From Pseudocolwellia sp. AS88 (GTDB lineage Bacteria > Pseudomonadota > Gammaproteobacteria > Enterobacterales > Alteromonadaceae), in NCBI RefSeq assembly GCF_030551755.1, contig NZ_JAUPEC010000027.1, forward strand, positions 1 to 64,000: DNA of 64,000 nt. Reading direction: 5' to 3'. Position numbers and translations under genes: made by a program. Positions 1 through 64,000 of this stretch are shown piece by piece. The notes under the pieces were generated by a model. That model was not told the origin of the DNA. It did no database searches and saw only the letters and a list, made by a program, of their open reading frames with translations. Positions within the stretch are counted from its first letter, which is position 1. Each line of letters starts with the position of its first letter.

Positions 1-1860
1 GCCGACGAAATTGCAGAAGATTTAACAGAAGATCTAACGGATCCTGATGATATTGATGCACTTATGGCTTCGATAGATAATGCTGAACCAGAAGAGCAGC
101 CGGAGCCTGAAACGCAAGAACCCATTGAAGACGTTGCCGAAGAAATAGACGAAGAAATTGCAGAAGATTTAACAGAAGATTTAACAGAAGATTTAACCGA
201 CCCTGATGATATCGATGCACTTATGGCTTCGATAGAGAATGCTGAACCAGAAGAGCAGCCGGAGCCTGAAGCGCAAGAACCAATTGAAGAAGTTGCTGAG
301 GAAATAGCCGAAGAAATTGCAGAAGATTTAACAGAAGATCTAACGGATCCTGATGATATTGATGCACTTATGGCGTCTATTTCCGATTTAGAAAATGATG
401 ATATTGACTCTGAAGATACAGAAGCATCAGAAGAGTTAACAGATTCCGACGATATTGATGCATTTCTAGAAAGTTTATCTGTTGAAGAAGACGATGATAT
501 ATCTTCTCGAGAACTTGATGACTTATTAAATTTAACGTCATCAGATGAAGAGATAACTCCTAATCATGAGCCAGAAGATGAAACCAGTGAGCTTGAGCCT
601 GATAATAAAGCTTTAATCGAGAAATTTACTGAAGAAGATGTTGCACCTTATCTGAATTTCGATTTTTCTGATATCAAGGCTGCGAGCAACACCGAGAATA
701 GTGAACAAATAACTGAGGCTATTGATAACTCGATTGAAGATTTAGATATAGATGAATTGATACAAGCTACAGAAAAACAAGATGAAGTTATTGAAGAGGC
801 AACTGATGCGCTTGATCTTGGTGATGACTTAGATATAGATGAATTGCTCCAAGCTACAAAGCAACAAGATGAAGTTATTGAAGAGGCAACTGATGCACTT
901 GATCTTGGTGATGACTTAGATATAGATGAATTGATTCAAGACACAAAGCAAGAAAATGAAGTCACTGAAGAGGAAACCGACGAGCTTGATCTTGGTGATG
1001 ATCTAGACATAGACAAATTAATTGAAGACACAAAGCAACAAGATGAAGCCATTGATGAAGAAATAGATGCACTAGATTTAGGCGATGAACTAGATATAGA
1101 CAGTTTAGTGAATGAAATAAATGCTGAACCTGAAGAAGAAGTAACAAAAACCATTGATAACTTTAATGATATTGATGCTGAAATGTTACAAGCAATGGAA
1201 ACTGATTTTGATGAAGATGCATTAAGTCATTTATTAAATGAAAGTGATGATGAAACTGAAGAACCGATAGAATTATCACCTGATTTTAGTGACAGTAATG
1301 TGCTTGCAGAGTTACTAGCAGACGATGATAGTGAAAAATCAACAGCAACTGAAGCTAATGAATTAGAAGATATACAAGAACTTGATAACTTAGATTTCGA
1401 TGAATTGTTGATGAATATTGAAGAAGAGTCTTCTAAAATTTCAGAAGATGATTTAGAGCTAAGTGACGATTTTGATTTAGGCGAAGACATCAATGAAGAT
1501 TTAGATTTAGATATTGGTGATGACTTAATTGATGCTTCAATTAACGATATAGAAGATAACCCACCGGAAGACTTTATCTCGGTAGATTCACTACTATCAG
1601 ATTCTTCAGAAGGTACTAGCGAAGAAGAGCCTTATGATAAAACTAGTATTAATGTGGGTTTAGATGAGTTTCCTGAATTTGCTAGTGAGTTAAATCATGA
1701 AGATGATGACAACGGAATGGAAGCAAAATTAGATTTAGCTAAAGTTTATATAGAAATAGATGATAAAGAAAATGCTGAAATTATACTCATGGATGTTGTT
1801 GCAAATGGCGATATTCAACAACAATTAGATGCCCAGCAATTACTTGATAATTTAATGTAA
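1..1860 (+). CDS. fimV: FimV-like protein, C-terminal part (5' end outside the window)
   Basis: The reading frame is open from base 1 and ends at TAA 1858-1860; the first ATG (64) lies inside a repeat, so this is the 3' part of a longer gene. The visible protein is extremely acidic and low in complexity. Its last ~45 residues (MEAKLDLAKVYIEIDDKENA..., ending LLDNLM) match the conserved TPR-like C-terminus of FimV/HubP polar proteins, which connect type IV pilus assembly and cell-pole organisation at the inner membrane. Two repeat arrays precede it: three copies of a DPDDIDALMASI-containing unit at nucleotides 40, 199 and 346, and five 87-bp units from 739. FimV N-termini (signal peptide, LysM, one membrane helix) would be upstream and cannot be seen. 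The family call is firm from the C-terminus; the repeat region only supports 'acidic linker'. Confidence 0.85.
   Translation, partial: ADEIAEDLTEDLTDPDDIDALMASIDNAEPEEQPEPETQEPIEDVAEEIDEEIAEDLTEDLTEDLTDPDDIDALMASIENAEPEEQPEPEAQEPIEEVAEEIAEEIAEDLTEDLTDPDDIDALMASISDLENDDIDSEDTEASEELTDSDDIDAFLESLSVEEDDDISSRELDDLLNLTSSDEEITPNHEPEDETSELEPDNKALIEKFTEEDVAPYLNFDFSDIKAASNTENSEQITEAIDNSIEDLDIDELIQATEKQDEVIEEATDALDLGDDLDIDELLQATKQQDEVIEEATDALDLGDDLDIDELIQDTKQENEVTEEETDELDLGDDLDIDKLIEDTKQQDEAIDEEIDALDLGDELDIDSLVNEINAEPEEEVTKTIDNFNDIDAEMLQAMETDFDEDALSHLLNESDDETEEPIELSPDFSDSNVLAELLADDDSEKSTATEANELEDIQELDNLDFDELLMNIEEESSKISEDDLELSDDFDLGEDINEDLDLDIGDDLIDASINDIEDNPPEDFISVDSLLSDSSEGTSEEEPYDKTSINVGLDEFPEFASELNHEDDDNGMEAKLDLAKVYIEIDDKENAEIILMDVVANGDIQQQLDAQQLLDNLM
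40..382 (+). repeat. Coding tandem repeat, 147-159 bp units, in FimV
   Basis: The DNA for DPDDIDALMASI starts at 40, 199 and 346, giving spacings of 159 bp (53 codons) and 147 bp (49 codons). The 12-bp difference is one extra EDLT block. Copies are nearly identical in DNA, so they arose by recent duplication. The array probably continues upstream of base 1, because bases 1-39 already read as the end of a preceding unit. Confidence 0.85.
739..1173 (+). repeat. Coding tandem repeat, five exact 87-bp registers, in FimV
   Basis: Units begin at 739, 826, 913, 1000 and 1087, each exactly 87 bp (29 codons) apart. The consensus starts DLDIDELIQATKQQDEVIEE and then reads ATDALDLGD. The first three copies are close to identical and the last two have drifted (IDKLIEDT, IDSLVNEI). 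The constant length and preserved frame indicate an expandable acidic linker. Confidence 0.85.
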
Positions 1861-1967
1861 ACTGAAATAATAAAAAGATATTTTGGTTGGTAAGTCATCT
1901 TGATTTTCTAGTTAACCTTAGCTCAGGTTAGCTGATCTCAATAAGAATATTATAAAGGATCATTAAT

Positions 1968-2618
1968 ATGGATATTAGTTTGTTGGGTGTGTTTTTAACG
2001 GTTGCTGTAGCGCATTTTCTTGCCTTACTTAGCCCTGGTCCTGACTTCGTACTTGTTGTAAAAAGTGCAATAAAGTACGATAGTAAAAATGTTATTGGTA
2101 TTGCACTAGGAATAGCTTCAGCTAATGCGCTATATATTGCTTTATGTTTAGTTGGTGTTGGCTCTATTTTAGCAACGTCAGTAACCACAATGATTGTATT
2201 GAAGGTGATTGGCGGAGTGTTTTTAATCTATCTCGCCTTACAGGCTTTACGTGCTAGTAAAAGCTCATATAGTAATCTTGATATTCAAGAAGACACAAAT
2301 CCCACTGAAACAACTTTTATAAAAGAATTCTTTATAGGTTTCCTATCAGGTGCTTTAAACCCTAAAAATTTACTTTTTTACTTAAGCTTATTTACTGTAG
2401 TACTTACTCCTGACGTTGGCTTTGCTTTCAAATTAGCGCTAGGTATTTGGATGACTTCAGTGGTGTTTTTATGGGACTTATCAATCATATTTCTTCTTTC
2501 TCGACCTAAAGTGAGAAGTAAATTTACAAAAGCTGCGTTCTATATTGATAAAGTCACAGGTGTTATTTTAGGCGTTATTGGTATTGCTATAGTGAAGTCA
2601 GCATTATCAAAGCAATAA
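1968..2618 (+). CDS. LysE/RhtB-family amino-acid exporter
   Basis: This is a 216-residue integral membrane protein whose N-terminus (MDISLLGVFLTVAVAHFLAL then LSPGPDFVLVV) carries the LysE/RhtB signature SPGPD. A later GFLSGALNPKN segment is also typical. About six hydrophobic segments are visible, as expected for this exporter family, which effluxes amino acids such as lysine, homoserine or threonine across the inner membrane. The length is normal. The start is supported by AAAGGATC just upstream. Substrate cannot be assigned. A small secreted protein gene follows 38 bp downstream and may be co-transcribed. Confidence 0.85.
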   Translation: MDISLLGVFLTVAVAHFLALLSPGPDFVLVVKSAIKYDSKNVIGIALGIASANALYIALCLVGVGSILATSVTTMIVLKVIGGVFLIYLALQALRASKSSYSNLDIQEDTNPTETTFIKEFFIGFLSGALNPKNLLFYLSLFTVVLTPDVGFAFKLALGIWMTSVVFLWDLSIIFLLSRPKVRSKFTKAAFYIDKVTGVILGVIGIAIVKSALSKQ

Positions 2619-2656
2619 GTTTAGTAAATATATCGTTATTTTTTCAGGTTCCAAAT

Positions 2657-2983
2657 ATGAAGTGGTTTCAAGTTTTAATATTCGCAATAACGTACTTAAT
2701 TTTATTCAGTACGTTTGCAGCACAAGCTAGCGAAAAATCTAGGGATATCAGCCACCTTATTACACAAGAGAAATTTTCTACATATGCTAATGTCGCTGAC
2801 TTTATTGATGACTCACCTAAAGTAACGACAATTGTTCAACCTCAAGCAAAAGATATTGCTGAATACGGTAAAGGCGTTGTTAAGTCGCTGACAGGATCTG
2901 ATTGCGATAGAGATGGAAAAATGGATGATAACGCAACATGTAATCGCGTTTATTTGAAGCTCTGGCTTAAATATAAACGTTAA
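2657..2983 (+). CDS. Small exported protein of unknown function with a Ca-loop-like motif
   Basis: The 108-residue product begins with a clear signal peptide (MKWFQVLIFAITYLILF, with a likely cleavage after AAQA), so it should be periplasmic or secreted. Near its end it has SDCDRDGKMDD followed by NATCNR: a D-x-D-x-D-G acidic loop resembling an EF-hand or thrombospondin-type Ca2+ loop, flanked by two cysteines that could pair. No family is recognised. It lies 38 bp behind the LysE gene on the same strand. The Ca2+-binding idea is inference from the loop alone. Confidence 0.6.
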   Translation: MKWFQVLIFAITYLILFSTFAAQASEKSRDISHLITQEKFSTYANVADFIDDSPKVTTIVQPQAKDIAEYGKGVVKSLTGSDCDRDGKMDDNATCNRVYLKLWLKYKR

Positions 2984-3130
2984 TCAACTTCTTAATAATC
3001 CTCAAATCTTCAGAAAATAATCCCACCTAAATCTTTATAAACTGTAGAATAGTATAGGCGAAATTAATCCTTTCTTTTGTTAGCGTTTTTTTTTATTTAC
3101 GTTAAACACATATCGAGTAAAGTTAAAAAT

Positions 3131-3397
3131 ATGATGAATTTTCTGGTTGTTATTACATTACTAAGTGGCTCTATCGGACTTATGTTATTTATTGTTGGAG
3201 CCGCATTCAGTGGTATTGTTGCGATAGGAAATCAGCAAAAAGTATTTGGTTGGGCTATTTTCTTATGTATGCCTCTATCTTTATTTTACTGCGCGAAACA
3301 TTGGGATATAGCATCATATTCTGGAAAAATGGTTTATTCGGGCACTTTTTTACTCTGTATTACTGCTGGTATACTAAAATACGTGGGTATATTTTAA
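3131..3397 (+). CDS. Small membrane protein, unknown function
   Basis: The frame is open from a TTG at 3077, but ATG 3131 is the better start: the residues before it are charged and atypical, and the protein then begins MMNFLVVITLLSGSIGLML. From there it is 88 residues with three hydrophobic segments (roughly residues 3-30, 38-53 and 62-85), so it is an inner-membrane protein. No family is recognised. The TTG start would add 18 residues and cannot be excluded. Confidence 0.5.
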   Translation: MMNFLVVITLLSGSIGLMLFIVGAAFSGIVAIGNQQKVFGWAIFLCMPLSLFYCAKHWDIASYSGKMVYSGTFLLCITAGILKYVGIF

Positions 3398-3464
3398 AAT
3401 AAGTAAAAAGTGAGTAATAGATAAAATATACTCATCAATTAACAAAACCTAAAAGGACAAAATA

Positions 3465-3956
3465 ATGAAGAAAATAATTATAAGCTTACTTGCTTGCTAT
3501 ACACCTTTCATTGTTAATGCAACGGAGATTGTAACACCAGATATAGAGCTTGGTAACTGGGTCACCACAACAGATGTTTCAGCTTTTATTGCTCAAGCTT
3601 TAGCTGGTGTCCCTGAAGCAGCTAGACCAATGCTCCGAAAGATGATGGAAGATCAAATGGAAGGTGCAAATAATGCAAATCAATGTATTACTAAAGACAT
3701 TTTAGCAAACTTTGATAAACAGCTGAAAAGTGCATTTGGTGAGAATCAAGATTGCAAGTTTGCAGTAACCGAAAGTAGCAAGACTAAATTGGTAGCTTCA
3801 ATGACTTGTCCTGGCTCTGTTATGAAAATAGAAACACTTTTTGTTAATGACAAGTTAAGTACTTCAAGCTTAAAAACAAATGCGCAAGGTATGCCTGAAA
3901 CAACTCTTAATATGACGTCTAAATGGACATCGAGTGATTGCTCTAAAGATGTTTAA
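3465..3956 (+). CDS. DUF3617-like periplasmic protein
   Basis: The 163-residue protein starts with a signal peptide (MKKIIISLLACYTPFIVNA). The mature part has the layout of DUF3617 proteins: an early G-x-W motif (ELGNW), a central cysteine in NQCITKD, a second in QDCKF, then MTCPG and a C-terminal SDC. These proteins are exported and of unknown function. An AAAAGGAC ribosome-binding site precedes the ATG. It is followed by a hairpin terminator at 3974-3999, so it is probably monocistronic or the last gene of its unit. Confidence 0.65.
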   Translation: MKKIIISLLACYTPFIVNATEIVTPDIELGNWVTTTDVSAFIAQALAGVPEAARPMLRKMMEDQMEGANNANQCITKDILANFDKQLKSAFGENQDCKFAVTESSKTKLVASMTCPGSVMKIETLFVNDKLSTSSLKTNAQGMPETTLNMTSKWTSSDCSKDV

Positions 3957-3973
3957 TAGGTTTTTAAACTATC

Positions 3974-3999
3974 AAGGAGCATATTTTGCTCCTTTTTTA
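3974..3999 (+). terminator. Rho-independent terminator
   Basis: An 8-bp stem AAGGAGCA/TGCTCCTT with a 5-nt loop is followed by a run of T. It sits 18 bp after the DUF3617 stop codon. Confidence 0.85.
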
Positions 4000-4025
4000 A
4001 TTGAAGAACTATAAGTGGATAGCAA

Positions 4026-4628
4026 GTGAAACAGTTAATTAACACCAATAAAACCTTCGGTAATGAAATCTTCATAGGTTTAGAATGCGCTAAAGAAGTT
4101 ATATCAGGTAAAGAGTTTTACGACTGTAGATTTGAGTCATGTGACTTTAATGAAGCACAATTTCTTAATTGTGAGTTTAACAACTGTACGTTTGTTGCCT
4201 GCGATCTTAATAATGTTAATGTAAAAAACTCTAAGTTCTTAGAAGTTGAATTTCTAGATTGTAAAATCATAGGTGTTAACTGGACTTTAGCTTACTGGCG
4301 CGGCATGTTGTTATCAGCACCGTTAACCTTTAAACGCTGCATGATAAATTCATCTACTTTTTATGGTTTAAGCTTAGAAAAAATTATATTTGAAGGTTGC
4401 CGTGCGCATTACGTCGACTTCAGAGAAGCCAATTTGAATGGTGCAAACTTCTCTCATAGCGACTTAAGAGAAAGCTTGTTTAATAATAGCAACCTCACCA
4501 ACGCAAACTTTAAAGAAGCTGAAAACTACGATATAAATATAAAAAATAATATCATTAAAAATGCAACATTCTGCCGTTATGAAGCCATCAGGCTATTAAG
4601 TTCGTTAGATATAAATTTGATTGATTAG
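4026..4628 (+). CDS. Pentapeptide-repeat protein
   Basis: The 200-residue protein starts with GTG at 4026. It contains two runs of pentapeptide repeats (A/C-[D/N]-[L/F]-x-x): residues ~30-75 (CRFESCDFNEAQFLNCEF...) and ~125-165 (VDFREANLNGANFSHSDLRE...), separated by a non-repeat segment with NWTLAYWRG. Such repeats fold as a right-handed quadrilateral beta-helix. The closing segment (TFCRYEAIRLLSSLDINLID) is a helical cap like that of Qnr-type and related dimeric pentapeptide proteins. It has no signal peptide, so it is cytoplasmic. Whether it binds gyrase as Qnr does cannot be told; similarity to Qnr is limited to architecture. Confidence 0.75.
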   Translation: MKQLINTNKTFGNEIFIGLECAKEVISGKEFYDCRFESCDFNEAQFLNCEFNNCTFVACDLNNVNVKNSKFLEVEFLDCKIIGVNWTLAYWRGMLLSAPLTFKRCMINSSTFYGLSLEKIIFEGCRAHYVDFREANLNGANFSHSDLRESLFNNSNLTNANFKEAENYDINIKNNIIKNATFCRYEAIRLLSSLDINLID

Positions 4629-5003
4629 CATCAGACAAGTTTTTACATATCGAAGCTAAAAACTCCTCAATCTACCTTTATTTTCACTACCAACACTTTA
4701 CCTAAAATGCTCTGACAGCTTGATATGTTTGCACTTAATTGGTGCGTTTAAGGAGCTAGATTATTACATCCTTGTTTGGTTATTATTCAAAATCAATAAA
4801 TTGATGTAACTATATATAAAAACACTCATTTATTGTATTCATCATAAATATTAATAAGTTATTATTCCTTACTATGACTTAAATCATAGACTTATTTTTT
4901 TGTGATATTCAGCTTTAGGCATCGTTTTTGCTTTCTTAGCATTAACTTCATGAAACATAATATGAAGAGTAATACGAACTCTCATATTTTATAGGGAATC
5001 ATT
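4629..5003. other. Intergenic region upstream of the chemoreceptor gene
   Basis: There is no ORF of note here. The region is AT-rich. Just before the chemoreceptor start lies an imperfect inverted repeat, AATATGAAGAGT (4959-4970) and ACTCTCATATT (4979-4988), which could form a leader hairpin. The ribosome-binding site AGGGAA (4993-4998) follows it. No flagellar sigma-28-type promoter was recognised. Confidence 0.4.
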
Positions 5004-7151
5004 ATGACGCTTAAAAGTCATTTAATGCAATTAACGGATAAAGAAAAACACTGGCTACCTTGGTTTGGTGCTAATGGAAAGTTTGCACTTGGTTGGTCTT
5101 GTTTTATTAATAAAAGTACATACTCTGCAGTAGAGCAAACTTTTGAAGGGATAGCGGCAACACGTGTTAAATTATTACATATGTGGGCTGAAAACCACTG
5201 GGAACATTTAAACTCACTTCATAATATTCTCAATATAAACCAACTTTCTGCTAATCAAGAATTATTAGTTCAAAAGCAACAAACAGCTCCTGATTTTTCA
5301 GAGTTATTCATTTTAGATACAAATAATACTGTCATCATCAGTACCTATCAGAAAAGAGTCGGGCAGCAACACGAGCAATTAAAAGCATTAGCACAAGTAA
5401 AGAAACAGCCTTTGCTCCATGGTCCTTATGTTGATCCAATAACATTATCAATTGGCCCATCAAGCTCGAAGTTTCATGACGAAGTAACCTTAATGTTTTA
5501 TTTTCCTATTATCGATGAAGGGCAGGTTATTGGGATTATTGGGGGGCGAGTACCTAATGATGTTTTAGGAGACCTTATTCAACGTGAAGCAGGACATATT
5601 TACTCGGAGTCAGGCGACAACTATTTATTCATGGTTGATTCGGTCTTTGATAAAAGCATAAAACAAGGTACAGCGCTGTCGCGCTCACGTTTTGAAGATA
5701 ATACTTTTAGTCACGGTGAAAATTTAAAATCAGGTATTAATACAGGATTTGGTACAGTAAAAATAAAGCGTCATACAGAATTGGAAATCCGGTTTACTGA
5801 TCCCGCAACAAACGAGCTTCATCCGGGAATAAGAGAAACAATTAAAAAGGGACAAAATTTATTTGTTACATACCCAGGCTATTCTGACTACAGACATATT
5901 CCAGTTATAGGTAAAGGGTTAACTTTCAAACTTCGAGGTTCACCTGACAAGTGGGGCATGATGTGCGAAGGAGATCTAGAAGAAGTCTATAGAAGGCGCT
6001 CAATAAACTTAGGTTTAATGAAACTTTATTTACTTATGGTTACCGGTATTGTTGGTATACATGGAGGTTTAACTGCTTATACAGACTTATCTACTTTATC
6101 CGTAAATGGGATTACAGGGTTAGCAACATTAATCAGTTGTTTTATCTTTTCTAAATGTGGAACTAATAAAGTATCTAATCGTCTTCAGGGAATGACAGAA
6201 GTCTTAAGAACGATTGCTGAAGGTGAAGGGAATTTAACTCAGCGTCTTGATCCTGCAAAAATAAAACATGACGAAACAGGTGATATGAGCCGTTGGATCA
6301 ACAGTTTTATTGATAATTTAGATGGTATTGTCGGCCAAGTTATTCATGCTTCACATAATGTGAAAGGAACAAATGAACAAATGCTTGAGAGAAATGAAGA
6401 AGCCCACAACAGCTCTCATCAAGTGCATGAATCTATGTTACATATGCAAAGCTTAATTGAGCGTCAACGTGAAGTTATTCTACAAGCATCTCATACTGCT
6501 GAAGAAATGAAATCGAGTATGGCAAATGTTGTAGAGAAAGCAAAAACAGACTTTGAAGCTGCTCGTTCAGGTACACATGCCATTCGCGATATTGTTGAAA
6601 CAACAGCAAACTCAGTGCAATCCATTGATGCTCGTATGAGTGAAATTGGCAATATTATTAATGTGATCACAGGCATAACTAATCAAACAAATCTATTAGC
6701 ACTTAATGCGGCAATTGAAGCAGCAAGAGCAGGTGAACATGGCAGAGGTTTTTCGGTGGTTGCTGACGAAGTAAGAGGTTTAGCCGGCAGAACGGCAGAA
6801 GCTGCACAAGATATAAAATCCATGATCCAAGGTTTACAACAAGAAACTCAAATAGCAGTAAGTTTTATGGAGTCGGGCGTTGAAGATGTAGACCAAAGTT
6901 TAAAACTTACTGAGGCTGCATCAGGCGAAAACCATGAACTACTTTCTATTGTAGAAAACATGTTTGAAACTATTAATATCATCGAACAAAATAGTGCTCG
7001 AAATGGCGAAACCGCAAGATCCGTTACAGAAGTTACCTTACAAATGGAAAAATCTATACTAGAGTTAGCCGCTAGCTCTAACATGGTTGATATTACTGCC
7101 AATAAATTGCAGCAATTAGTTGGCACTTTTAAAGTGAGTGCTACTAGATAA
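5004..7151 (+). CDS. Methyl-accepting chemotaxis protein with an N-terminal Cache-like sensor and no first membrane helix
   Basis: The 715-residue protein has a C-terminal signalling domain with the MCP hairpin tip (about residues 555-605: [20 protein letters not shown] then [12 protein letters not shown]). A HAMP-like linker lies around 385-445. Residues ~1-335 look like a Cache sensor ([17 protein letters not shown] ... [20 protein letters not shown]). Hydrophobic helices occur only at ~337-355 and ~366-384, after the sensor. The start is fixed by an in-frame TAG at 4992 and the AGGGAA ribosome-binding site, so no N-terminal helix is missed. A helical hairpin would leave the sensor in the cytoplasm, unlike classical Cache MCPs. 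The C-terminus (FKVSATR) lacks a CheR/CheB-tethering pentapeptide. Ligand unknown. Confidence 0.85.
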
Positions 7152-7208
7152 AAAATATAAAATATAAAATATGATGATGTAATTCATTTGTAAACGGTTA
7201 ATCATTTT

Positions 7209-7238
7209 AGCCAGAGTAGTTGATAAACTGCTCTGGCT
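7209..7238 (+). terminator. Terminator-like hairpin after the chemoreceptor gene
   Basis: AGCCAGAG (7209-7216) pairs with CTCTGGCT (7231-7238) across a 14-nt loop. It lies 57 bp past the MCP stop codon. The following sequence is only moderately T-rich (ATCTGTTATTTC), so intrinsic termination is plausible but not certain. Confidence 0.5.
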
Positions 7239-7377
7239 ATCTGTTATTTCATTAAAGTGCTTTTGATATTTTATACGCACGGTAAAACCTATTACTTAAA
7301 TTCAAGATTTAACTGAACATGTGCTTACTGCTTTATTAATGATATAAAAAATTATAAACGACTCTTAGGAATTTATT

Positions 7378-7869
7378 TTGAAGAAAACCTTAATATTCGG
7401 CAATTCAGGTTCAGGAAAATCAACCTTAGCTAAAACGTTGAGTGAACAGAATAATGTTGCTCATTTAGATTTAGACACAATTGCTTGGCAACCCTTTACA
7501 GCAGAGCAAACAATTCCGACACGCATGCCTTTAACCGAGTCAGAAAGTTTAATAAAAAGCTTTTTAGCACAACATAATAGTTGGGTTATTGAAGGCTGTT
7601 ATTCTGATTTATTAGAACTAATATTAGATGAAGCACAAGAAGTGATATTTCTTAATTTGTCTGTAGATGAGTGCATTGTTAATGCTAGGAATAGAGCATG
7701 GGAGCCACATAAATATGAATCTGAAGAGGCTCAAAACGCTAATGTAGATATGCTAATCAATTGGATATCAGAATACCCAAATAGAGACGACCACTTTTCT
7801 CAAAAATCACATCTCGCACTATTTAATCGCTTTAGTGGTAAAAAAGAAATGCGCACCTCAAATCAGTAA
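7378..7869 (+). CDS. P-loop NTPase / small-molecule kinase-like protein
   Basis: The 163-residue protein begins with TTG at 7378, preceded by TTAGGA. A Walker A motif GNSGSGKST at residues ~8-16 and a following HLDLDTIAWQP segment match the adenylate/shikimate-kinase-like 'AAA family ATPase' group, in which an aspartate near residue 33 serves the phosphoacceptor side. EGCYSDLLE and VIFLNLSVDEC form the central strands. The substrate is unknown. It stands alone, convergent with the oxidoreductase gene ending only 10 bp away. Confidence 0.7.
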   Translation: MKKTLIFGNSGSGKSTLAKTLSEQNNVAHLDLDTIAWQPFTAEQTIPTRMPLTESESLIKSFLAQHNSWVIEGCYSDLLELILDEAQEVIFLNLSVDECIVNARNRAWEPHKYESEEAQNANVDMLINWISEYPNRDDHFSQKSHLALFNRFSGKKEMRTSNQ

Positions 7870-7879
7870 ACTTATCTGG

Positions 7880-8917
7880 CTAACTGATTGATAGGGTTTT
7901 ACCTTTTTCACTACTTTCAATTGCTAACTCGATCAGTTTAATGCCTTGTAAGGCTTCTAATGCGGTAACAGAGGGTTGCTTGTTGTTATTGATAGCATCA
8001 GCCACACCAAGAAAGAAATGCTGATATCCACCACGTTCAGTTTTAATTACTTGGCTCGTTTGAACATCATAAAAGTGACCATAGCTTTCAACGTCTTCAT
8101 CTGCCCATTCGGCTGACGTAGGAGTTATCCCCGCTTTTAATCGATCTTCTTGAGGATCTAACCCCATCTTTTCGTAACATCCTAGATCACCTTGTACTTT
8201 AAACCGTGTATTCGGACCCGCACAAAACAGACTTGCTTGTAATACGGCGATTTTATCGGGGTAATGCAGCGTGATATTGAACAAATCAACATTATTAGAG
8301 CCTTCTCGTAATATACGACAATGAGCTGTTATCGCTGATGGCATACCAAATAATTGTAATGTTTGGTCGATTAAATGAGGCCCAAGATCAAATAAAATAC
8401 CACCACCTTCTGTCGCTGTTTCTCTCCAACGCTGGCGTATTTCAGGTCTAAATCGGTCAAAATGGGTTTCGAAGTACTTAACATTACCAAGGGTATTTTC
8501 GTTGATGAGTTTTTTTACTGTTAGAAAGTCACCATCCCAACGTCTGTTCTGGTAAACACTCAATACTAAGTTTTTCTGTTCAGCTAAAGCGATTAACGCT
8601 TCACCTTGTGCGCTTGATGTGACGAAAGGCTTCTCTAAAATCACGTGTTTATTATTTTCTAATGCCAATTTAGCTAAGGAGAAATGCACATCGTTAGGTG
8701 CGGTAATAATCACTAAATCAATATCACTGTCTTCTATCATATCTATAGCAGTTTCATAAAGCTGCGCTTGTGGAAAGTCTTTTTCTACAACCTCTGTCTG
8801 GCTACTGCTAATCGTACACAAATCGAACTCAGCTAAAGTATTTATAAACGGAATATGAAATGTTTTGGCCGAAAATCCATAGCCGACAACGCCTGTTTTT
8901 ATTGGAGGAGTATTCAT
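7880..8917 (-). CDS. ydgJ: Gfo/Idh/MocA-family oxidoreductase, YdgJ-like
   Basis: An NAD(P)-binding Rossmann domain opens the protein (KTGVVGYGFSAKTFHIPF), followed by the family's EKP motif (HVILEKPFV) and the catalytic-domain segment FETHFDRFRPEIRQRWRE. These blocks and the later LDPQEDRLKAG segment closely resemble E. coli YdgJ as recalled. The frame extends to ATG 8968, but ATG 8917 (MNTPPIKTGVVGYG) is the likely start because the Rossmann strand begins eight residues later, and the upstream 17 residues have no counterpart. That gives 345 residues, normal for the family. Members oxidise or reduce sugars and cyclitols; the substrate here is not known. Confidence 0.8.
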   Translation of the reverse strand: MNTPPIKTGVVGYGFSAKTFHIPFINTLAEFDLCTISSSQTEVVEKDFPQAQLYETAIDMIEDSDIDLVIITAPNDVHFSLAKLALENNKHVILEKPFVTSSAQGEALIALAEQKNLVLSVYQNRRWDGDFLTVKKLINENTLGNVKYFETHFDRFRPEIRQRWRETATEGGGILFDLGPHLIDQTLQLFGMPSAITAHCRILREGSNNVDLFNITLHYPDKIAVLQASLFCAGPNTRFKVQGDLGCYEKMGLDPQEDRLKAGITPTSAEWADEDVESYGHFYDVQTSQVIKTERGGYQHFFLGVADAINNNKQPSVTALEALQGIKLIELAIESSEKGKTLSIS

Positions 8918-9193
8918 ATTTTCAGCTTCCGTGTTAGTAAGAGTGATTTTAGAGAGATAAAATGGCATATCCGTAAGGGATACATTTAGTTAAATGATAA
9001 CGCGCGACCACTTACAATACCAAGAGGAAATCAAATAACTGGTTTATGAGAAAGAAAAGGTTTTCTCTCATTTTTATCGCTAGATTAGGCTTAATCAACT
9101 AAGTTTATGGTTAGTTGGTGTAAATCCTTTATAATCACCGCAATTCTCGTTGAACATTACTTCTTCGATAGCAACATATAAAAGGCCATAAAC

Positions 9194-9667
9194 ATGATGA
9201 ATACCAAAATATACAAAAGAGTACTACTAATTACTGATCTCCTAATGGCTGCAGCTCAGGATGAAAATCAAAAAGAATTTGATAAATACTACGCTGAACT
9301 TAAAGAATTGTGTGAAGAAAACGAAAGTACCGATAAAAACCATCCTGTCCAGTGGGAAACGTTAGGCGATTTCACTGAAGACTTAGCCGAAGCGGTAACT
9401 ATTTATGAAAAAGCTTTAGCCAAAGCAGAAGAAATTAACTCTAAAGACTTCCGTTCATCAATCGGCTTTTCAATTGCTAGCTTAAAAGTTGAATTAGGTG
9501 ACAAAGAGGGCGCTATTGAGCATTTAGAAAAAGCTAAAATTAGCTGTAATAAAATTGTCGATAAACAACTAAAAGCTGAAATACATGATCTTTTAGTAGA
9601 GTTAAAAGGCCCAGAAGAACCTAAAGAGCCAAAAGAACCAGAAGCGCCACATCCTATTTATGGTTAA
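9194..9667 (+). CDS. Small cytoplasmic TPR-like protein
   Basis: The 157-residue, mostly helical, acidic protein has no signal peptide. Residues ~52-125 read as two TPR-like helix pairs (WETLGDFTEDLAEAVTIYEKAL and ASLKVELGDKEGAIEHLEKA). It ends with a short charged Pro-Glu-Lys repeat (GPEEPKEPKEPEAP). AAAGG precedes tandem ATG codons at 9194 and 9197. It is probably a protein-interaction factor; the partner is unknown. A stem-loop follows at 9689-9719. Confidence 0.55.
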   Translation: MMNTKIYKRVLLITDLLMAAAQDENQKEFDKYYAELKELCEENESTDKNHPVQWETLGDFTEDLAEAVTIYEKALAKAEEINSKDFRSSIGFSIASLKVELGDKEGAIEHLEKAKISCNKIVDKQLKAEIHDLLVELKGPEEPKEPKEPEAPHPIYG

Positions 9668-9688
9668 TGCTGAAGTTTCGTTTTAATA

Positions 9689-9719
9689 AACACGATAATA
9701 AGTAATTTACTATCGTGTT
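9689..9719. terminator. Stem-loop after the TPR gene
   Basis: AACACGATA (9689-9697) pairs perfectly with TATCGTGTT (9711-9719), and the inner bases can extend the stem. It lies 22 bp after the stop codon. There is no long T-run on either side, so termination is likely only by position. Confidence 0.45.
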
Positions 9720-9844
9720 GTTATCCCAATCAATAATATTATTAAGACGCTTTCATATCGAAAGTTTGTTGAGATTTACCCACAAAAAATCATTACTATT
9801 TAAGAGATGCTTATTTCTTTAATTACCACCTAAGACAACATTCC

Positions 9845-9852
9845 TGTATAAT
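9845..9852 (+). promoter_or_regulatory. Candidate -10 element of the rimO promoter
   Basis: A TATAAT hexamer at 9847-9852, preceded by TG, lies about 110 bp upstream of the rimO start. No strong -35 hexamer is visible at 16-18 bp (best is TTACCA). Assigned from the hexamer and position only. Confidence 0.4.
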
Positions 9853-9961
9853 CCCGCGCATTAAACAACAGCCTATTTTTAATCTTAACTTGAGCTGTTA
9901 ACACCTATTTATAATGCTTTAACCTATAGGTTCAAAGCCAGTTAAAGCAACAGAGCGCAAT

Positions 9962-11455
9962 ATGACCGTAGAACAATTCGACCCGCAAGCACCAAAGAAA
10001 AGTAGTAACTCGGCTGAAAGCCAAACGACTACGTTAAACATTCCATCTAAAATGATTGAAGAGCAAGCTAATGCTCAACAGCACCTTCAACCGGAAAACC
10101 AGCAACCAGAAAACCAGCAGCCAGCTAAAGCAGCTAAAATTGGTTTTGTTAGTTTAGGCTGCCCTAAGAACTTAGTAGATAGCGAACGTATTCTTACTCA
10201 ACTTCGCACTGAGGGTTACGATGTTGTTAACTCTTACGATGATGCTGAAATGGTGATTGTAAATACCTGTGGTTTTATTGATTCAGCAGTTCAAGAGTCG
10301 TTAGATACGATTGGTGAAGCTCTTGCTGCGAATGGTAAAGTATTAGTTACCGGTTGTTTAGGTGTTAAGAAAGACGAGATTATTGAATTACACCCTAATG
10401 TATTAGGTGTTACTGGCCCACATGCTTACGATGAAGTATTAACGCAAGTTCATCAACATGTGGCTAAGCCTGTTCATAATCCTTTTATTGATTTAGTACC
10501 GCCTCAAGGTGTTAAGTTAACCCCTAAACATTATGCGTATTTAAAAATATCTGAAGGCTGTAACCATCGTTGTACCTTCTGTATTATCCCGTCAATGCGT
10601 GGTGATTTAGACTCACGTCCAGTGGGTGATGTATTAGGTGAAGCTAAACGCTTAGTTGATGCTGGTGTTAAAGAGTTATTGGTTATTTCGCAAGATACGT
10701 CGGCTTATGGTGTTGATGTTAAACATAAACTTGATTTTTACGAAGGCATGCCCGTTAAAACTCACATGCAACAGTTGTGTGAAGAGTTAGCTAAGCAGGG
10801 CGTTTGGATCCGTTTACATTACGTTTATCCGTATCCGCATGTTGATCACATTATTCCATTGATGGCTGAAGGTAAAATACTGCCTTACTTAGACATTCCA
10901 TTCCAACATGCTAACAAACGTATTCTTAAGTTAATGAAACGTCCTGGCAGTTCAGATCGTGTATTAGAGCGTATTAAGAAATGGCGTGAGATTTGTCCTG
11001 AGTTAGTTATTCGTTCAACCTTTATCGTAGGTTTCCCTGGTGAAACGGAAGAAGAGTTTGAAGAGTTGTTAGACTTTTTAGAAGAAGCTCAACTTGACCG
11101 TGTTGGTTGTTTCAAATACTCGCCAGTTGAAGGTGCTACAGCGAATGCTTTACCTGATCATGTATCAGAAGAAGTTATGGAAGATCGCTTACAGCGTTTC
11201 ATGGAAGTACAAGCAAGAATAAGCTCAGCAAAATTACAAGCGCGTATTGGTCAAGAGTATCTTATTCTTGTTGATGAAGTTGATAGCCTTGGTATTGTGG
11301 GGCGTTCATACATGGATGCACCAGAAATAGACGGGAAAGTATTTTTGTCTGATGATTATGATGCAGAACCTGGCGACCTTATTTGGGTACAAATTATTCA
11401 TGCGGATGAACATGATGTTTGGGGTGTTCGTGTTGACGACGAAGCTGAAGATTAA
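9962..11455 (+). CDS. rimO: Ribosomal protein S12 methylthiotransferase RimO
   Basis: This radical-SAM enzyme adds a methylthio group to an aspartate of ribosomal protein S12. The core aligns by eye almost throughout with E. coli Rim[34 protein letters not shown], then the radical-SAM motif C200-x3-C204-x2-C207 ([10 protein letters not shown]). Cysteines 67, 103 and 132 are placed to hold the second Fe-S cluster. A C-terminal TRAM domain follows (~425-497). The odd part is the first ~58 residues, a Gln/Pro/Glu-rich extension ([12 protein letters not shown]) absent from E. coli RimO. An in-frame ATG at 10052 could remove 30 residues of it. A strong terminator follows. Confidence 0.95.
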
Positions 11456-11480
11456 TTGTTCATCATGAATATAAAAATAA

Positions 11481-11510
11481 AAAACCAACTTCATATAAGT
11501 TGGTTTTTTT
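11481..11510 (+). terminator. Rho-independent terminator after rimO
   Basis: AAAACCAACTT pairs with AAGTTGGTTTT across a short loop and is followed by T7. It starts 26 bp after the rimO stop codon. Confidence 0.9.
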
Positions 11511-11579
11511 GTTTAAACACTTCGAACAATGCATACTTTTTAACTATTGCACTCAATTTATAACTTTATAATTGAGTGT

Positions 11580-13556
11580 TTATTCAGGCTGATTAAGTAC
11601 TCTTTTCAACGGTCCAAGATGCGCTTCATAATTACGCCATTGTTCTAAACCACTTTGATAAATAGGTTGTCTAACTTGCTCTGAACTTGGTGTACGTACG
11701 GCACGTTTGTTAGTATGAAAATCGATACAAGCTTGCTCAAAAGGCAGGCCACAATAATCGAGTATACGACGTACTTGAGTTTCTAAATCGGCTACAACAT
11801 CTTCATATTGAACACGTAATATTTTTCCAGGTAACTCTTTGTCCCAATGATCCATGATATCAACATAATTTCGGTAATAATGTCCAATATCCTCTAGATC
11901 ATAAGAAAACTGTTGTCCTTCACCAAAGAGTTGTTTGAAACCACTAAAACAACACGACATTGGATGGCGTCTAGCATCGATAATTTTTGCGTTAGGTAAA
12001 ATTAAATGTATGAGGGCGATATGTCTGAAGTTGTTTGGCATTTTATCGATAAAAAACATCCCACCTTGGCGATGATGTTGAGTTTCTTTAATATAAAGTT
12101 CACCCATTTTTTTGATGTCTTCAGCTGATACTTTCTTAAGAATACCCGGATATTGTGGTGTTTCTTGTTTTAATTTACGACCACCTAAACGATGAGCTAA
12201 ACCAATAATATTAGCTAACTCCATAGTTCCATCTACTTGCGAATGTGATGATAGAATTTGCTCTAATAGTGTTGAGCCTGCACGTGGTAATCCAACAATA
12301 AAGATAGGATCTGGCGCTTGGCAACCAGCCTCTTTATTACGCTCAAAAAACTCAGCATCGAAGTCGCTTTTCTGAATATCAAATGAAGTATCAAGGCTTT
12401 TACTATCAAATTTGTCTTGCTCACTTTTCAGTTTGTTACCGCGATGATAAAAGGTGAAAGCTTCGTCGAATTCTTTTCTGTCTTCTAAGTCTTTACCTAT
12501 AGCGAAACAGAAGTGAACTCTATCATTTACTGAAATTGCAGAACTCGCCTCTTGCTCTCGCATTTGCTGGCGTTCTTCTTCGGTGAATCGATACGTTTTT
12601 AGGTTGGCTAAACTCCAAAAGGCATCGCCAAAGTCAGGTTTGATGTTATAAGCATTTCGATAAGCTGTTATGGCATCTTCAACTCTACCCATAGTTTTAA
12701 GGGCATGACCCAATGTAAGATGAATTGAATGATTGCTTGGGTTACTTTCTAAAACTGTTTCAAATGTATCTATAGCTGCCGCAAAATCGCCTGTTGCTTG
12801 TTGAGCATTACCTAATGCGATCTTGAAATTTGCATTGTTAGGATCTGCAGCTAAAAGAATGTTAGCTTGTTCTAATGCTTTATTAAATTTCTGACGTTTA
12901 TGTAAAACGTTAACGTAATCTAAACGAGCTCTTTGATATTTTGGTTCAAACTCAAGACAACTCGCTAATAAGAACTCTGCATCGTCCAGTACTTGGAACT
13001 TTGAACCTAGTTCAGCTAATAAGCGCATTGCTTCAGGGTGGTGTGGATTTTCTTTTAAAAAATGACGACAAAGCCATTCTGCTTTATGCAGGTGTTTTTG
13101 ATAAATTAAGCTAGAAACAGAAACTAATTCAGGTGGTAAGCTCGATAGCCAATCAAGATGCCTTTTTGCGTCAAGTTTTTTTGCATAGCTTGGCTCATTA
13201 GCCAATACTCGCCAACTTCCAAACAAGGCTGGATTAAGCGTTACTGCTTTATCAAATACTTCAATGGCTTTTGATGTTTCACCTAAGGTTTTATAAATAT
13301 AACCAAGTTCTTGATACGCTCTTGCGTGATCGGGAACTTGCATCAAAACTTGATTCAAGCTGCCCATAGATTCGTTATATTTTTGTTGTTTACGTTGACA
13401 CACAGCAAGACAATAAATACCTTCAATATGTCCTGGATGTTCAGCAAGCATATTATTAAGATCTTCAGCCGCTTGATTTAGGTGACCCTTTTGGATCAAC
13501 TGCTGACATTGTTTAATTATTTTTTCAGGTTGGGGAGTCTTTAATTGTTCAGGCAA
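11580..13556 (-). CDS. TPR-repeat sulfotransferase
   Basis: The 658-residue protein has two parts. Residues ~10-320 form several TPR units (for example YQELGYIYKTLGETSKAIEVF and LTLGHALKTMGRVEDAITAYR). Residues ~415-650 form a PAPS-dependent sulfotransferase domain with the 5'-phosphosulfate loop GLPRAGST at 422-429 and a later RRHPMSCCFSGF segment matching the 3'-phosphate site. No signal peptide is present. Such TPR-sulfotransferases are common near TonB receptors in Alteromonadales and Sphingomonadales; the acceptor is unknown. It lies downstream of the TonB-receptor gene on the same strand, but a minus-strand terminator at 13622-13655 separates them, so it probably has its own promoter. 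Confidence 0.85.
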   Translation of the reverse strand: MPEQLKTPQPEKIIKQCQQLIQKGHLNQAAEDLNNMLAEHPGHIEGIYCLAVCQRKQQKYNESMGSLNQVLMQVPDHARAYQELGYIYKTLGETSKAIEVFDKAVTLNPALFGSWRVLANEPSYAKKLDAKRHLDWLSSLPPELVSVSSLIYQKHLHKAEWLCRHFLKENPHHPEAMRLLAELGSKFQVLDDAEFLLASCLEFEPKYQRARLDYVNVLHKRQKFNKALEQANILLAADPNNANFKIALGNAQQATGDFAAAIDTFETVLESNPSNHSIHLTLGHALKTMGRVEDAITAYRNAYNIKPDFGDAFWSLANLKTYRFTEEERQQMREQEASSAISVNDRVHFCFAIGKDLEDRKEFDEAFTFYHRGNKLKSEQDKFDSKSLDTSFDIQKSDFDAEFFERNKEAGCQAPDPIFIVGLPRAGSTLLEQILSSHSQVDGTMELANIIGLAHRLGGRKLKQETPQYPGILKKVSAEDIKKMGELYIKETQHHRQGGMFFIDKMPNNFRHIALIHLILPNAKIIDARRHPMSCCFSGFKQLFGEGQQFSYDLEDIGHYYRNYVDIMDHWDKELPGKILRVQYEDVVADLETQVRRILDYCGLPFEQACIDFHTNKRAVRTPSSEQVRQPIYQSGLEQWRNYEAHLGPLKRVLNQPE

Positions 13557-13621
13557 AATAATGTCCAGTGAATATCAAGTGTATTAAATATGGTGTATTG
13601 AATGTTTTATATAAGCAAAAA

Positions 13622-13655
13622 TTAAAAAGGTTGACGATTTTACTCGCCAACCTTT
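13622..13655 (-). terminator. Rho-independent terminator of the TonB-receptor gene
   Basis: AAAGGTTGACG (13626-13636) pairs, with one mismatch, with CGCCAACCTTT (13645-13655). Read on the minus strand the hairpin is followed by TTTTTAAT. It lies ~100 bp past the receptor stop codon. Confidence 0.8.
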
Positions 13656-13666
13656 ATATACCTATT

Positions 13667-13722
13667 CCACTTCAAGATGCAAATCTCAGTACGTTTGAAT
13701 TAAATCTTACATCTTGAAATGG
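13667..13722. repeat. Inverted repeat between the TonB receptor and its terminator
   Basis: CCACTTCAAGATG (13667-13679) and CATCTTGAAATGG (13710-13722) are complementary at 12 of 13 positions, with a 30-bp spacer. It has the size of a REP-type intergenic palindrome. No second copy was noticed in this window. Confidence 0.5.
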
Positions 13723-13752
13723 TAGAGCTATACATTAACATAATGTTAAATG

Positions 13753-16152
13753 TTAATAATCGTAACTTACTCTAAAGCCAATAGTACGTGGTCTAGTTGG
13801 AGATACTCTGAACACGTTATCTGCAGAACCAGCCGCTACTTGACCTAACGAGTCTGTCGCATTGTCGATGAAGAACGTTGCTCTCCAGTCGTCTTTGCTA
13901 ATACTCGCTGATAAGTTAACTTGGTTATAAGATGGTAATTCAACACGGTCATCAGCAACTAGGCTGTTGAAGCGTGAATCTGTCCATTTGAAAACACCCT
14001 GATAAACAATAGAAAAATCACCGGCTTCTTGGTAGATACGAGCACCAAGTACACCTTCAGTTTCAGGAGCATAAGGAAGATTTGAACCTACTGGAGCAAT
14101 ACCTACTAGAAGATTATCTGGAATATCAGTTAATTCAGAATCGATATAACTAAATGAACCAAATACATCTAAATAATCGTTAGCAGTCCAGTTTAAATCG
14201 AATTCAAGACCGTTAATTTTAGATGTTCCAACATTATCAAAGAATGAGTTGTTAGCAATATCTAGATCAAGAACACTTTGCTGCATATCACTAAAATCAA
14301 CGTTATATATAGCACCGTTAAAACGTAAAGTGTTATCTAACCATGTTGTTTTCCAACCTAATTCAACGCTTGTTACATCATCTGTATCAAAAGACGCTGG
14401 GATACCATTAACATTAGCAGAACGGTTAAACCCACCACTTCTGAAACCTTCAGAGTATGTAAGGTAGAACATAGCGTCGTCGTTCATTTTCCAACGAACA
14501 TTACCTTTATAGATTGTGCCCGAAAGGGTTGTTGGTGTTAAACCAGCAAGGTTTTCATCAACATTCGTTCCTGCATCAGCTTCTGGTCCTGCTGCTCTTT
14601 GACCAAAAGGTGATTGACCTTTAAGTCCGATATCAATTTCATAATGACGAGCGCCAAAGGTTAATGTAACTGCTTCAGTAACATCATAAGCAATTTCACC
14701 AAATACAGATATTTCTTCACGATCTGATTGGTAATCATTGAAATAAGTTACACCTGCTGGGCGTGCACTACCATCTGTGTTGGTAAATGCGCCAGGAATA
14801 GGGAAGTTTGGTGAAAAACCAGCTTGAACAGAACCTGCATAGTTAAAATCAGTTAAGCTGTTAAGTTGTTGGTCATCATAAAACACACCACCAATAGCAC
14901 GGAAACGTTCATCAGCATTCGTTGAAACACGGATTTCATGAACTGAACGTTCTGTTTCAAATTGCTCTGATGTAGTCATTACCGGACTAAAACATTCATC
15001 GTAGCCAGGGTAAGTACATATGTAGTAAGGAACAAAAGGTCCTACTTCTATGTAAGCCGTGTAATCGGTGTTACCTTGATAAGTTCTGTCAGTAAATGAA
15101 CCATTGTAGATAACCTCAAGATCACCAAGCATACCGTTCACAGTCCACTGTGTAAGGTTTACTTCATCATTACCTTCTACAGGTGAAAAGGTAGTAACGT
15201 TTAAGTCATCATCATCACTGATTGATGGGTCGTATTCAAAAGAACCTTCAGTATCAAGCTGTTGACTTGTATGTTGTACTAATAAATCCCACTCATCGTT
15301 AATTTGCCATAATGCACTCGCTCTCATACCACGGTAAGTTGCTTCGTTGTAATCGTCTTTTGCGTATGTTGCATTAGTTACTTCTAAACGAGATGAAGGA
15401 ATTGTTCCACCTAAACCCGGATTTGTAAGTGGTAACTGAGTTGTAGCAAGTTCGTTATCAATAAAACCGCCATCAGTTGAGCTGTAACCAGCAAGTCTGA
15501 TTGCAAAAACATCTTCAACTAGAGGGATGTTAACAAAACCTTCAGATTGATTGCTGATAGCACCGCTTTTAGTTGTTGATATACCGAATTCACCACCGGC
15601 TCTAAAATCAACTAAGTCTGGTTTGTTAGAAATCAGACGTACTGTACCTGCCTGAGAACTAGCACCAAATAATGTACCTTGAGGGCCTTTTAGTACTTCT
15701 ACACGTTGTAAATCTACAGCATATAAATCAATATTACGGCCAGGCGTTGTGATAGGCGCTTCATCAAGGTAAAAAGCTACACTTGGCTCGCCACCAATAC
15801 CAGCAAGTCTTACGTCTGAACGACCAGCAGAAACACCACGAATATAAGTTTCTTGTTTACCTGGGCCTTGACCTTCCGAACTAACACCCGGAAGTAATGC
15901 AACGTAATCTTCAAAGCTATCAATACCAAGTTGTTGAAGTTTTTGGCCACTCATTGCTTGAACAGCAAGAGGTACTTCTTGTTGGTTTTCAGCACGACGA
16001 GTTGACGTAACGATGATTTTTTCGAGTTGGCGTTCGCTGTCAGCTGCTTTTTCTTCTAAGTTATTTTCTTGAGCTTGAACTGCGCCATTACTCAATGCAA
16101 GTGCTACTGCTACAGTTAATACTGTTTTAGTAGGTCTTTTGATTTGAGACAT
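13753..16152 (-). CDS. TonB-dependent outer-membrane receptor
   Basis: The 799-residue protein has a signal peptide (cleavage likely after VQA, residue ~27) and a TonB-box-like region followed by IIVTSTRRAENQQEVPLAV. A plug domain lies at ~45-165 (DLQRVEVLKGPQGTLFGASSQAG). The rest is a long beta-barrel ending in an aromatic residue (FRVSYDY), as outer-membrane proteins do. These receptors import siderophores, vitamins, peptides or glycans using TonB energy. No clear substrate clue is present; the neighbouring TPR-sulfotransferase is a frequent companion in marine bacteria. The leader appears unusually long, about 290 nt (candidate extended -10 at 16448-16456). Confidence 0.9.
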   Translation of the reverse strand: MSQIKRPTKTVLTVAVALALSNGAVQAQENNLEEKAADSERQLEKIIVTSTRRAENQQEVPLAVQAMSGQKLQQLGIDSFEDYVALLPGVSSEGQGPGKQETYIRGVSAGRSDVRLAGIGGEPSVAFYLDEAPITTPGRNIDLYAVDLQRVEVLKGPQGTLFGASSQAGTVRLISNKPDLVDFRAGGEFGISTTKSGAISNQSEGFVNIPLVEDVFAIRLAGYSSTDGGFIDNELATTQLPLTNPGLGGTIPSSRLEVTNATYAKDDYNEATYRGMRASALWQINDEWDLLVQHTSQQLDTEGSFEYDPSISDDDDLNVTTFSPVEGNDEVNLTQWTVNGMLGDLEVIYNGSFTDRTYQGNTDYTAYIEVGPFVPYYICTYPGYDECFSPVMTTSEQFETERSVHEIRVSTNADERFRAIGGVFYDDQQLNSLTDFNYAGSVQAGFSPNFPIPGAFTNTDGSARPAGVTYFNDYQSDREEISVFGEIAYDVTEAVTLTFGARHYEIDIGLKGQSPFGQRAAGPEADAGTNVDENLAGLTPTTLSGTIYKGNVRWKMNDDAMFYLTYSEGFRSGGFNRSANVNGIPASFDTDDVTSVELGWKTTWLDNTLRFNGAIYNVDFSDMQQSVLDLDIANNSFFDNVGTSKINGLEFDLNWTANDYLDVFGSFSYIDSELTDIPDNLLVGIAPVGSNLPYAPETEGVLGARIYQEAGDFSIVYQGVFKWTDSRFNSLVADDRVELPSYNQVNLSASISKDDWRATFFIDNATDSLGQVAAGSADNVFRVSPTRPRTIGFRVSYDY

Positions 16153-16756
16153 ACTTTTCCTTTATGTTTATTATTTAGATTAAGAAAGTTTTATTGTTCC
16201 TAATTGTATTAAATGCATATTGCAGATTTAAGACTGTTTAAACCTAACAGCAACAAACAACGGTTCTTTACAACCAAGGTTCGCTTTAAAGCCAACTGCT
16301 AAATACTTGCTCTTAAAACTTTGCATTAATTATTCTGTAACAACATGCTCCTATATTTAAAATAGACAGAGCATAGGTAGAAAAACGTAGTTACTTAACC
16401 TGTTTTTTACGATCTCAAAGGAACCATTTGAATGATCGTTTGCGGGGATTATAACAAATGAAGCAATTAAGGGGGCAGTTTCAAGCTGTTTTTTTGGGGA
16501 AAATTATTTGTTCTCTAACTTTATGCTAAAACCCATAAATATATTGCTTTGGTTATTAAGTGATTGTGAAACTATCGTTTTTGTTGCTATATTGCTGAAA
16601 TAATGCCGATTTTAGTACGATACAGAGCTAAAAGTTGCTAATATATACGGCAATATTAATAGGCTTAATGTTAAACTAAGCTCGAAATTAAAAGCTTTTA
16701 TTTGTTTTATAGTTCGTATTGAAAGTAATTTATTTAAGAATAAAGAGAAATGAATT
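16153..16756. other. Long intergenic region: leader of the TonB receptor and promoter area of the GDPD gene
   Basis: No credible gene is seen in these 604 bp. Read on the minus strand, a TG-n-TATAAT promoter element at 16448-16456 would start a ~290-nt leader. Just inside it, AACGATC pairs with a GATCGT about 20 bp on (16408-16437 region), allowing a hairpin. Nothing matches a riboswitch I recognise. Near 16741-16756 lies AAAGAGAAATGAAT, the ribosome-binding region of the GDPD gene. Confidence 0.4.
16448..16456 (-). promoter_or_regulatory. Candidate extended -10 promoter of the TonB receptor
   Basis: On the minus strand the sequence reads TGTTATAAT: a perfect TATAAT with an extended TG-n motif. 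No good -35 box is seen, which extended -10 promoters can tolerate. It predicts transcription from about 16441 and a ~290-nt untranslated leader. Confidence 0.5.
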
Positions 16757-17446
16757 TTGGATAAAAACGTTTTAAAAATAGGCCATCGTGGTGCCATGGG
16801 GCATGAGCCTGAAAATACCATTAGGTCTTTCAAAAAAGCATTAGAGTTAAATGTTGATGCGATAGAGTTAGATGTGTATGTGTGCAAAACAGGCGAAGTT
16901 ATTGTTATGCACGATGACAAAGTTGATAGAACGACAAATGGTAAAGGCTACACTGAAGAGAAAACCTTTGCAGAGTTACGAGAGCTAGATGCTGGTAAAG
17001 GTGAACTTGTTCCGACACTTGAAGAAGTTTTAGATGTAATTGATAAAAAGGTTATCGTGAATGTTGAATTAAAAGGTAAGAACACAGCACTAGCGACTAG
17101 CCAAGTTATTCAAAAGTATATAAAGACAAAAGGCTGGGCTGAGAGTGATTTCATGGTTTCTTCATTTGATCATCGCGAGTTAAATAAGTTTAAAGAGCTT
17201 TATCCTGAAATATCGATTGGGGCATTAATTGAAGGTGTTCCTCTTTCTTACAGCGAATGTGCCATTCAACTTCAGGCTGATTCGGCTAATTTGAGTTTAG
17301 ATTTTATTAATCAAGATTTTGTCAACGATGCTCATGATAAAGGCTTGAAGGTATATGTTTGGACAGTGAATGAATATGATGACATTGCAAAAGTGAAAGC
17401 TTTAGGTGTTGATGGTATTTTTAGTAACTTTCCTGAGCGCCTTTAA
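16757..17446 (+). CDS. Glycerophosphodiester phosphodiesterase
   Basis: The 229-residue protein carries the GDPD active-site set: IGHRGAMGHEPENT at ~8-21 (catalytic His and metal-binding Glu), IELDVY at ~37-42, and VMHDDKVDRTTNG at ~50-62 (second catalytic His). The C-terminus VWTVNEYDD ... VDGIFSNFPERL is typical. It hydrolyses glycerophosphodiesters to an alcohol and sn-glycerol-3-phosphate. There is no signal peptide, so it is UgpQ-like and cytoplasmic. The start must be TTG 16757, since the next ATG lies beyond the catalytic HRGA motif. It precedes an OPA-like transporter and a phytase/esterase-like lipoprotein, consistent with organophosphate scavenging. Confidence 0.88.
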   Translation: MDKNVLKIGHRGAMGHEPENTIRSFKKALELNVDAIELDVYVCKTGEVIVMHDDKVDRTTNGKGYTEEKTFAELRELDAGKGELVPTLEEVLDVIDKKVIVNVELKGKNTALATSQVIQKYIKTKGWAESDFMVSSFDHRELNKFKELYPEISIGALIEGVPLSYSECAIQLQADSANLSLDFINQDFVNDAHDKGLKVYVWTVNEYDDIAKVKALGVDGIFSNFPERL

Positions 17447-17624
17447 GTAAATATAAAAATAAGAATTTAATTGCATTGAGCTATGAGTAACTTTGTTAAA
17501 TAGGTATTTGTTATCTGAATACTTAAATATCATAACGAATATACAATTAATATTAATTCACACTAACAGAACCATAATTTTATAGACCTTCAAAAAACTA
17601 TATTACAGCGTTCAATGAGAAATT

Positions 17625-18968
17625 ATGTCTAGTAGACCTCCTAAACAATTAAATATCCTTATCTATATGTATTTGGGTTATGCCGCCATGATGATCTGTC
17701 GACAAATGATCACCATTCTTAGCCCAGCTATGCTGGCGGATGAGACTTTGGGCTTAACAAAAACAAACCTAGGTGATTTTACCGCATATGGAACTTTAGG
17801 TGCATTGGTGGGTAAACTTATTTGGGGACCTCTTGCCGATAAAATTGGTGGGCGTTTTACCTTTTTAGCCGGTGTGTTACTTACTGCTTTGTTTATTATT
17901 GCTTTTGGTTTTTCGCCTAATGTCATGGTGTTTTCTGTATTTTCCTTTTTACTTTACCTTACTAAATCTGCTGGCTGGCCTGGTATGACTAAGCTGGTAG
18001 GCGACTGGTACCACCCTCATCATTACGGAAGGGTATGGAGTATTTTATCAACCAGTTCGCGTTTTAGTGTAGTGCTTGCTACCTTATTCTTTGGTTGGTT
18101 ATTAAGCTTTATGCATTGGCGAACAGTGGCAATAATCGCTGCCGTTTTTGCTTTAGTTATTTTTGTAGGCTGTTATATTTTCTTGAAAGAAAAACCGGAA
18201 AATCCTAACTTTTTTAAAGATAATGAAAGTGATAATACTGATATTAACGCTAGCCCTGAAGAAATTGAGTTAGCCTTAGCATCAAAACAAGCCCTTGATA
18301 ATAAATACAATCATCCGCTGGAAGGTACTAGCATGATGGGCGGAATGCTCGCTTTTGCTAAAAGCCCAAGAGTTTGGTTAGTGGTGATCATGTTAATGAT
18401 GCTAACCTGTATGATGGCATTTTTAGACTTTGTCGCCGTTTACTTAATGGAAAGCTACAAACTTACACCTTCACAAGCAGCAATGGCTTCTACTATCTTT
18501 CCAGTAGGCTCTTTAGGTGGCTTATTAGCTTCTATTGCGTTTTATGACAGATTCTCTAAAAAGGGTATTAGAACTGTTTTAACCATTGCCTTAACGATAA
18601 GTTTATTGAGCGTACTTACCTTGAAGTATTTATCTTGGTTTGCTTTTAGTAATGAAGTTAATTATTTAGTGGCGTTAACGGCTATTTTCTTATTCGCTTT
18701 TTCAATATCACCAGCTTATTACTTACCAATGTCTATATTCTCTATTGAATATGGCGGACCACATAGCGCGAAGTTAGTATGTTTTATTGATGCTTTTGGT
18801 TTTGCTGCGAGTGCAACGTTTGGTTTTGTTGGTGGTCGATTAGCTGATAGTGCAGGTGGCTGGTCTAGCTTTATGAATATGTTAATTTTGATTTCTGCCG
18901 TGGGTATTATCTCGGTATGGGGATTTATGCATTCAGAATATAAAGCGACTAAAGTAACCGAAGCTTAA
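17625..18968 (+). CDS. MFS transporter, OPA (organophosphate antiporter)-like
   Basis: The 447-residue protein has ~12 transmembrane helices and the MFS motif between helices 2 and 3 (GPLADKIGGR, residues ~68-77). Helices 4-5 contain GWPGMTKLVGDWYHPHHYGRVWSILSTSSR, the pattern seen in GlpT/UhpT-type OPA carriers. A charged loop splits the two halves (residues ~195-235). OPA carriers exchange sugar phosphates or glycerol-3-phosphate for phosphate; the preceding GDPD gene makes glycerol-3-phosphate a reasonable guess, but this is inference from context. A bidirectional terminator follows. Confidence 0.75.
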   Translation: MSSRPPKQLNILIYMYLGYAAMMICRQMITILSPAMLADETLGLTKTNLGDFTAYGTLGALVGKLIWGPLADKIGGRFTFLAGVLLTALFIIAFGFSPNVMVFSVFSFLLYLTKSAGWPGMTKLVGDWYHPHHYGRVWSILSTSSRFSVVLATLFFGWLLSFMHWRTVAIIAAVFALVIFVGCYIFLKEKPENPNFFKDNESDNTDINASPEEIELALASKQALDNKYNHPLEGTSMMGGMLAFAKSPRVWLVVIMLMMLTCMMAFLDFVAVYLMESYKLTPSQAAMASTIFPVGSLGGLLASIAFYDRFSKKGIRTVLTIALTISLLSVLTLKYLSWFAFSNEVNYLVALTAIFLFAFSISPAYYLPMSIFSIEYGGPHSAKLVCFIDAFGFAASATFGFVGGRLADSAGGWSSFMNMLILISAVGIISVWGFMHSEYKATKVTEA

Positions 18969-18980
18969 TTTATTATTTAA

Positions 18981-19015
18981 AAAGCCGTGATTCGTTTAAA
19001 TCGAATCACGGCTTT
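18981..19015. terminator. Bidirectional terminator between convergent genes
   Basis: AAAGCCGTGATTCG (18981-18994) pairs perfectly with CGAATCACGGCTTT (19002-19015). T-rich flanks exist on both strands, so it can serve the MFS gene (+) and the phytase-like gene (-). Confidence 0.9.
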
Positions 19016-19043
19016 ATTGTTCTGAGTCTTTTAAACCATGAGG

Positions 19044-20603
19044 TTAGTTAGCTAAATCTAGATTCTCAATTATGTATAAACGGTTGCTATCAATAACCGT
19101 TTGTCCAGCGTCTAAGTATTTCTGTTCAAGTACGCCATCTGACGACCATGTGGCGAAGTCATCGTCATTGAGAACACCAATAGTTGTATCGTTTATCAAC
19201 CAAAGACCTTCTAATTTGTCATGTGGATAACCATTTTCGGCCACTAAATCTACTAATAAGCTTTTATTTGTTACCTCAATGCCAGCATTGGTTAACGTTT
19301 CCCAGCCATTAGCTTCTAAGGTAACTTCTTCTAATGTTTTCCCGTCTATGAGTAAACCTAGTGAAGCATCTTGTGTAATATTCCCAGTAGCCGCTAGAGT
19401 TTCAATATTTGTAGCATTACTAATGTCGATTTTATATAAATGTTTCATCGCGTTTATATCTTCATTATAAAAGCTTCCATCACGTTCTATAACAACAAAC
19501 TCGGTATTGCTTAAAGCGACAATACCCGATTGTGAGTTCTGAGTTTTTTCTTGTTTATAAAGGTACTGACCAATACTTCCATCGGTTAAATTTACGGTAA
19601 CTATACGAACAATATCATTAACTTTTACAGCACTACTTGGATTATAAATAGTTGACTGCATTATACCTACGAGTGTTGATTCATCAGGTGTTACTGCTAA
19701 GCCTTCCATACCTCTGTTAGCACGACGATTTGCAAATTCCGCAGGTAATGTATAAGTATTACGAACATCGTCGGCAAATGCATTAATTCGTCCAATCTCT
19801 GTACCTTCAGCATTGAAATGAACTATGTGTGGACCGTATTCATCGCTTATCCAAAAGGTGCCATCTGATAAAGCAACTAAGCCTTCGCCATCTAATCCGT
19901 AATCATCTACTTTTATAGGATTTGTGGTTTCATCATAAGGTAAGCTCATATCTTCAACGATAACGTTTCCATCTGCGTCATAGGGTGTTTCACCTGTACC
20001 ACCCAAGGCTGAGCTATTAGGTAAACCTGTAATCAATGTGCCGTCTGGACGTTTTAATAAGATATCTTTAATTTTCTTAACATCACCATTGTTTTGTAAT
20101 TCAAATAAACCAATTCTTGGTGTGTAGTCTGGTGTTGGGAATTTTTTGCCAACGCCTTGGTCGCCAGTAAATGCAGCATTCGGACCTCGGTCAGTTAATG
20201 CATAAAAAAGTGTAGGATCTGTTGGATGTGCAACCATGTCTGAGCCAAAACCACCATTGCGAATTTCCATAAAACTACCCGGTAGCGCACCATTCTCTAT
20301 GTCTGATCGTATTACACTATAAGGCAATTGAGAACCTGATGTGTCGATCGGATTTACATTACAATTAGTGCTTATGCTTGTTATTTCATTGTCAGCTAGT
20401 GAACCGTCACTATCAGTGTCTAGACCTGATGTTACTTTTAAGCCGCCAAAAAAACACTCATCGTTACCTAAAGCTAAGGTTTCATGATCGATTAAACTGT
20501 TCAACCCGCTAGCACCTTGAGTTCCATCAGAACCATCATCACAGGCCATTAGACTTAAACTTGCTATTAGCGTTACAGCTAAGGTTATTTTTTTATGTTT
20601 CAC
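19044..20603 (-). CDS. Esterase-like/phytase-like beta-propeller lipoprotein
   Basis: The 519-residue protein begins with a lipoprotein signal (lipobox LMAC, Cys21), followed by a Gly/Ser/Asp linker. Residues ~95-515 read as the 'esterase-like activity of phytase' family: RNGGFGSDMVAHPTDPTLFYALTDRGPNA, DGEGLVALSDGTFWISDEYGPHIV and NRGMEGLAVTPDES are hallmark blocks of that six-bladed propeller. It should be anchored in the outer membrane or periplasm. The family hydrolyses phosphate or carboxylic esters. Convergent with the GDPD-MFS genes, it could supply them with substrate; that link is inference. Confidence 0.8.
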   Translation of the reverse strand: MKHKKITLAVTLIASLSLMACDDGSDGTQGASGLNSLIDHETLALGNDECFFGGLKVTSGLDTDSDGSLADNEITSISTNCNVNPIDTSGSQLPYSVIRSDIENGALPGSFMEIRNGGFGSDMVAHPTDPTLFYALTDRGPNAAFTGDQGVGKKFPTPDYTPRIGLFELQNNGDVKKIKDILLKRPDGTLITGLPNSSALGGTGETPYDADGNVIVEDMSLPYDETTNPIKVDDYGLDGEGLVALSDGTFWISDEYGPHIVHFNAEGTEIGRINAFADDVRNTYTLPAEFANRRANRGMEGLAVTPDESTLVGIMQSTIYNPSSAVKVNDIVRIVTVNLTDGSIGQYLYKQEKTQNSQSGIVALSNTEFVVIERDGSFYNEDINAMKHLYKIDISNATNIETLAATGNITQDASLGLLIDGKTLEEVTLEANGWETLTNAGIEVTNKSLLVDLVAENGYPHDKLEGLWLINDTTIGVLNDDDFATWSSDGVLEQKYLDAGQTVIDSNRLYIIENLDLAN

Positions 20604-20707
20604 ATTATTTCTCGTATTGATTGGTTTTGTAGTTATCGAGAAATGATAAGTGTAAATTATGACTGTTTTATGAAAAGAGGGTTGAGAGGGAATATGAAAA
20701 TGAGCAT

Positions 20708-20737
20708 AAAAAAGCCCAACTTATAGTTGGGCTTTTT
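20708..20737 (-). terminator. Rho-independent terminator of the HU gene
   Basis: AAAAAGCCCAAC pairs with GTTGGGCTTTTT across a short TTATA loop, with A/T runs on both sides. It lies 20 bp beyond the HU stop codon (minus strand) and may also act on the other strand. Confidence 0.9.
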
Positions 20738-20756
20738 CTAATAGAATTTGTGTTAA

Positions 20757-21032
20757 TTAAGAATTAACAGCATCTTTTAATGCTTTACCAGCTTTAAATG
20801 CCGGTACTTTAGCAGCAGCAATTTGAATTTCTGCACCAGTTTGTGGGTTACGACCTGTACGTGCAGCACGATCGTTAACTTTATAAGTACCAAAACCGAT
20901 TAATGTTACGTCACCGCCACTAGCTAATTCAGCTGTAACTGTTTCAATTAAGCTATCTAACGCACGTCCAGCAGAAGCTTTAGTGATATCTGCGCCTTCA
21001 GCAATTTTTGCTACTAATTCACTTTTGTTCAT
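20757..21032 (-). CDS. DNA-binding protein HU
   Basis: The 91-residue protein is a complete HU-family histone-like protein: [29 protein letters not shown] forms the helical dimerisation part, [24 protein letters not shown] the beta arm with the RTGRNPQTG tip, and [14 protein letters not shown] the closing helix. It binds and bends DNA non-specifically in the nucleoid. HupA and HupB cannot be told apart with certainty. GGAA precedes the ATG. It is flanked upstream by an unusually long (906 bp) AT-rich space. Confidence 0.93.
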
Positions 21033-21938
21033 TATTATTTTCCATTAACTATGATTGTTATGAACATACTAAGAAATAACTGACGTTTGAGCAATAGCTA
21101 AAGTTACTTGTTTTCAATAATATGGCTAAAAAAACCTTTATCACTGTAAAAACGGGGCTTACAACCAATGATGAAATTAAAACCACACTCATGGTTGTGT
21201 GAAAATTGTGCGATGTTGATATGTTTTTATAACATTTGATGAGTTTGAAATGAATTTTAACTAGGAGGTGTTTTAATAAAATGGCACTAAAACACAATAA
21301 AAATTCAAAATACTTCTTAAAAAAAATAACAAAACAATAAAATTAAACGATTTTAACTGGCAATATTTGATTTTTCAGACTTTATCACTAGAAAGGTTAT
21401 CAAAATATATTTTTTAAAAGGGAGTTAAGCTTTTTTAAATAAACTTAATTGTAAGATTTTATTTATAACTCGGCTTTTTTTATAGCTTTGAAAATAGTTA
21501 ATTTATTTTATTTGTATTCAACGATTTCTACTTTCTTAAAAATACGACTCAATAGTCATGTCAGGTATTACTTGAAAGTGGGGCTTTATCTCCTGAATTA
21601 ACTTGAACTAAGTCATTCAAAAAAATAACTTTGAAATTAAAGGTGTATTATATTTGCAAGTATTAAAATAAAAGAACTATTGATTTTATCATTTTTCAAT
21701 TCTCACTTAAGTACGTATATTTTAAGAATAATGATATAATAAGGGAAAGTTTTATGTTGTTTTTTATATAGGGTATTACTTTGTTTCCTTCCTTTTAACT
21801 TTTTATTTTCCTCGTTTAAATACTAAACTTGTTTGAATGTGGTTAGTAATAAAATGAATATGCATTTCACATTCACCGTTCAAGTGAATATTTTAAATTA
21901 AAGCCTCGCTGCCTCGCAGCTTTTAATGAGATTGATAA
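21033..21938. other. 906-bp AT-rich intergenic region between HU and nhaP2
   Basis: The region is very AT-rich with many poly-A and poly-T runs; no convincing protein gene is seen (a 79-codon minus-strand frame at 21058-21297 looks random). It must contain the divergent promoters of HU and nhaP2. The last 40 bp hold a GC-rich hairpin (21908-21920). An unannotated small RNA is possible given the size, but I cannot point to a clear transcript. Confidence 0.4.
21899..21928 (+). promoter_or_regulatory. Leader hairpin directly upstream of nhaP2
   Basis: GCTGC-CTC-GCAGC (21908-21920) is a compact GC-rich hairpin followed by TTTT, and the flanks ATTAAAGC / GCTTTTAAT extend or compete with it. It ends ~18 bp before the nhaP2 ATG, where it could act as an attenuator or hide the ribosome-binding site. 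This is a structural observation only. Confidence 0.4.
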
Positions 21939-23699
21939 ATGTTTTTGATTGACCAAATAATATTGTTGTCTGCGGTTTTGATCTTGCTTGGGATTATTTC
22001 AAGCCAATTATCAGCCCGATTAGGATTACCTGTACTCGTACTTTTTTTAATAGTGGGAATGTTGGCAGGTGAAGACGGGCCTGGTGGGATTTTCTTTGAT
22101 AATGCTGAAGCAGCTCATTCATTGGGAACCTTGGCATTAGCGTTAATTCTATTTGATGGCGGCTTACAAACGCCCTTTAAAGCTATTAAGCAAGTGTGGA
22201 AACCAGCCTCTACTTTGGCTACTTTAGGTGTATTAGTCACGGGTGGTGTTACTGGCGTAGCAGCTGCTTATATTTTAGATATTCCGCTGTTACAAGGTTT
22301 ATTACTTGGCGCTATTGTTGGCTCTACTGATGCTGCCGCTGTATTTTCTTTGCTTCGAAATGCAGGCATCAATCTTAATTCAAAGCTAAAAGCTACCTTA
22401 GAAATAGAAAGTGCATCGAATGACCCAATGGCAATATTTTTAACTATTGGTTTGTTAGAAATTTTAGTAAACGATTTAAAGCCAGGCTCTGGCTTGCTTG
22501 TGATGTTTTTATCACAAATGGGGTTAGGGGCTCTTGTTGGTTTGGCTGTAGGTTGGATTTCGGTGAAGTTAATTAACAAAATTCAGCTGGTGGCTGCTGG
22601 TTTATATCCTGTATTAGTTTCAGCATGTGGGCTTTTATCTTTTGGTATAACTGCCAACATCGGTGGTAGTGGCTTTTTAGCTGTTTTTATTACAGGTGTC
22701 GTTATCGGCAATAGTCGATTTGTATTTCAGCGTAGCACCTTCTTATTTCATGATGGTTTAGCTTGGTTAAGTCAAATTACTATGTTCGTTGTATTAGGTT
22801 TATTAATAACCCCTACATCGTTATTTGATATTTGGTTTGAAGGGCTTCTTATTGCACTTGTATTAATTTTTATTGCTAGACCTATTGCTGTTGTTCCTGT
22901 TTTAGCTTTATTTGGTTTTAATATTAGAGAAATTACTTTGGTTTCGTGGGTTGGATTACGCGGCTCAGTACCTATTATTTTAGCTATATTTCCATTGATA
23001 TTTGGTTTACCTGGCGCAGATCTTATATTTAATGTTGTGTTTTTCGTGGTGCTTATTTCCGCTACTTTACAAGGCTCAACCTTATCTTGGATGGCAAAGA
23101 AACTTAACTTAACGCTTCCTCCACCAGTAACTCCTGCCGCAACATTAGAAATAACCGCTTTAGGTGATGTTGACGCTGATATTGTTGAATATACTTTAGG
23201 TGATACATCTCGTTCAGTCGGGCGTCGTATATCCCAACTTGCTCTACCTGATGGTGCTGTGATGGCTATGATCACTCGTAATAATAAGGTTATTGCTCCA
23301 CGAGGTTCTACTCTATTAGAAGCTGGCGATCAGCTGTTTATTGTATTAAAGCCTAATATCAGAGAGTTTATTGATTATGTTTTCTCGGGAGCCATAACTA
23401 AAGAAAGACATGAGTTATCAGTACAAGAGTTGAAAGTTAAAGGCAATAATACTGTTGCTGATATTGCGCATTCTTACAATATTGAAATCCCTACAAAGCC
23501 AGAAGAGACGCTCGAACAAGTCATAAAGTCTATGTTAGAAACATCGCCTAAAATAGGGGATGTTGTTGAGTTCGGTGATTTAAAGTTATATGTTCACGAT
23601 ATGGTTGGCGAGCGTATTATTACGGTTGGGATTTTAGAAAAAGTAAGTTTAATTAAAAGATCTTGGCGCATCAGAATGTTGGCTAAAATCAAAAAATAG
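21939..23699 (+). CDS. nhaP2: K+/H+ antiporter NhaP2 (CPA1 family)
   Basis: The 586-residue protein has a CPA1 antiporter membrane domain of ~12 helices (residues 1-390). It shows LALILFDGGLQTPF, GAIVGSTDAAAVFSLLR and the ion-site segment LEIESASNDPMAIFLT. A cytoplasmic TrkA-C/RCK-like region follows (~405-480: SVGRRISQLALPDGAVMAMITRN ... GDQLFIVLKP), then a CorC/HlyC-like end. This layout matches NhaP2 (CvrA), which exports K+ (or Na+) in exchange for H+ to guard cell volume and cytoplasmic K+. The length agrees with the family. Confidence 0.9.
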   Translation: MFLIDQIILLSAVLILLGIISSQLSARLGLPVLVLFLIVGMLAGEDGPGGIFFDNAEAAHSLGTLALALILFDGGLQTPFKAIKQVWKPASTLATLGVLVTGGVTGVAAAYILDIPLLQGLLLGAIVGSTDAAAVFSLLRNAGINLNSKLKATLEIESASNDPMAIFLTIGLLEILVNDLKPGSGLLVMFLSQMGLGALVGLAVGWISVKLINKIQLVAAGLYPVLVSACGLLSFGITANIGGSGFLAVFITGVVIGNSRFVFQRSTFLFHDGLAWLSQITMFVVLGLLITPTSLFDIWFEGLLIALVLIFIARPIAVVPVLALFGFNIREITLVSWVGLRGSVPIILAIFPLIFGLPGADLIFNVVFFVVLISATLQGSTLSWMAKKLNLTLPPPVTPAATLEITALGDVDADIVEYTLGDTSRSVGRRISQLALPDGAVMAMITRNNKVIAPRGSTLLEAGDQLFIVLKPNIREFIDYVFSGAITKERHELSVQELKVKGNNTVADIAHSYNIEIPTKPEETLEQVIKSMLETSPKIGDVVEFGDLKLYVHDMVGERIITVGILEKVSLIKRSWRIRMLAKIKK

Positions 23700-23771
23700 C
23701 ATTAAGATTTTTGAGGTAAATATTCTAAAGTAATTCTTTTAGAGGTAATTCTTTTAAAGGTAATTCTTAAG

Positions 23772-24728
23772 TTATCTCTTTTTGTCATTGTAATCAAAGA
23801 CCTGACGATAAGCTAAAGCATGGGTAATGTGTTTTATTTCTATAGGTGTAAAACACAAAGTGCGTTTAGCTTTAGTTACTGCGGTATTTTCTGGGTGGGT
23901 AAGTGTCTTATTTTGTGTATGGTCTTCACCCCATAATATTTTGCTTGATACGGTAATTTGCATCGCATCACCCGTATGCCAATCCAAAAACAAGAGATTA
24001 GCTATTGGATTTTTATATAAATTTCCCATTGTATTAAAAAAGCCATTGCCAAAATAATCCTCTACGAGTAATTGTCCCGTTTCATTAATCTTCACAAAAC
24101 CAACATCACCGCCACGGTGTGACATGTCTACACCTCGGTTATTTAATTGCTGACCATCATCAAAGCTACTGGCAATAAAAAATACATCAGTATTTGTTAT
24201 TACTTTTTTATCGCTTTTACTGAGGAGTTGGCGTGTTTCAGCGATAAAATTAGCGTAATGAGCGTTTGGAGTTAAGGTTTTCGGTTGAATATATTTAGGG
24301 CAGTTTCCATAACTTTGTAACACCTTTAATCTGATGTTTTTTTGATTGATTTCAGTAATAACTCCATTGATACGATTACGTCTTTTTGTATTAAATTCAA
24401 TACCGACTAAGCCAATACGGTCGCCTATTTTTAAATCAGAGTTGATATCGTTACTTATAGAATATTGTGTATTAATGATTAACTCATTTTCCGTAGGTGA
24501 CTGAATAAAGCCTACAGAACCAAATAGAACACTAGCCATAATGTCGGAACTATAATCGTTATAGCCAATAAAAATCATCGACAACGACTGAAAAAAATCA
24601 CGGTGTTGCTCAGGCATAAATTCACGAATAAACTTATTACCTATTTCAGCCATTCTTAGATCAGTGCCTGCTAGTTTTTGAACCGCCAGTTCACCTTCAT
24701 GCCAAACGGCTAACTGCTCATTATTCAT
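23772..24728 (-). CDS. Pyridoxamine-5'-phosphate-oxidase-like flavin/heme split-barrel protein
   Basis: The 318-residue protein contains a PNPOx-like split barrel in the second half (DVFFIASSFDDGQQLNNRGVDMSHRGGDVGFVKI ... LFLDWHTGDAMQITVSSKILW), the pattern of COG3576-type flavin-binding oxidoreductases. A second related barrel precedes it (residues ~45-150). It is cytoplasmic. Its start lies 9 bp behind the glyoxalase-like gene, so the two form an operon, probably controlled by the divergent TetR regulator. The substrate is unknown; the pairing suggests detoxification of a small electrophile or xenobiotic, which is inference. Confidence 0.7.
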   Translation of the reverse strand: MNNEQLAVWHEGELAVQKLAGTDLRMAEIGNKFIREFMPEQHRDFFQSLSMIFIGYNDYSSDIMASVLFGSVGFIQSPTENELIINTQYSISNDINSDLKIGDRIGLVGIEFNTKRRNRINGVITEINQKNIRLKVLQSYGNCPKYIQPKTLTPNAHYANFIAETRQLLSKSDKKVITNTDVFFIASSFDDGQQLNNRGVDMSHRGGDVGFVKINETGQLLVEDYFGNGFFNTMGNLYKNPIANLLFLDWHTGDAMQITVSSKILWGEDHTQNKTLTHPENTAVTKAKRTLCFTPIEIKHITHALAYRQVFDYNDKKR

Positions 24729-24737
24729 TAAATTGTC

Positions 24738-25172
24738 CTACGCTGTAATTAGTTCAAGTCTGATGCCACCAGGAATAATACACATCATATGATGAATAGG
24801 GAGTTCGTCTAATTGTTCTGGTGCAAATTCAATATCGATATTATCAGCTAAAGCAAATTGTTGATGTATTGCTTCTAACTTTTCTAAGTTGGCAACTTTA
24901 AGAGCAAAATGATGTAAACCTACGTTATTTTTACGATCAAATGTAGTCATGGTATTTGAATCGCTGATTTGCCAAAGAGTTAGCATTACTGTGCCATCTG
25001 AAACAAATAGAGCTGGATATTCTGGTTTTTCACCAACGATATTGAAATTGAGTTGATCGATAAAAAACGCAGCCGTTTGTTTTATATCAGGCACACTAAG
25101 GCCAAGATGATGAATACCTAAAGTACTAATAGTATTGTTATTAGTTGCTGAGTCTGTTGCTGTAGTACACAT
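24738..25172 (-). CDS. VOC-family (glyoxalase/bleomycin-resistance-like) protein
   Basis: The 144-residue protein is one VOC unit pair: GIHHLGLSVPDIKQTAAFFIDQLNF opens the first beta-alpha-beta3 half and NNVGLHHFALKVANLEKLEAIHQQF the second. Candidate metal ligands are the His of HHLGLSV, a Glu near GEKPEY, His of LHHFALK and Glu of LELITA at the C-terminus. It is first in a two-gene operon with the PNPOx-like gene and faces a TetR gene across a long palindrome. Confidence 0.8.
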   Translation of the reverse strand: MCTTATDSATNNNTISTLGIHHLGLSVPDIKQTAAFFIDQLNFNIVGEKPEYPALFVSDGTVMLTLWQISDSNTMTTFDRKNNVGLHHFALKVANLEKLEAIHQQFALADNIDIEFAPEQLDELPIHHMMCIIPGGIRLELITA

Positions 25173-25204
25173 AATAATTGACCTTAATCTACATTAAATG
25201 AGGG

Positions 25205-25249
25205 GTGAACAAATCTGTCTACCCATTATGGGTGGACAGAACTGTTTAC
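25205..25249. promoter_or_regulatory. 45-bp palindromic operator between VOC and TetR genes
   Basis: The sequence is dyad-symmetric around 25227 over 45 bp: 18 of 22 half-site positions match. The core is CTGTCTACCCA ... TGGGTGGACAG, with outer arms GTGAACA / TGTTTAC. It lies 32 bp upstream of the VOC start and 56 bp upstream of the TetR start, the place expected for an operator through which the regulator controls itself and the operon. Confidence 0.75.
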
Positions 25250-25305
25250 GTCAAGCTAAATGTTGTTATAATTTAGAACAAGTAGTGAAAATTAAGATAT
25301 GAAAT

Positions 25306-25839
25306 ATGCAACCAAGAAAACAACACTTGATTGATACAGCGTTGGAGTTATTCAATCAACATGGTTATCACGCAACAGGCATTGATCTGATTTTAGCGCA
25401 ATCTAAAGTATCAAAAGCAACGCTATACAAGCATTTTCGCAGTAAAGAAGAGTTGATTTTAGCTGCGCTGCAACAGCGTCATGAACAAGTATTTACAGCA
25501 ATACAAAATAAAATAGAGCAAGCCAATGAAGCAGAGGATTCTGGTATTTTAGCTATATTCGATAATTTAGATGAATGGATTAATAGCGAAACTTTTTGGG
25601 GCTGTAATTTTATTAATGTGAGCGGCGAATATGCCGATGCTTGCCATCCGATCAACATATTCTCAGCACAACATAAACAGTCGATTGTTGAATTGATCAA
25701 AACACAATTAAAAGATAAAAATGAAGATAAAGCAGAGCAAATTGCGCTGTTGCTAGAAGGCGCTATTGTAATGGCCCATACGCGTGGGTTAAAAAAATCA
25801 GCACTTATAGCAAAAGAGATGGCCAAACATTTTATTTAA
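25306..25839 (+). CDS. TetR/AcrR-family regulator
   Basis: The 177-residue protein has an N-terminal TetR helix-turn-helix (RKQHLIDTALELFNQHGYHATGIDLI then SKVSKATLYKHFRSKEELI, residues ~3-50) and a helical ligand domain containing a Trp-Gly-Cys segment (TFWGCNFINVSGEY). It is divergent from the VOC-PNPOx operon with a palindromic operator between them, so it most likely represses that operon and itself. The inducer is unknown. Confidence 0.88.
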   Translation: MQPRKQHLIDTALELFNQHGYHATGIDLILAQSKVSKATLYKHFRSKEELILAALQQRHEQVFTAIQNKIEQANEAEDSGILAIFDNLDEWINSETFWGCNFINVSGEYADACHPINIFSAQHKQSIVELIKTQLKDKNEDKAEQIALLLEGAIVMAHTRGLKKSALIAKEMAKHFI

Positions 25840-26052
25840 TAGTTATTTATTGAATAAAGCCAAATAAAAGTTATTCATAAATAATGGAGAATATAAATTT
25901 TTTGAATGAAAAACCCAAATGAAAGGTCTTTATCAATTAAGCCTACATTCATTTCAGATTTTTAACTAAAGCAGGAACGTGTAGAGGAGTGATGTAAATC
26001 GTACTTTTACTCAGCTTTATAACTGGTTTAGTTAAAAACTAAGAAGGTATTC

Positions 26053-27114
26053 ATGAAATTATTTAATCATCCATTTTGTTATTCTTCAGAGAATAAATTT
26101 TGTATTAAATCTCTTGCATTTAAAACGATATTTACCGTTTTAATATTGTTACTTGTTTTAATATTAACGGATAAAGCCAGTGCTGAAAGTTCTCGCTCTA
26201 TAGACAACACTGATACGAATGTTAGTGCTGTATGGCCCTCAAAAACTTCTTATCGTTATGCCACGGTAGAAGGAAAACGTATTTTTTATCGTGAAGCAGG
26301 CGAGCAACATAAGCAAACCATTGTGTTATTGCATGGTTACCCTTCGTCTTCACATACCTACCGTGAGCTGATCCCGTTGTTGTCAGGCCGTTATCATGTT
26401 ATTGCATCTGATTATTTAGGTTCTGGTTATAGTGATCGTCCCGATCCATCTCAGCATAAATATACCTTTGACGTTTTAGCTCAGCACGTAGAAGGTTTGC
26501 TTAATATCCTTAATGTTGAGAAATATAGTTTATACATACAAGATTTTGGTGCGCCAGTTGGTTTTAGAATGTTGTTAAACAATCCAGATAAATTAGAAGC
26601 GTTAATTGTACAAAATGGTAATGCTTATTTAGAAGGCTTAACGCTTCCAAGACAAGCTTTTTTCAAAAAAGCGAATCAAGACAAATCACTAGAACAAACA
26701 GATAAAATTTATTCGTTTACCTCAGAATCAGCAATTATTAATAAACAGTATTTGAGAGATGTGCCTGAGAATATTGAAACCATGAACCCTGATAGTTGGA
26801 TTCATGACTTGCATTTTTTACAAACGGAAAAAGATAGAAACATTCAAGTTCAGTTACTGCAAGACTATTATAATAACTTACTTGATTACCCTAAATGGCA
26901 AGCTTATTTAAGGAAGTATCAACCACCTACGTTAATTGTTTGGGGTAAAAAAGATCCTGCTTTTATTGCTGCTGGCGCTAAGGCTTATTTAAAAGATGTA
27001 CCTAAGGCTGAATTACATTTATTAGATTCAGGTCATTTTAGTGTTGAAGAAAAGTCAGTTGAAATTGCTCAGTATATTGTTCAATTTATGAATAAAACGT
27101 TTACTATAAAATAA
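26053..27114 (+). CDS. Exported alpha/beta hydrolase, haloalkane dehalogenase/epoxide hydrolase-like
   Basis: The 353-residue protein starts with a hydrophobic segment (residues ~24-40) that is an uncleaved anchor or a long signal ending near DKASA. The alpha/beta-hydrolase fold follows: oxyanion motif HGYP at 94-97, nucleophile elbow Y-I-Q-D164-F-G-A-P, and the catalytic base His328 (LLDSGHFSVEE). An Asp nucleophile, not Ser, is the mark of haloalkane dehalogenases and epoxide hydrolases. A cap region lies at ~195-285. Envelope localisation is uncommon for such enzymes. The substrate is unknown. A strong terminator follows. Confidence 0.8.
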   Translation: MKLFNHPFCYSSENKFCIKSLAFKTIFTVLILLLVLILTDKASAESSRSIDNTDTNVSAVWPSKTSYRYATVEGKRIFYREAGEQHKQTIVLLHGYPSSSHTYRELIPLLSGRYHVIASDYLGSGYSDRPDPSQHKYTFDVLAQHVEGLLNILNVEKYSLYIQDFGAPVGFRMLLNNPDKLEALIVQNGNAYLEGLTLPRQAFFKKANQDKSLEQTDKIYSFTSESAIINKQYLRDVPENIETMNPDSWIHDLHFLQTEKDRNIQVQLLQDYYNNLLDYPKWQAYLRKYQPPTLIVWGKKDPAFIAAGAKAYLKDVPKAELHLLDSGHFSVEEKSVEIAQYIVQFMNKTFTIK

Positions 27115-27173
27115 GCTTTTTTGATAAGTGTAAATTTTCATCATGATTGTTTCATTCATCATTTATAGGTCAT

Positions 27174-27209
27174 AAAAAAGAGCTAATCATTGACTGATTA
27201 GCTCTTTTT
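27174..27209. terminator. Rho-independent terminator after the hydrolase gene
   Basis: AAAAGAGCTAATCA pairs with TGATTAGCTCTTTT across a 5-nt loop, followed by TTTA. A/T runs on both sides could allow bidirectional use. Confidence 0.88.
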
Positions 27210-27228
27210 ACATTCTTATAAGACTAAC

Positions 27229-27461
27229 TAACCTCAGCTCAGGATAAGCAAAGTTACTCAATAAGCTATTTTTAAGCCTAACATCGTTGTATTCGTTACC
27301 AATAGCCAGCTATTGGGTAAACAAATCCGCCTTGCTAGGCATAAAACTATCAATATTGAGTCATCATATTACTTGTAAAGTACTCTGATGTTTCTTTAAT
27401 CTATTGATAAATAATTCTTTTTATTGAATGTTATGACATTCATTATCCCGAGTTGAGGTTA
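27229..27461. mobile_element. MITE-like element, family 1, copy 1 (233 bp)
   Basis: Terminal inverted repeats of 19 bp, TAACCTCAGCTCAGGATAA at the left and TTATCCCGAGTTGAGGTTA at the right, match with two mismatches. The 233-bp interior has no coding capacity. A second copy, nearly identical apart from a 49-bp block, lies at 54626-54907. It fills the space between the hydrolase terminator and the M2-peptidase stop codon. Confidence 0.8.
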
Positions 27462-27475
27462 ATTACTATATCGAC

Positions 27476-29332
27476 TTAAAATCCACATTGCTTACCTTGG
27501 TTTTTCTCTTTTAACCAAGTTTGTAATGGTGAAAAATAATCTAAAACAGCAGTAGCATCCATTTCTTCTTTACCTGTAAGAACTTTGTAAGCTTCTTGCC
27601 AAGGTTGGCTTGCACCCATTTCTAATACAGTGTTTAACGCGGTACCCGCTTCTTTACTGTTGTAGATTGAACAACGATGAATTGGATCTGTATTACCTGA
27701 TATTTCACAAAGGGCTTTATGAAATTCAAACTGCTGAACATGAGCTAAGAAGTAACGAGAATAAGGTGTTCCGCCAGGTATATGGTATTTTGCTCCTGGA
27801 TCAAAAGCATTTTCATCACGGTCAACAGGTGCGGCAATACCTTGGTATTGTTCACGTAACTCCCACCAAGCACTGTTGTAGTTTTCTGGTGTTATTTCGC
27901 CTGAATAAACTCCCCAGCGCCATTTATCAACAAGCAAACCAAATGGAATAAAGGCAACTTTATCAAGCGCCATTTTAAGTAATAAACCTATGTCTTTCGA
28001 CTCATCAGGAATAGTATCAATTAAGCCTATTTTCTTTAAGTATTTAGGCGTAACGGAAAGGGCAATCGTATCGCCAATTGCTTCGTGGAAGCCATCATTT
28101 GCACTGCCGCGATAAAGCTTAGGTTGATCTTTATAAGCACGCTGGTAAAAGTTATGACCTAACTCATGATGTATTACACCAAACTCTTCACCTGTTTTTT
28201 GAATACACATTTTGATGCGAATATCGTCTTTATCGTCAAGATCCCAAGCTGAGGCATGACAAATAACATCTCGATCTTCTGGTTTAGTAAATAAAGAACG
28301 AGTCCAAAAAGTTTCAGGTAAAGCATCAAAACCTAACGAAGTGAAGAACTGCTCAGCGCCTTTCACCATTTTTATTTCGTCGTAGTTATTTTTTTCTAAT
28401 TGCGCTGTTAAATCATAGCCTGGATCAGCATCTTCAGGAGCAACTAAATCATAAATATTCCCCCAAGATTGAGCCCACATATTACCTAATAGATGTGCCG
28501 GGATAGGTTTGTCTTGAGGAACTTTATCAACGCCATATTCTTCACCTAATTCGGTGCGAACATAACAATGTAGGTCATCATATAATGGTTTTATTTGTCC
28601 CCATAAACGATCAAGTTCTTTCGCAAAGTCATCAGCAGGCATGTCGTATTTTGAACGCCACATAACGCCTAAATCTTTATAGCCTAAGCCTTGAGCACCT
28701 TCGTTACCTAGTGCTGATTGTTCAACATATAAAGGCTTCATATCAGGGCTGATTTCTCGCCATCCTTCCCACATTTCTAATAATTCATCGTAGTTACGTG
28801 AGTTAGCCATAATGCTAGATAGTTCGCCTAAACTTAATTCTTTACCTGATTTATCAGTGTAAGTGCCTTTACCGTACATACCATTTAATGCTGATGTTAC
28901 TCGTGCAAGTTCTGCAGACTTTTCAGGATCTTGCGGTGCAGGCATAACCAAGCTTAGTTTTAACATATCTAGCTTACGTCTTTGATCGGCAGTAACTTCT
29001 ACATTGTCGTAGTTCGCAGCTTCCATCGCATATTTAACGCCAACTTCTGTGATCTTTTGATTAGTTCTAGCTGATAATGCTTCGGTATCTTCAGTGATGA
29101 AATTGCTATAAACCCACTCGACTTGACTACCTTCTAAGCTAAGTTGCTCAAATTCTTTTTCAGCTTTCGTTAAAAATACTTCGGCATCTTGTGAGGTTAA
29201 CTCTTGCTGTTTACTTTGCTGTGCAACAGGTGTTGTTTGCTCAGAAGATTCTTGCCCACAACCATATAATAATGTGCTAATAACGAGTGCTAGGGAGGAT
29301 AAGGTAAATGATTTTTTCATCGGATAATTCAC
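27476..29332 (-). CDS. M2-family (ACE-like) peptidyl-dipeptidase, lipoprotein
   Basis: The 618-residue protein has a lipoprotein signal (lipobox LYGC, Cys25) and the zinc-peptidase motif HHELGH (His389, Glu390, His393). The third ligand is Glu417 in GFHEAIGD. Segments YGVDKVPQDKPIPAHLLGNMWAQSWGN and ANDGFHEAIGDTIALS are conserved across angiotensin-converting-enzyme homologues. It removes C-terminal dipeptides from oligopeptides in the periplasm or at the outer membrane. ATG 29332 and ATG 29320 are both possible starts. A MITE-like element abuts the 3' end (15 bp away). Confidence 0.92.
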   Translation of the reverse strand: MNYPMKKSFTLSSLALVISTLLYGCGQESSEQTTPVAQQSKQQELTSQDAEVFLTKAEKEFEQLSLEGSQVEWVYSNFITEDTEALSARTNQKITEVGVKYAMEAANYDNVEVTADQRRKLDMLKLSLVMPAPQDPEKSAELARVTSALNGMYGKGTYTDKSGKELSLGELSSIMANSRNYDELLEMWEGWREISPDMKPLYVEQSALGNEGAQGLGYKDLGVMWRSKYDMPADDFAKELDRLWGQIKPLYDDLHCYVRTELGEEYGVDKVPQDKPIPAHLLGNMWAQSWGNIYDLVAPEDADPGYDLTAQLEKNNYDEIKMVKGAEQFFTSLGFDALPETFWTRSLFTKPEDRDVICHASAWDLDDKDDIRIKMCIQKTGEEFGVIHHELGHNFYQRAYKDQPKLYRGSANDGFHEAIGDTIALSVTPKYLKKIGLIDTIPDESKDIGLLLKMALDKVAFIPFGLLVDKWRWGVYSGEITPENYNSAWWELREQYQGIAAPVDRDENAFDPGAKYHIPGGTPYSRYFLAHVQQFEFHKALCEISGNTDPIHRCSIYNSKEAGTALNTVLEMGASQPWQEAYKVLTGKEEMDATAVLDYFSPLQTWLKEKNQGKQCGF

Positions 29333-29657
29333 TGTCTTTTGAATGATGTTATTGAACTAGTAAAGTATACTTTTAAGCAGATAAAAACAATGTTTTAGCT
29401 GTTTTAACAGCGTTAAATTATTCATCCATAAATCTTATTTATTGTTTTAAAAAATCAGCTTGTACAAAATTATTCTGATTTCCATAAGGGTAAGTGAAGG
29501 GAATCATTTTTTTGCTGAGTTTTAACATGGCTTTGTGCCTCTGAAATATTGACCTATGGCGGCGTATACGTTATTTTAAACAAACGTTTTAAATGCATTT
29601 CTTTTAAAATAATACTATTTAATCCTATTTCATTTTCAAGATAAGTTTGATCATACT
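29333..29657. other. Divergent promoter region between the M2 peptidase and a TetR-family regulator
   Basis: The 325 bp contain no gene. The main feature is a palindromic site at 29574-29593 close to the regulator start. The rest is AT-rich promoter sequence without clear boxes. Confidence 0.4.
29574..29593. promoter_or_regulatory. Candidate operator of the PsrA-like regulator
   Basis: TTTTAAACAAACGTTTTAAA is symmetric in its outer TTTAAA arms and contains CAAACGTTT, similar to the CAAAC-n-GTTTG type sites reported for PsrA regulators. It lies ~65 bp upstream of the regulator ATG, fitting autoregulation. Assigned from pattern and position. Confidence 0.45.
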
Positions 29658-30296
29658 ATGAGTACAAAAAGTAAAATTTTAGATGCAGCAGAACATTTAT
29701 TTGCCATACATGGCTTTAATGGTACTTCGTTAAGAGAAATAACAAGCCAAGCTGAAGTTAATTTAGCTGCGGTAAATTATCATTTTGGCTCTAAAAAAGA
29801 GTTAATCAAGGCGGTAATGTCGCGTTACATGAACGAGTTATCTCCGCGTTTAGAAGCGGCTTTACAAGAAATTTGTGAGGCTGAAACAAAGCCAACATTA
29901 ACGGAAGTGTTTTCTGCTTTTGTTGAGCCTTTATTATCGTTAAATGAATATAAAGAGAATGGTACAAGTCATTTTTTACAACTTCTAGGGCGCAGTTATA
30001 CTGATAGCCAAGGTTTTTTACGTTGGTTTTTAACAAGTCACTATTCAGGTGTTATTAGTAATTTTGTGAAAGCTGTTTATAAAGCCTACCCAGAATTAAC
30101 AGCCGAAGAGGTTTTTTGGCGTTTACATTTTACTATGGGGACTTTGGTATTTACTATGTCTTCAAGTAATGCATTACTTGATATCGCTAAAAATGACTTT
30201 GATAATAATATTGATATTTCGGGGATTATCCACAAAGTTATTCCGTATATTGCTGCAGGTGTTGCTGCGCCGATCATGCCTTTAAATAAAGAATAA
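29658..30296 (+). CDS. TetR-family regulator, PsrA-like
   Basis: The 212-residue protein starts with a TetR helix-turn-helix (KSKILDAAEHLFAIHGFNGTSLREI then NLAAVNYHFGSKKELI). The all-helical C-terminal half (LLGRSYTDSQGFLRWFL ... FWRLHFTMGTLVFTM) resembles PsrA/CecR-type regulators. PsrA proteins respond to long-chain acyl-CoA or fatty acids and control beta-oxidation genes in Pseudomonas and Shewanella. No fad genes lie nearby, though FadR is encoded 5 kb downstream, so this genome may use two fatty-acid regulators. The PsrA call is moderate; TetR membership is firm. Confidence 0.75.
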   Translation: MSTKSKILDAAEHLFAIHGFNGTSLREITSQAEVNLAAVNYHFGSKKELIKAVMSRYMNELSPRLEAALQEICEAETKPTLTEVFSAFVEPLLSLNEYKENGTSHFLQLLGRSYTDSQGFLRWFLTSHYSGVISNFVKAVYKAYPELTAEEVFWRLHFTMGTLVFTMSSSNALLDIAKNDFDNNIDISGIIHKVIPYIAAGVAAPIMPLNKE

Positions 30297-30316
30297 AGAA
30301 TAAAGAATAAAGAATA
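30289..30316. repeat. Short tandem repeat, 7-bp unit
   Basis: AATAAAG is repeated about four times at the 3' end of the regulator gene; the stop codon TAA (30294-30296) is formed inside the tract. Unit number could vary by slippage, but only the very C-terminus would be touched. Confidence 0.7.
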
Positions 30317-30464
30317 AATAGAAGAGTTTACTTAAGCTTAACTCTTCACGTTTTGTATTCTTTAACTAAAGCCTTCTTTTGCTTTTTAGATAAACACATT
30401 CAGTTATATCCTTTCCTTTTTAATCATTTATAATTAACCTCAATCACAAAATTACAGATAAATA

Positions 30465-31487
30465 ATGGTTTTTATGGGTCCTATAATGTTAGATGTGCTT
30501 GGCACATCGTTAACCGCAGAAGATAAAGAATTATTAGAACATCCATTAGTGGGTGGCCTTATTTTATTTACCCGAAACTTTGAGTCGGTTGAACAATTAT
30601 CGGATTTAAATCTTCAAATACGTAAAGCCGCAGGTAAAGATATTCTTATTGCTGTTGATCACGAAGGTGGCAGAGTACAACGATTCCGCGATGGTTTTAG
30701 TCTTATTCCTGCTATGGGCTCTTTGCTTACAAAAACACAACACGACTTTAATATCGCTAAAGAACTCGCCCAGCATTGTGGTTATGTGATGGCGACTGAA
30801 GTTCAAGCCTGTAATATTGATATCAGTTTTGCTCCCGTTTTAGATGTGAATGGTATCAGTGAAGTGATTGGCGATAGATCTTTTGATTCGCAACCTGAAC
30901 CGATTATCCATCTAGCTAATGCTTTTATTGATGGCATGCATTTAGCTGGTATGAAAGCGACAGGTAAGCATTTTCCGGGACACGGAAGTGTACAAGCTGA
31001 TTCTCATATTGCACTGCCTATTGATCCTCGTGAAAAATCAGAAATTGAATCTTTTGATATTTTACCTTTTAAACACTTAATTAAAGCCAATAAAATTGAT
31101 GCTTTAATGCCTGCACATATTATATTTCCAGAGATTGATAATGAATCAGTCGGATTTTCATCTTATTGGTTACAAGACATATTACGCAAACAACTTGGTT
31201 TTGAAGGCGTTATTTTTAGTGACGACTTATCAATGGAAGGTGCTTCTTGTGTAGGCGGTTATGTGGAGCGCGCTGAAGCAGCACAACAGGCCGGTTGCGA
31301 TATGTTGTTACTTTGTAATAACAGAGAGGGTTGTATTAGTGTTATTGATAAAGCCAATATTGAAATTAATAAAGCTAGTAATCAACGCATTGAGCGCCTA
31401 CTTAAAAATACAAACACAAAATTTAGCCAACTTCAGCAAGATATAAAGTGGCAAGAGTCACGTCAGTTTATTGAAAAATACAGCTAA
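30465..31487 (+). CDS. nagZ: Beta-N-acetylhexosaminidase NagZ
   Basis: This GH3 enzyme trims N-acetylglucosamine from anhydromuropeptides in cytoplasmic cell-wall recycling. The protein follows E. coli NagZ nearly block by block: MGPIMLDVLGTSL, HPLVGGLILFTRNFE, DHEGGRVQRFRDGF, the catalytic-loop segment ATGKHFPGHGSVQADSHIALP (His in the GHG loop), and GVIFSDDLSMEGAS with the nucleophile Asp. ATG 30465 is the open start; ATG 30474 corresponds to the E. coli N-terminus (MGP) and is equally likely. A DASS transporter gene follows 38 bp later and may be co-transcribed. Confidence 0.95.
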   Translation: MVFMGPIMLDVLGTSLTAEDKELLEHPLVGGLILFTRNFESVEQLSDLNLQIRKAAGKDILIAVDHEGGRVQRFRDGFSLIPAMGSLLTKTQHDFNIAKELAQHCGYVMATEVQACNIDISFAPVLDVNGISEVIGDRSFDSQPEPIIHLANAFIDGMHLAGMKATGKHFPGHGSVQADSHIALPIDPREKSEIESFDILPFKHLIKANKIDALMPAHIIFPEIDNESVGFSSYWLQDILRKQLGFEGVIFSDDLSMEGASCVGGYVERAEAAQQAGCDMLLLCNNREGCISVIDKANIEINKASNQRIERLLKNTNTKFSQLQQDIKWQESRQFIEKYS

Positions 31488-31525
31488 GCTATAAATAACT
31501 CTCATAATAAATTTAGGTACTTTTT

Positions 31526-32914
31526 ATGTTGTCTAAACGATCTTTTCTCTGGTTAGCGCCGCTTTTAAGTTTCTGTTTTTATTATGTGCTTACCTTTTCT
31601 GGGTTAGCTCATATTCCTGCTATCGCGGCAGCAATAACCTTACTTACCGTTATATGGTGGGTAACCGAAGCTATACCTATTCCTGCAACCTCACTTGTTC
31701 CCTTTGCCTTATTTCCAATATTTGGCGTAATTGATCACAAAGATGCTGCTGAATCCTTAGGTAGTCACGTTATTTTGCTTTTGATGGGCGCATTTATGCT
31801 GTCTAAAGCAATTGAAAAAAGTGGTGCCCATGAACGTTTAGCTATGTATATGCTGAAGCTAGTAGGGGTTTCGAGCGGCAAACGTTTAGTTTTTGGCTTT
31901 ATGTTCGCTACTGCATTTTTGAGCATGTGGATATCAAACACAGCAACCACCTTGATCATGTTACCTATGGCTTTAGCTATTCTTAAACATGTTGATAACG
32001 CTACATTAAAAGTAGCCTTAATATTGGGGATTGCTTATTCAGCAAGTGTTGGAGGTATAGGAACGCCTATTGGAACACCACCCAATGTTATTTTTATGGG
32101 GATATATGAAGAGCAAACAGGACTAGAGTTTAGCTTTTTTTCTTGGATGAAAATAGGCGTACCTGTTGTTCTAGTATCTATCCCAATTATTGGCTTATGG
32201 TTAACTCGAAATGTAAAATTAGAAAGTAATATTTCGTTACCTGAAATAGGTGAGTGGCGTATCGAGGAAAAAAGAACGTTAATCGTATTTGGTATAACAG
32301 CGCTTTTATGGATAACGCGTTTAGAGCCCTTCGGAGGCTGGAGCGTATGGTTAAATATCACAACCATAGGAGATAGCAGTATAGCTTTATGTGCTGTGGT
32401 TGTTATGTTTTTAATTCCTAATGGTAAAGAAAGCGATGGTGAGAAAGAGCATTTATTAGATTGGAACACTGCCGTTAGTATTCCTTGGGGGATGTTACTT
32501 TTATTTGCTGGTGGTATTGCTCTGGCTAAAGGTTTTTCAGCTTCAGGACTTAGTCAAATTATGAGTGACTGGTTGACATCTTTTGCTGCTTTACCGCCTA
32601 TTTTAATGATATTAAGCATATGTTTGGTGGTTACCTATTTAACTGAAATCACCAGTAACACTGCAACGGCAACTTTGCTAATGCCTATTTTGGCTATAAC
32701 CGCTATTTCATCAGGATTAAATCCTGAGGTATTAATGATACCTGCGGCTATTTGTGCGAGTTGTGCATTTATGTTGCCTGTAGCAACAGCGCCTAATGCT
32801 ATTGCTTACGGTACAGGTGAGATAACCATAGGCGATATGGTAAAAGAGGGCGCAGTATTGAGCTTTGTTGTTTCTTGTGTCGCTGGTGTGATTTGTTATT
32901 TCATGCTGATGTAG
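31526..32914 (+). CDS. DASS/SLC13-family sodium:carboxylate symporter
   Basis: The 462-residue protein has about 11-12 transmembrane segments and the two inverted SNT motifs of the divalent-anion:Na+ symporters: SNTATTLIM near residue 137 and SNTATATLLM near residue 378, each preceded by a helical hairpin. GVGGIGTPIGTPPNVIF-like sequence and the C-terminal PVATAPNAIAYGTGEI are also diagnostic. Members import succinate, malate, citrate or sulfate with Na+; dicarboxylate is most likely. A bidirectional terminator follows. Confidence 0.85.
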   Translation: MLSKRSFLWLAPLLSFCFYYVLTFSGLAHIPAIAAAITLLTVIWWVTEAIPIPATSLVPFALFPIFGVIDHKDAAESLGSHVILLLMGAFMLSKAIEKSGAHERLAMYMLKLVGVSSGKRLVFGFMFATAFLSMWISNTATTLIMLPMALAILKHVDNATLKVALILGIAYSASVGGIGTPIGTPPNVIFMGIYEEQTGLEFSFFSWMKIGVPVVLVSIPIIGLWLTRNVKLESNISLPEIGEWRIEEKRTLIVFGITALLWITRLEPFGGWSVWLNITTIGDSSIALCAVVVMFLIPNGKESDGEKEHLLDWNTAVSIPWGMLLLFAGGIALAKGFSASGLSQIMSDWLTSFAALPPILMILSICLVVTYLTEITSNTATATLLMPILAITAISSGLNPEVLMIPAAICASCAFMLPVATAPNAIAYGTGEITIGDMVKEGAVLSFVVSCVAGVICYFMLM

Positions 32915-32956
32915 GCTGTTATAAAGGCAAGCTAGAGACTAAAGAGATAAACAGTT

Positions 32957-32998
32957 AAAAAGATGAATAAACCGAATAAGGTTATTCATCTTTTTTAT
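32957..32998. terminator. Bidirectional terminator between the DASS gene and dsbB
   Basis: AAAAGATGAATAA pairs with TTATTCATCTTTT, followed by further T. It lies between convergent genes and has A/T runs on both flanks. Confidence 0.88.
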
Positions 32999-33020
32999 TT
33001 AGGTCACTACGATTTACAGA

Positions 33021-33539
33021 TTAGATTGTTTTATCTTTGATTAAACGTATGGTTAATAAGAACGCCAAAATCGCGCTATAAACAGCAAATACAGCAATCA
33101 TTACTTGCGGCATACTAAAGCCTACAAACTGCCAGTTAATATCACCACAATCACCATTAGCTTCAAACAACGATGGTAACCATTCGTGCAAAGGTGCCCA
33201 TTGTGGAAAGTTAGGTACAATTTCACATACATACATAAATGAAAGAGTCGATGTTTGCATATCAACATGTTCAATGGCTATTAACATTCCCCATATAGAA
33301 CTCGTACCCCAAAGAATATAGGCTAATAAGCGCGTTATAAGCAAACTCTTACCTAGATAACCCACTACAGCAGCAAAGAATACTCCCCAAAGCGCAGTAC
33401 GTTGATAAATACACATAATGCACGGATTCAATCCCATAGCATATTGAAAATACAATGCGACTATTTCTAATCCTAGAGCACTTAATGCTAATACTAACCA
33501 AGCGCGAGAGTTAGTCGCTAAATCACTTATAAACTTCAC
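33021..33539 (-). CDS. dsbB: Disulfide bond formation protein DsbB
   Basis: The 172-residue inner-membrane protein with four helices carries the two redox pairs of DsbB: Cys40-Ile-Met-Cys43 in the first periplasmic loop, and Cys105 with Cys131 in the second (YVCEIVPNF ... NGDCGDINW). It passes electrons from DsbA to ubiquinone; the Arg after CxxC (YQR, Arg47) is the conserved quinone-site residue. The start is GTG 33539, with AAGG at a suitable distance. It stands downstream of nhaB on the same strand, an arrangement also seen in other gammaproteobacteria. Confidence 0.95.
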   Translation of the reverse strand: MKFISDLATNSRAWLVLALSALGLEIVALYFQYAMGLNPCIMCIYQRTALWGVFFAAVVGYLGKSLLITRLLAYILWGTSSIWGMLIAIEHVDMQTSTLSFMYVCEIVPNFPQWAPLHEWLPSLFEANGDCGDINWQFVGFSMPQVMIAVFAVYSAILAFLLTIRLIKDKTI

Positions 33540-33677
33540 GGAATAACCTTCTTAATTTTTCAAAACGTTAGGGTTTATTGAACTATCGATATTACTTTTC
33601 AGCAATATGTTTGGTACTCATAAACGGCAAAGTGTGTTGTCTATGATGAGTTACTTAAACAAACGATAATGCTATCT

Positions 33678-33719
33678 AAGTTTCAAACAAATGATGCTTT
33701 TTAGGTTTATTTGAAACTT
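33678..33719. repeat. Inverted repeat upstream of dsbB
   Basis: AAGTTTCAAACAAA (33678-33691) and TTTATTTGAAACTT (33706-33719) are complementary at 13 of 14 positions with a 14-bp spacer. It sits between the nhaB terminator and dsbB, ~140 bp upstream of dsbB, so it may be an operator or a second terminator. No T-run supports the latter. Confidence 0.5.
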
Positions 33720-33754
33720 AATACTGAAACATCAGTAAACCCTATCTTATATAA

Positions 33755-33780
33755 ATAAAAAGCGCCATAAAAGGCGCTTT
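33755..33780 (-). terminator. Rho-independent terminator of nhaB
   Basis: AAAGCGCC pairs with GGCGCTTT across 6 nt; on the minus strand it is followed by TTATTTAT after a T-run. It lies 30 bp past the nhaB stop codon. Confidence 0.85.
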
Positions 33781-33810
33781 AAATAGTGTAAAACTATATT
33801 TTAATACAAC

Positions 33811-35403
33811 TTAGTGAGCTTCAGGTGCCGCGCCATGAGATGTAGACTCTGAATGATGAGTGATAATACCAGACTCATACATATCAGCTGTGCTACTTGC
33901 TAAGTGACCTGACGATATAGCAACCAAACCTACAATTGTTAAAACGATAGTATATGGTAAAGCCATAATAACCATTCTACCGTAAGACAAACGAACTAAC
34001 GGAGCAATTGCAGAAGTTAGTAAGAACAAGAACGCAGCTTGACCATTAGGTGTTGCAACACTTGGTAAGTTTGTACCTGTGTTAATTGCTACTGCTAATA
34101 AGTCGAATTGGTCGCGAGTTATTTGCCCAGCCATTAATGCTTTTTGTATTTCGGTAATGTAAACAGTACCAACAAACACATTATCACTAACCATTGAAAG
34201 TAAACCATTAGCTAGATAGAACATCACTAATTGCATGTTACCTTCGTAAGTAAGTACCCAAGTGATTACCGGTGTAAATAATTGTTGATCAATGATTACC
34301 GCTACCACAGCAAAGAATACGGCAAGTAATGCAGTAAAAGGTAAAGCTTCTTCAAAAGCATGACCAATTTGATGCTCTTCAGTAATACCTGTAAATGTTG
34401 TCGCTAAGATAATAACAGTCAGACCAATTAAACCAACTGGCGCTAAATGAAGTGCTAATCCAATAATTAACCAAACAGCAATTACACCTTGCATAACAAG
34501 TTTAATGTTGTCACTTTTTGTACGTTTAGCTGTTTCTGCAACATCGTAATCATTAAGGATCTTACGAACGTTAGTTGGTAATACAACACCGTAACCAAAG
34601 AATTTAAATTTCTCTAAAGCCACACAAGTTAACATACCAGCAATAAATACAGGGATAGTAACGGGAGACATACGAATCGCAAACTCTACAAATTCCCAAC
34701 CTGCTTGTTGGCCAATAATTAAGTTTTGTGGTTCACCAACAATAGTACATACACCACCTAAAGCAGTACCAACACCCGCATGCATTAACAAGTTACGTAA
34801 ATAGCCACGAAATTGCTCTAAGTCAGTTCGGCTAAGATCTGGTAATTGGTTGTCTTCATTATGGTCGTGTGATTGATGTGAGTCTTTACCTGAAGCTACT
34901 TTGTGGTAAACAGAGTAGAAACCAATTGCAACACTGATGATAACCGCGATAACGGTAAGTGCGTCTAGGAATGCTGATAAAAAAGCACCTGAAAAGCAAA
35001 ATAAGAAAGATACCATGACTTTAGAGGTGACTTTAGTGACTATTTTTGTGAATAAAAATAGCAGTAAGTTCTTCATAAAGTAGATACCTGCAACCATAAA
35101 TATTAGAAGTAAAATCACTTCAAAATTTACAATCATTTCATGCATAACTTGGTTGGGAGATGTCATCCCTATAGCTACAGCTTCAATAGCTAACAAACCA
35201 CCTGGTTGCAGTGGGTAACATTTTAATGCCATAGCGAGTGTAAAAATAAACTCGATAACTAATGCCCAGCCTGCGGTATATGGGTCTACAAGAAAAAATA
35301 ATATAGGGTTTATAACTAGAAAAGAAACAATTGCGAGTTTATACCACTCTGGAGAGTTTCCTAGAAAGTTTTTATAAAATGCAGCCATAGACGATTGTTG
35401 CAT
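33811..35403 (-). CDS. nhaB: Na+/H+ antiporter NhaB
   Basis: The 530-residue membrane protein matches NhaB: it opens [23 protein letters not shown] and has [43 protein letters not shown] and [20 protein letters not shown]. It expels Na+ in exchange for H+ to keep pH and salt balance, which fits a marine host. It is divergent from fadR, as in E. coli and Vibrio. The C-terminus (~15 residues with HHSES and HGAAPEAH) is a polar tail. AAAGG precedes the ATG. Confidence 0.95.
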
Positions 35404-35570
35404 AGTGGACCTTTTTGAAGTTAAGTTGAATTAAGTTTACAGATTCTTAATTTTATTATTATTAATACGTACATTAATATCGTACATTATTGATAAAAAC
35501 ACCAATAGTTATATTAGTTTAAGCGCTAAACTATCGCTTGTAAATAATCATTACAGCTGATTATAGCGGC

Positions 35571-35604
35571 TTGTACCAATTAGATGTTCTGGTACAATCA
35601 CTAT
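35571..35604. promoter_or_regulatory. Palindromic site between nhaB and fadR, possible FadR box
   Basis: TTGTACC (35571-35577) and GGTACAA (35591-35597) form a perfect 7-bp inverted repeat, 41 bp before the fadR ATG. The right arm lies in TTCTGGTACAATCACT, which resembles one half of the FadR consensus (CTGGTNNGACCAG type) but the other half is degraded. It could be a weak autoregulatory FadR site or an unrelated operator. Confidence 0.4.
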
Positions 35605-35637
35605 TATAAATAATAAAAATCAAGTCATTGGATACTT

Positions 35638-36348
35638 ATGGTTATTAAAGCACACAGTCCGGCAGGATTTGCAGAACAATATATTGTTGAATCTATATGG
35701 AATGGTGGTTTTCCTCCAGGTTCTATTTTACCGGCAGAACGTGAGTTATCTGAACTTATTGGTGTTACTCGTACTACGCTTCGTGAAGTTTTACAGCGTT
35801 TAGCAAGGGATGGTTGGTTAACCATTCAACATGGTAAACCGACTAAAGTAAATAATTTCTGGGAAACCTCTAGTTTAAATATATTAGAAACTTTAGCCCA
35901 ATTAGACCAAGAAGGTATCCCCGACTTAGTTGATAACCTGTTATCCGCTCGTACCAATATAAGCGCTATTTATACTCGTGGTGCTTTAAAAAACAATCCA
36001 GAAGAAGTTATTAGCATTTTGAGCGAATATAAAAATATTGCTGATGACGGTGATGCTTTTGCTGAATTTGATTATAAAATTCATAAAGCACTTGTGGTTG
36101 CCTCAGGAAACTCAATCTACTTATTAATCTTAAATGGCTTTAGTGGCCTGTATTCGCGTTTAGGTGGTTTGTATTTTTCTCATCCGAAAGGGCGTGAAAT
36201 TTCAAGGAACTATTACGATGCTTTAATAGAACTGGCCAATACAGGTAAGTTTGACGAAGCTGTTTTTGTAACACGAGACTATGGTATAGAATCAGGTAGA
36301 CTTTGGTTAGAACTTAAAGAGCAGATGCTTAAAGAGTTAGCTAAGTAA
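35638..36348 (+). CDS. fadR: Fatty-acid metabolism regulator FadR
   Basis: The 236-residue GntR-type regulator matches E. coli Fad[86 protein letters not shown] is the winged helix and linker, and the C-terminal helical acyl-CoA domain follows. It represses fad (beta-oxidation) genes and activates fabA/fabB, and releases DNA when long-chain acyl-CoA binds. It is divergent from nhaB. A terminator follows at 36443-36470. Confidence 0.95.
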
Positions 36349-36442
36349 CCTGAGTTAGTGATAACAACTTGTATGCTAATAGCGGTTTCCCTTATTAACT
36401 AAAAGCATCAAGCTAGAATCAATAAAGTAATTAAGCATTTTC

Positions 36443-36471
36443 AAAAGGTAGCTAATATAGCTGCCTTTTTT
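36443..36471 (+). terminator. Terminator of fadR
   Basis: AAAAGGTAGCT pairs (one mismatch) with AGCTGCCTTTT around AATAT and continues into TT. It lies ~95 bp after the fadR stop codon. Confidence 0.8.
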
Positions 36472-36570
36472 CGTTTTAACAGACCTTATCTCATAGTATT
36501 CAGTAGAGGGATGTTTGATAGATAAATATAAATTATTTTTCTAAGAGGAAGGGCATTGAGAACTAGAACA

Positions 36571-36604
36571 AAAAAAATAGGCTTAGACATATAGTCTAAA
36601 CCTA
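36571..36604 (-). terminator. Minus-strand terminator, apparently of the M13-peptidase gene
   Basis: TAGGCTTAGAC (36578-36588) pairs with GTCTAAACCTA (36594-36604) with one mismatch; read on the minus strand it is followed by about eight T. The only minus-strand gene upstream is the M13 peptidase, whose stop codon is 326 bp away because a MITE-like element lies in between. Confidence 0.75.
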
Positions 36605-36615
36605 CTTTTGTTGTT

Positions 36616-36894
36616 AGGGTCTGTTGATCTTTCAGGGTTAAATTTTATTCAATTTAAAACGGATTTAATCGCGATGTGAGTTTTGTCTAATAGTTATTCT
36701 ATTAAAAAAGCGAACAACAATGAGTAAATTCGCTTTAAATGAACCCAAAGGGCAGCATGTGTTTGAAATTCCTAACTTTGGATAGTCAGGGCGTTATCGT
36801 CTGTTCGAGTAGCCAGCTACACGTCACAGACTCCGCCTTGTCTAAATATCAAACACCTTGCTGTAAAAATAATCTCGAAAGATTAACAGACCCT
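36616..36894. mobile_element. MITE-like element, family 2, copy A (279 bp)
   Basis: Ends are AGGGTCTGTTGATCTTTC (36616-36633) and GAAAGATTAACAGACCCT (36877-36894), an 18-bp inverted repeat with one mismatch. Both outer ends read TA|GGG...CCC|TA, as does the copy at 40938-41249, which suggests duplication of a TA target. The interior has no gene; a short frame starting MSKFALNEPKGQHVFEI is conserved in both copies but ends after ~21 codons here. Confidence 0.82.
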
Positions 36895-36929
36895 AGTTTG
36901 AGCTTATATAAAACGATAAGCTTACTTTA

Positions 36930-39002
36930 CTACCAAATTTTTACTCTATTTTCAGGTGCGATATACATTTTATCGCCTTCTTTAACATTAAATGCATCAT
37001 AAAATTCAGGCATGTTTGATAAAGAACCTAATGCTCTGAACTCTCCCGGTGAATGCGGGTCTGTTGCCACACGGTTTCTCATTGATTTCTCAACAATTTT
37101 TGAGCGCCAAATTTGAGCATACCCCATGAAGAAGCGTTGATCACCTGTTAAACCATCAATGACTGGAGCTTCTTTACCATTTAATGATGCCTTATAAGCT
37201 TTGTAAGCTATAGTTACACCCGATAAATCACCAATGTTCTCACCTAGTGTTAACTCACCATTTACGTTTAAATCGTCAAATACAGCGTAGTTACTGTATT
37301 GAGATACTAAGTTATCAGCTCGTTCTTTAAAGGCTTTTAAGTCTGCTTCAGTCCACCAGTTTCTTAAATTACCTTTGTCATCATACTTGCTACCTTGGTC
37401 GTCAAAACCATGACCCATTTCATGACCGATTACAGCGCCAATACCACCGTAGTTAACGGCATCGTCTGCAGCCATGTTGAAGAAAGGAGCTTGTAAAATC
37501 GCTGCAGGAAATACAATTTCATTTACTGTTGGATTGTAATAAGCATTAACTGTTTGAGGTGTCATACCCCATTCCCAAGTTCTGATTGGCCCACCAAGTT
37601 TTTCAACTTCTTTTGTATGGCTGATCTTACCTGAGCGAATAATATTACCAACAACATCATCAGCTTTAATCGTTAAGGCTGAATAATCTTCCCATTTGTC
37701 TGGGTAACCGATTTTAGGTGTAAAAGCGGCAAGTTTTACATGCGCTGATTTTTTAGTGTCGTCAGACATCCATTCAAGTTCATCAATGCTTTCACCGTAA
37801 GCGCCTCTTAGATTTTCTACCAGTTGACTCATTCTTGATTTAGCTTCAGGAGTAAAGTGCTTAGCAACATAAACTTTACCTATAACTTCACCTAGGTTTG
37901 AGTTAACAACAGATACACCTCTTTTCCATTGTGGACGTTGTTCTTCACGACCATTTAATTGCTTTGAAAAGAAGTTAAAGTCTTCATTATCTAAGTCAGC
38001 AGTTAAATAAGAAGCAAATCGACTTAATGTGTGGAATGTTAAATAAGTTTGCCAATCAGCTACTGACGTTTCAGTAAATATATCACCAAAAGCAGCTGCA
38101 TAATCAGGTTGGTTTACAATCAGGTTTTTCTGCCCAGAAACGCCAAGTGCATCAAGGTAAGTTAACCAATCAAATTTATCTGTAACTGATTTTGGTAGAT
38201 CTGATACTGCAAATTTATTGTAACGCTTTTCACTGTCTCTTGATTCAACACGAGTCCAATGATGCTCCGCTAACTTAGTTTCTAATGACATAATGCTTTG
38301 AGCGGCAGCCTTACCATTTGGAAGTCCTGCTAATTCAAACATTTTTTCAATGTGTGCTAGATAACCTTGGCGCAATTTTACAAAACGTTCTTCTTCGTTA
38401 AAGTAGTAATCTTGATCAGGTAAACCTAAGCCACTTTGCCAAACGTGTGTTGCATAGTTGCTAGAATCTTTAGCATCCACACTAATGTAAAATGAAAATG
38501 GCGTATTAATACCAACTGCTTGGTATTCACCAAAGAACTTAGCAAGATCTTTTTTACTTTTTAGTTTGTTTATATCATCCATTATTGGCAGAAGAGGAGT
38601 AATGCCAGCAGCATTTCTTTTTTCCATATCCATAAATGAATTAAATAAGTCTGCTACTTTTTGTTCATCGCTACCGGCTACAAGATTTTTTTGTTTAGCT
38701 AAATCTTCAATAATGGCTTTAACACTATTATCGGCATCATCACGTAGGTCATAAAAAGAACCTATGGCGGTTTTATCACCTGGAATTTCAGATCTCTTTA
38801 TCCAGCCACCGTTAACGTATTGATAGAAGTTATCTTGTGGGCGAACTGTGTTATCGATATTGGCTTTTGTAATACCAGACACCAGTACAGATTTCTTAGG
38901 CGCTTGCACAGCAGCCGTTTCTGATAAAGCTTGAGGTGTTTGATTACAGGCAGATAGCAATAATACTGACGTGCACACTGCGCTCGTAATAAGTGTTTTC
39001 AT
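36930..39002 (-). CDS. M13-family (neprilysin/PepO-like) metallopeptidase, lipoprotein
   Basis: The 690-residue protein has a lipoprotein signal (LLLSAC, Cys19). Family hallmarks are NAYYNP at 486-491, the zinc motif VIGHEMGHGFDD (His527, Glu528, His531) and the third ligand Glu588 in GENIGDLSG. The C-terminus contains the usual NMPEFYDAFNVKEGDKMY. It degrades small peptides in the cell envelope. The length is normal for the family. Its downstream region has been invaded by a family-2 element that separates the gene from its likely terminator. Confidence 0.93.
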   Translation of the reverse strand: MKTLITSAVCTSVLLLSACNQTPQALSETAAVQAPKKSVLVSGITKANIDNTVRPQDNFYQYVNGGWIKRSEIPGDKTAIGSFYDLRDDADNSVKAIIEDLAKQKNLVAGSDEQKVADLFNSFMDMEKRNAAGITPLLPIMDDINKLKSKKDLAKFFGEYQAVGINTPFSFYISVDAKDSSNYATHVWQSGLGLPDQDYYFNEEERFVKLRQGYLAHIEKMFELAGLPNGKAAAQSIMSLETKLAEHHWTRVESRDSEKRYNKFAVSDLPKSVTDKFDWLTYLDALGVSGQKNLIVNQPDYAAAFGDIFTETSVADWQTYLTFHTLSRFASYLTADLDNEDFNFFSKQLNGREEQRPQWKRGVSVVNSNLGEVIGKVYVAKHFTPEAKSRMSQLVENLRGAYGESIDELEWMSDDTKKSAHVKLAAFTPKIGYPDKWEDYSALTIKADDVVGNIIRSGKISHTKEVEKLGGPIRTWEWGMTPQTVNAYYNPTVNEIVFPAAILQAPFFNMAADDAVNYGGIGAVIGHEMGHGFDDQGSKYDDKGNLRNWWTEADLKAFKERADNLVSQYSNYAVFDDLNVNGELTLGENIGDLSGVTIAYKAYKASLNGKEAPVIDGLTGDQRFFMGYAQIWRSKIVEKSMRNRVATDPHSPGEFRALGSLSNMPEFYDAFNVKEGDKMYIAPENRVKIW

Positions 39003-39155
39003 GGAGTAAGTACTCTTTAATATTTTTATGATTATGGGATATAAAACGAATTATTTATATTCATTGGCTTACCTGTTTAGCGTTATTTGATTAACGCTAA
39101 ACTCAGTGAGTAATGAATGTTACTCAATGATAATAAATGGGAAAGGTTATAATTT

Positions 39156-39195
39156 CCATAACATGACATATATACTTACATTTATCATGTTATGG
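39156..39195. repeat. Perfect 11-bp inverted repeat between the ThrE-like and M13 genes
   Basis: CCATAACATGA (39156-39166) and TCATGTTATGG (39185-39195) are perfectly complementary with an 18-bp spacer. It begins 9 bp downstream of the ThrE-like stop codon and ~155 bp upstream of the M13 start, both on the minus strand. The lack of a T-run fits an operator or processing hairpin as well as a terminator. Confidence 0.6.
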
Positions 39196-39204
39196 ATCAG
39201 TTAA

Positions 39205-40431
39205 TTACAGAACTTTACGAGGTGGTAAAGTGACGTTCGAAAATAATAATCCAGCCACTAATGACATAAAAATCAAAAAGGTTTGCGAACCAAGATCACT
39301 GGCATTAATCATGTGTTGACCCGAAACCGCGCTATTCAAACCTATATAAACTTTACTTCCTGGTACCAGAACAACTAAGCCCAATAGTTTAACGATACTT
39401 GAAGGTAAGTTCATTATTTTAGAGAACATGTTGCTGTATAAACCTAATGCAAATGCACCCACGAAAGCGCTAAGTGGGCCACCTAAATATAAGGCACTCC
39501 AAATACTTGCGCCGTAAGCTACATATCCAGAAGCGATCCCCCATGGAGCATCTTTTATTCTTACTTTAAATTGCACCACTAAGCTGATAGATAAAACCGT
39601 AACGGCAAGCCATGCTGTCCAGTCAGGAATAAAAGTTGATGGTACTATATCGACTTCGCCCCAAAGTAAACGACCTATAGCTAACCCAAGGAAACCACCA
39701 AAATAGAGTTTAAATAACGACATTAAGGCATCCATTATTCGAGCGGTGCCTGAGATTAAATTTCTTGAAGCTAGTTCAGATAAGCCAAGGGTTAGGGCTA
39801 AACCAGGAATAAAGGAAATAATACTCGAGAGAATAACAACGGGAGTATTCAAGCTTGGATCAATTAAGGTGGCTGCAGAAGCCAGTACTGCGACTGTTAG
39901 AGCTGTTATTGGTTCTAACATCTCAGTAACACGTCGAGAATAACCACTCCAAAATACAAACAAATAAACAACAACGCCTAAAAGGGCTGACCAAAAAACA
40001 TCATTCCAGCTGGTGTGCATTAACATCGCAAATGCACCACTCGAGCCTACAAAGGCAAGTAGCGTTAAAATTTGCCCGTAAGGATTAGGTTTGTTTTGTA
40101 TTTCGTCTAAACGTTCAATGGCTTCTGAAAGGGTTCGTTGTCCAGAGCTTAATTCATCAACGAGTTCATCTGTTCTCGCTAAAGAACCTAGATCTAAATC
40201 ACCAGGGTCTACACGAATAACATGCGCATATTCTTGTTCGTCATCTGTTTCAGATAATACGAAGGTGAGAGATGTTGGTGTAATTAAAAAACAAGAATCT
40301 AAATTTAATGAAAGCGATACATTATGCAGGTGAGCTTCAAGACGATAAGCCGGTGTCCCAAACTTATGCAGCGCTTTTCCTAACTTGATTATAAAGCGTC
40401 TTTTATCTTCGAAGTCTAAACCTTTTTCCAT
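39205..40431 (-). CDS. ThrE-like threonine/serine exporter family protein
   Basis: The 408-residue protein has the two-part layout of the ThrE family. A soluble N-terminal region (FIIKLGKALHKFGTPAYRLEAHL, residues ~10-120) is followed by about ten membrane helices (~120-405), including SSIISFIPGLALTLGLSELASRNLISGTARIMDAL, the pattern of the DUF1212-type half. The second half matches the DUF3815-type partner (GYVAYGASIWSALYLGGPLSAFVGAFALGLYSN). Members export threonine or serine with the proton gradient. The transported amino acid here is unproven. Confidence 0.85.
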   Translation of the reverse strand: MEKGLDFEDKRRFIIKLGKALHKFGTPAYRLEAHLHNVSLSLNLDSCFLITPTSLTFVLSETDDEQEYAHVIRVDPGDLDLGSLARTDELVDELSSGQRTLSEAIERLDEIQNKPNPYGQILTLLAFVGSSGAFAMLMHTSWNDVFWSALLGVVVYLFVFWSGYSRRVTEMLEPITALTVAVLASAATLIDPSLNTPVVILSSIISFIPGLALTLGLSELASRNLISGTARIMDALMSLFKLYFGGFLGLAIGRLLWGEVDIVPSTFIPDWTAWLAVTVLSISLVVQFKVRIKDAPWGIASGYVAYGASIWSALYLGGPLSAFVGAFALGLYSNMFSKIMNLPSSIVKLLGLVVLVPGSKVYIGLNSAVSGQHMINASDLGSQTFLIFMSLVAGLLFSNVTLPPRKVL

Positions 40432-40742
40432 TAACGTATGTTCCCAATTATTTGATAGCTTATTTTAGTGGAATTGTGTGAAAATGTATTGAATTATTTA
40501 TTAAAATTCACTTAAGTTAGTTGAACTTATATTGTTGAGTTTAGTTTTAAATTACTCAATCTGAACGAGCTCTGTTAAGTTAGATTTCTTGGTTATTTCT
40601 ATCGTGTTACTATCTTGCTTATTTTTTACTTGTATTCATTTACGATTAAAGATTTGACTCGTTTAAGTTTCAAAAATAGCAGCGACAACAAGCTGGGAAG
40701 ATAAATAAACCTTACATTTATAATTCGTACAAGGACATATTC
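40432..40742. other. Intergenic region upstream of the ThrE-like gene and a small membrane-protein gene
   Basis: These 311 AT-rich bp separate divergent genes and should contain both promoters. No repeat, hairpin or ORF stands out. The last 15 bp contain AAGGACA, the ribosome-binding site of the small gene. Confidence 0.4.
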
Positions 40743-40916
40743 ATGGCACTACTTATTATTTTAGCTGTTATTTTTGCTGCCGTTGCTTTGATGGTGGTTT
40801 TAGGTGAACGTTTTGGTAAGCCTATGGAACAAGAACAACAAGCTAAACTATCTAAAATTGCAGGTATAGCTTGTTTTGTTTTAATTATTGCTGTGATTAT
40901 TAAACAATTAGTTTAG
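40743..40916 (+). CDS. 57-residue membrane protein
   Basis: An ATG at 40743, preceded by ACAAGGACAT, opens a 57-codon frame ending TAG 40914-40916. The product reads MALLIILAVIFAAVALMVVL, then a polar stretch (GERFGKPMEQEQQAKLSKIA), then a second hydrophobic segment (GIACFVLIIAVIIKQLV): a two-helix hairpin with an acidic/basic loop. The good ribosome-binding site and clear helical layout support a real gene. No family is recognised. A family-2 element begins 21 bp downstream. Confidence 0.65.
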   Translation: MALLIILAVIFAAVALMVVLGERFGKPMEQEQQAKLSKIAGIACFVLIIAVIIKQLV

Positions 40917-40937
40917 CCACTAAATAAAAGGCTAATT

Positions 40938-41249
40938 AGGGTCTGTTGAACTTTCAGGGTTAAATTTTATTCAATTTATAACGAATTTAATCGCGATGTG
41001 AGCTTTGTCTAATCGTTATTCTCGGCTTTGTCTCCTGAGTCGCCCTACCTTCTGCATCCATGCAGTCGTATTAAAAAAGCGAACAGCAATGAGTAAATTC
41101 GTTTTAAATGAACCCAAAGGGCAGCATGTGTTTGAAATTTATACCACGTTATCGTCTGTTCGAGTAGCCAGCTACACGTCACATACTCTGCCTTGTCTAA
41201 ATACCAAACACCTTGCTGTAAAAATAATCTCGAAAGATCAACAGACCCT
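40938..41249. mobile_element. MITE-like element, family 2, copy B (312 bp), overlapping the NRDE gene end
   Basis: The ends AGGGTCTGTTGAACTTTC (40938-40955) and GAAAGATCAACAGACCCT (41232-41249) match the copy at 36616-36894, as does most of the interior. Differences are a 47-bp block at 41023-41069 with the hairpin CTGCATCCATGCAG, and 7 bp in place of 21 bp near 41140. The right end overlaps the last codons of the NRDE gene. Flanking TA dinucleotides occur on both sides. Confidence 0.82.
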
Positions 41250-42035
41250 AGTAAATACTTCATCTAGTGACATATTTTTATTGCTAACTGCTTCTCCTGA
41301 TGGAGCATAAGTTCGTTCAGTAATCTCAACCACATTATTTATATCTTTTGTGATAATAATGGTTGAACGTGTGCCGTAATCAGGTGAAGTGATAAATATA
41401 GAACTGAGTAGGGCTTCGCGTTCAAGAGGTAAGCCTGTTCTGGGTAACGTTTCTGTGGAGGCTTTAGTTGTGTCATTCATTAAGGCTAACAGTAGCTCTA
41501 CATCAAGTTCATTTTCATGCTTTTTATCCGTTACTAAATCTTTTAGTTTTTGTTGACCTCGTTTCATTTTAGGCCAGCTATCCGATATAGCACCATTGCA
41601 AATACTAAAAACACCGTCTTCCATTAGATGTTCTTCTTTATTAACACTATCAAAGCCGTAGAGTTTGTCTAAACTGCCGTAGATTAAATTAAAACCATTA
41701 TAGTTTTGACTATTCTCAGTGAGGTGGTTTCTGATTTCTTGATGGTTGCCTGCAATGTTTTCTGGAGACAAAGCTTTAAGTACTAGATCACCACGCGATG
41801 TTTTGGTGTTATCAATTAAATCCGGTTGTCTAAAATTGGTTAATGCTGAAAAATGTTCTGATTGAGTTAAACCAAGCCAAGTTCCGCCTGCTTGTAAATC
41901 TTTACCCGCTAATATTTCGCTCTCAGACCAACGATGAAGGTTTTGGGTAGGTCTTTGGTGGAACTCGTCTCTGTTTGCACAAATAATAACTGGAAACTTT
42001 GGGTGTTGTTTTAAGGCGATAAATAGAATGCACAT
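41238..42035 (-). CDS. NRDE-family protein (TANGO2-like)
   Basis: The 265-residue protein starts MCILFIALKQHPKFPVIICANRDEFHQRPT: the Asn-Arg-Asp-Glu motif at ~21-24 with Cys2 is the signature of the NRDE/TANGO2 family, placed in the Ntn-hydrolase-like fold. Later blocks LAGKDLQAGGTWLGLT and ALTNFR are conserved. Its role in bacteria is unclear; heme-related trafficking has been proposed for TANGO2 homologues. The 3' end is unusual: the final Arg-Val-Cys and the TGA stop lie inside the terminal repeat of a MITE-like element, so the original C-terminus was probably replaced. Confidence 0.85.
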   Translation of the reverse strand: MCILFIALKQHPKFPVIICANRDEFHQRPTQNLHRWSESEILAGKDLQAGGTWLGLTQSEHFSALTNFRQPDLIDNTKTSRGDLVLKALSPENIAGNHQEIRNHLTENSQNYNGFNLIYGSLDKLYGFDSVNKEEHLMEDGVFSICNGAISDSWPKMKRGQQKLKDLVTDKKHENELDVELLLALMNDTTKASTETLPRTGLPLEREALLSSIFITSPDYGTRSTIIITKDINNVVEITERTYAPSGEAVSNKNMSLDEVFTRVC

Positions 42036-42237
42036 AGTTAATTTAAGACTTCGTTTAAGCTGGAAAATATATGAATAAGAACTAACTTTCGATTATATTC
42101 TTTCACTTCATTTGATAAAGGATGATTAATCAAGTCATCATCTTAGAAAATAGAGAAAGTGTTAGATATGTTTAAAAGCAATGCTCTATGCTTTAAACTT
42201 GATAATATTAAAGTGAGCCTGATGAAACAAGGTGTTT

Positions 42238-43017
42238 ATGTTCGAATTACCTAATATAAGTAATATAAATTTAAAAGATAAAGTCTCTGAAAGTGAGTGG
42301 AATACGCGAGTCGATTTAGCCGCTTGTTATCGCTTAGTGGCTTTACATGGTTGGGATGACTTAATTTACACTCATATTTCAGCACGTATTCCTGATACTA
42401 ATTATTATCTGATTAATGCATTTGGACTAACGTTTAAAGAAGTTACTGCATCAAATCTCGTTAAAATTGATATTGATGGCAATATTATTGATGCAGAATG
42501 TCCTTTTGAGATAAACCCTGCAGGTTTTACTATTCATAGTGCAATACATGCAGCACGACATGATGCTATGTGTGTTTTACATCTTCACACTAATGCAACT
42601 ATAGCGGTTGCGAGTGTAGAAGAAGGGCTTCTGCCTTTAAGCCAATATGCGATGTTTGCACTTGCCTCGCTAAGCTATCACGATTATGAAGGCTTAGCGG
42701 TTAATCCTGCAGAGAAAGTCAAATTACAAAACAACTTAGCTGATACCAATTTTATGCTGCTAAGAAATCATGGTGCGTTAACTGTGGGTAAAACCATAGG
42801 TGATGCATTTATGCATATGTACGATTTAGCACGTGCATGCGAAATTCAAGTGCAAATAATGTCGACGGGTATGAAACCTAATATTGTTGATCAAAGCATT
42901 ATTGATGGCATTAAAGCACAAGCAAATATAGTACATACTGGATTAACAGGTGGTCAAAAAGCTTGGCCTGCCATGTTAAGACGTGTGTATAACGAAGATC
43001 CAAGTTTTGCTCAATAG
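42238..43017 (+). CDS. Class II aldolase/adducin-family protein
   Basis: From ATG 42238 the protein is 259 residues (a GTG at 42232 would add two). AAGG lies 6 bp before the ATG. It has the class II aldolase layout: WNTRVDLAACYRLVALHGWDDLIYTHISAR, a zinc site from HLHTNAT (two His) and a third His in LLRNHGALTVG. Members cleave sugar phosphates or keto-acids, or act as decarboxylating or dehydrating enzymes. It is the first gene of a three-gene + strand unit with an enolase-superfamily gene 61 bp downstream, so it probably acts on the product of that enzyme. Confidence 0.8.
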   Translation: MFELPNISNINLKDKVSESEWNTRVDLAACYRLVALHGWDDLIYTHISARIPDTNYYLINAFGLTFKEVTASNLVKIDIDGNIIDAECPFEINPAGFTIHSAIHAARHDAMCVLHLHTNATIAVASVEEGLLPLSQYAMFALASLSYHDYEGLAVNPAEKVKLQNNLADTNFMLLRNHGALTVGKTIGDAFMHMYDLARACEIQVQIMSTGMKPNIVDQSIIDGIKAQANIVHTGLTGGQKAWPAMLRRVYNEDPSFAQ

Positions 43018-43078
43018 TATTTTGAGACCACAAACTCATTTACTTATTTTTTAAACAGCTTTTTATATAGAGAACTCC

Positions 43079-44254
43079 ATGAAAGTAACTCACGTTGAAA
43101 TTTTTGATATTCATTGTCCAGAACGTCCACCTTGGAATCCCGTTTTTATCCGCATACATACTGATGAAGGTATTACAGGTGTAGGTGAAGCTGGTTTAGC
43201 CTATGATTGGGGACACAGTGCAGCTGCAGCTATGATCAAAGAAATAGTGGAAGCTGTGTTAATTGGTTATGACCCTTTTCAAACTGAAAAGCTTTGGTCA
43301 CGTATGTTACGTGAAAGTTTTTGGGGCTTAGGCGGAGGACCTGTACTTTATTCTGCCATGAGTGCGATTGATACAGCGCTTTGGGACATAAAAGGTAAAG
43401 CTTTAGGTGTTCCTGTTTATCAATTGTTAGGGGGTAAAGTAAATGATGAATTACGTACTTATGCTAGCCAATTACAATTTGATTGGGATACTGAAATTAC
43501 CAAGTTAACTCAGCCTGAACAATACGCTGAAGCAGCATTAAAAGCAGTTGCAGAAGGTTATGATGCGGTTAAAGTTGATCCTATTGTTTATGATGCAAAT
43601 GGTGAATCATCATTTGATCGCACTAAGTTATTTACTCAACCGCAAATGCGTTTATTTGGTAATCGTTTAAGAGCTATTCGTGCTGCTGTTGGACCTGATG
43701 TTGACATCATTTTTGAATCTCATTCATTAATGGGCGCCGCTTCAGCTATTCAAATGGGCGAAGTTATCGAAGAAGTAGGCTGTATGATGTACGAAGAGCC
43801 TGTAAATTACTTAAATTCTGCGGTACATAAAAAAGTTGCTGAAAATGTGAAAGTGCCAATTGCTGGTGGCGAACGGTTGTACCATCGCTGGGATGTACGT
43901 CCGTATTTTGAAGATCAAAGTATTGATGTTTTACAGCCAGATGTTGGTTTATGTGGTGGTTTTACTGAAGCTAAAAAAGTGTGTGATTATGCTGATGTTT
44001 ATGACATTCGTATTCAAGCACATGTTTGTGGTGGTCCTGTAGCAACAGCGGCATCTTTACATTTAGAAACAGCGATACCTAACTTTTTAATTCATGAGCA
44101 TCATACTTATGCAACTAAAGCATGGAATCGTGAATTATGTATTCAAGATCCTCAACCTAAAAATGGTATATTCAAAGTGTCTGAAACACCGGGTATAGGC
44201 ATTGAATTGAACGACGACGTTGTAAAACGTTCTCCGCATGTGATTGTTAAGTAA
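43079..44254 (+). CDS. Enolase-superfamily sugar-acid dehydratase (mandelate-racemase group)
   Basis: The 391-residue protein has the capping domain (1-115) and a barrel with Lys165 in AVKVDP, metal-ligand candidates Glu213 (FESHS), Glu239/240 (YEEPVN) and Glu265 (GGERL), and a catalytic His315 (IQAHVCGG). The layout is closest to galactonate/mannonate-type acid-sugar dehydratases. Two details differ from what I recall: the first ligand is Glu where many members have Asp, and His215 two residues later would serve as the acid. It would dehydrate a sugar acid to a 2-keto-3-deoxy acid. Neighbours (aldolase, lactonase, SDR) suit such a pathway; the sugar is unknown. Confidence 0.82.
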   Translation: MKVTHVEIFDIHCPERPPWNPVFIRIHTDEGITGVGEAGLAYDWGHSAAAAMIKEIVEAVLIGYDPFQTEKLWSRMLRESFWGLGGGPVLYSAMSAIDTALWDIKGKALGVPVYQLLGGKVNDELRTYASQLQFDWDTEITKLTQPEQYAEAALKAVAEGYDAVKVDPIVYDANGESSFDRTKLFTQPQMRLFGNRLRAIRAAVGPDVDIIFESHSLMGAASAIQMGEVIEEVGCMMYEEPVNYLNSAVHKKVAENVKVPIAGGERLYHRWDVRPYFEDQSIDVLQPDVGLCGGFTEAKKVCDYADVYDIRIQAHVCGGPVATAASLHLETAIPNFLIHEHHTYATKAWNRELCIQDPQPKNGIFKVSETPGIGIELNDDVVKRSPHVIVK

Positions 44255-44269
44255 CCTAGAGTTATTGAT

Positions 44270-44554
44270 ATGAATAAAGTTGATATTAAGTTTTGTTCTA
44301 AATGTAAATGGTTAGCGCGCTCAGCTTGGATGGCGCAAGAGTTATTAACTACTTTTGAGAGCGAAATCGATGAGCTATCTTTGTTACCTGGTACTGGAGG
44401 TATATTTGAAATTTATGCTAATGGTACGCTTATTTGGTCGCGCAAAGATATGGGGCGATTTCCTGAGATTACCGAGTTAAAAACTTTAGTAAGAGATACC
44501 ATAGCGCCAGATAAAGATTTAGGCTGTATTGATCGGAAAAAGAATAACAGTTAG
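44270..44554 (+). CDS. Rdx/SelT-SelW-SelH-family thioredoxin-like protein
   Basis: The 94-residue protein begins MNKVDIKFCSKCKWLARSAWMAQELLTTF: Cys9-Ser-Lys-Cys12 is the redox CxxC (Cys in place of the selenocysteine of SelW). GTGGIFEIYANGTLIWSRKDMGRFPE is the family's second conserved block. It is a small cytoplasmic redox protein of uncertain role. It starts 15 bp after the dehydratase gene and is co-transcribed with the sugar-acid genes, an unexplained pairing. A strong terminator follows. Confidence 0.8.
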   Translation: MNKVDIKFCSKCKWLARSAWMAQELLTTFESEIDELSLLPGTGGIFEIYANGTLIWSRKDMGRFPEITELKTLVRDTIAPDKDLGCIDRKKNNS

Positions 44555-44660
44555 TTTAAGCGAGGGATAACCCATTATCTCTCATTCATACTTGTTAGTT
44601 TTTGATAATTACAAAATCTGATATCTCAATAAGTTAATGTTAGAAGAAGTTAATATCACA

Positions 44661-44707
44661 AGAAGTTAAGTGTGCTTAGTCGATAAGCTCTTAACTTCTT
44701 TTTCTTC
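44661..44707 (+). terminator. Terminator of the aldolase-dehydratase-Rdx operon
   Basis: AGAAGTTAAG (44661-44670) and TTAACTTCT (44691-44699) pair, with an inner GCTTA/TAAGC stem, followed by TTTTTCTTCT. It lies ~105 bp after the last stop codon. Confidence 0.82.
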
Positions 44708-44731
44708 TATATTGAGATTTTATCGCTAGTT

Positions 44732-45094
44732 ATACCAAGCGGATTCATTTATTGCACACTTAGCGAGAATTAAAAGGCTTAGAGGCACAGGTTCATAGTT
44801 CCAGACTGAACCTAAGCACCTACATTCATGTAGGCGAGGCATTGATTGAAGATAATGATTATTCTCGGTAACTGCTCCTGCGTTACCCTAATGTCCTACA
44901 TCCATGTAGGAACCTTGTCAAAATCAATAACGCGGCATATAAGCTTTTAAATTCTCGCCCTTGGGGAGCTCATTAGCAAACTGATAACATCACAAAATTG
45001 AAGAAATATAGAATAACTATGTTTAATCAATTTTGCTTGTTCTAAGCTTGCTAATGTAGCTCTAAGTTGCTCAATAAATTAATCCGTTTGGTAT
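44732..45094. mobile_element. MITE-like element, family 3 (363 bp)
   Basis: Ends ATACCAAGCGGATTCATTTA (44732-44751) and TAAATTAATCCGTTTGGTAT (45075-45094) are inverted copies with two mismatches. Inside are further nested palindromes: GCGAGAATTAAAAGGCTTA (44763-44781) against TAAGCTTTTAAATTCTCGC (44941-44959), and GAGCTCATTAGCAA (44967-44980) against TTGCTAATGTAGCTC (45049-45063). The transcript would fold into two adjacent long hairpins. Two CCTACAT-n-CATGTAGG hairpins (44819-44834 and 44895-44910) lie in the left half. There is no ORF. Confidence 0.75.
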
Positions 45095-45106
45095 TATTCT
45101 AATGCT

Positions 45107-45994
45107 CTAAAACTTATACCAGTGCTTTGAGTTTTCTAAGCAAAGTTGTGCCAGTTGTTTTTGATTATAAAACGTTAGACTTGAATGAAATTGCCAAACC
45201 TCTTGATAACTTTTACTGAATAAACACAGTGGAAAGTTGCTTCCTAGCATGACTCTATTAATACCAAAAGCTCGAACACAATGAGCAATAATATTATCGC
45301 ACCAAAGAGAATTATATTCTCTGTTTTGCATTTCCCAACCAGAACATTTTATTGCGCAATGTTCAAATTGACTAAGTGTTTTTAAGCTCTTTAGCCAATG
45401 ATTAAAGTTACTGTTTTGCTCAGGAATATTATGTTTCATGAAGTAGGGCGGTGAGCCAGCATGATTAATAATAATGGTCAGTTCAGGTAGTTGCTGAAGT
45501 ATGTCGGTTAACGCCTTTATGCCTTTTAGATCGGATAAAGGCATTTGTAAGTCAAAACTTAATTGCTTGTTTGCTAAGATTTTTAAATTAGCTAAGGTGT
45601 TTTTATGGCTTAGTATGTCGAATGCTAAATCATCTAAAATATGTCGACAGCCGACAACACTTTTAAAGCTAAGTAGTTTACCTATTTGCTTTATAAAAAC
45701 ATCCGCTGGCGTAGTTAAATCAATACAAGCCACAGAGCGGAAGTTATTTTTACAGTTCGATTCTAACCATTGAATCTCTCGCCAAGGAAATTCATTATCA
45801 AAGCCCGCTTCAATATGCACAAAGCCCGAAAGTTCAAGATCTTGCGTTTGAGTGAATAAATTAATATCTGCTTCAGAAAAGTTATTATTGATAACTTTTT
45901 TATCTGACCAAAAAGGAGGGTTTTCAGGCTTTAGCCATTGATATTCGCCAAGTGATAAATCAAATAAATGAATATGTGGATCAATAATTTTCAT
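45107..45994 (-). CDS. Amidohydrolase-family lactonase-like protein
   Basis: The 295-residue protein begins MKIIDPHIHLFDLSLGEYQWLKP, the D-x-H-x-H metal motif of the COG3618/amidohydrolase-2 group, to which L-fucono- and L-rhamnono-lactonases belong. Further conserved His/Asp sites appear in GFVHIEAG, IIINHAGSP and the C-terminal MLGSNFPL (usually G-S-D-x-P; here Asn replaces Asp). It would open sugar lactones made by a dehydrogenase; the SDR gene 46 bp upstream on the same strand is a fitting partner. The Asp-to-Asn change at the usual metal or catalytic position is worth noting. Confidence 0.78.
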   Translation of the reverse strand: MKIIDPHIHLFDLSLGEYQWLKPENPPFWSDKKVINNNFSEADINLFTQTQDLELSGFVHIEAGFDNEFPWREIQWLESNCKNNFRSVACIDLTTPADVFIKQIGKLLSFKSVVGCRHILDDLAFDILSHKNTLANLKILANKQLSFDLQMPLSDLKGIKALTDILQQLPELTIIINHAGSPPYFMKHNIPEQNSNFNHWLKSLKTLSQFEHCAIKCSGWEMQNREYNSLWCDNIIAHCVRAFGINRVMLGSNFPLCLFSKSYQEVWQFHSSLTFYNQKQLAQLCLENSKHWYKF

Positions 45995-46040
45995 GCTAAA
46001 ACCTTGCCTTACGTATTGTTGCTGTTACTTGTTAGGAGAT

Positions 46041-46766
46041 TTATTGTGCGGTATATCCGCCATCAATCACTTGTAAGCTACCTGTGATGAACTTTGATTT
46101 TTCAGACGCTAAAAATAGCACAAGTTCTGCAACTTCTTCCGGTTGTCCTAATCTGCCTAATGGTTGTAAATCAGATTCTTCTTGATGGATTTGAGCTTTA
46201 TCGGCCCCTGAGCGTTCACAATATTTATCTATAGCTTGATGATAAAGAGGTGTTTCAATGGTCCCAGGACAAACAGCATTTGAGCGTATATTGTAACTTG
46301 CGTAATCGAGCGCTGTTGTTTTTGCGATTGAGGCTAATGCTGCTTTACTCATGTTATAGGCAAATGAGTTGTGCTTTGCTATCAATGCTTGGTCTGACGC
46401 CATTATAATAATTGAACCAGCGTTGTTTGCCTTCATTGAAGGTAGTACCGCTTTTACTGCGGCATAAGCACCTTTAACATTAATATTAAAGACACGATCA
46501 AATTCAGCTTCTGAGGTGTTTTCAATAGTACCTGAAAAATGAATACCTGCATTCGACACCAGTACGTCTATTGTATGTTGAGCACTTATTTCATTAATAA
46601 TTTGACCTACGGCATCAACATTTGTGATGTCACATGCTTTAAATATTCCATTGTCTGATGGCGTAATATCTAAGTTAAATACTTGGTAATTATTTGCTAA
46701 AAATAATTGAACAATACTCAAACCGATACCTGAACTACCGCCAGTAACTATGCATGTTTTTTTCAT
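46041..46766 (-). CDS. SDR-family oxidoreductase
   Basis: The 241-residue classical short-chain dehydrogenase has the cofactor motif TGGSSGIG (8-15), NAG at ~72-74 and the catalytic set Ser124, Tyr137, Lys141 (Y-N-M-S-K). Its C-terminal QVIDGGYTAQ ending is typical. Asp33 after the second strand (FNLDI) suggests NAD rather than NADP. It heads a two-gene minus-strand unit with the lactonase-like gene, so oxidation of a sugar to its lactone is a reasonable guess. The convergent aldolase-dehydratase operon would complete the route. Confidence 0.85.
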   Translation of the reverse strand: MKKTCIVTGGSSGIGLSIVQLFLANNYQVFNLDITPSDNGIFKACDITNVDAVGQIINEISAQHTIDVLVSNAGIHFSGTIENTSEAEFDRVFNINVKGAYAAVKAVLPSMKANNAGSIIIMASDQALIAKHNSFAYNMSKAALASIAKTTALDYASYNIRSNAVCPGTIETPLYHQAIDKYCERSGADKAQIHQEESDLQPLGRLGQPEEVAELVLFLASEKSKFITGSLQVIDGGYTAQ

Positions 46767-46843
46767 GGAAATGTCTTTTAAGGAAATAAAAATATTAGGT
46801 TTATAATAACGTTATCAGTAATGAACTGCTATTAAGAGTATTA

Positions 46844-46878
46844 AAAAAGCCAACAATTTGTATAAACTGTTGGCTTTG
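46844..46878 (-). terminator. Rho-independent terminator of the M20 dipeptidase gene
   Basis: AAAGCCAACA pairs with TGTTGGCTTT; on the minus strand the hairpin is followed by TTTTTAAT. It lies ~55 bp past the dipeptidase stop codon. Confidence 0.85.
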
Positions 46879-46931
46879 ATGTTTTTTTCCTAAAACTCAG
46901 GCGTTAATAAAGCCTGTTTATTTAGAGACAA

Positions 46932-48437
46932 CTATTTAGCTAACTCGATAAACGCTGCAGTGTACATTTTTAAATTTAATGTGAATTGTTTTACTGTAAT
47001 GAATTCATTTTCCGTATGACCTGTATATTCGGTATTTGGCATTGAAGGTCCAAAACTTACGGCTCTAGGGAACATTCTTGAGTTTGTGCCGCCACCAATT
47101 GAAATAGGTTTAGCATCTTTAATCCCTGTATAGTGCGAGAAGATAGATAATAAGGTGTCAACTTGAGGTGCATCATCTTGTACCCAAGGTTCTTTAACAA
47201 CAGTATTTAAATCAGTGATAGTGAATTGGTTGGTACTTGACCAGTCGTATACTGTTTTGATTACTTGTGCTTTCAGAGTTGTTGTATCTTTTCCTCTAGG
47301 ACGTCGAATATTAATATTAAGCTGCGTGCCGTTATCAAGTTGCTTTAATACTGTTGGAGATAAGGTTAGAGGTCCCATAAAGTCGTCTTTAAACGCTAAT
47401 TCACCAAATTTATCTGCGTATAAACCTGTTCCAATATTATCATTAATAAAGTTTACTAGTGCGCCACTTGTATTCGCTGGCCAGCGTTTGAATGAGATTA
47501 AATCTGCAAGATAGGTAATAGCATTTACACCGTCTTCAGGTTTTGAAGAATGAGCTGATTTACCTAAGGCTTTAATTGTTAAAACTTGATCAGTTAAATC
47601 AAAGTCGAAACCTATGTTTTTGTAAAATTTTGCTTTATTGATAACTTGTTGAAGTAATTCAACGCTCGCATTTTTAATGATGGCTGTAGCATCTTCAGGT
47701 ATTTGGCTACCAAAAAAACCACCGGTAAATGATTCTAAATAAGCCTGTTGAGTGCTTACTGCTTTGTTAGGAAAAGTTAAACTAATGGTCCCATACCCTT
47801 TTTCTGCTGTTACAACGGGGTATTCTGCATCAATAGTTATATTCATTTGAGGTAGGTCGTGAGTTTTTATGTATTCTTCTAACGGTGCCCAATCTGACTC
47901 TTCAGCCATGTATATGTATAACTCTAATCTTTTGTTTAGCTTTATACTTTTATCTTTAATTGCTTTCATAGCGTATAAAGCTGTAGAGATAGGGCCTTTG
48001 TCATCTTCTGTTCCACGACCAATTATTGTGCCGGGTTTTGATGTTAAATCTAATGTGTATGGCGATTGTTTCCATTTAGTTTTATTAGCCGGCTGAACAT
48101 CACCGTGCGTAACAATACCAACACGATCTGTTGAATCACCTAAGCCAATGATCACGACAAAACCATCATCTTTAAAATCAAGACCAAGTTCGGCAGCTTG
48201 TTTCTTTAATTCTTGTTTAAAAGCTATGTGAACAGGGTTTTCTGGAGAAGGAATACCTTCAACGGCAACAGTATTATGCTTAACGAGTTGCGCCAAGCTA
48301 TTTATCATGTCTTCTTTGTAAGTTTCTACAGCGTAAGTTGCTGTTTCATCAGCTAATGAGCTTACTTTCATTGCACTTACTGATGTTGAGAAAAAAAATG
48401 GTACTAGTAGTGTTAATAAACTAAGTTTCTTAATCAC
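46932..48437 (-). CDS. M20-family dipeptidase with signal peptide
   Basis: The 501-residue protein carries a signal peptide (to about SVSA, residue 22), so it is periplasmic. The PepV/M20 zinc-site blocks are intact: THGDVQPA (His ligand, Asp), GRGTEDDKGP (bridging Asp), MAEESDW (catalytic Glu and ligand Glu), TIDAEYPV (Asp ligand) and HTENEF (C-terminal His). A lid domain occupies ~220-400. It hydrolyses dipeptides. Together with the M2 and M13 lipoproteins in this window it adds to an envelope peptide-degrading set. Confidence 0.88.
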   Translation of the reverse strand: MIKKLSLLTLLVPFFFSTSVSAMKVSSLADETATYAVETYKEDMINSLAQLVKHNTVAVEGIPSPENPVHIAFKQELKKQAAELGLDFKDDGFVVIIGLGDSTDRVGIVTHGDVQPANKTKWKQSPYTLDLTSKPGTIIGRGTEDDKGPISTALYAMKAIKDKSIKLNKRLELYIYMAEESDWAPLEEYIKTHDLPQMNITIDAEYPVVTAEKGYGTISLTFPNKAVSTQQAYLESFTGGFFGSQIPEDATAIIKNASVELLQQVINKAKFYKNIGFDFDLTDQVLTIKALGKSAHSSKPEDGVNAITYLADLISFKRWPANTSGALVNFINDNIGTGLYADKFGELAFKDDFMGPLTLSPTVLKQLDNGTQLNINIRRPRGKDTTTLKAQVIKTVYDWSSTNQFTITDLNTVVKEPWVQDDAPQVDTLLSIFSHYTGIKDAKPISIGGGTNSRMFPRAVSFGPSMPNTEYTGHTENEFITVKQFTLNLKMYTAAFIELAK

Positions 48438-48657
48438 AAGTTATCCTTAAAAGTAATTTTATATTGATGACATTATCGTATGATTCAAAGTTATTATAGC
48501 GAATAAATACATAAGCTCACTGCACAGATATGTTTTAATTAACCTATACAGCTCTTTATGTTCAGAAATATTAAAAAAGTGATGAAAACGTCCCTGTTTA
48601 GTGTGGTTTTAAGGTAAAATATGGGACTGTTTATTCAATTTATTATCTAGGTAGGTT

Positions 48658-49002
48658 ATGACGTTAACACAACTTTTAGAAGTAATATCACAACAACCAC
48701 AAAACGTTTCTTTTGATGATGTGATCAGTACTATTAATGAAAATTACCAATACACACCAACAACTTTTAGTAATGGTGAAGTGGTTAATGAGTCAGGAAC
48801 TAATGAAGGCTCATGCAAAATTTTTGCTTTTGCTCAATTAAACGATCTTTCAGTAGAGCAAACGCTAGCATGTTTTGGTAAGTATTATCGTGAAGATGTT
48901 TTAGAAAACCCTGAAGGCAACGACCATGGTAATATTCGCAATTTTATGATTTCTGGCTGGGAAGGTGTTAAGTTTTCTGGTGAGGCTTTAGTTAAGGTTT
49001 AG
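48658..49002 (+). CDS. HopJ-family protein
   Basis: The 114-residue protein matches the HopJ family along its length: LLEVISQQPQNVSFDDVISTINENYQYTPTTFSNG, then NESGTNEGSCKIFAFAQLNDLS and ALACFG-like TLACFGKYYREDVL, with the closing NIRNFMISGWEGVKFSGEAL. The name comes from a plant-pathogen type III effector, but homologues are widespread in free-living gammaproteobacteria, and no secretion system lies here, so an effector role is unlikely. Function unknown. A hairpin follows. Confidence 0.85.
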   Translation: MTLTQLLEVISQQPQNVSFDDVISTINENYQYTPTTFSNGEVVNESGTNEGSCKIFAFAQLNDLSVEQTLACFGKYYREDVLENPEGNDHGNIRNFMISGWEGVKFSGEALVKV

Positions 49003-49091
49003 TTAAGGCGCAAGCTAAGGGCTTAAGTTAAGAATAAAACTAAGTTGTAAAAACTGATATTTATAACAAGCTACACATGGTTTGCAATCTA

Positions 49092-49120
49092 AGTGATGCT
49101 GAATCAAAAAAAAGCATCAC
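49092..49120. terminator. Hairpin between convergent hopJ-like and fapA-like genes
   Basis: AGTGATGCT (49092-49100) pairs perfectly with AGCATCACT (49112-49120). It lies 11 bp before the FapA-like stop codon (minus) and 90 bp after the HopJ stop. The loop contains an A-run; this gives weak support to minus-strand termination. Confidence 0.6.
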
Positions 49121-49131
49121 TGAATATATTG

Positions 49132-50817
49132 TTAAGTATGAATGATTGGATCGATATGAACCTTTCTTTCTAGATAAAACATTTTACTTGGGCCATGTTC
49201 TCGTTTTGTTCTTTCATTGAAGTCACCAATATTAAGTTTTACACCATGATATATACGTTCTGTGGCTTCAATATATACTTCAGTCATATAAGTTTGAATT
49301 TGTGCTTCAATAATCTCTTTTTCAACAAGAATTTCACCCATTTTACGGGCATGGTATTGATAGGTTGAAACCACTTTTTTTATCATTTCTGCAGGCGCTT
49401 TGCCCTTAGGAAGTGCCTTGATTTTATTGGTTGCTACCTTTAGTTCTTGAGTTTTATTGGTTTCAATTTTTAGCTGTTCTTCAACTTCTATAATTTGCTG
49501 TCTGTATTCTTGGATTTTTTTATTAAAGGTAATTGTTGTTGCGCTTCCTGCTGTTGCGCCTACTGTTCCTGCGTGTACTGAATTCACAGCATTGATATAA
49601 CCAGCAATTAGCTTTCCATCGGCTTTCTCTTCTGAACCTACCCAAACTTTATCGTTAACATCAATTATACTATGCATTAATTGGTTGTTTATTCTCAAGG
49701 TATTGCAGGTAATGTCTGCATATTGACAATATTTGGCGAAAATATTACCTACAGCATTAATCGTTGCGCTCATTGTAATATCTGATTTAGAGAGGTCTTC
49801 CACTTCTTGCTTTTTACCAAGAATACCGCCAATGATAGTGATATCACCACCAGCCTCTAAATAAGCTGATTCAACAAAACCACCAACAGTTATATCGCCT
49901 TTAGCAACAACTTTCATACCTTCACAAACATCGCCATCTATAATAACGCTGCCTTCAAATTTAATATGACCCGTTGTGACATCAACATTTTTCAATTTAT
50001 ACACTTCATCTATCGCTATTCCATTGTTTATCGACCGCGGTAATCCGACTAATGTAGAAATAAGGATGTTTTTATTTTTAGGGCTGATGATAGTGCCTTC
50101 CCCCGCAGTCATTTCGATATCGTCACCTGGATTCGGTTCAAGAGGAGCACCTTTGACGGTATAACCTTTAACACCTTCGGTACAAGGTATTATTTGGGCA
50201 AGAGGTTCACCAACACGTACACAAATAATGTCACCTAAATCTCTCATATCAACAGTGCCGTCATCACGCTCTCTGGGGCGTAATATTCGGTCTTGAGCAC
50301 ATTGTACTAGGAGTTTTATACGGGCATTGGAACCATTGATGGGGGTTTTACCTTTAGCAATAACTTCTTTGAGTAATATGCCTTCAGGTTCTGTAATTGA
50401 TTTTTGAGCTAGGCGTATGAGCCCCTCTTTTACGAAACCTTTTTTGACACCTGCAGCCTGTGCTGAATTTAATATATCTTTAGCTGTAAGGTTTTTACCA
50501 CCTAATGCTGTTGTGATTTCGGCGGAGGCAGACATCTCATCATCATCAATTTTTATTTCAATGGTGGCATCTTTGCGCTCTAGAACTTGATAACGGATTT
50601 CTCGACCCGTTTTATCTTTTTGTAATGGTTTTAAAACGCTATTCAGTTCTGCTATAGCATTTCTAATATTACTAATATTTAACTCTAAATGACTGTATTC
50701 AGATTTCTCAATTAGGCTCTGTATAACTGATTCATTAATGACGCTGTCATTTTTGATTGGTTGTAAAACCAAGTCGATATTGTTTTTTTTATTTTCAACC
50801 AAGTTTGCTTGAGTCAC
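49132..50817 (-). CDS. FapA-like (DUF342) protein
   Basis: The 561-residue cytoplasmic protein contains the DUF342/FapA core: residues ~165-260 (LPRERDDGTVDMRDLGDIICVRVGEPLAQIIP-like and GVKGYTVKGAPLEPNPGDDI) and a repetitive beta-helix-like stretch at ~275-400 (VIIDGDVCEGMKVVAKGDITVGGFVESAYLEAGGDITIIGG). A coiled coil follows at ~430-530. FapA proteins affect polar flagellum assembly and polar localisation of EIIA-Glc in Vibrio. The start is GTG 50817 with AAAGGATG upstream. It is transcribed behind an unknown 108-residue protein and no flagellar gene is near, so its role here is open. Confidence 0.82.
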   Translation of the reverse strand: MTQANLVENKKNNIDLVLQPIKNDSVINESVIQSLIEKSEYSHLELNISNIRNAIAELNSVLKPLQKDKTGREIRYQVLERKDATIEIKIDDDEMSASAEITTALGGKNLTAKDILNSAQAAGVKKGFVKEGLIRLAQKSITEPEGILLKEVIAKGKTPINGSNARIKLLVQCAQDRILRPRERDDGTVDMRDLGDIICVRVGEPLAQIIPCTEGVKGYTVKGAPLEPNPGDDIEMTAGEGTIISPKNKNILISTLVGLPRSINNGIAIDEVYKLKNVDVTTGHIKFEGSVIIDGDVCEGMKVVAKGDITVGGFVESAYLEAGGDITIIGGILGKKQEVEDLSKSDITMSATINAVGNIFAKYCQYADITCNTLRINNQLMHSIIDVNDKVWVGSEEKADGKLIAGYINAVNSVHAGTVGATAGSATTITFNKKIQEYRQQIIEVEEQLKIETNKTQELKVATNKIKALPKGKAPAEMIKKVVSTYQYHARKMGEILVEKEIIEAQIQTYMTEVYIEATERIYHGVKLNIGDFNERTKREHGPSKMFYLERKVHIDPIIHT

Positions 50818-50854
50818 GAACTACATCCTTTATGTTCAACCGTTGCTTAATTTT

Positions 50855-51181
50855 TTAAATATAATTTTCTTGATGTATCTTTATAAATGCAGGTGTTTTT
50901 ATTTTAGAGTAATCAATTTTGTACTCTTTATTATCTAAAGCTTGTATAAATAATAAGGTTTTTTCTTCGCCAAAACATTCCGAGGAGCTTATATCAATAA
51001 CTTCCTGATAGACTTTTTTAGCTTCAGACCTTTTTCTTGGGATTTCACCTTTATATTCGCCTATACCCCTATTACTTATTATAACGACAGGGTTTTCGCC
51101 ATTAATTATAAGTAAATCAAATTTTCTATTTTTGTGGATAATGGTATTTCGTCCACTAGTGATAAAATTCTTTTCTATCAA
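50855..51181 (-). CDS. Unknown 108-residue protein upstream of the fapA-like gene
   Basis: A TTG at 51181 is preceded by AGGAG at ideal distance and opens a 108-codon frame ending 37 bp before the FapA-like GTG. The product (MIEKNFITSGRNTIIHKNRKF...) is basic in the middle, has short alternating strands (FDLLIINGENPVVIIS), no signal peptide and no membrane helix; it ends in a motif-poor lysine/isoleucine-rich tail. I recognise no family. Co-transcription with the FapA-like gene suggests a shared process. Confidence 0.6.
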   Translation of the reverse strand: MIEKNFITSGRNTIIHKNRKFDLLIINGENPVVIISNRGIGEYKGEIPRKRSEAKKVYQEVIDISSSECFGEEKTLLFIQALDNKEYKIDYSKIKTPAFIKIHQENYI

Positions 51182-51397
51182 AATACGCTCCTAATCTCGG
51201 CAACTGGTTTCAGTTTGATTTTAAAATGTGTAACTTACAGTATTTAAAATATAATAAATTGCTGTATTAACAATAAATTAACAGTGAGGGGAAGTAATAA
51301 TTTAAATGCTTTAGCAGTCAATATATAAAGTTTTAAATTACTAAGCAATAAATAACCCGTATATCATTACAAATACGCATGTATTAAGCGTTTTATA

Positions 51398-52675
51398 TTA
51401 ATTTACATACCAAGGTTGGTGAGAACTGTTTATTAAAAAACGTCTCACTAAATCTAAACATCTTGCCGCAACCGTGCGCTGGAAGTTATTTCTTTCACCT
51501 TTAACAATAAAATGTTGGCTATGCATATTGTTAGAATTCCCCCATGCTATCCAAACTGTACCCGTTGGTTTTTCAAGTGTTCCGCCTGTAGGGCCTGCTA
51601 TACCAGAAACAGCAACTGCTATATCTGCATGACTTTTGGCTAATGCACCTTGTGCCATAGCTAAAACGGTATCTTTACTTACCGCACCAAAGGTATTTAA
51701 CGTTGTTTGTGGTACACCTAGCATTTCTGTTTTCATTTCGTTGGAGTATGTAACAAAACCTGCTTCAAATACTTGTGATGAACCTGAAAGTTCAGTTATT
51801 TGACTAGCAATTAACCCGCCAGTACATGATTCAGCTGTGGTGATGGTTAGTTTGTTTTTTAGTAATAATTGATAAACATATGAAGGAAGAGATACGTTAT
51901 CGCCTTCTATTTCACCTAAAATGTGATCATTTAATAGATTATGAAATTTTGGCAACCATTGTTTTTTTGTTTCATAAGCCGCTTTTGTATAACTTGTTAA
52001 TTTCAATTCTAAAGTAGGGGAGTTTGCTCTATAGCCAATTTCAATTTCGTTAGGTAGGTCAGGGAAACTCTCATTAATTAACATCTGAAGCTTCGATTCT
52101 CCAATACCGAAAGTTTGAAATCGAGTGGTATGAGCTAATTCTTGTTCAGGCAGCTGGCTTTTTAATAAAGGGATAATCTCTTCATTTAGCATTATCTTCA
52201 ATTCGCTCGGGACCCCTGGTGTACAATATATGTCACAGTCGTTAATGTTTAAATGAATACCAACAGCACTGCCAGTTCGGTTATGAATGATTTTACTTTT
52301 TTTTGGTAATATGGCTTGTTTTAAATTAGCTTGATCAAGCACTAACTCGCGTTTTTTCGCCCATAAAGTTAAATGTTTTATTGCCTCAGGGTTCTCTTCT
52401 AGCGTTGATTCTGCAGCTATAGCTAATGCTTCAGAGGTTAGATCATCCGTTGTTGGTCCTAAACCGCCATTAATAATAAGTATGTCTGCAAGTTTAGACA
52501 TATGTTGTATTTCGCTCGCCAGCGTATTTAGGTTATCTGAAATAGTTACACGTCTAGAAACATCAATACCCAAGCCTTTGATCTGTTTTGCAATATAGGC
52601 TGAGTTTGTATCAATAACATCGCCGCTGACGAGTTCATTGCCAGTGAGGAGTAATTGCAAATTGATAGACGACAT
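51398..52675 (-). CDS. cinA: CinA-family nicotinamide-nucleotide amidohydrolase
   Basis: The 425-residue protein has both CinA parts: an N-terminal MoaB/COG1058-like domain (~1-170: LLLTGNELVSGDVIDTNSAYIAKQIKGLGI then NGGLGPTTDDLTSEAL), and a C-terminal PncC domain (~265-415: TTAESCTGGLIASQITELSGSSQVFEAGFVTYSNEMK and AVSGIAGPTGGTLEKPTGTVWIAWG). It recycles pyridine nucleotides by deamidating NMN. AAAGG precedes the ATG. The C-terminus is complete. Confidence 0.92.
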   Translation of the reverse strand: MSSINLQLLLTGNELVSGDVIDTNSAYIAKQIKGLGIDVSRRVTISDNLNTLASEIQHMSKLADILIINGGLGPTTDDLTSEALAIAAESTLEENPEAIKHLTLWAKKRELVLDQANLKQAILPKKSKIIHNRTGSAVGIHLNINDCDIYCTPGVPSELKIMLNEEIIPLLKSQLPEQELAHTTRFQTFGIGESKLQMLINESFPDLPNEIEIGYRANSPTLELKLTSYTKAAYETKKQWLPKFHNLLNDHILGEIEGDNVSLPSYVYQLLLKNKLTITTAESCTGGLIASQITELSGSSQVFEAGFVTYSNEMKTEMLGVPQTTLNTFGAVSKDTVLAMAQGALAKSHADIAVAVSGIAGPTGGTLEKPTGTVWIAWGNSNNMHSQHFIVKGERNNFQRTVAARCLDLVRRFLINSSHQPWYVN

Positions 52676-52985
52676 AAGTTTACCTTTCTTTTATTCAATT
52701 AATTATAGCTATGAGACATCATAAATATTATCTAAGTATATTCATACATTTATCATTGAATTTAATACTGTTTTTATTTTAAATGTGTTTTTTTGTTTAA
52801 GTGAATAAAGCAATTAATAAATAATTCAGAAATATTTATTGGTTAATGTTTGTATAGATTTTAATAAACATAAAAGTAGAATGTTTTTAAAGTCTTAATT
52901 ACATTATTGTTTGCTCAACCGTATCAAATAACTAAGTTTAACGTTAGAATAAAGTCGATTATTGTAGCTAAGGAAGCTTAATATT
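52676..52985. other. AT-rich intergenic region between cinA and a small-protein gene
   Basis: These 310 bp separate divergent genes. I see no ORF, repeat or clear operator. The end carries AAGGAAG (52971-52977), the ribosome-binding site of the next gene. Confidence 0.35.
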
Positions 52986-53372
52986 TTGGCTAAAACATTT
53001 AACCGTAATTTGTTATTAGGGTATTGGTACAGAGGCGATTCAGATGCTGAAGGAAATCAAATAACCGAGTTCGCACGGATAGAACCAGACGGTAGTTTTG
53101 AGTTTTTATTTGTGCAATATAATAACGAAGGCGAGGTTGTTGAAGAAATAACTGAGCTAGGTGACTGGGGCTTAGTTGGCGATATTCACTTTACCATCAC
53201 TAAAGGTGAATTAATTGACGAAGAACATTATGCTGCTGATATGACTGATGATGAAAATTATCAAGCCTATAAAGTACTGGCCTTAGACAGTAATATTGTT
53301 AAGTATCAACATATAATTACAGAAGAAGTATTTATCCTAAGACGTGTTGTTGATAAAATAGCTCATTGCTAA
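52986..53372 (+). CDS. Conserved-looking 128-residue protein of unknown function
   Basis: The start is TTG 52986 with AAGGAAG 8 bp upstream. The product begins MAKTFNRNLLLGYWYRGDSD; the segment LLGYWYRG...GNQITEFARIEPDGSFEFLFVQYN has the alternating pattern and LxGxW motif of lipocalin-like beta-barrels. It is acidic (ELIDEEHYAADMTDDENYQAY) with no signal peptide. I do not recognise a named family; a small ligand-binding barrel is inference from the pattern. Confidence 0.6.
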   Translation: MAKTFNRNLLLGYWYRGDSDAEGNQITEFARIEPDGSFEFLFVQYNNEGEVVEEITELGDWGLVGDIHFTITKGELIDEEHYAADMTDDENYQAYKVLALDSNIVKYQHIITEEVFILRRVVDKIAHC

Positions 53373-53605
53373 TCATAGTTTGAGCAAATATATTACACAA
53401 CTTTACATATTATTATTTTATTTATGTGTAAGCTTCCCATTCTGAGTGTGTTGAGCTTTCTAGATTAATGAAATGTTTTTCCGTGTTACGTTTGTATATG
53501 TAAATAACGATAGAGTACAAACGCTAGTTATTTGAGAAAACAAACTAATTATACTAATTACCAAGTGTTTAATATTTACCGCACTTTTAAAATTTTGAGA
53601 TAAAA

Positions 53606-54514
53606 ATGAAAAGACTTAAAGACGCAAGTTTAATAACAGCAATAAAAACCCCTTATGATGCACATGGTGAAATAGACCTAGCAACATATGATTTACTTGT
53701 GGCAAAGCAACTTGAAGCTGGAGTTGACGGTATTATTGTTGGTGGAACAACAGGAGAAGGGCATCTTTTAAGCTGGGAAGAGCATTTAATGCTTATTGCT
53801 CATACCGTAAACCGTTATGGCGATAAATTAATTGTTGTTGGCAATACTGGTAGCAATAATACGCGCGAAGCGATTAAAGCCACTAAACATGGTTTTGCAA
53901 TGGGAATGCATGCAGCATTACAAATTAACCCATATTACGGTCGCACTTCAGATAAAGGTGTTGTAGAACATTTTAAAGCGGTATTAGATATTGGCCCTGC
54001 ATTTATTTATAACGTGCCGGGTAGAACAGGGCAAGACGTAACGCCTGAAATGATAGCGCCATTATCAACACACAAAAACTTTATTGGTGTTAAAGAATGT
54101 TCTGGCAATGAGCGTATAGCTCAGTATGAAAAGAATGGTATTGCATGTTGGTCTGGCAATGACGATGAAAGTTTTGCTGGCAGACATGAATTTGGTTCAC
54201 ATGGCGTTATTTCTGTAGCTTCAAATATTATTCCGCAAGTTATGCGTAAATTAATGGATGAACCAGATCACGAGTTAAATAAGAGTGTTACAAACTTTAT
54301 GTCGTGGTTGTTTTGCGAGCCTAACCCTATCGCATTAAATACAGCCTTGATGATGACTAAAGCTGTTAACCCTGTATTTAGATTACCGTATTACGCTTTA
54401 AACCAACAACAGCGTGAAGAAGGTTTTGCTTTATTACAAGAAATTAATTCAGATGAACTTGTGGGCGATAGCTTATCTGTTATGTCTGACGATGATTTTT
54501 CTTACATAGCATAA
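53606..54514 (+). CDS. dapA: DapA-family aldolase/lyase, likely 4-hydroxy-tetrahydrodipicolinate synthase
   Basis: The 302-residue TIM-barrel protein has the family's pyruvate-binding GGTTGEG (46-52), the catalytic Tyr135 (FIYNVPGRTG) and the Schiff-base Lys163 (FIGVKECSG). The Arg after PG (Arg140) matches the DapA residue that binds the aspartate semialdehyde carboxylate, supporting a true lysine/diaminopimelate-pathway role over N-acetylneuraminate lyase. It looks closer to plant-type DHDPS (VKECSGNERI, WSGNDDE) than to the E. coli enzyme, which is a recollection rather than an alignment. It stands alone on the + strand. Confidence 0.82.
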   Translation: MKRLKDASLITAIKTPYDAHGEIDLATYDLLVAKQLEAGVDGIIVGGTTGEGHLLSWEEHLMLIAHTVNRYGDKLIVVGNTGSNNTREAIKATKHGFAMGMHAALQINPYYGRTSDKGVVEHFKAVLDIGPAFIYNVPGRTGQDVTPEMIAPLSTHKNFIGVKECSGNERIAQYEKNGIACWSGNDDESFAGRHEFGSHGVISVASNIIPQVMRKLMDEPDHELNKSVTNFMSWLFCEPNPIALNTALMMTKAVNPVFRLPYYALNQQQREEGFALLQEINSDELVGDSLSVMSDDDFSYIA

Positions 54515-54962
54515 GTCACTAAATTCAGCTAAGTACTAAAAAATAAATTTAGATTACACTAATGTCTTATCATAGATAAGTCATGATGTTGCTCTAGAGA
54601 ATAAGGCGTCGCTTTTATACATAAGTAACCTCAACTCGGGATAAGCAAAGTTACTCAATAAGCTATTTTTAAGCCTAACATCGTTGCCTACATGGATGTA
54701 GGTACTTAGTTTTTATCGGGAATAAAAAAACTGTGTATTCGTTACCAATAGCCAGCTATTGGGTACACAAATCCGCCTTGCTAGGCATAAAACTATCAAT
54801 ATTGAGTCATCATATTACATGTAAAGTACTTTGATGGTTCTTTAATCTATTAATAAATAATTCTTTTTATTGAATGTTATAACATTCATTATCCCGAGTT
54901 GAAGTTACGTAATAAAAGCGACGTCTTTAAATTTTAAAATACCTTATTGTATCTAGTTCAAG
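54515..54962. other. Convergent intergenic region occupied by a MITE-like element
   Basis: Besides the family-1 element (54626-54907), the flanks contain complementary GCGTCGCTTTTAT (54606-54618) and ATAAAAGCGACGT (54912-54924), which would form a hairpin if the element were removed. No gene is present. Confidence 0.7.
54626..54907. mobile_element. MITE-like element, family 1, copy 2 (282 bp)
   Basis: Terminal repeats TAACCTCAACTCGGGATAA (54626-54644) and TTATCCCGAGTTGAAGTTA (54889-54907) differ at one position. Outside a 49-bp block at 54687-54735 it matches the copy at 27229-27461 almost base for base. The block holds CCTACATGGATGTAGG and a second small hairpin (AGTTTTT...AAAAAACT). Confidence 0.82.
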
Positions 54963-55865
54963 TTATTGGCTTAAATGTGAAGGTAATAATTCATCAGGTA
55001 AACGAAAGGTTTTAGTTTCTAAGCTTATTGGGCAAACAAATACCAGTGAGAATGCACATAACTGCAAATCTATATCTTTACTCATTTTCTCTTTTAATAA
55101 ATCATCTCTTTTACTATCCCCGTGTAACCTGTCTCCAACAACGGGCATTCCTATACTTGCAGCATGAAGTCGTATTTGATGCTTCCTTCCTGAATCTATT
55201 AGTACATCAATCAAAGATGTATCAAGGCTTTCATTATAGCTTTTACAAGTAAACTGGCTTTTAGCATTTTTGCCATCAACTTGTGTTGTTATTATTTCTG
55301 GTTGAGAGTGACTTCTATGATCTCCATGGATCAAAATTAAGTAGCGTTTTTCTAGATGATGCAGCTCAAACATTTTGCTGAAGGCTTGAGCCATCTTTTT
55401 TGTATGAGCGATAATAATGAGGCCAGATGCTGCACGATCTAATCGATGTACAATAAAAACAGCACGCTCTGGTTGAAGATGAGTTTGCGCCCAACGTGCA
55501 ATTGTACAATGATCGCTCCACTTTGAACCTTGAGATAGCATGCCATAAGGTTTATACCAAACGCTATATTCGCCCATGTCTTCAATTAACTTGGCTTCAT
55601 TCGGTACTTGATTAAGTACATCTTGGTTATAATAAAAATGTAATTCATCACCTTGCTTTAAAGATTTTTTTATTCGACGAAAGCGTTGGGTAGATTTACC
55701 TCGAGTTAACCAAAGTGCACCTTTATTTATCGCCTTTTTAAGGTCGGCAATGCTTATATTACAAACAGCTTCTAATTCTAATAAGGCATTAGTGGTTTCT
55801 GATGTTACAACAATATGTTTTTCGAAGATTTGCCTGTCAGCTAAATGATCTTTTGAAATGCTCAA
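54963..55865 (-). CDS. RluA-family pseudouridine synthase
   Basis: The 300-residue protein has the RluA-family catalytic motif HRLDRAASG (140-148) with Asp143 as the catalytic residue, the preceding WYKPYGMLSQGS block and the later SGRKHQIRLHAASIGMPVVGD block. The N-terminal ~80 residues (LLELEAVCNISIADLKKAINKGALWLTRG) look like a small S4-like RNA-binding module. The RNA target (rRNA or tRNA position) cannot be assigned. It is convergent with dapA. Confidence 0.85.
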   Translation of the reverse strand: MSISKDHLADRQIFEKHIVVTSETTNALLELEAVCNISIADLKKAINKGALWLTRGKSTQRFRRIKKSLKQGDELHFYYNQDVLNQVPNEAKLIEDMGEYSVWYKPYGMLSQGSKWSDHCTIARWAQTHLQPERAVFIVHRLDRAASGLIIIAHTKKMAQAFSKMFELHHLEKRYLILIHGDHRSHSQPEIITTQVDGKNAKSQFTCKSYNESLDTSLIDVLIDSGRKHQIRLHAASIGMPVVGDRLHGDSKRDDLLKEKMSKDIDLQLCAFSLVFVCPISLETKTFRLPDELLPSHLSQ

Positions 55866-56033
55866 GCTAAGCCTTTAAATCAATTTAAATAAAAATATTA
55901 ATGCTAGTTTACCAAACAAGGCAATGACCTGTCGTATTTTTGATAGTATTATTTAACTGAGCTTGAATTCATGTGATTTGTAAATCATGTACTTGTCGAG
56001 TAATACAAAAACTAAAATTTATTAAGGTATAAA

Positions 56034-56375
56034 ATGGAACGTGATTTAGCGCTTTTTCCACAAGATGAGATTGGCGAATTTTTATGGAATGCAGTGAGTG
56101 CAGGTCATGATATCAACCAAGAAAGAGAGATTGAGTTTACAGTTATTTTTAAATCCCATGAGCAAGCGCTTAAATTTGGTCATTTATTATTAGAAAATAA
56201 CCAAAAACTTTCTTTGTGTTCATTTGATGGAAATCCAGAACATCCGTGGGAAGTTACGGCTTATCCATTTATTAGTGCATCATATGAAAATATCATTTCA
56301 TATAGGCATTTATTAACAGAAAGCTCAGCACCTTTTGAAGGTGTTTTTGATGGCTTTTATTTTCAAGTAAATTAA
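56034..56375 (+). CDS. RraB-like protein
   Basis: The 113-residue acidic protein has a ferredoxin-like pattern: IEFTVIFKSHEQALKFGHLLLENN forms the first half, and the closing SSAPFEGVFDGFYFQV resembles the YDGWGT-type motif of RraB, the RNase E inhibitor family. Similarity is clear in layout but short, so it may belong to a wider RraB superfamily with another role. It is followed 28 bp later by a small zinc-ribbon-like gene, probably in one operon. Confidence 0.6.
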   Translation: MERDLALFPQDEIGEFLWNAVSAGHDINQEREIEFTVIFKSHEQALKFGHLLLENNQKLSLCSFDGNPEHPWEVTAYPFISASYENIISYRHLLTESSAPFEGVFDGFYFQVN

Positions 56376-56403
56376 TAATAATTTTCGATAATTGAAGAGT
56401 GAT

Positions 56404-56619
56404 ATGATTGATATTAAGCAGTTTGACGAGATAAAAAAAACAAGTGCAAGGTCTTTTAATGATCAAAAAGCATTAATAAAAAAAATCATGGCTGGAAGAG
56501 TAATTCCATGTGACAGTTGTGGCACAACAATAAAACTAGTTTTACCTGAACAGTCAGAAACGCCAGGCTTGTATTGTGATAAAGGCTGTACCGATATCGC
56601 TTTAGATTTTACACTCTAA
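56404..56619 (+). CDS. Small protein with zinc-ribbon-like Cys pairs
   Basis: ATG 56404, with GAAGAG upstream, is preferred over the TTG at 56392. The 71-residue product has CDSC and YCDKGC: two pairs (C-x2-C ... C-x3-C) about 20 residues apart, as in treble-clef or zinc-ribbon modules. The N-terminal half is helical and basic (FDEIKKTSARSFNDQKALIKKIM). No named family is recognised. Zinc binding is inferred from the cysteine spacing. Confidence 0.6.
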   Translation: MIDIKQFDEIKKTSARSFNDQKALIKKIMAGRVIPCDSCGTTIKLVLPEQSETPGLYCDKGCTDIALDFTL

Positions 56620-56787
56620 AAGAATGGTTTTGTGCTTGTATGAAGGCTTTATAAAGCTTGAGAGGTAAAAACTCTAAACGTTTGTTTAACTTTACTCTTT
56701 GCTTGATCTAATTAATTTTATCATTCGACATTTTTTCGTCATCTTATCTCGTTTCTAGTAAATATTTATTCTTGAAATTGCTCAAAT

Positions 56788-56821
56788 AAAAAGACCTGTT
56801 ACGATAAAATAACAGGCCTTA
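56788..56821 (-). terminator. Rho-independent terminator of the DAACS gene
   Basis: AAGACCTGTTA pairs (with one G-U/A-C type mismatch) with TAACAGGCCTT; on the minus strand it is followed by TTTATTT. It lies ~35 bp past the stop codon. Confidence 0.85.
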
Positions 56822-56854
56822 GTTTATGTTTGTACAAGTTTTAAGGTTTAATCG

Positions 56855-58186
56855 TTAACTAGCTTTAGAATCAGCTTCTTCGTCTTCTTGACCCGCATCC
56901 ATGTCATAGAAAACATCTTCATCAAATTGCTTTTCAGATTTACCAACAATAACCGTAACCATACTATCGCCTGTCACGTTAACTGCTGTTCTTGTCATAT
57001 CAAGCAGTCGGTCAACACCAATAATCAAACCAATACCTTCAACAGGCAAGCCTACTTGATTAAGTACCATAGCAAGCATGATGAGCCCTACACCTGGAAC
57101 TCCGGCTGTACCAATAGAAGCGAGTGTAGCTGTTAGTATTACAAGTAAATAGTCTGACAAAGTTAAATCTACATTGAATACCTGAGCGATAAATACTGTT
57201 GCAACCCCTTGCATTATGGCTGTGCCATCCATGTTAATGGTTGCACCTAAAGGCACAGTAAAAGAGGCGATAGAGTTTTTAACACCTAATTTTTTAGTTG
57301 CTGTTGCCATAGTGATTGGTAATGTTGCATTACTACTTGATGTTGAAAAAGCGAATATAGCGGTATTACGCATTTTTCTGAGAAATATTAAAGGATTTAA
57401 GCCTGTTAATAATTTAAGAATTACAGGGTAGGTAATAGTTGCATGTAAAACTAAAGCAAAGAAAACCACAAGAAAATACTGGATCAAATTACCAAATGTT
57501 TCTATAGATACATCAGTGAATAAGCCCGCTAATAAACAGAAAACACCATAAGGAGCTATGTTCATTAACATAGTAACTAAGCGCATAATAACAGTACTTA
57601 AATCTTCAAATAAGCTAGTAATTCTTTCGCCCGCTTTACCTGATAGAGCAATAGCTATACCAAACAATAATGCAAAAACAATAACTTGAAGCATATTCCC
57701 ATTAGCAAACGCTGAGAATGGGTTCGTTGGAAACATTTGAATAATTACTTGAGCTAAAGAAGGTGCTTCTCTACTTTCGAAAGTCGTGTTAGCAATCATA
57801 TTTACGCCTTCGCCAGGATTTACTAACAAGGCTAAGAACATGGCAAAACTAATTGCTATCGCCGTTGTGATCAAATACAAGCCAATAGCTTTACCACCAA
57901 TACGTCCTAACTTAGATGTATCTTTTAAAGAGCAAGTGCCACAAATTAAAGAAACAAATACTAATGGAACAACTAACATTTGTAAGCTGGCGACAAAAAC
58001 TTTACCACCTACCTGAAATATTCCATCAACTAATAATCCTCTAAGAGAAAGGTCGAAAATATAAAGAGGGATAACAAAATCAGACTTATTAGGCATCAGC
58101 ATTTGTAATATAAAGCCGAGAATGATGCCGGCAGCCATACCTATAACGATGCGAGTGGTTAAACTAGCGCTTTTTTTATTTGACAT
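56855..58186 (-). CDS. DAACS-family Na+/dicarboxylate-amino acid symporter
   Basis: The 443-residue membrane protein matches the GltP/GltT/DctA family: SLQMLVVPLVFVSLICG, the serine-rich loop AFSTSSSNATLPITMAT (usual re-entrant loop 1), PLGATINMDGTAIMQGVATVFIAQ (NMDGT motif) and GTAGVPGVGLIMLAMVLNQVGLP. It imports glutamate, aspartate or C4-dicarboxylates with Na+ or H+. The NMDGT Asp binds Na+ in homologues. Substrate is not fixed from sequence. Acidic C-terminal tail. Confidence 0.88.
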   Translation of the reverse strand: MSNKKSASLTTRIVIGMAAGIILGFILQMLMPNKSDFVIPLYIFDLSLRGLLVDGIFQVGGKVFVASLQMLVVPLVFVSLICGTCSLKDTSKLGRIGGKAIGLYLITTAIAISFAMFLALLVNPGEGVNMIANTTFESREAPSLAQVIIQMFPTNPFSAFANGNMLQVIVFALLFGIAIALSGKAGERITSLFEDLSTVIMRLVTMLMNIAPYGVFCLLAGLFTDVSIETFGNLIQYFLVVFFALVLHATITYPVILKLLTGLNPLIFLRKMRNTAIFAFSTSSSNATLPITMATATKKLGVKNSIASFTVPLGATINMDGTAIMQGVATVFIAQVFNVDLTLSDYLLVILTATLASIGTAGVPGVGLIMLAMVLNQVGLPVEGIGLIIGVDRLLDMTRTAVNVTGDSMVTVIVGKSEKQFDEDVFYDMDAGQEDEEADSKAS

Positions 58187-58250
58187 ATTTTATGGATTTT
58201 TTATTAATTAAAAGAAGATTTTAATAGATTATCAGTAAATGCCATTATTA

Positions 58251-58278
58251 AAAAGCTAACGATTGTTAGTTTTTTTAA
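58251..58278 (+). promoter_or_regulatory. Short hairpin with T-run upstream of the Ig-like lipoprotein gene
   Basis: CTAAC-GATT-GTTAG, flanked by A4 and T7, has the form of a weak terminator. It lies ~80 bp upstream of the lipoprotein start, between divergent genes, so no gene ends there; an attenuator or a minor transcript end are both possible. Confidence 0.3.
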
Positions 58279-58355
58279 TAAGGTAGTGACCTTTTTGTGT
58301 TTTTTCAGTTAAGATGACAAAGTTGATAATAAAATTTACCAGGGAGATGCTTTTT

Positions 58356-60665
58356 ATGGCGCTACTTCAACGCTTTAGTTTAGTTATACTACTTTTTACG
58401 TTAGTAGCTTGTGGCGGTAGTGAAGGTAGTTTTACAAACACTGACACGGATACCGATACGGACACTGACACGGATACTTCTTTAGTCACCATGTCTTTGG
58501 ATATTTCAGATACGAATATTTCTGATACTAGTCCTGCTTTATTAAGTGCTACCGTATTATCGGATGGAGAACCTCTTTCTGGTGTTTTAGTTACATTCGC
58601 GCTTAATGACGGGTTTGAAACTCTTGCTACATTTGCACCTGAATTAGGTACTAGTATTACCAATGATACAGGTGTTGCTACTATTATTCTTAATTCTGGC
58701 GGTACTGCTGGAGCAGGTACAGTGACTGCTAGCATTACTTTTGATGGCGATGATGGCGAAATTATAGCGACCACTTCCTTTAATAGTGCAGGCGATGCCA
58801 ATACTGGCACAACACCTGATGTGTCAAACATTTCATTGTTTGCTAGCAGTCAACAAATTGCATCAAGTGGTGCACAAGAAGTCACCTTGTCTGCAATCGC
58901 TAAAGATGCAAATAATAATTTATTAGAAGATGTAAATATCACCTTTGCTGCTAGTTCTGGTGGAATAGAAGTTGTTGACGGCATAACAGGGCCTGATGGT
59001 AAAGCAACAGCCACACTTACCGTATCTACAGACTTATCTAATCGAATTATAAATGTTACAGCATCTACCGCACAATTTTCTGATACTGTAGATGTTGAAG
59101 TTGTGGGTACTGATGTTCAGTTAACAGGCTCATCATCACTTGCTATTAATGATTCAAATAATTTTATTGTTAAGGTTGTTGATTCAGATGGCGAAGGCAT
59201 TGGAGGTGAATTAGTCTCTTTATCGACAAGTGATTCCTCAAGTACAGGAACTGTTGCTAACATCACAATTCCAGAGTCTGTTACAACCGACTCTACAGGA
59301 CAAGCAATTGCTACAGTTATTGGTGCATCTGGCGGAGAGAATTCTATTATCGCGAGTGCACTAGGTGCTTCAGTGACTCAAGTTGTAACTGTTCAAGCGG
59401 ATTCTTTTTTATTTACTTCTTTTGGTGACGGTAATGGAACAACTATAAACCTCACAACACAAGACTTGTCTGCTATTCCTGATGTTTTATTATCAGATAC
59501 AGCTGAAATTAGCTTAACTTGGACTAGAAGTGGAGTTCCTGTTGTTGGTGCTGATGTTAATTTTACAGCTACACGTGGTAATTTAACTACCGTTTTAGGG
59601 ACTACCGACAGTAATGGTCAAGTTTCTACTTCGTTAGCCTCTTCTAATGCAGGTAATTCTTTAGTTACATTTAATGGTGTTGATGGCGATATTGCATTAA
59701 CAAATGAATTGGAGTTTGAGTTTGTTGCCGAAACTGCTAGCACTATTGTTGCTCAAGCTTCACCTAATTCAATTGGTCCAAATGGACAAACATCTATTAT
59801 TTCAGTTGTAGTTAAAGATGATGATGGTAATTTAGTTAAAAATAAAACCATTAAGTTTAACTTAGATGATGTGACACGTGGCGAAATATCACCTGCAACA
59901 GCTGTTACAGATAGTAATGGTAATGCATCAACAGTTTATACTTCAAATACTGTGTCTGCTCAGGATGCTGTTTCTATAAATGCAGAAGTAATAGATACTC
60001 CTTCGGTATCTGATACAGTTACACTAACTGTTGCGGATAGAGAATTATTTATTACTTTAGGTACAGGTAATAGCATTGAAGAAATAGATGTGACTAACTA
60101 CAACAAACAATTTAGTGTTTTTGTTACTGATGTAGATTCTACACCAGTTGAGGATGTTGAGTTGACTGTATCTGCTGTACCTAACGCTTATTATAAAGGT
60201 GAGTGGATCAGAACCTATGATACAGCAGGCACTTTTTTACGTTGGGCTACTGCAATAAATGTAGTCAAAGATGAGCTTGGTAATGTAACGGCCTATGATG
60301 ATGGTGGTTTTAGATGCGTAAATGAAGACACTAATGTTAATGGTATTTTAGACGCAGGCGAAGATATTAATGGTGATGGTGTTTTAACGCCAGGTAATAT
60401 AGTTGCAGCTCTTGGTGATATAGTGACTGATGATGAAGGTAAAGCGATTGTTGATATTCGTTATCCACAAAGTCATGGTAGTTGGGCAAATATAAATTTG
60501 ATTGTATCAGCTAAAGTTAATGGTACTGAAAGCTTTACACAAACAGTTTTTACATTACCCACTTCATCTGAAGATATTCTAGATGAAGATGTAACACCAC
60601 CAACATCAGGGACTGGTTTAAATAGTCCTTTTGGTGCTGCTAGTGACTGTAGTGTTGCAAATTAA
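58356..60665 (+). CDS. Ig-like (Big-1 type) repeat surface lipoprotein
   Basis: The start at ATG 58356 is preferred (GGGAGA upstream, directly followed by MALLQRFSLVILLFTLVAC); the frame is open from 58314. The lipobox LVAC puts the lipid on Cys19. A low-complexity TDTDTDTDTDTDTD linker follows, then about five Ig-like/invasin-type domains recognisable by repeated 'DSNGQVSTSL', 'DSNGNASTVY' and 'GPDGKATATL' loops. The last domain contains NEDTNVNGILDAGEDINGDG, two D/N-x-N-G-type acidic loops resembling EF-hand or dockerin Ca2+ sites. It is probably a surface-exposed adhesion or scaffold protein of 769 residues. Partner unknown. A terminator follows. Confidence 0.8.
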   Translation: MALLQRFSLVILLFTLVACGGSEGSFTNTDTDTDTDTDTDTSLVTMSLDISDTNISDTSPALLSATVLSDGEPLSGVLVTFALNDGFETLATFAPELGTSITNDTGVATIILNSGGTAGAGTVTASITFDGDDGEIIATTSFNSAGDANTGTTPDVSNISLFASSQQIASSGAQEVTLSAIAKDANNNLLEDVNITFAASSGGIEVVDGITGPDGKATATLTVSTDLSNRIINVTASTAQFSDTVDVEVVGTDVQLTGSSSLAINDSNNFIVKVVDSDGEGIGGELVSLSTSDSSSTGTVANITIPESVTTDSTGQAIATVIGASGGENSIIASALGASVTQVVTVQADSFLFTSFGDGNGTTINLTTQDLSAIPDVLLSDTAEISLTWTRSGVPVVGADVNFTATRGNLTTVLGTTDSNGQVSTSLASSNAGNSLVTFNGVDGDIALTNELEFEFVAETASTIVAQASPNSIGPNGQTSIISVVVKDDDGNLVKNKTIKFNLDDVTRGEISPATAVTDSNGNASTVYTSNTVSAQDAVSINAEVIDTPSVSDTVTLTVADRELFITLGTGNSIEEIDVTNYNKQFSVFVTDVDSTPVEDVELTVSAVPNAYYKGEWIRTYDTAGTFLRWATAINVVKDELGNVTAYDDGGFRCVNEDTNVNGILDAGEDINGDGVLTPGNIVAALGDIVTDDEGKAIVDIRYPQSHGSWANINLIVSAKVNGTESFTQTVFTLPTSSEDILDEDVTPPTSGTGLNSPFGAASDCSVAN

Positions 60666-60682
60666 ACTCACTATTTAGTATA

Positions 60683-60711
60683 CAAAAAAAGCTCCCTCGG
60701 GAGCTTTTTTA
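60683..60711. terminator. Bidirectional terminator
   Basis: AAAAAAGCTCCC pairs with GGGAGCTTTTTT across a tiny TC loop. It lies between the convergent lipoprotein and arginase-family genes, with T-runs on both strands. Confidence 0.92.
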
Positions 60712-60752
60712 ATGTCTTAAATTCAAGAGAAAATTAACATTTAAATTAGGTA

Positions 60753-61862
60753 TTAATTTTTCGCCATCTCACTAATTAAAAAAGCAGAGATCTCTGCACA
60801 TGCTGTTAATGTTTTATTTCTGCTTTCTTCACCTAAACCTGAACTATCTGTAAAAGGTGCTATTTCCATCATGTCAGCGCCAGTGATTGGATATTTTTTT
60901 CCTAGAGACTTAAGTATCTTCATTGTATCTGCCATATCCATACCATCTGGTTCAGGCGTACCTGTCGCTGAAGCTATCGAAGCATCTAATGCATCAATAT
61001 CAAAGCTTACATAAAGCTCATCAATTTTTTCATTCTTTAGTTGAGCAAGAATATTTTGAATAATGTTATCAACACCATTTTCTTTTATTTCATGTGACCA
61101 ATGTTGCTTAACTCCGAAAGTATTTTCCCAATGTGATTTAGGTCGTCCGCTTGAACGAATACCTATTTGGATTAAATGACTGTGATCATGTAAATCGTCT
61201 AAGATGTGTGTACACCACGAGCCAAAACATAAATCTATGCCTAAGCGCTCCACTAGTAGGTCTGTGTGCGCGTCAAAATGGATTATAGCAGCACGAATAC
61301 CTTGTTTCTTTTTAGCTTGTAAATAGGCCTTTGTGAGCGGATAGCTTACAGAGTGATCTCCGCCGATACCAAATATGCCTTTTTTAGGGAATTCAGCATA
61401 AAAGTCATGCAATACATCTTCTGTAATCGTTAACGGACTAACTGGGTAAATACTATTTTCATCTTGATATAATGCTTTTCTACAATTTGAAATGGTTGCT
61501 TCATTTAAGTATTTGTCATGTAATAAATGTGGGATAACGCGCACATCGCCTAAATCGAAAGCATTCAAACCTTTATGTTGTTCTAGTAATGTAGAGCGAA
61601 CAAATAGAGGCCCCCAATTAGCGCCTCGTAAAATTCCACCACCACAATCAGAAGCAATACCCAGAATTACAGCACTCGATGCTGTTGGTAAGTTATCTAA
61701 TGATGATGACCATAATTGTTCAATGTTTTCTGTTTGTCCGAATAGGGCTTGATGTAACTGTTCTTTTCTTTCTTTAGCCGTGTTTACTGTAAAAACTCCG
61801 TTACCAGGAGGACATAAACATTGCGTGAATTTATTTTTTATATTTGTCCATGATGAAGTCAT
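60753..61862 (-). CDS. Arginase-family hydrolase (formimidoylglutamase/agmatinase-like)
   Basis: The 369-residue protein has the binuclear Mn site of ureohydrolases: GGDHS (His170), DAHTD (Asp197, His199, Asp201) and SFDIDALD (Asp288, Asp290). A GTPEPDGM segment follows, close to the GTxxPxG loop. The family includes arginase, agmatinase, guanidinobutyrase and formimidoylglutamase; no hut or arginine genes lie nearby, so the substrate is open. It is ~50 residues longer at the N-terminus than typical arginases, with CLCPP near residue 15. Confidence 0.85.
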   Translation of the reverse strand: MTSSWTNIKNKFTQCLCPPGNGVFTVNTAKERKEQLHQALFGQTENIEQLWSSSLDNLPTASSAVILGIASDCGGGILRGANWGPLFVRSTLLEQHKGLNAFDLGDVRVIPHLLHDKYLNEATISNCRKALYQDENSIYPVSPLTITEDVLHDFYAEFPKKGIFGIGGDHSVSYPLTKAYLQAKKKQGIRAAIIHFDAHTDLLVERLGIDLCFGSWCTHILDDLHDHSHLIQIGIRSSGRPKSHWENTFGVKQHWSHEIKENGVDNIIQNILAQLKNEKIDELYVSFDIDALDASIASATGTPEPDGMDMADTMKILKSLGKKYPITGADMMEIAPFTDSSGLGEESRNKTLTACAEISAFLISEMAKN

Positions 61863-62257
61863 ATGAAATCTCGTTGTGTTTTTATATTACAAATATCAAA
61901 AGGAATAAATGTAGGGGAATTTGGCGATTCATTGTTTTTTAAGGGCTGTAATAGAAAAATAATGAATTATTATTTTTATTTGCCCTTATTTTTTATATTA
62001 AAGTCGATTATGATTACGCCAGAAATTACTCCAACATTATAACCAAAAGCATGAGGTCAGGCGAATTTAATCATAATATTTGCTTGTTACTTTGCTTTTT
62101 TACAGATATATCTAATAGTAATTAACACTTTAATCATCTATTTTATCGTAAACTTGTTCTTAAATATTGGTTGCTCGCCTAATTACTGAACAAATTTAAC
62201 TCAACATATAATACCTAATTGATTCACTTCAGTTAGTGACTAGGAATTTATAATCAT
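61863..62257. other. Intergenic region upstream of topA
   Basis: These 395 bp separate divergent genes. At 61941-61987, AAGGGC pairs with GCCCTT and an inner AAAAATAAT with ATTATTTTT, followed by ATTTTTTAT: a terminator-like hairpin on the + strand with no + gene before it, so a leader attenuator or a short transcript is possible. The remainder is promoter sequence without obvious boxes. The ribosome-binding site of topA, AGGAATTTATAATC, is weak. Confidence 0.4.
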
Positions 62258-64000
62258 ATGGGAAAATCTCTGGTAATTGTCGAATCACCAGCTAAAGCGA
62301 AGACAATTAACAAGTATCTTGGTAAAGATTTCATTGTGAAATCTAGTGTCGGTCATGTTCGTGATTTACCTCATGGAAGTACGGGTAAAAAAGTTGCTGC
62401 AAAATCTCCTGCTGAAGTTCGTAAAATGGCACCTGCAGCAAAAGCTAAGTATAAAGAAAAAAGAGATAAAGAAGCTTTAGTTAATCGTATGGGGATTAAC
62501 CCTGATAAAGATTGGGAAGCTAATTATCTGGTTCTACCTGGTAAAGAAAAGGTAGTTAACGAATTAACCAAATTAGCTAGTACCGCAGACACTATCTATC
62601 TCGCAACCGATTTGGATCGCGAGGGAGAAGCAATCGCGTGGCACTTAAAAGAGTTAATTGGTGGTGATGATTCCAAGTTCAAACGTGTTGTTTTTAATGA
62701 AATAACAGAGAATGCTATACAGCAAGCCTTTTCAACGCCGGGCGAACTAAGTATGCCTGGAGTTAATGCCCAACAAGCACGTCGATTTTTAGACCGTGTT
62801 GTTGGCTTTATGGTAAGCCCTTTACTTTGGAAAAAGGTAGCTCGTGGTTTATCTGCGGGCCGTGTTCAATCAGTTGCTGTTAAATTAGTTGTTGAAAAAG
62901 AAAGAGAAATTAAAGCTTTTGATCCTAAAGAATTTTGGGAAGTTACGGCTGACACAAAAACAAGTACAGGTTTAGATTTTGAATTAGATGTAACTCACGA
63001 TAATGGTAAAGCTTTTAAACCAACCAATAAAGCTGATACAGATAAAGCTTTAGCGGTATTAAAAGATGCTACATATACGGTTGATAAACGTGAAGATAAA
63101 CCTTCAAAAAGTACGCCGTCAGCACCATTTATAACATCAACGTTACAACAAGCTGCAAGTACTAAACTGGGCTTTGGTGTAAAACGTACTATGGGACTTG
63201 CTCAACGTTTGTATGAAGCGGGGCATATTACTTATATGCGTACCGATTCAACAAACCTAAGTAAGGATGCTGTTGAAACTTGTAGAAATTATATTTCTGA
63301 TACGTTTGGTGAAAATTACTTACCTGAAAATGCAAAAGTTTATAGCAGTAAAGGTAATGCTCAAGAAGCGCATGAGGCCATTCGTCCATCTAATGTGAAA
63401 ATGGAATCAGCCTTCATGGAAGGTATTGAAGCCGATGCTAAAAAGTTATACGACTTAATCTGGCGTCAGTTTGTTGCGTGTCAAATGACAGCAGCGAGAT
63501 ATACAGTAAGTACATTAACCATTGGCGCTTCAACCTTTAACTTGAAAGCTAAAGGTCGTGTAATGCAATTTGATGGTTGGACCCGCGTTCATCCTCAATT
63601 GTCTAAAGGTGATGATAAGCATTTGCCAGATTTATCGGTTGGCGAAGTCTTAACACTTGAACAGCTTAATCCAACACAACACTTTACTAAGCCACCAGCA
63701 CGTTTTGGTGAAGCATCATTAGTTAAAGAGTTAGAGAAGCGTTCTATTGGTCGTCCGTCAACGTATGCATCGATTATTTCTACGATTCAAGATCGTGGTT
63801 ATGTACGTTTAGATAAAAAACGTTTCTATGCAGAAAAAATGGGTGAAATTGTTACCGATAGTTTATCTGAAAGTTTTGATGATCTGATGAATTATGACTT
63901 TACTGCTAACATGGAACAAAAGCTTGATGAAGTTGCTGGTGGTAAAGCAAATTGGAAAGATGTTTTAAATAAATTCTACAGCAACTTTACCAAACAACTG
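62258..64000 (+). CDS. topA: DNA topoisomerase I (3' end outside the window)
   Basis: The frame starts at ATG 62258 and is open through the window end (581 complete codons). It begins [21 protein letters not shown], the toprim domain, and contains the acidic triad segment [15 protein letters not shown]. The catalytic tyrosine is Tyr326 in [10 protein letters not shown], matching E. coli Tyr319. [19 protein letters not shown] and [14 protein letters not shown] are conserved type IA blocks. The enzyme relaxes negative supercoils. The C-terminal zinc-finger repeats would be beyond the window and cannot be checked. Confidence 0.97.

Follow-up and report, generated by a model that had tools for sequence, protein, structure and literature searches.

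Some copies of three MITE families in a 64,000-nucleotide stretch of the Pseudocolwellia sp. AS88 genome (the window, meaning the whole of that stretch) contain, as an optional insert, a block that is probably a non-autonomous mobile DNA module, only 47-49 bp long, formed by two hairpins set end to end and inserting sharply. Comparison of the sequences establishes covarying hairpins, sharp ends, empty and filled sites, many contexts, nesting, tandem arrays and a target consensus for this module. The observation of the shared block, first made in a first-pass annotation of the window, is confirmed, and its reading as a moving module is supported by several situations described below.

The module in the window and its fold

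The three blocks originally reported are real, with positions that agree exactly or within a few bases, and their resemblance is not chance. A covariance model matches the window at exactly these three blocks (73.6, 27.2 and 19.5 bits, with E values of 2e-36, 6e-12 and 7e-8, respectively). The search pattern proposed in the annotation gives 9 matches in the genome as compared with 0 for its reversed control, and the palindrome alone occurs 42 times as compared with once. The terminal repeats of the host families are, as had been claimed, unrelated: TAACCTCAACTCGGG in family 1, AGGGTCTGTTGATC in family 2 (its ends also given as AGGGTCTGTTGATCTTTC) and ATACCAAACGGATTAATTTATTGAGCAA in family 3. 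Two details of the earlier description change. In the sequence given as the start of the block, ATTCTCGG, the ATTC belongs to the host in families 2 and 3; and the family-1 block, taken for a shorter version, is instead of a different subtype, which shares hairpin A but not hairpin B. A second family-3 module, 44788..44836, had gone unlisted. Its hairpin-A loop is mutated to CATGAATG, other family-3 copies retaining CATGGATG, and a repeat in a same-genus genome has this subtype in some copies only (G002, locus L216 compared with L218 and L221). The exact limits of the inserts in the window (Table 1) are derived from empty copies. Genome copy counts come from sequence searches of the window's assembly (G000, 4.3 Mb), in which the host elements gave 50 (family 1), 28 (family 2) and 36 (family 3) matches.

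Table 1. Modules and host elements in the window
Feature	Coordinates	Strand	Remarks
Module, subtype CGAC...CCGA, 47 bp	41022..41068	-	After ATTC in family-2 copy B; covariance model 19.5 bits
Module, subtype TTCC...CCGA, 48 bp	44865..44912	-	In family-3 element; covariance model 73.6 bits
Second family-3 module, subtype CG/TG...CTG, 49 bp	44788..44836	-	Missing from the first-pass annotation
Module, subtype TGCC...CTG, 49 bp	54685..54733	+	Family-1 copy 2; hairpin-B loop with GGGA; covariance model 27.2 bits
Host MITE family 2, filled copy	40938..41250	.	Terminal repeats AGGGTCTGTTGA...
Host MITE family 2, empty copy	36616..36895	.	
Host MITE family 3 with two modules	44732..45094	.	Terminal repeats ATACCAA(A/G)CGGATT...
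Host MITE family 1, filled copy	54624..54910	.	Terminal repeats TAACCTCAACTCGGG
Host MITE family 1, empty copy	27227..27461	.	

Two other repeats of the window may be recorded here. Families 1 and 2 have in common a hairpin stretch, TAGCCAGCTA...CCGCCTTG (27290-27345 and 36800-36860), which is present in empty and filled copies alike and is a possible second exchanged piece. Positions 1-465 and 735-1082 hold direct repeats with periods of ~159 and ~87 bp, probably in a gene for a repetitive protein.

The module consists of two back-to-back hairpins; read on one strand, their loops are AUGGAU and, typically, AGGA. Hairpin A, a 4-bp stem with the loop CATGGATG, is set ~2 nt in from the left end and is followed by a short linker; hairpin B is longer, usually has the loop GCAGGAGC followed by one bulged A, and stops ~2 nt from the right end. 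In other subtypes the second loop is GGGAA, AGGAA or UGGAA. Because the letters of CATGGATG and GCAGGAGC were fixed by the search pattern, their invariance is no evidence of conservation; the GGA retained in the second loops of subtypes retrieved through hairpin A alone is such evidence. Among 35 diverse modules from relatives, the stems contain 98 doubly changed cells as compared with 28.5±5.0 after shuffling, and 90.8% of cells are paired as compared with 25-54% when the pairing is slid. On the GGA strand, G-U slightly exceeds A-C (13 versus 6). RNA folding of the CTG-ended subtypes pairs almost the whole unit into two hairpins with two bases between them, and the ends of the insert are therefore the ends of the hairpins. 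The module at 44865..44912 also forms two hairpins when folded (DNA z -5.9), and the second hairpin of the subtype found in family 2 and in the gene pglX is weak (DNA z -0.9 and 0.0), which suggests that hairpin B may be dispensable.

Empty and filled sites, nesting and targets

That the comparison copies lack the block cleanly, as first described, holds genome-wide: empty and filled versions can be aligned in all three host families, with empty copies at three loci for family 1 (L018, L019, L020), five for family 2 (L042, L045, L046, L047, L049) and two for family 3 (L073, L074). Relative to these copies, and to empty orthologues of pglX, the inserts are precise, with sharp ends. Wherever the module ends are unambiguous, including the family-3 sites and the nested sites described below, target duplication is absent. 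In one family-3 element (L076) the family-3 module is missing, and a module of the family-2 type, oppositely oriented, lies across GAATAACCATTC from where other copies have theirs. Deletion or recombination inside the elements also happens, so that both processes act; two family-3 modules are fused at L075 and at L079, and the empty sites of family 1 have 1-3 bp of microhomology.

An insertion into a protein-coding gene is seen in the phage-defence system BREX-1, where a 48-bp copy of the family-2 subtype lies in frame inside the methyltransferase gene pglX of Escherichia coli ZF34, Moellerella W18-2 and Salmonella. In ZF34 and W18-2 the filled junctions read CAATGCA|GACGACTGCATGG...AAAGCC|GACAACCG, with a 2-bp ambiguity. 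The empty form, CAATGCAGACAACCG, has the same flanks in five orthologues (E. coli HNSQ2209, P21 and PSS-11, Klebsiella michiganensis and Moellerella W65). The insert, at 3001-3048 of the ZF34 locus (L409) and also at L410 and L417, adds 16 residues, and the ZF34 reading frame remains open. The region is present in 53 E. coli genomes, only two of which match at >=99%, and a Salmonella plasmid has the same sequence as the ZF34 region; in the E. coli search, pglX was the only place where the module was found. Directly upstream of the insert, ~30 bp are missing from ZF34 pglX.

Modules also occur within modules and in tandem. A MITE of Shewanella KJ10-1 contains four exact 47-bp units in tandem, CGACTGCATGGATGCAGGAGGTAGAGCAACGCAGGAGCAGTTGCCGA, whose ends match those of the family-2 insert in the window (41022..41068), and an exact 47-mer is common to Shewanella and Methylobacter. 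In Methylococcales (L339, L348, L353 and the ten copies of genome G326, which is grouped there by the likeness of its copies to L353), as well as in a Methylophaga MAG (L313) and at L276, one module is nested in hairpin B of another at GCA^GGAGC. A wider pattern for nested copies retrieved only G326 among 274 genomes, and loop nesting of the GCA^GGAGC form is therefore locally common and not general. In G326 (L392-L401) the module-in-module composite has itself become a dispersed repeat. Other nested modules lie within the loop of hairpin A (L249) or within linkers (L277, L258), and in genome G044 a module occupies the loop of a REP-like hairpin next to which stand empty copies. A search outside any element had been suggested in the annotation, and copies clear of all three MITE families do lie beside 5S rRNA genes where three contigs of the window's own genome end. 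Downstream of 5S rRNA at L123 (1490-2100) and at the ends of L128 and L129 there are several GGATG hairpins with duplicated terminators, and such clusters occur at no fewer than three rRNA operons.

Across 54 distinct contexts the flanks have the consensus A^module^GGAG, with A at position -1 in 30 and G at position +1 in 44. The left and right flanks tend to pair with each other: the mean is 4.37 as compared with 3.63 in shuffled pairs (reached in 0 of 500 shuffles), and pairing of at least 6 bp is found in 9 contexts as compared with 2.1 in shuffles. Confinement to a single family had been named in advance as a sign of coincidence; copies occur in three MITE families and at least 54 unrelated contexts. 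Of the two origins offered at the outset, the independently moving module is thus the one supported, by L076, the empty and filled states of pglX, nesting, exact tandem units and these 54 contexts. The other, in which the blocks descend from ancient internal hairpins of a single MITE superfamily that recombination at the repeated hairpins has removed or exchanged between families, is very improbable and mostly refuted already, for the fusions and microhomologies that it accounts for stand against the pglX insert with its empty orthologues, the opposite orientation in L076, and modules within modules, REP loops and rRNA spacers.

Distribution, movement and function

The pattern CATGGATGN{10,26}GCAGGAGC is present in 29 of 79 relatives, with zero matches for the reversed control and a gap that is almost always 16-17 nt. 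In a class-wide search with covariance model R1 at a threshold of E<=0.01, the module was detected in 185 of 274 gammaproteobacterial genomes, where weak matches near the threshold may be false, and in ~60 (counted from the table) at E<=1e-10. Among the named hosts are Shewanella, Pseudoalteromonas, Methylobacter, Methylomonas, Endozoicomonas, Dokdonella and Halopseudomonas. Matches extend beyond the class to some other genomes of the phylum, one of which, G350, has 28 (L405). As many of these lie near contig ends, they are probably part of a longer collapsed repeat. The 47-mer consensus was not found in a phage collection.

The mechanism that we propose, partly by inference, is one in which the module inserts with sharp ends, without target duplication and in either orientation. 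Its preferred targets would be A^GGAG-like sites at the tips of hairpins, whether in MITE interiors, in REP-like hairpins or in the module's own loops, and this preference would account for the optional inserts, the nesting and the tandem arrays. The window's three MITE families would be passive carriers, with MITE copying and recombination between modules adding to the spread. The module may move as folded single-stranded DNA, recognised through its loops by a putative enzyme supplied in trans; sharp ends coincident with hairpins, strand asymmetry, the preference for hairpin tips, and the lack of both inverted ends and duplications fit such movement. The sequence of the module's left end is poorly conserved, which is unusual for a transposase site and counts against a mobile module. 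An IS110 source was rejected: one Catenovulum copy is near an IS110 gene, and similar sequence occurs elsewhere in unannotated stretches without IS110.

An alternative that we regard as unlikely is that the unit is an RNA module of the CsrA/RsmA type, in which the GGA loops of the tandem hairpins are candidate CsrA sites and the transcripts bind or titrate CsrA, which would explain their persistence. The canonical CsrA motif is GGA in hairpin loops (PMC8144298), and hairpins A and B read CAUGGAUG and GCAGGAGC, respectively; the GGA kept in the second loops of the hairpin-A-only subtypes fits the same reading, as does the position beside 5S rRNA genes, given that E. coli sRNAs at rRNA operon ends bind CsrA (PMC8144298). 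Against it, the modules have no strand bias relative to genes (41 tandem sense and 35 antisense, 44 convergent and 28 divergent), a result on which a cis-acting RNA role was also rejected. In the 5S-linked copies at contig C21 the GGA is on the strand opposite the rRNA, and no CsrB/RsmZ-type Rfam match was found in the window or the module loci. Moreover, CsrA binding alone leaves sharp insertion, nesting and arrays unexplained.

Rather less likely still is a REP/RAYT-like element moved by a Y1 tyrosine transposase of the TnpA-REP type. Subterminal hairpins, the lack of inverted ends and of target duplication, and a GTAG that precedes hairpin B in one subtype are what such an element would have, but GTAG is not general. 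The mover was sought through PF01797 (Y1/RAYT), which is present in 20 of 29 module-positive and 25 of 50 module-negative relatives, with no consistent co-occurrence, and is absent from three genomes (G010, G028, G042) with 11-17 module copies each. Because of these absences Y1/RAYT is not required for current copy numbers, and it was ruled out as a necessary mover. The copies in G010 and G042 ride on one or two MITE types; many copies per genome ride on one MITE family, and copy counts are not counts of module jumps.

If the moving-module reading is correct, bacterial mobility can involve units of <50 bp that begin and end where two hairpins do and that are directed to the tips of hairpins as well as to their own loops. 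Across Gammaproteobacteria, such units would offer a testable account of mosaic MITEs and of intergenic arrays of hairpins, and they would account for at least one change in the length of a phage-defence gene; loop-directed insertion would turn the search for the mover into a concrete question. Possibly, and here our suggestion is tentative, the module represents a new class of minimal mobile element of <50 bp in Pseudomonadota, spread by single-stranded DNA recombination at GGA hairpin loops, its own included, through a recombinase so far linked to no repeat of this kind.

Comparison with known systems

A known RNA family was rejected as the module's identity, as Rfam has no family that matches it in searches of the window and the module loci; the Rfam 12.0 paper, which joins MITE and CsrA terms, appears to have no bearing on the module. 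A literature search, with limited coverage of subscription papers, found no description of it, and an earlier description is possible.

Several systems are similar in part. Rickettsia palindromic elements are mobile pieces of ~100-150 bp with a single palindrome that insert into protein genes in a compatible frame. In-frame insertion is seen here in one gene, the 48 bp in pglX, whereas the module is <50 bp, has two hairpins and belongs to other bacteria. In pneumococcal BOX elements, tandem optional boxB modules lie inside a larger mobile repeat, an arrangement that the Shewanella arrays resemble; the module is presumably unrelated in sequence and, unlike boxB, also occurs alone and in many hosts. 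With non-autonomous elements derived from IS200/IS605 it shares a subterminal hairpin near each end and the lack of inverted ends and duplication. It seems to differ from them in that, on the hairpin strand, the conserved flank follows the module on its 3' side, and in that Y1 is not required. The opposite strand has CTCC or ATTC 5' of the module, where the IS200/IS605 type has a conserved target tetranucleotide, and several genomes are without Y1. The module junctions, A^CGAC and CCGA^G, depart from the integron attC core GTTRRRY.

Mitochondrial double-hairpin elements and GC clusters are tiny, optional, apparently mobile double hairpins (PMC2800124), which the module resembles in form; unlike it, they are organellar. 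REP/REPIN sequences are GTAG- and CGTC-tagged palindromes linked to RAYTs (PMC3733652), and like the module they are short, strand-asymmetric hairpin repeats dispersed across many bacteria, but the module has two unlike hairpins with fixed loops, has no Y1 link and inserts inside other hairpins (PMC3733652). In place of the REP/RAYT terminal tag, GTAG precedes hairpin B in some modules and TTAG, AATG or ACTT in others, and G010, G028 and G042 are rich in copies without PF01797. As for MITEs, the module's ends, CGAC/TTCC...CCGA, are not inverted, and its nested and family-3 sites have no target-site duplication. Despite partial likenesses, the module departs from REP/RAYT systems and from MITEs in a defining feature of each.
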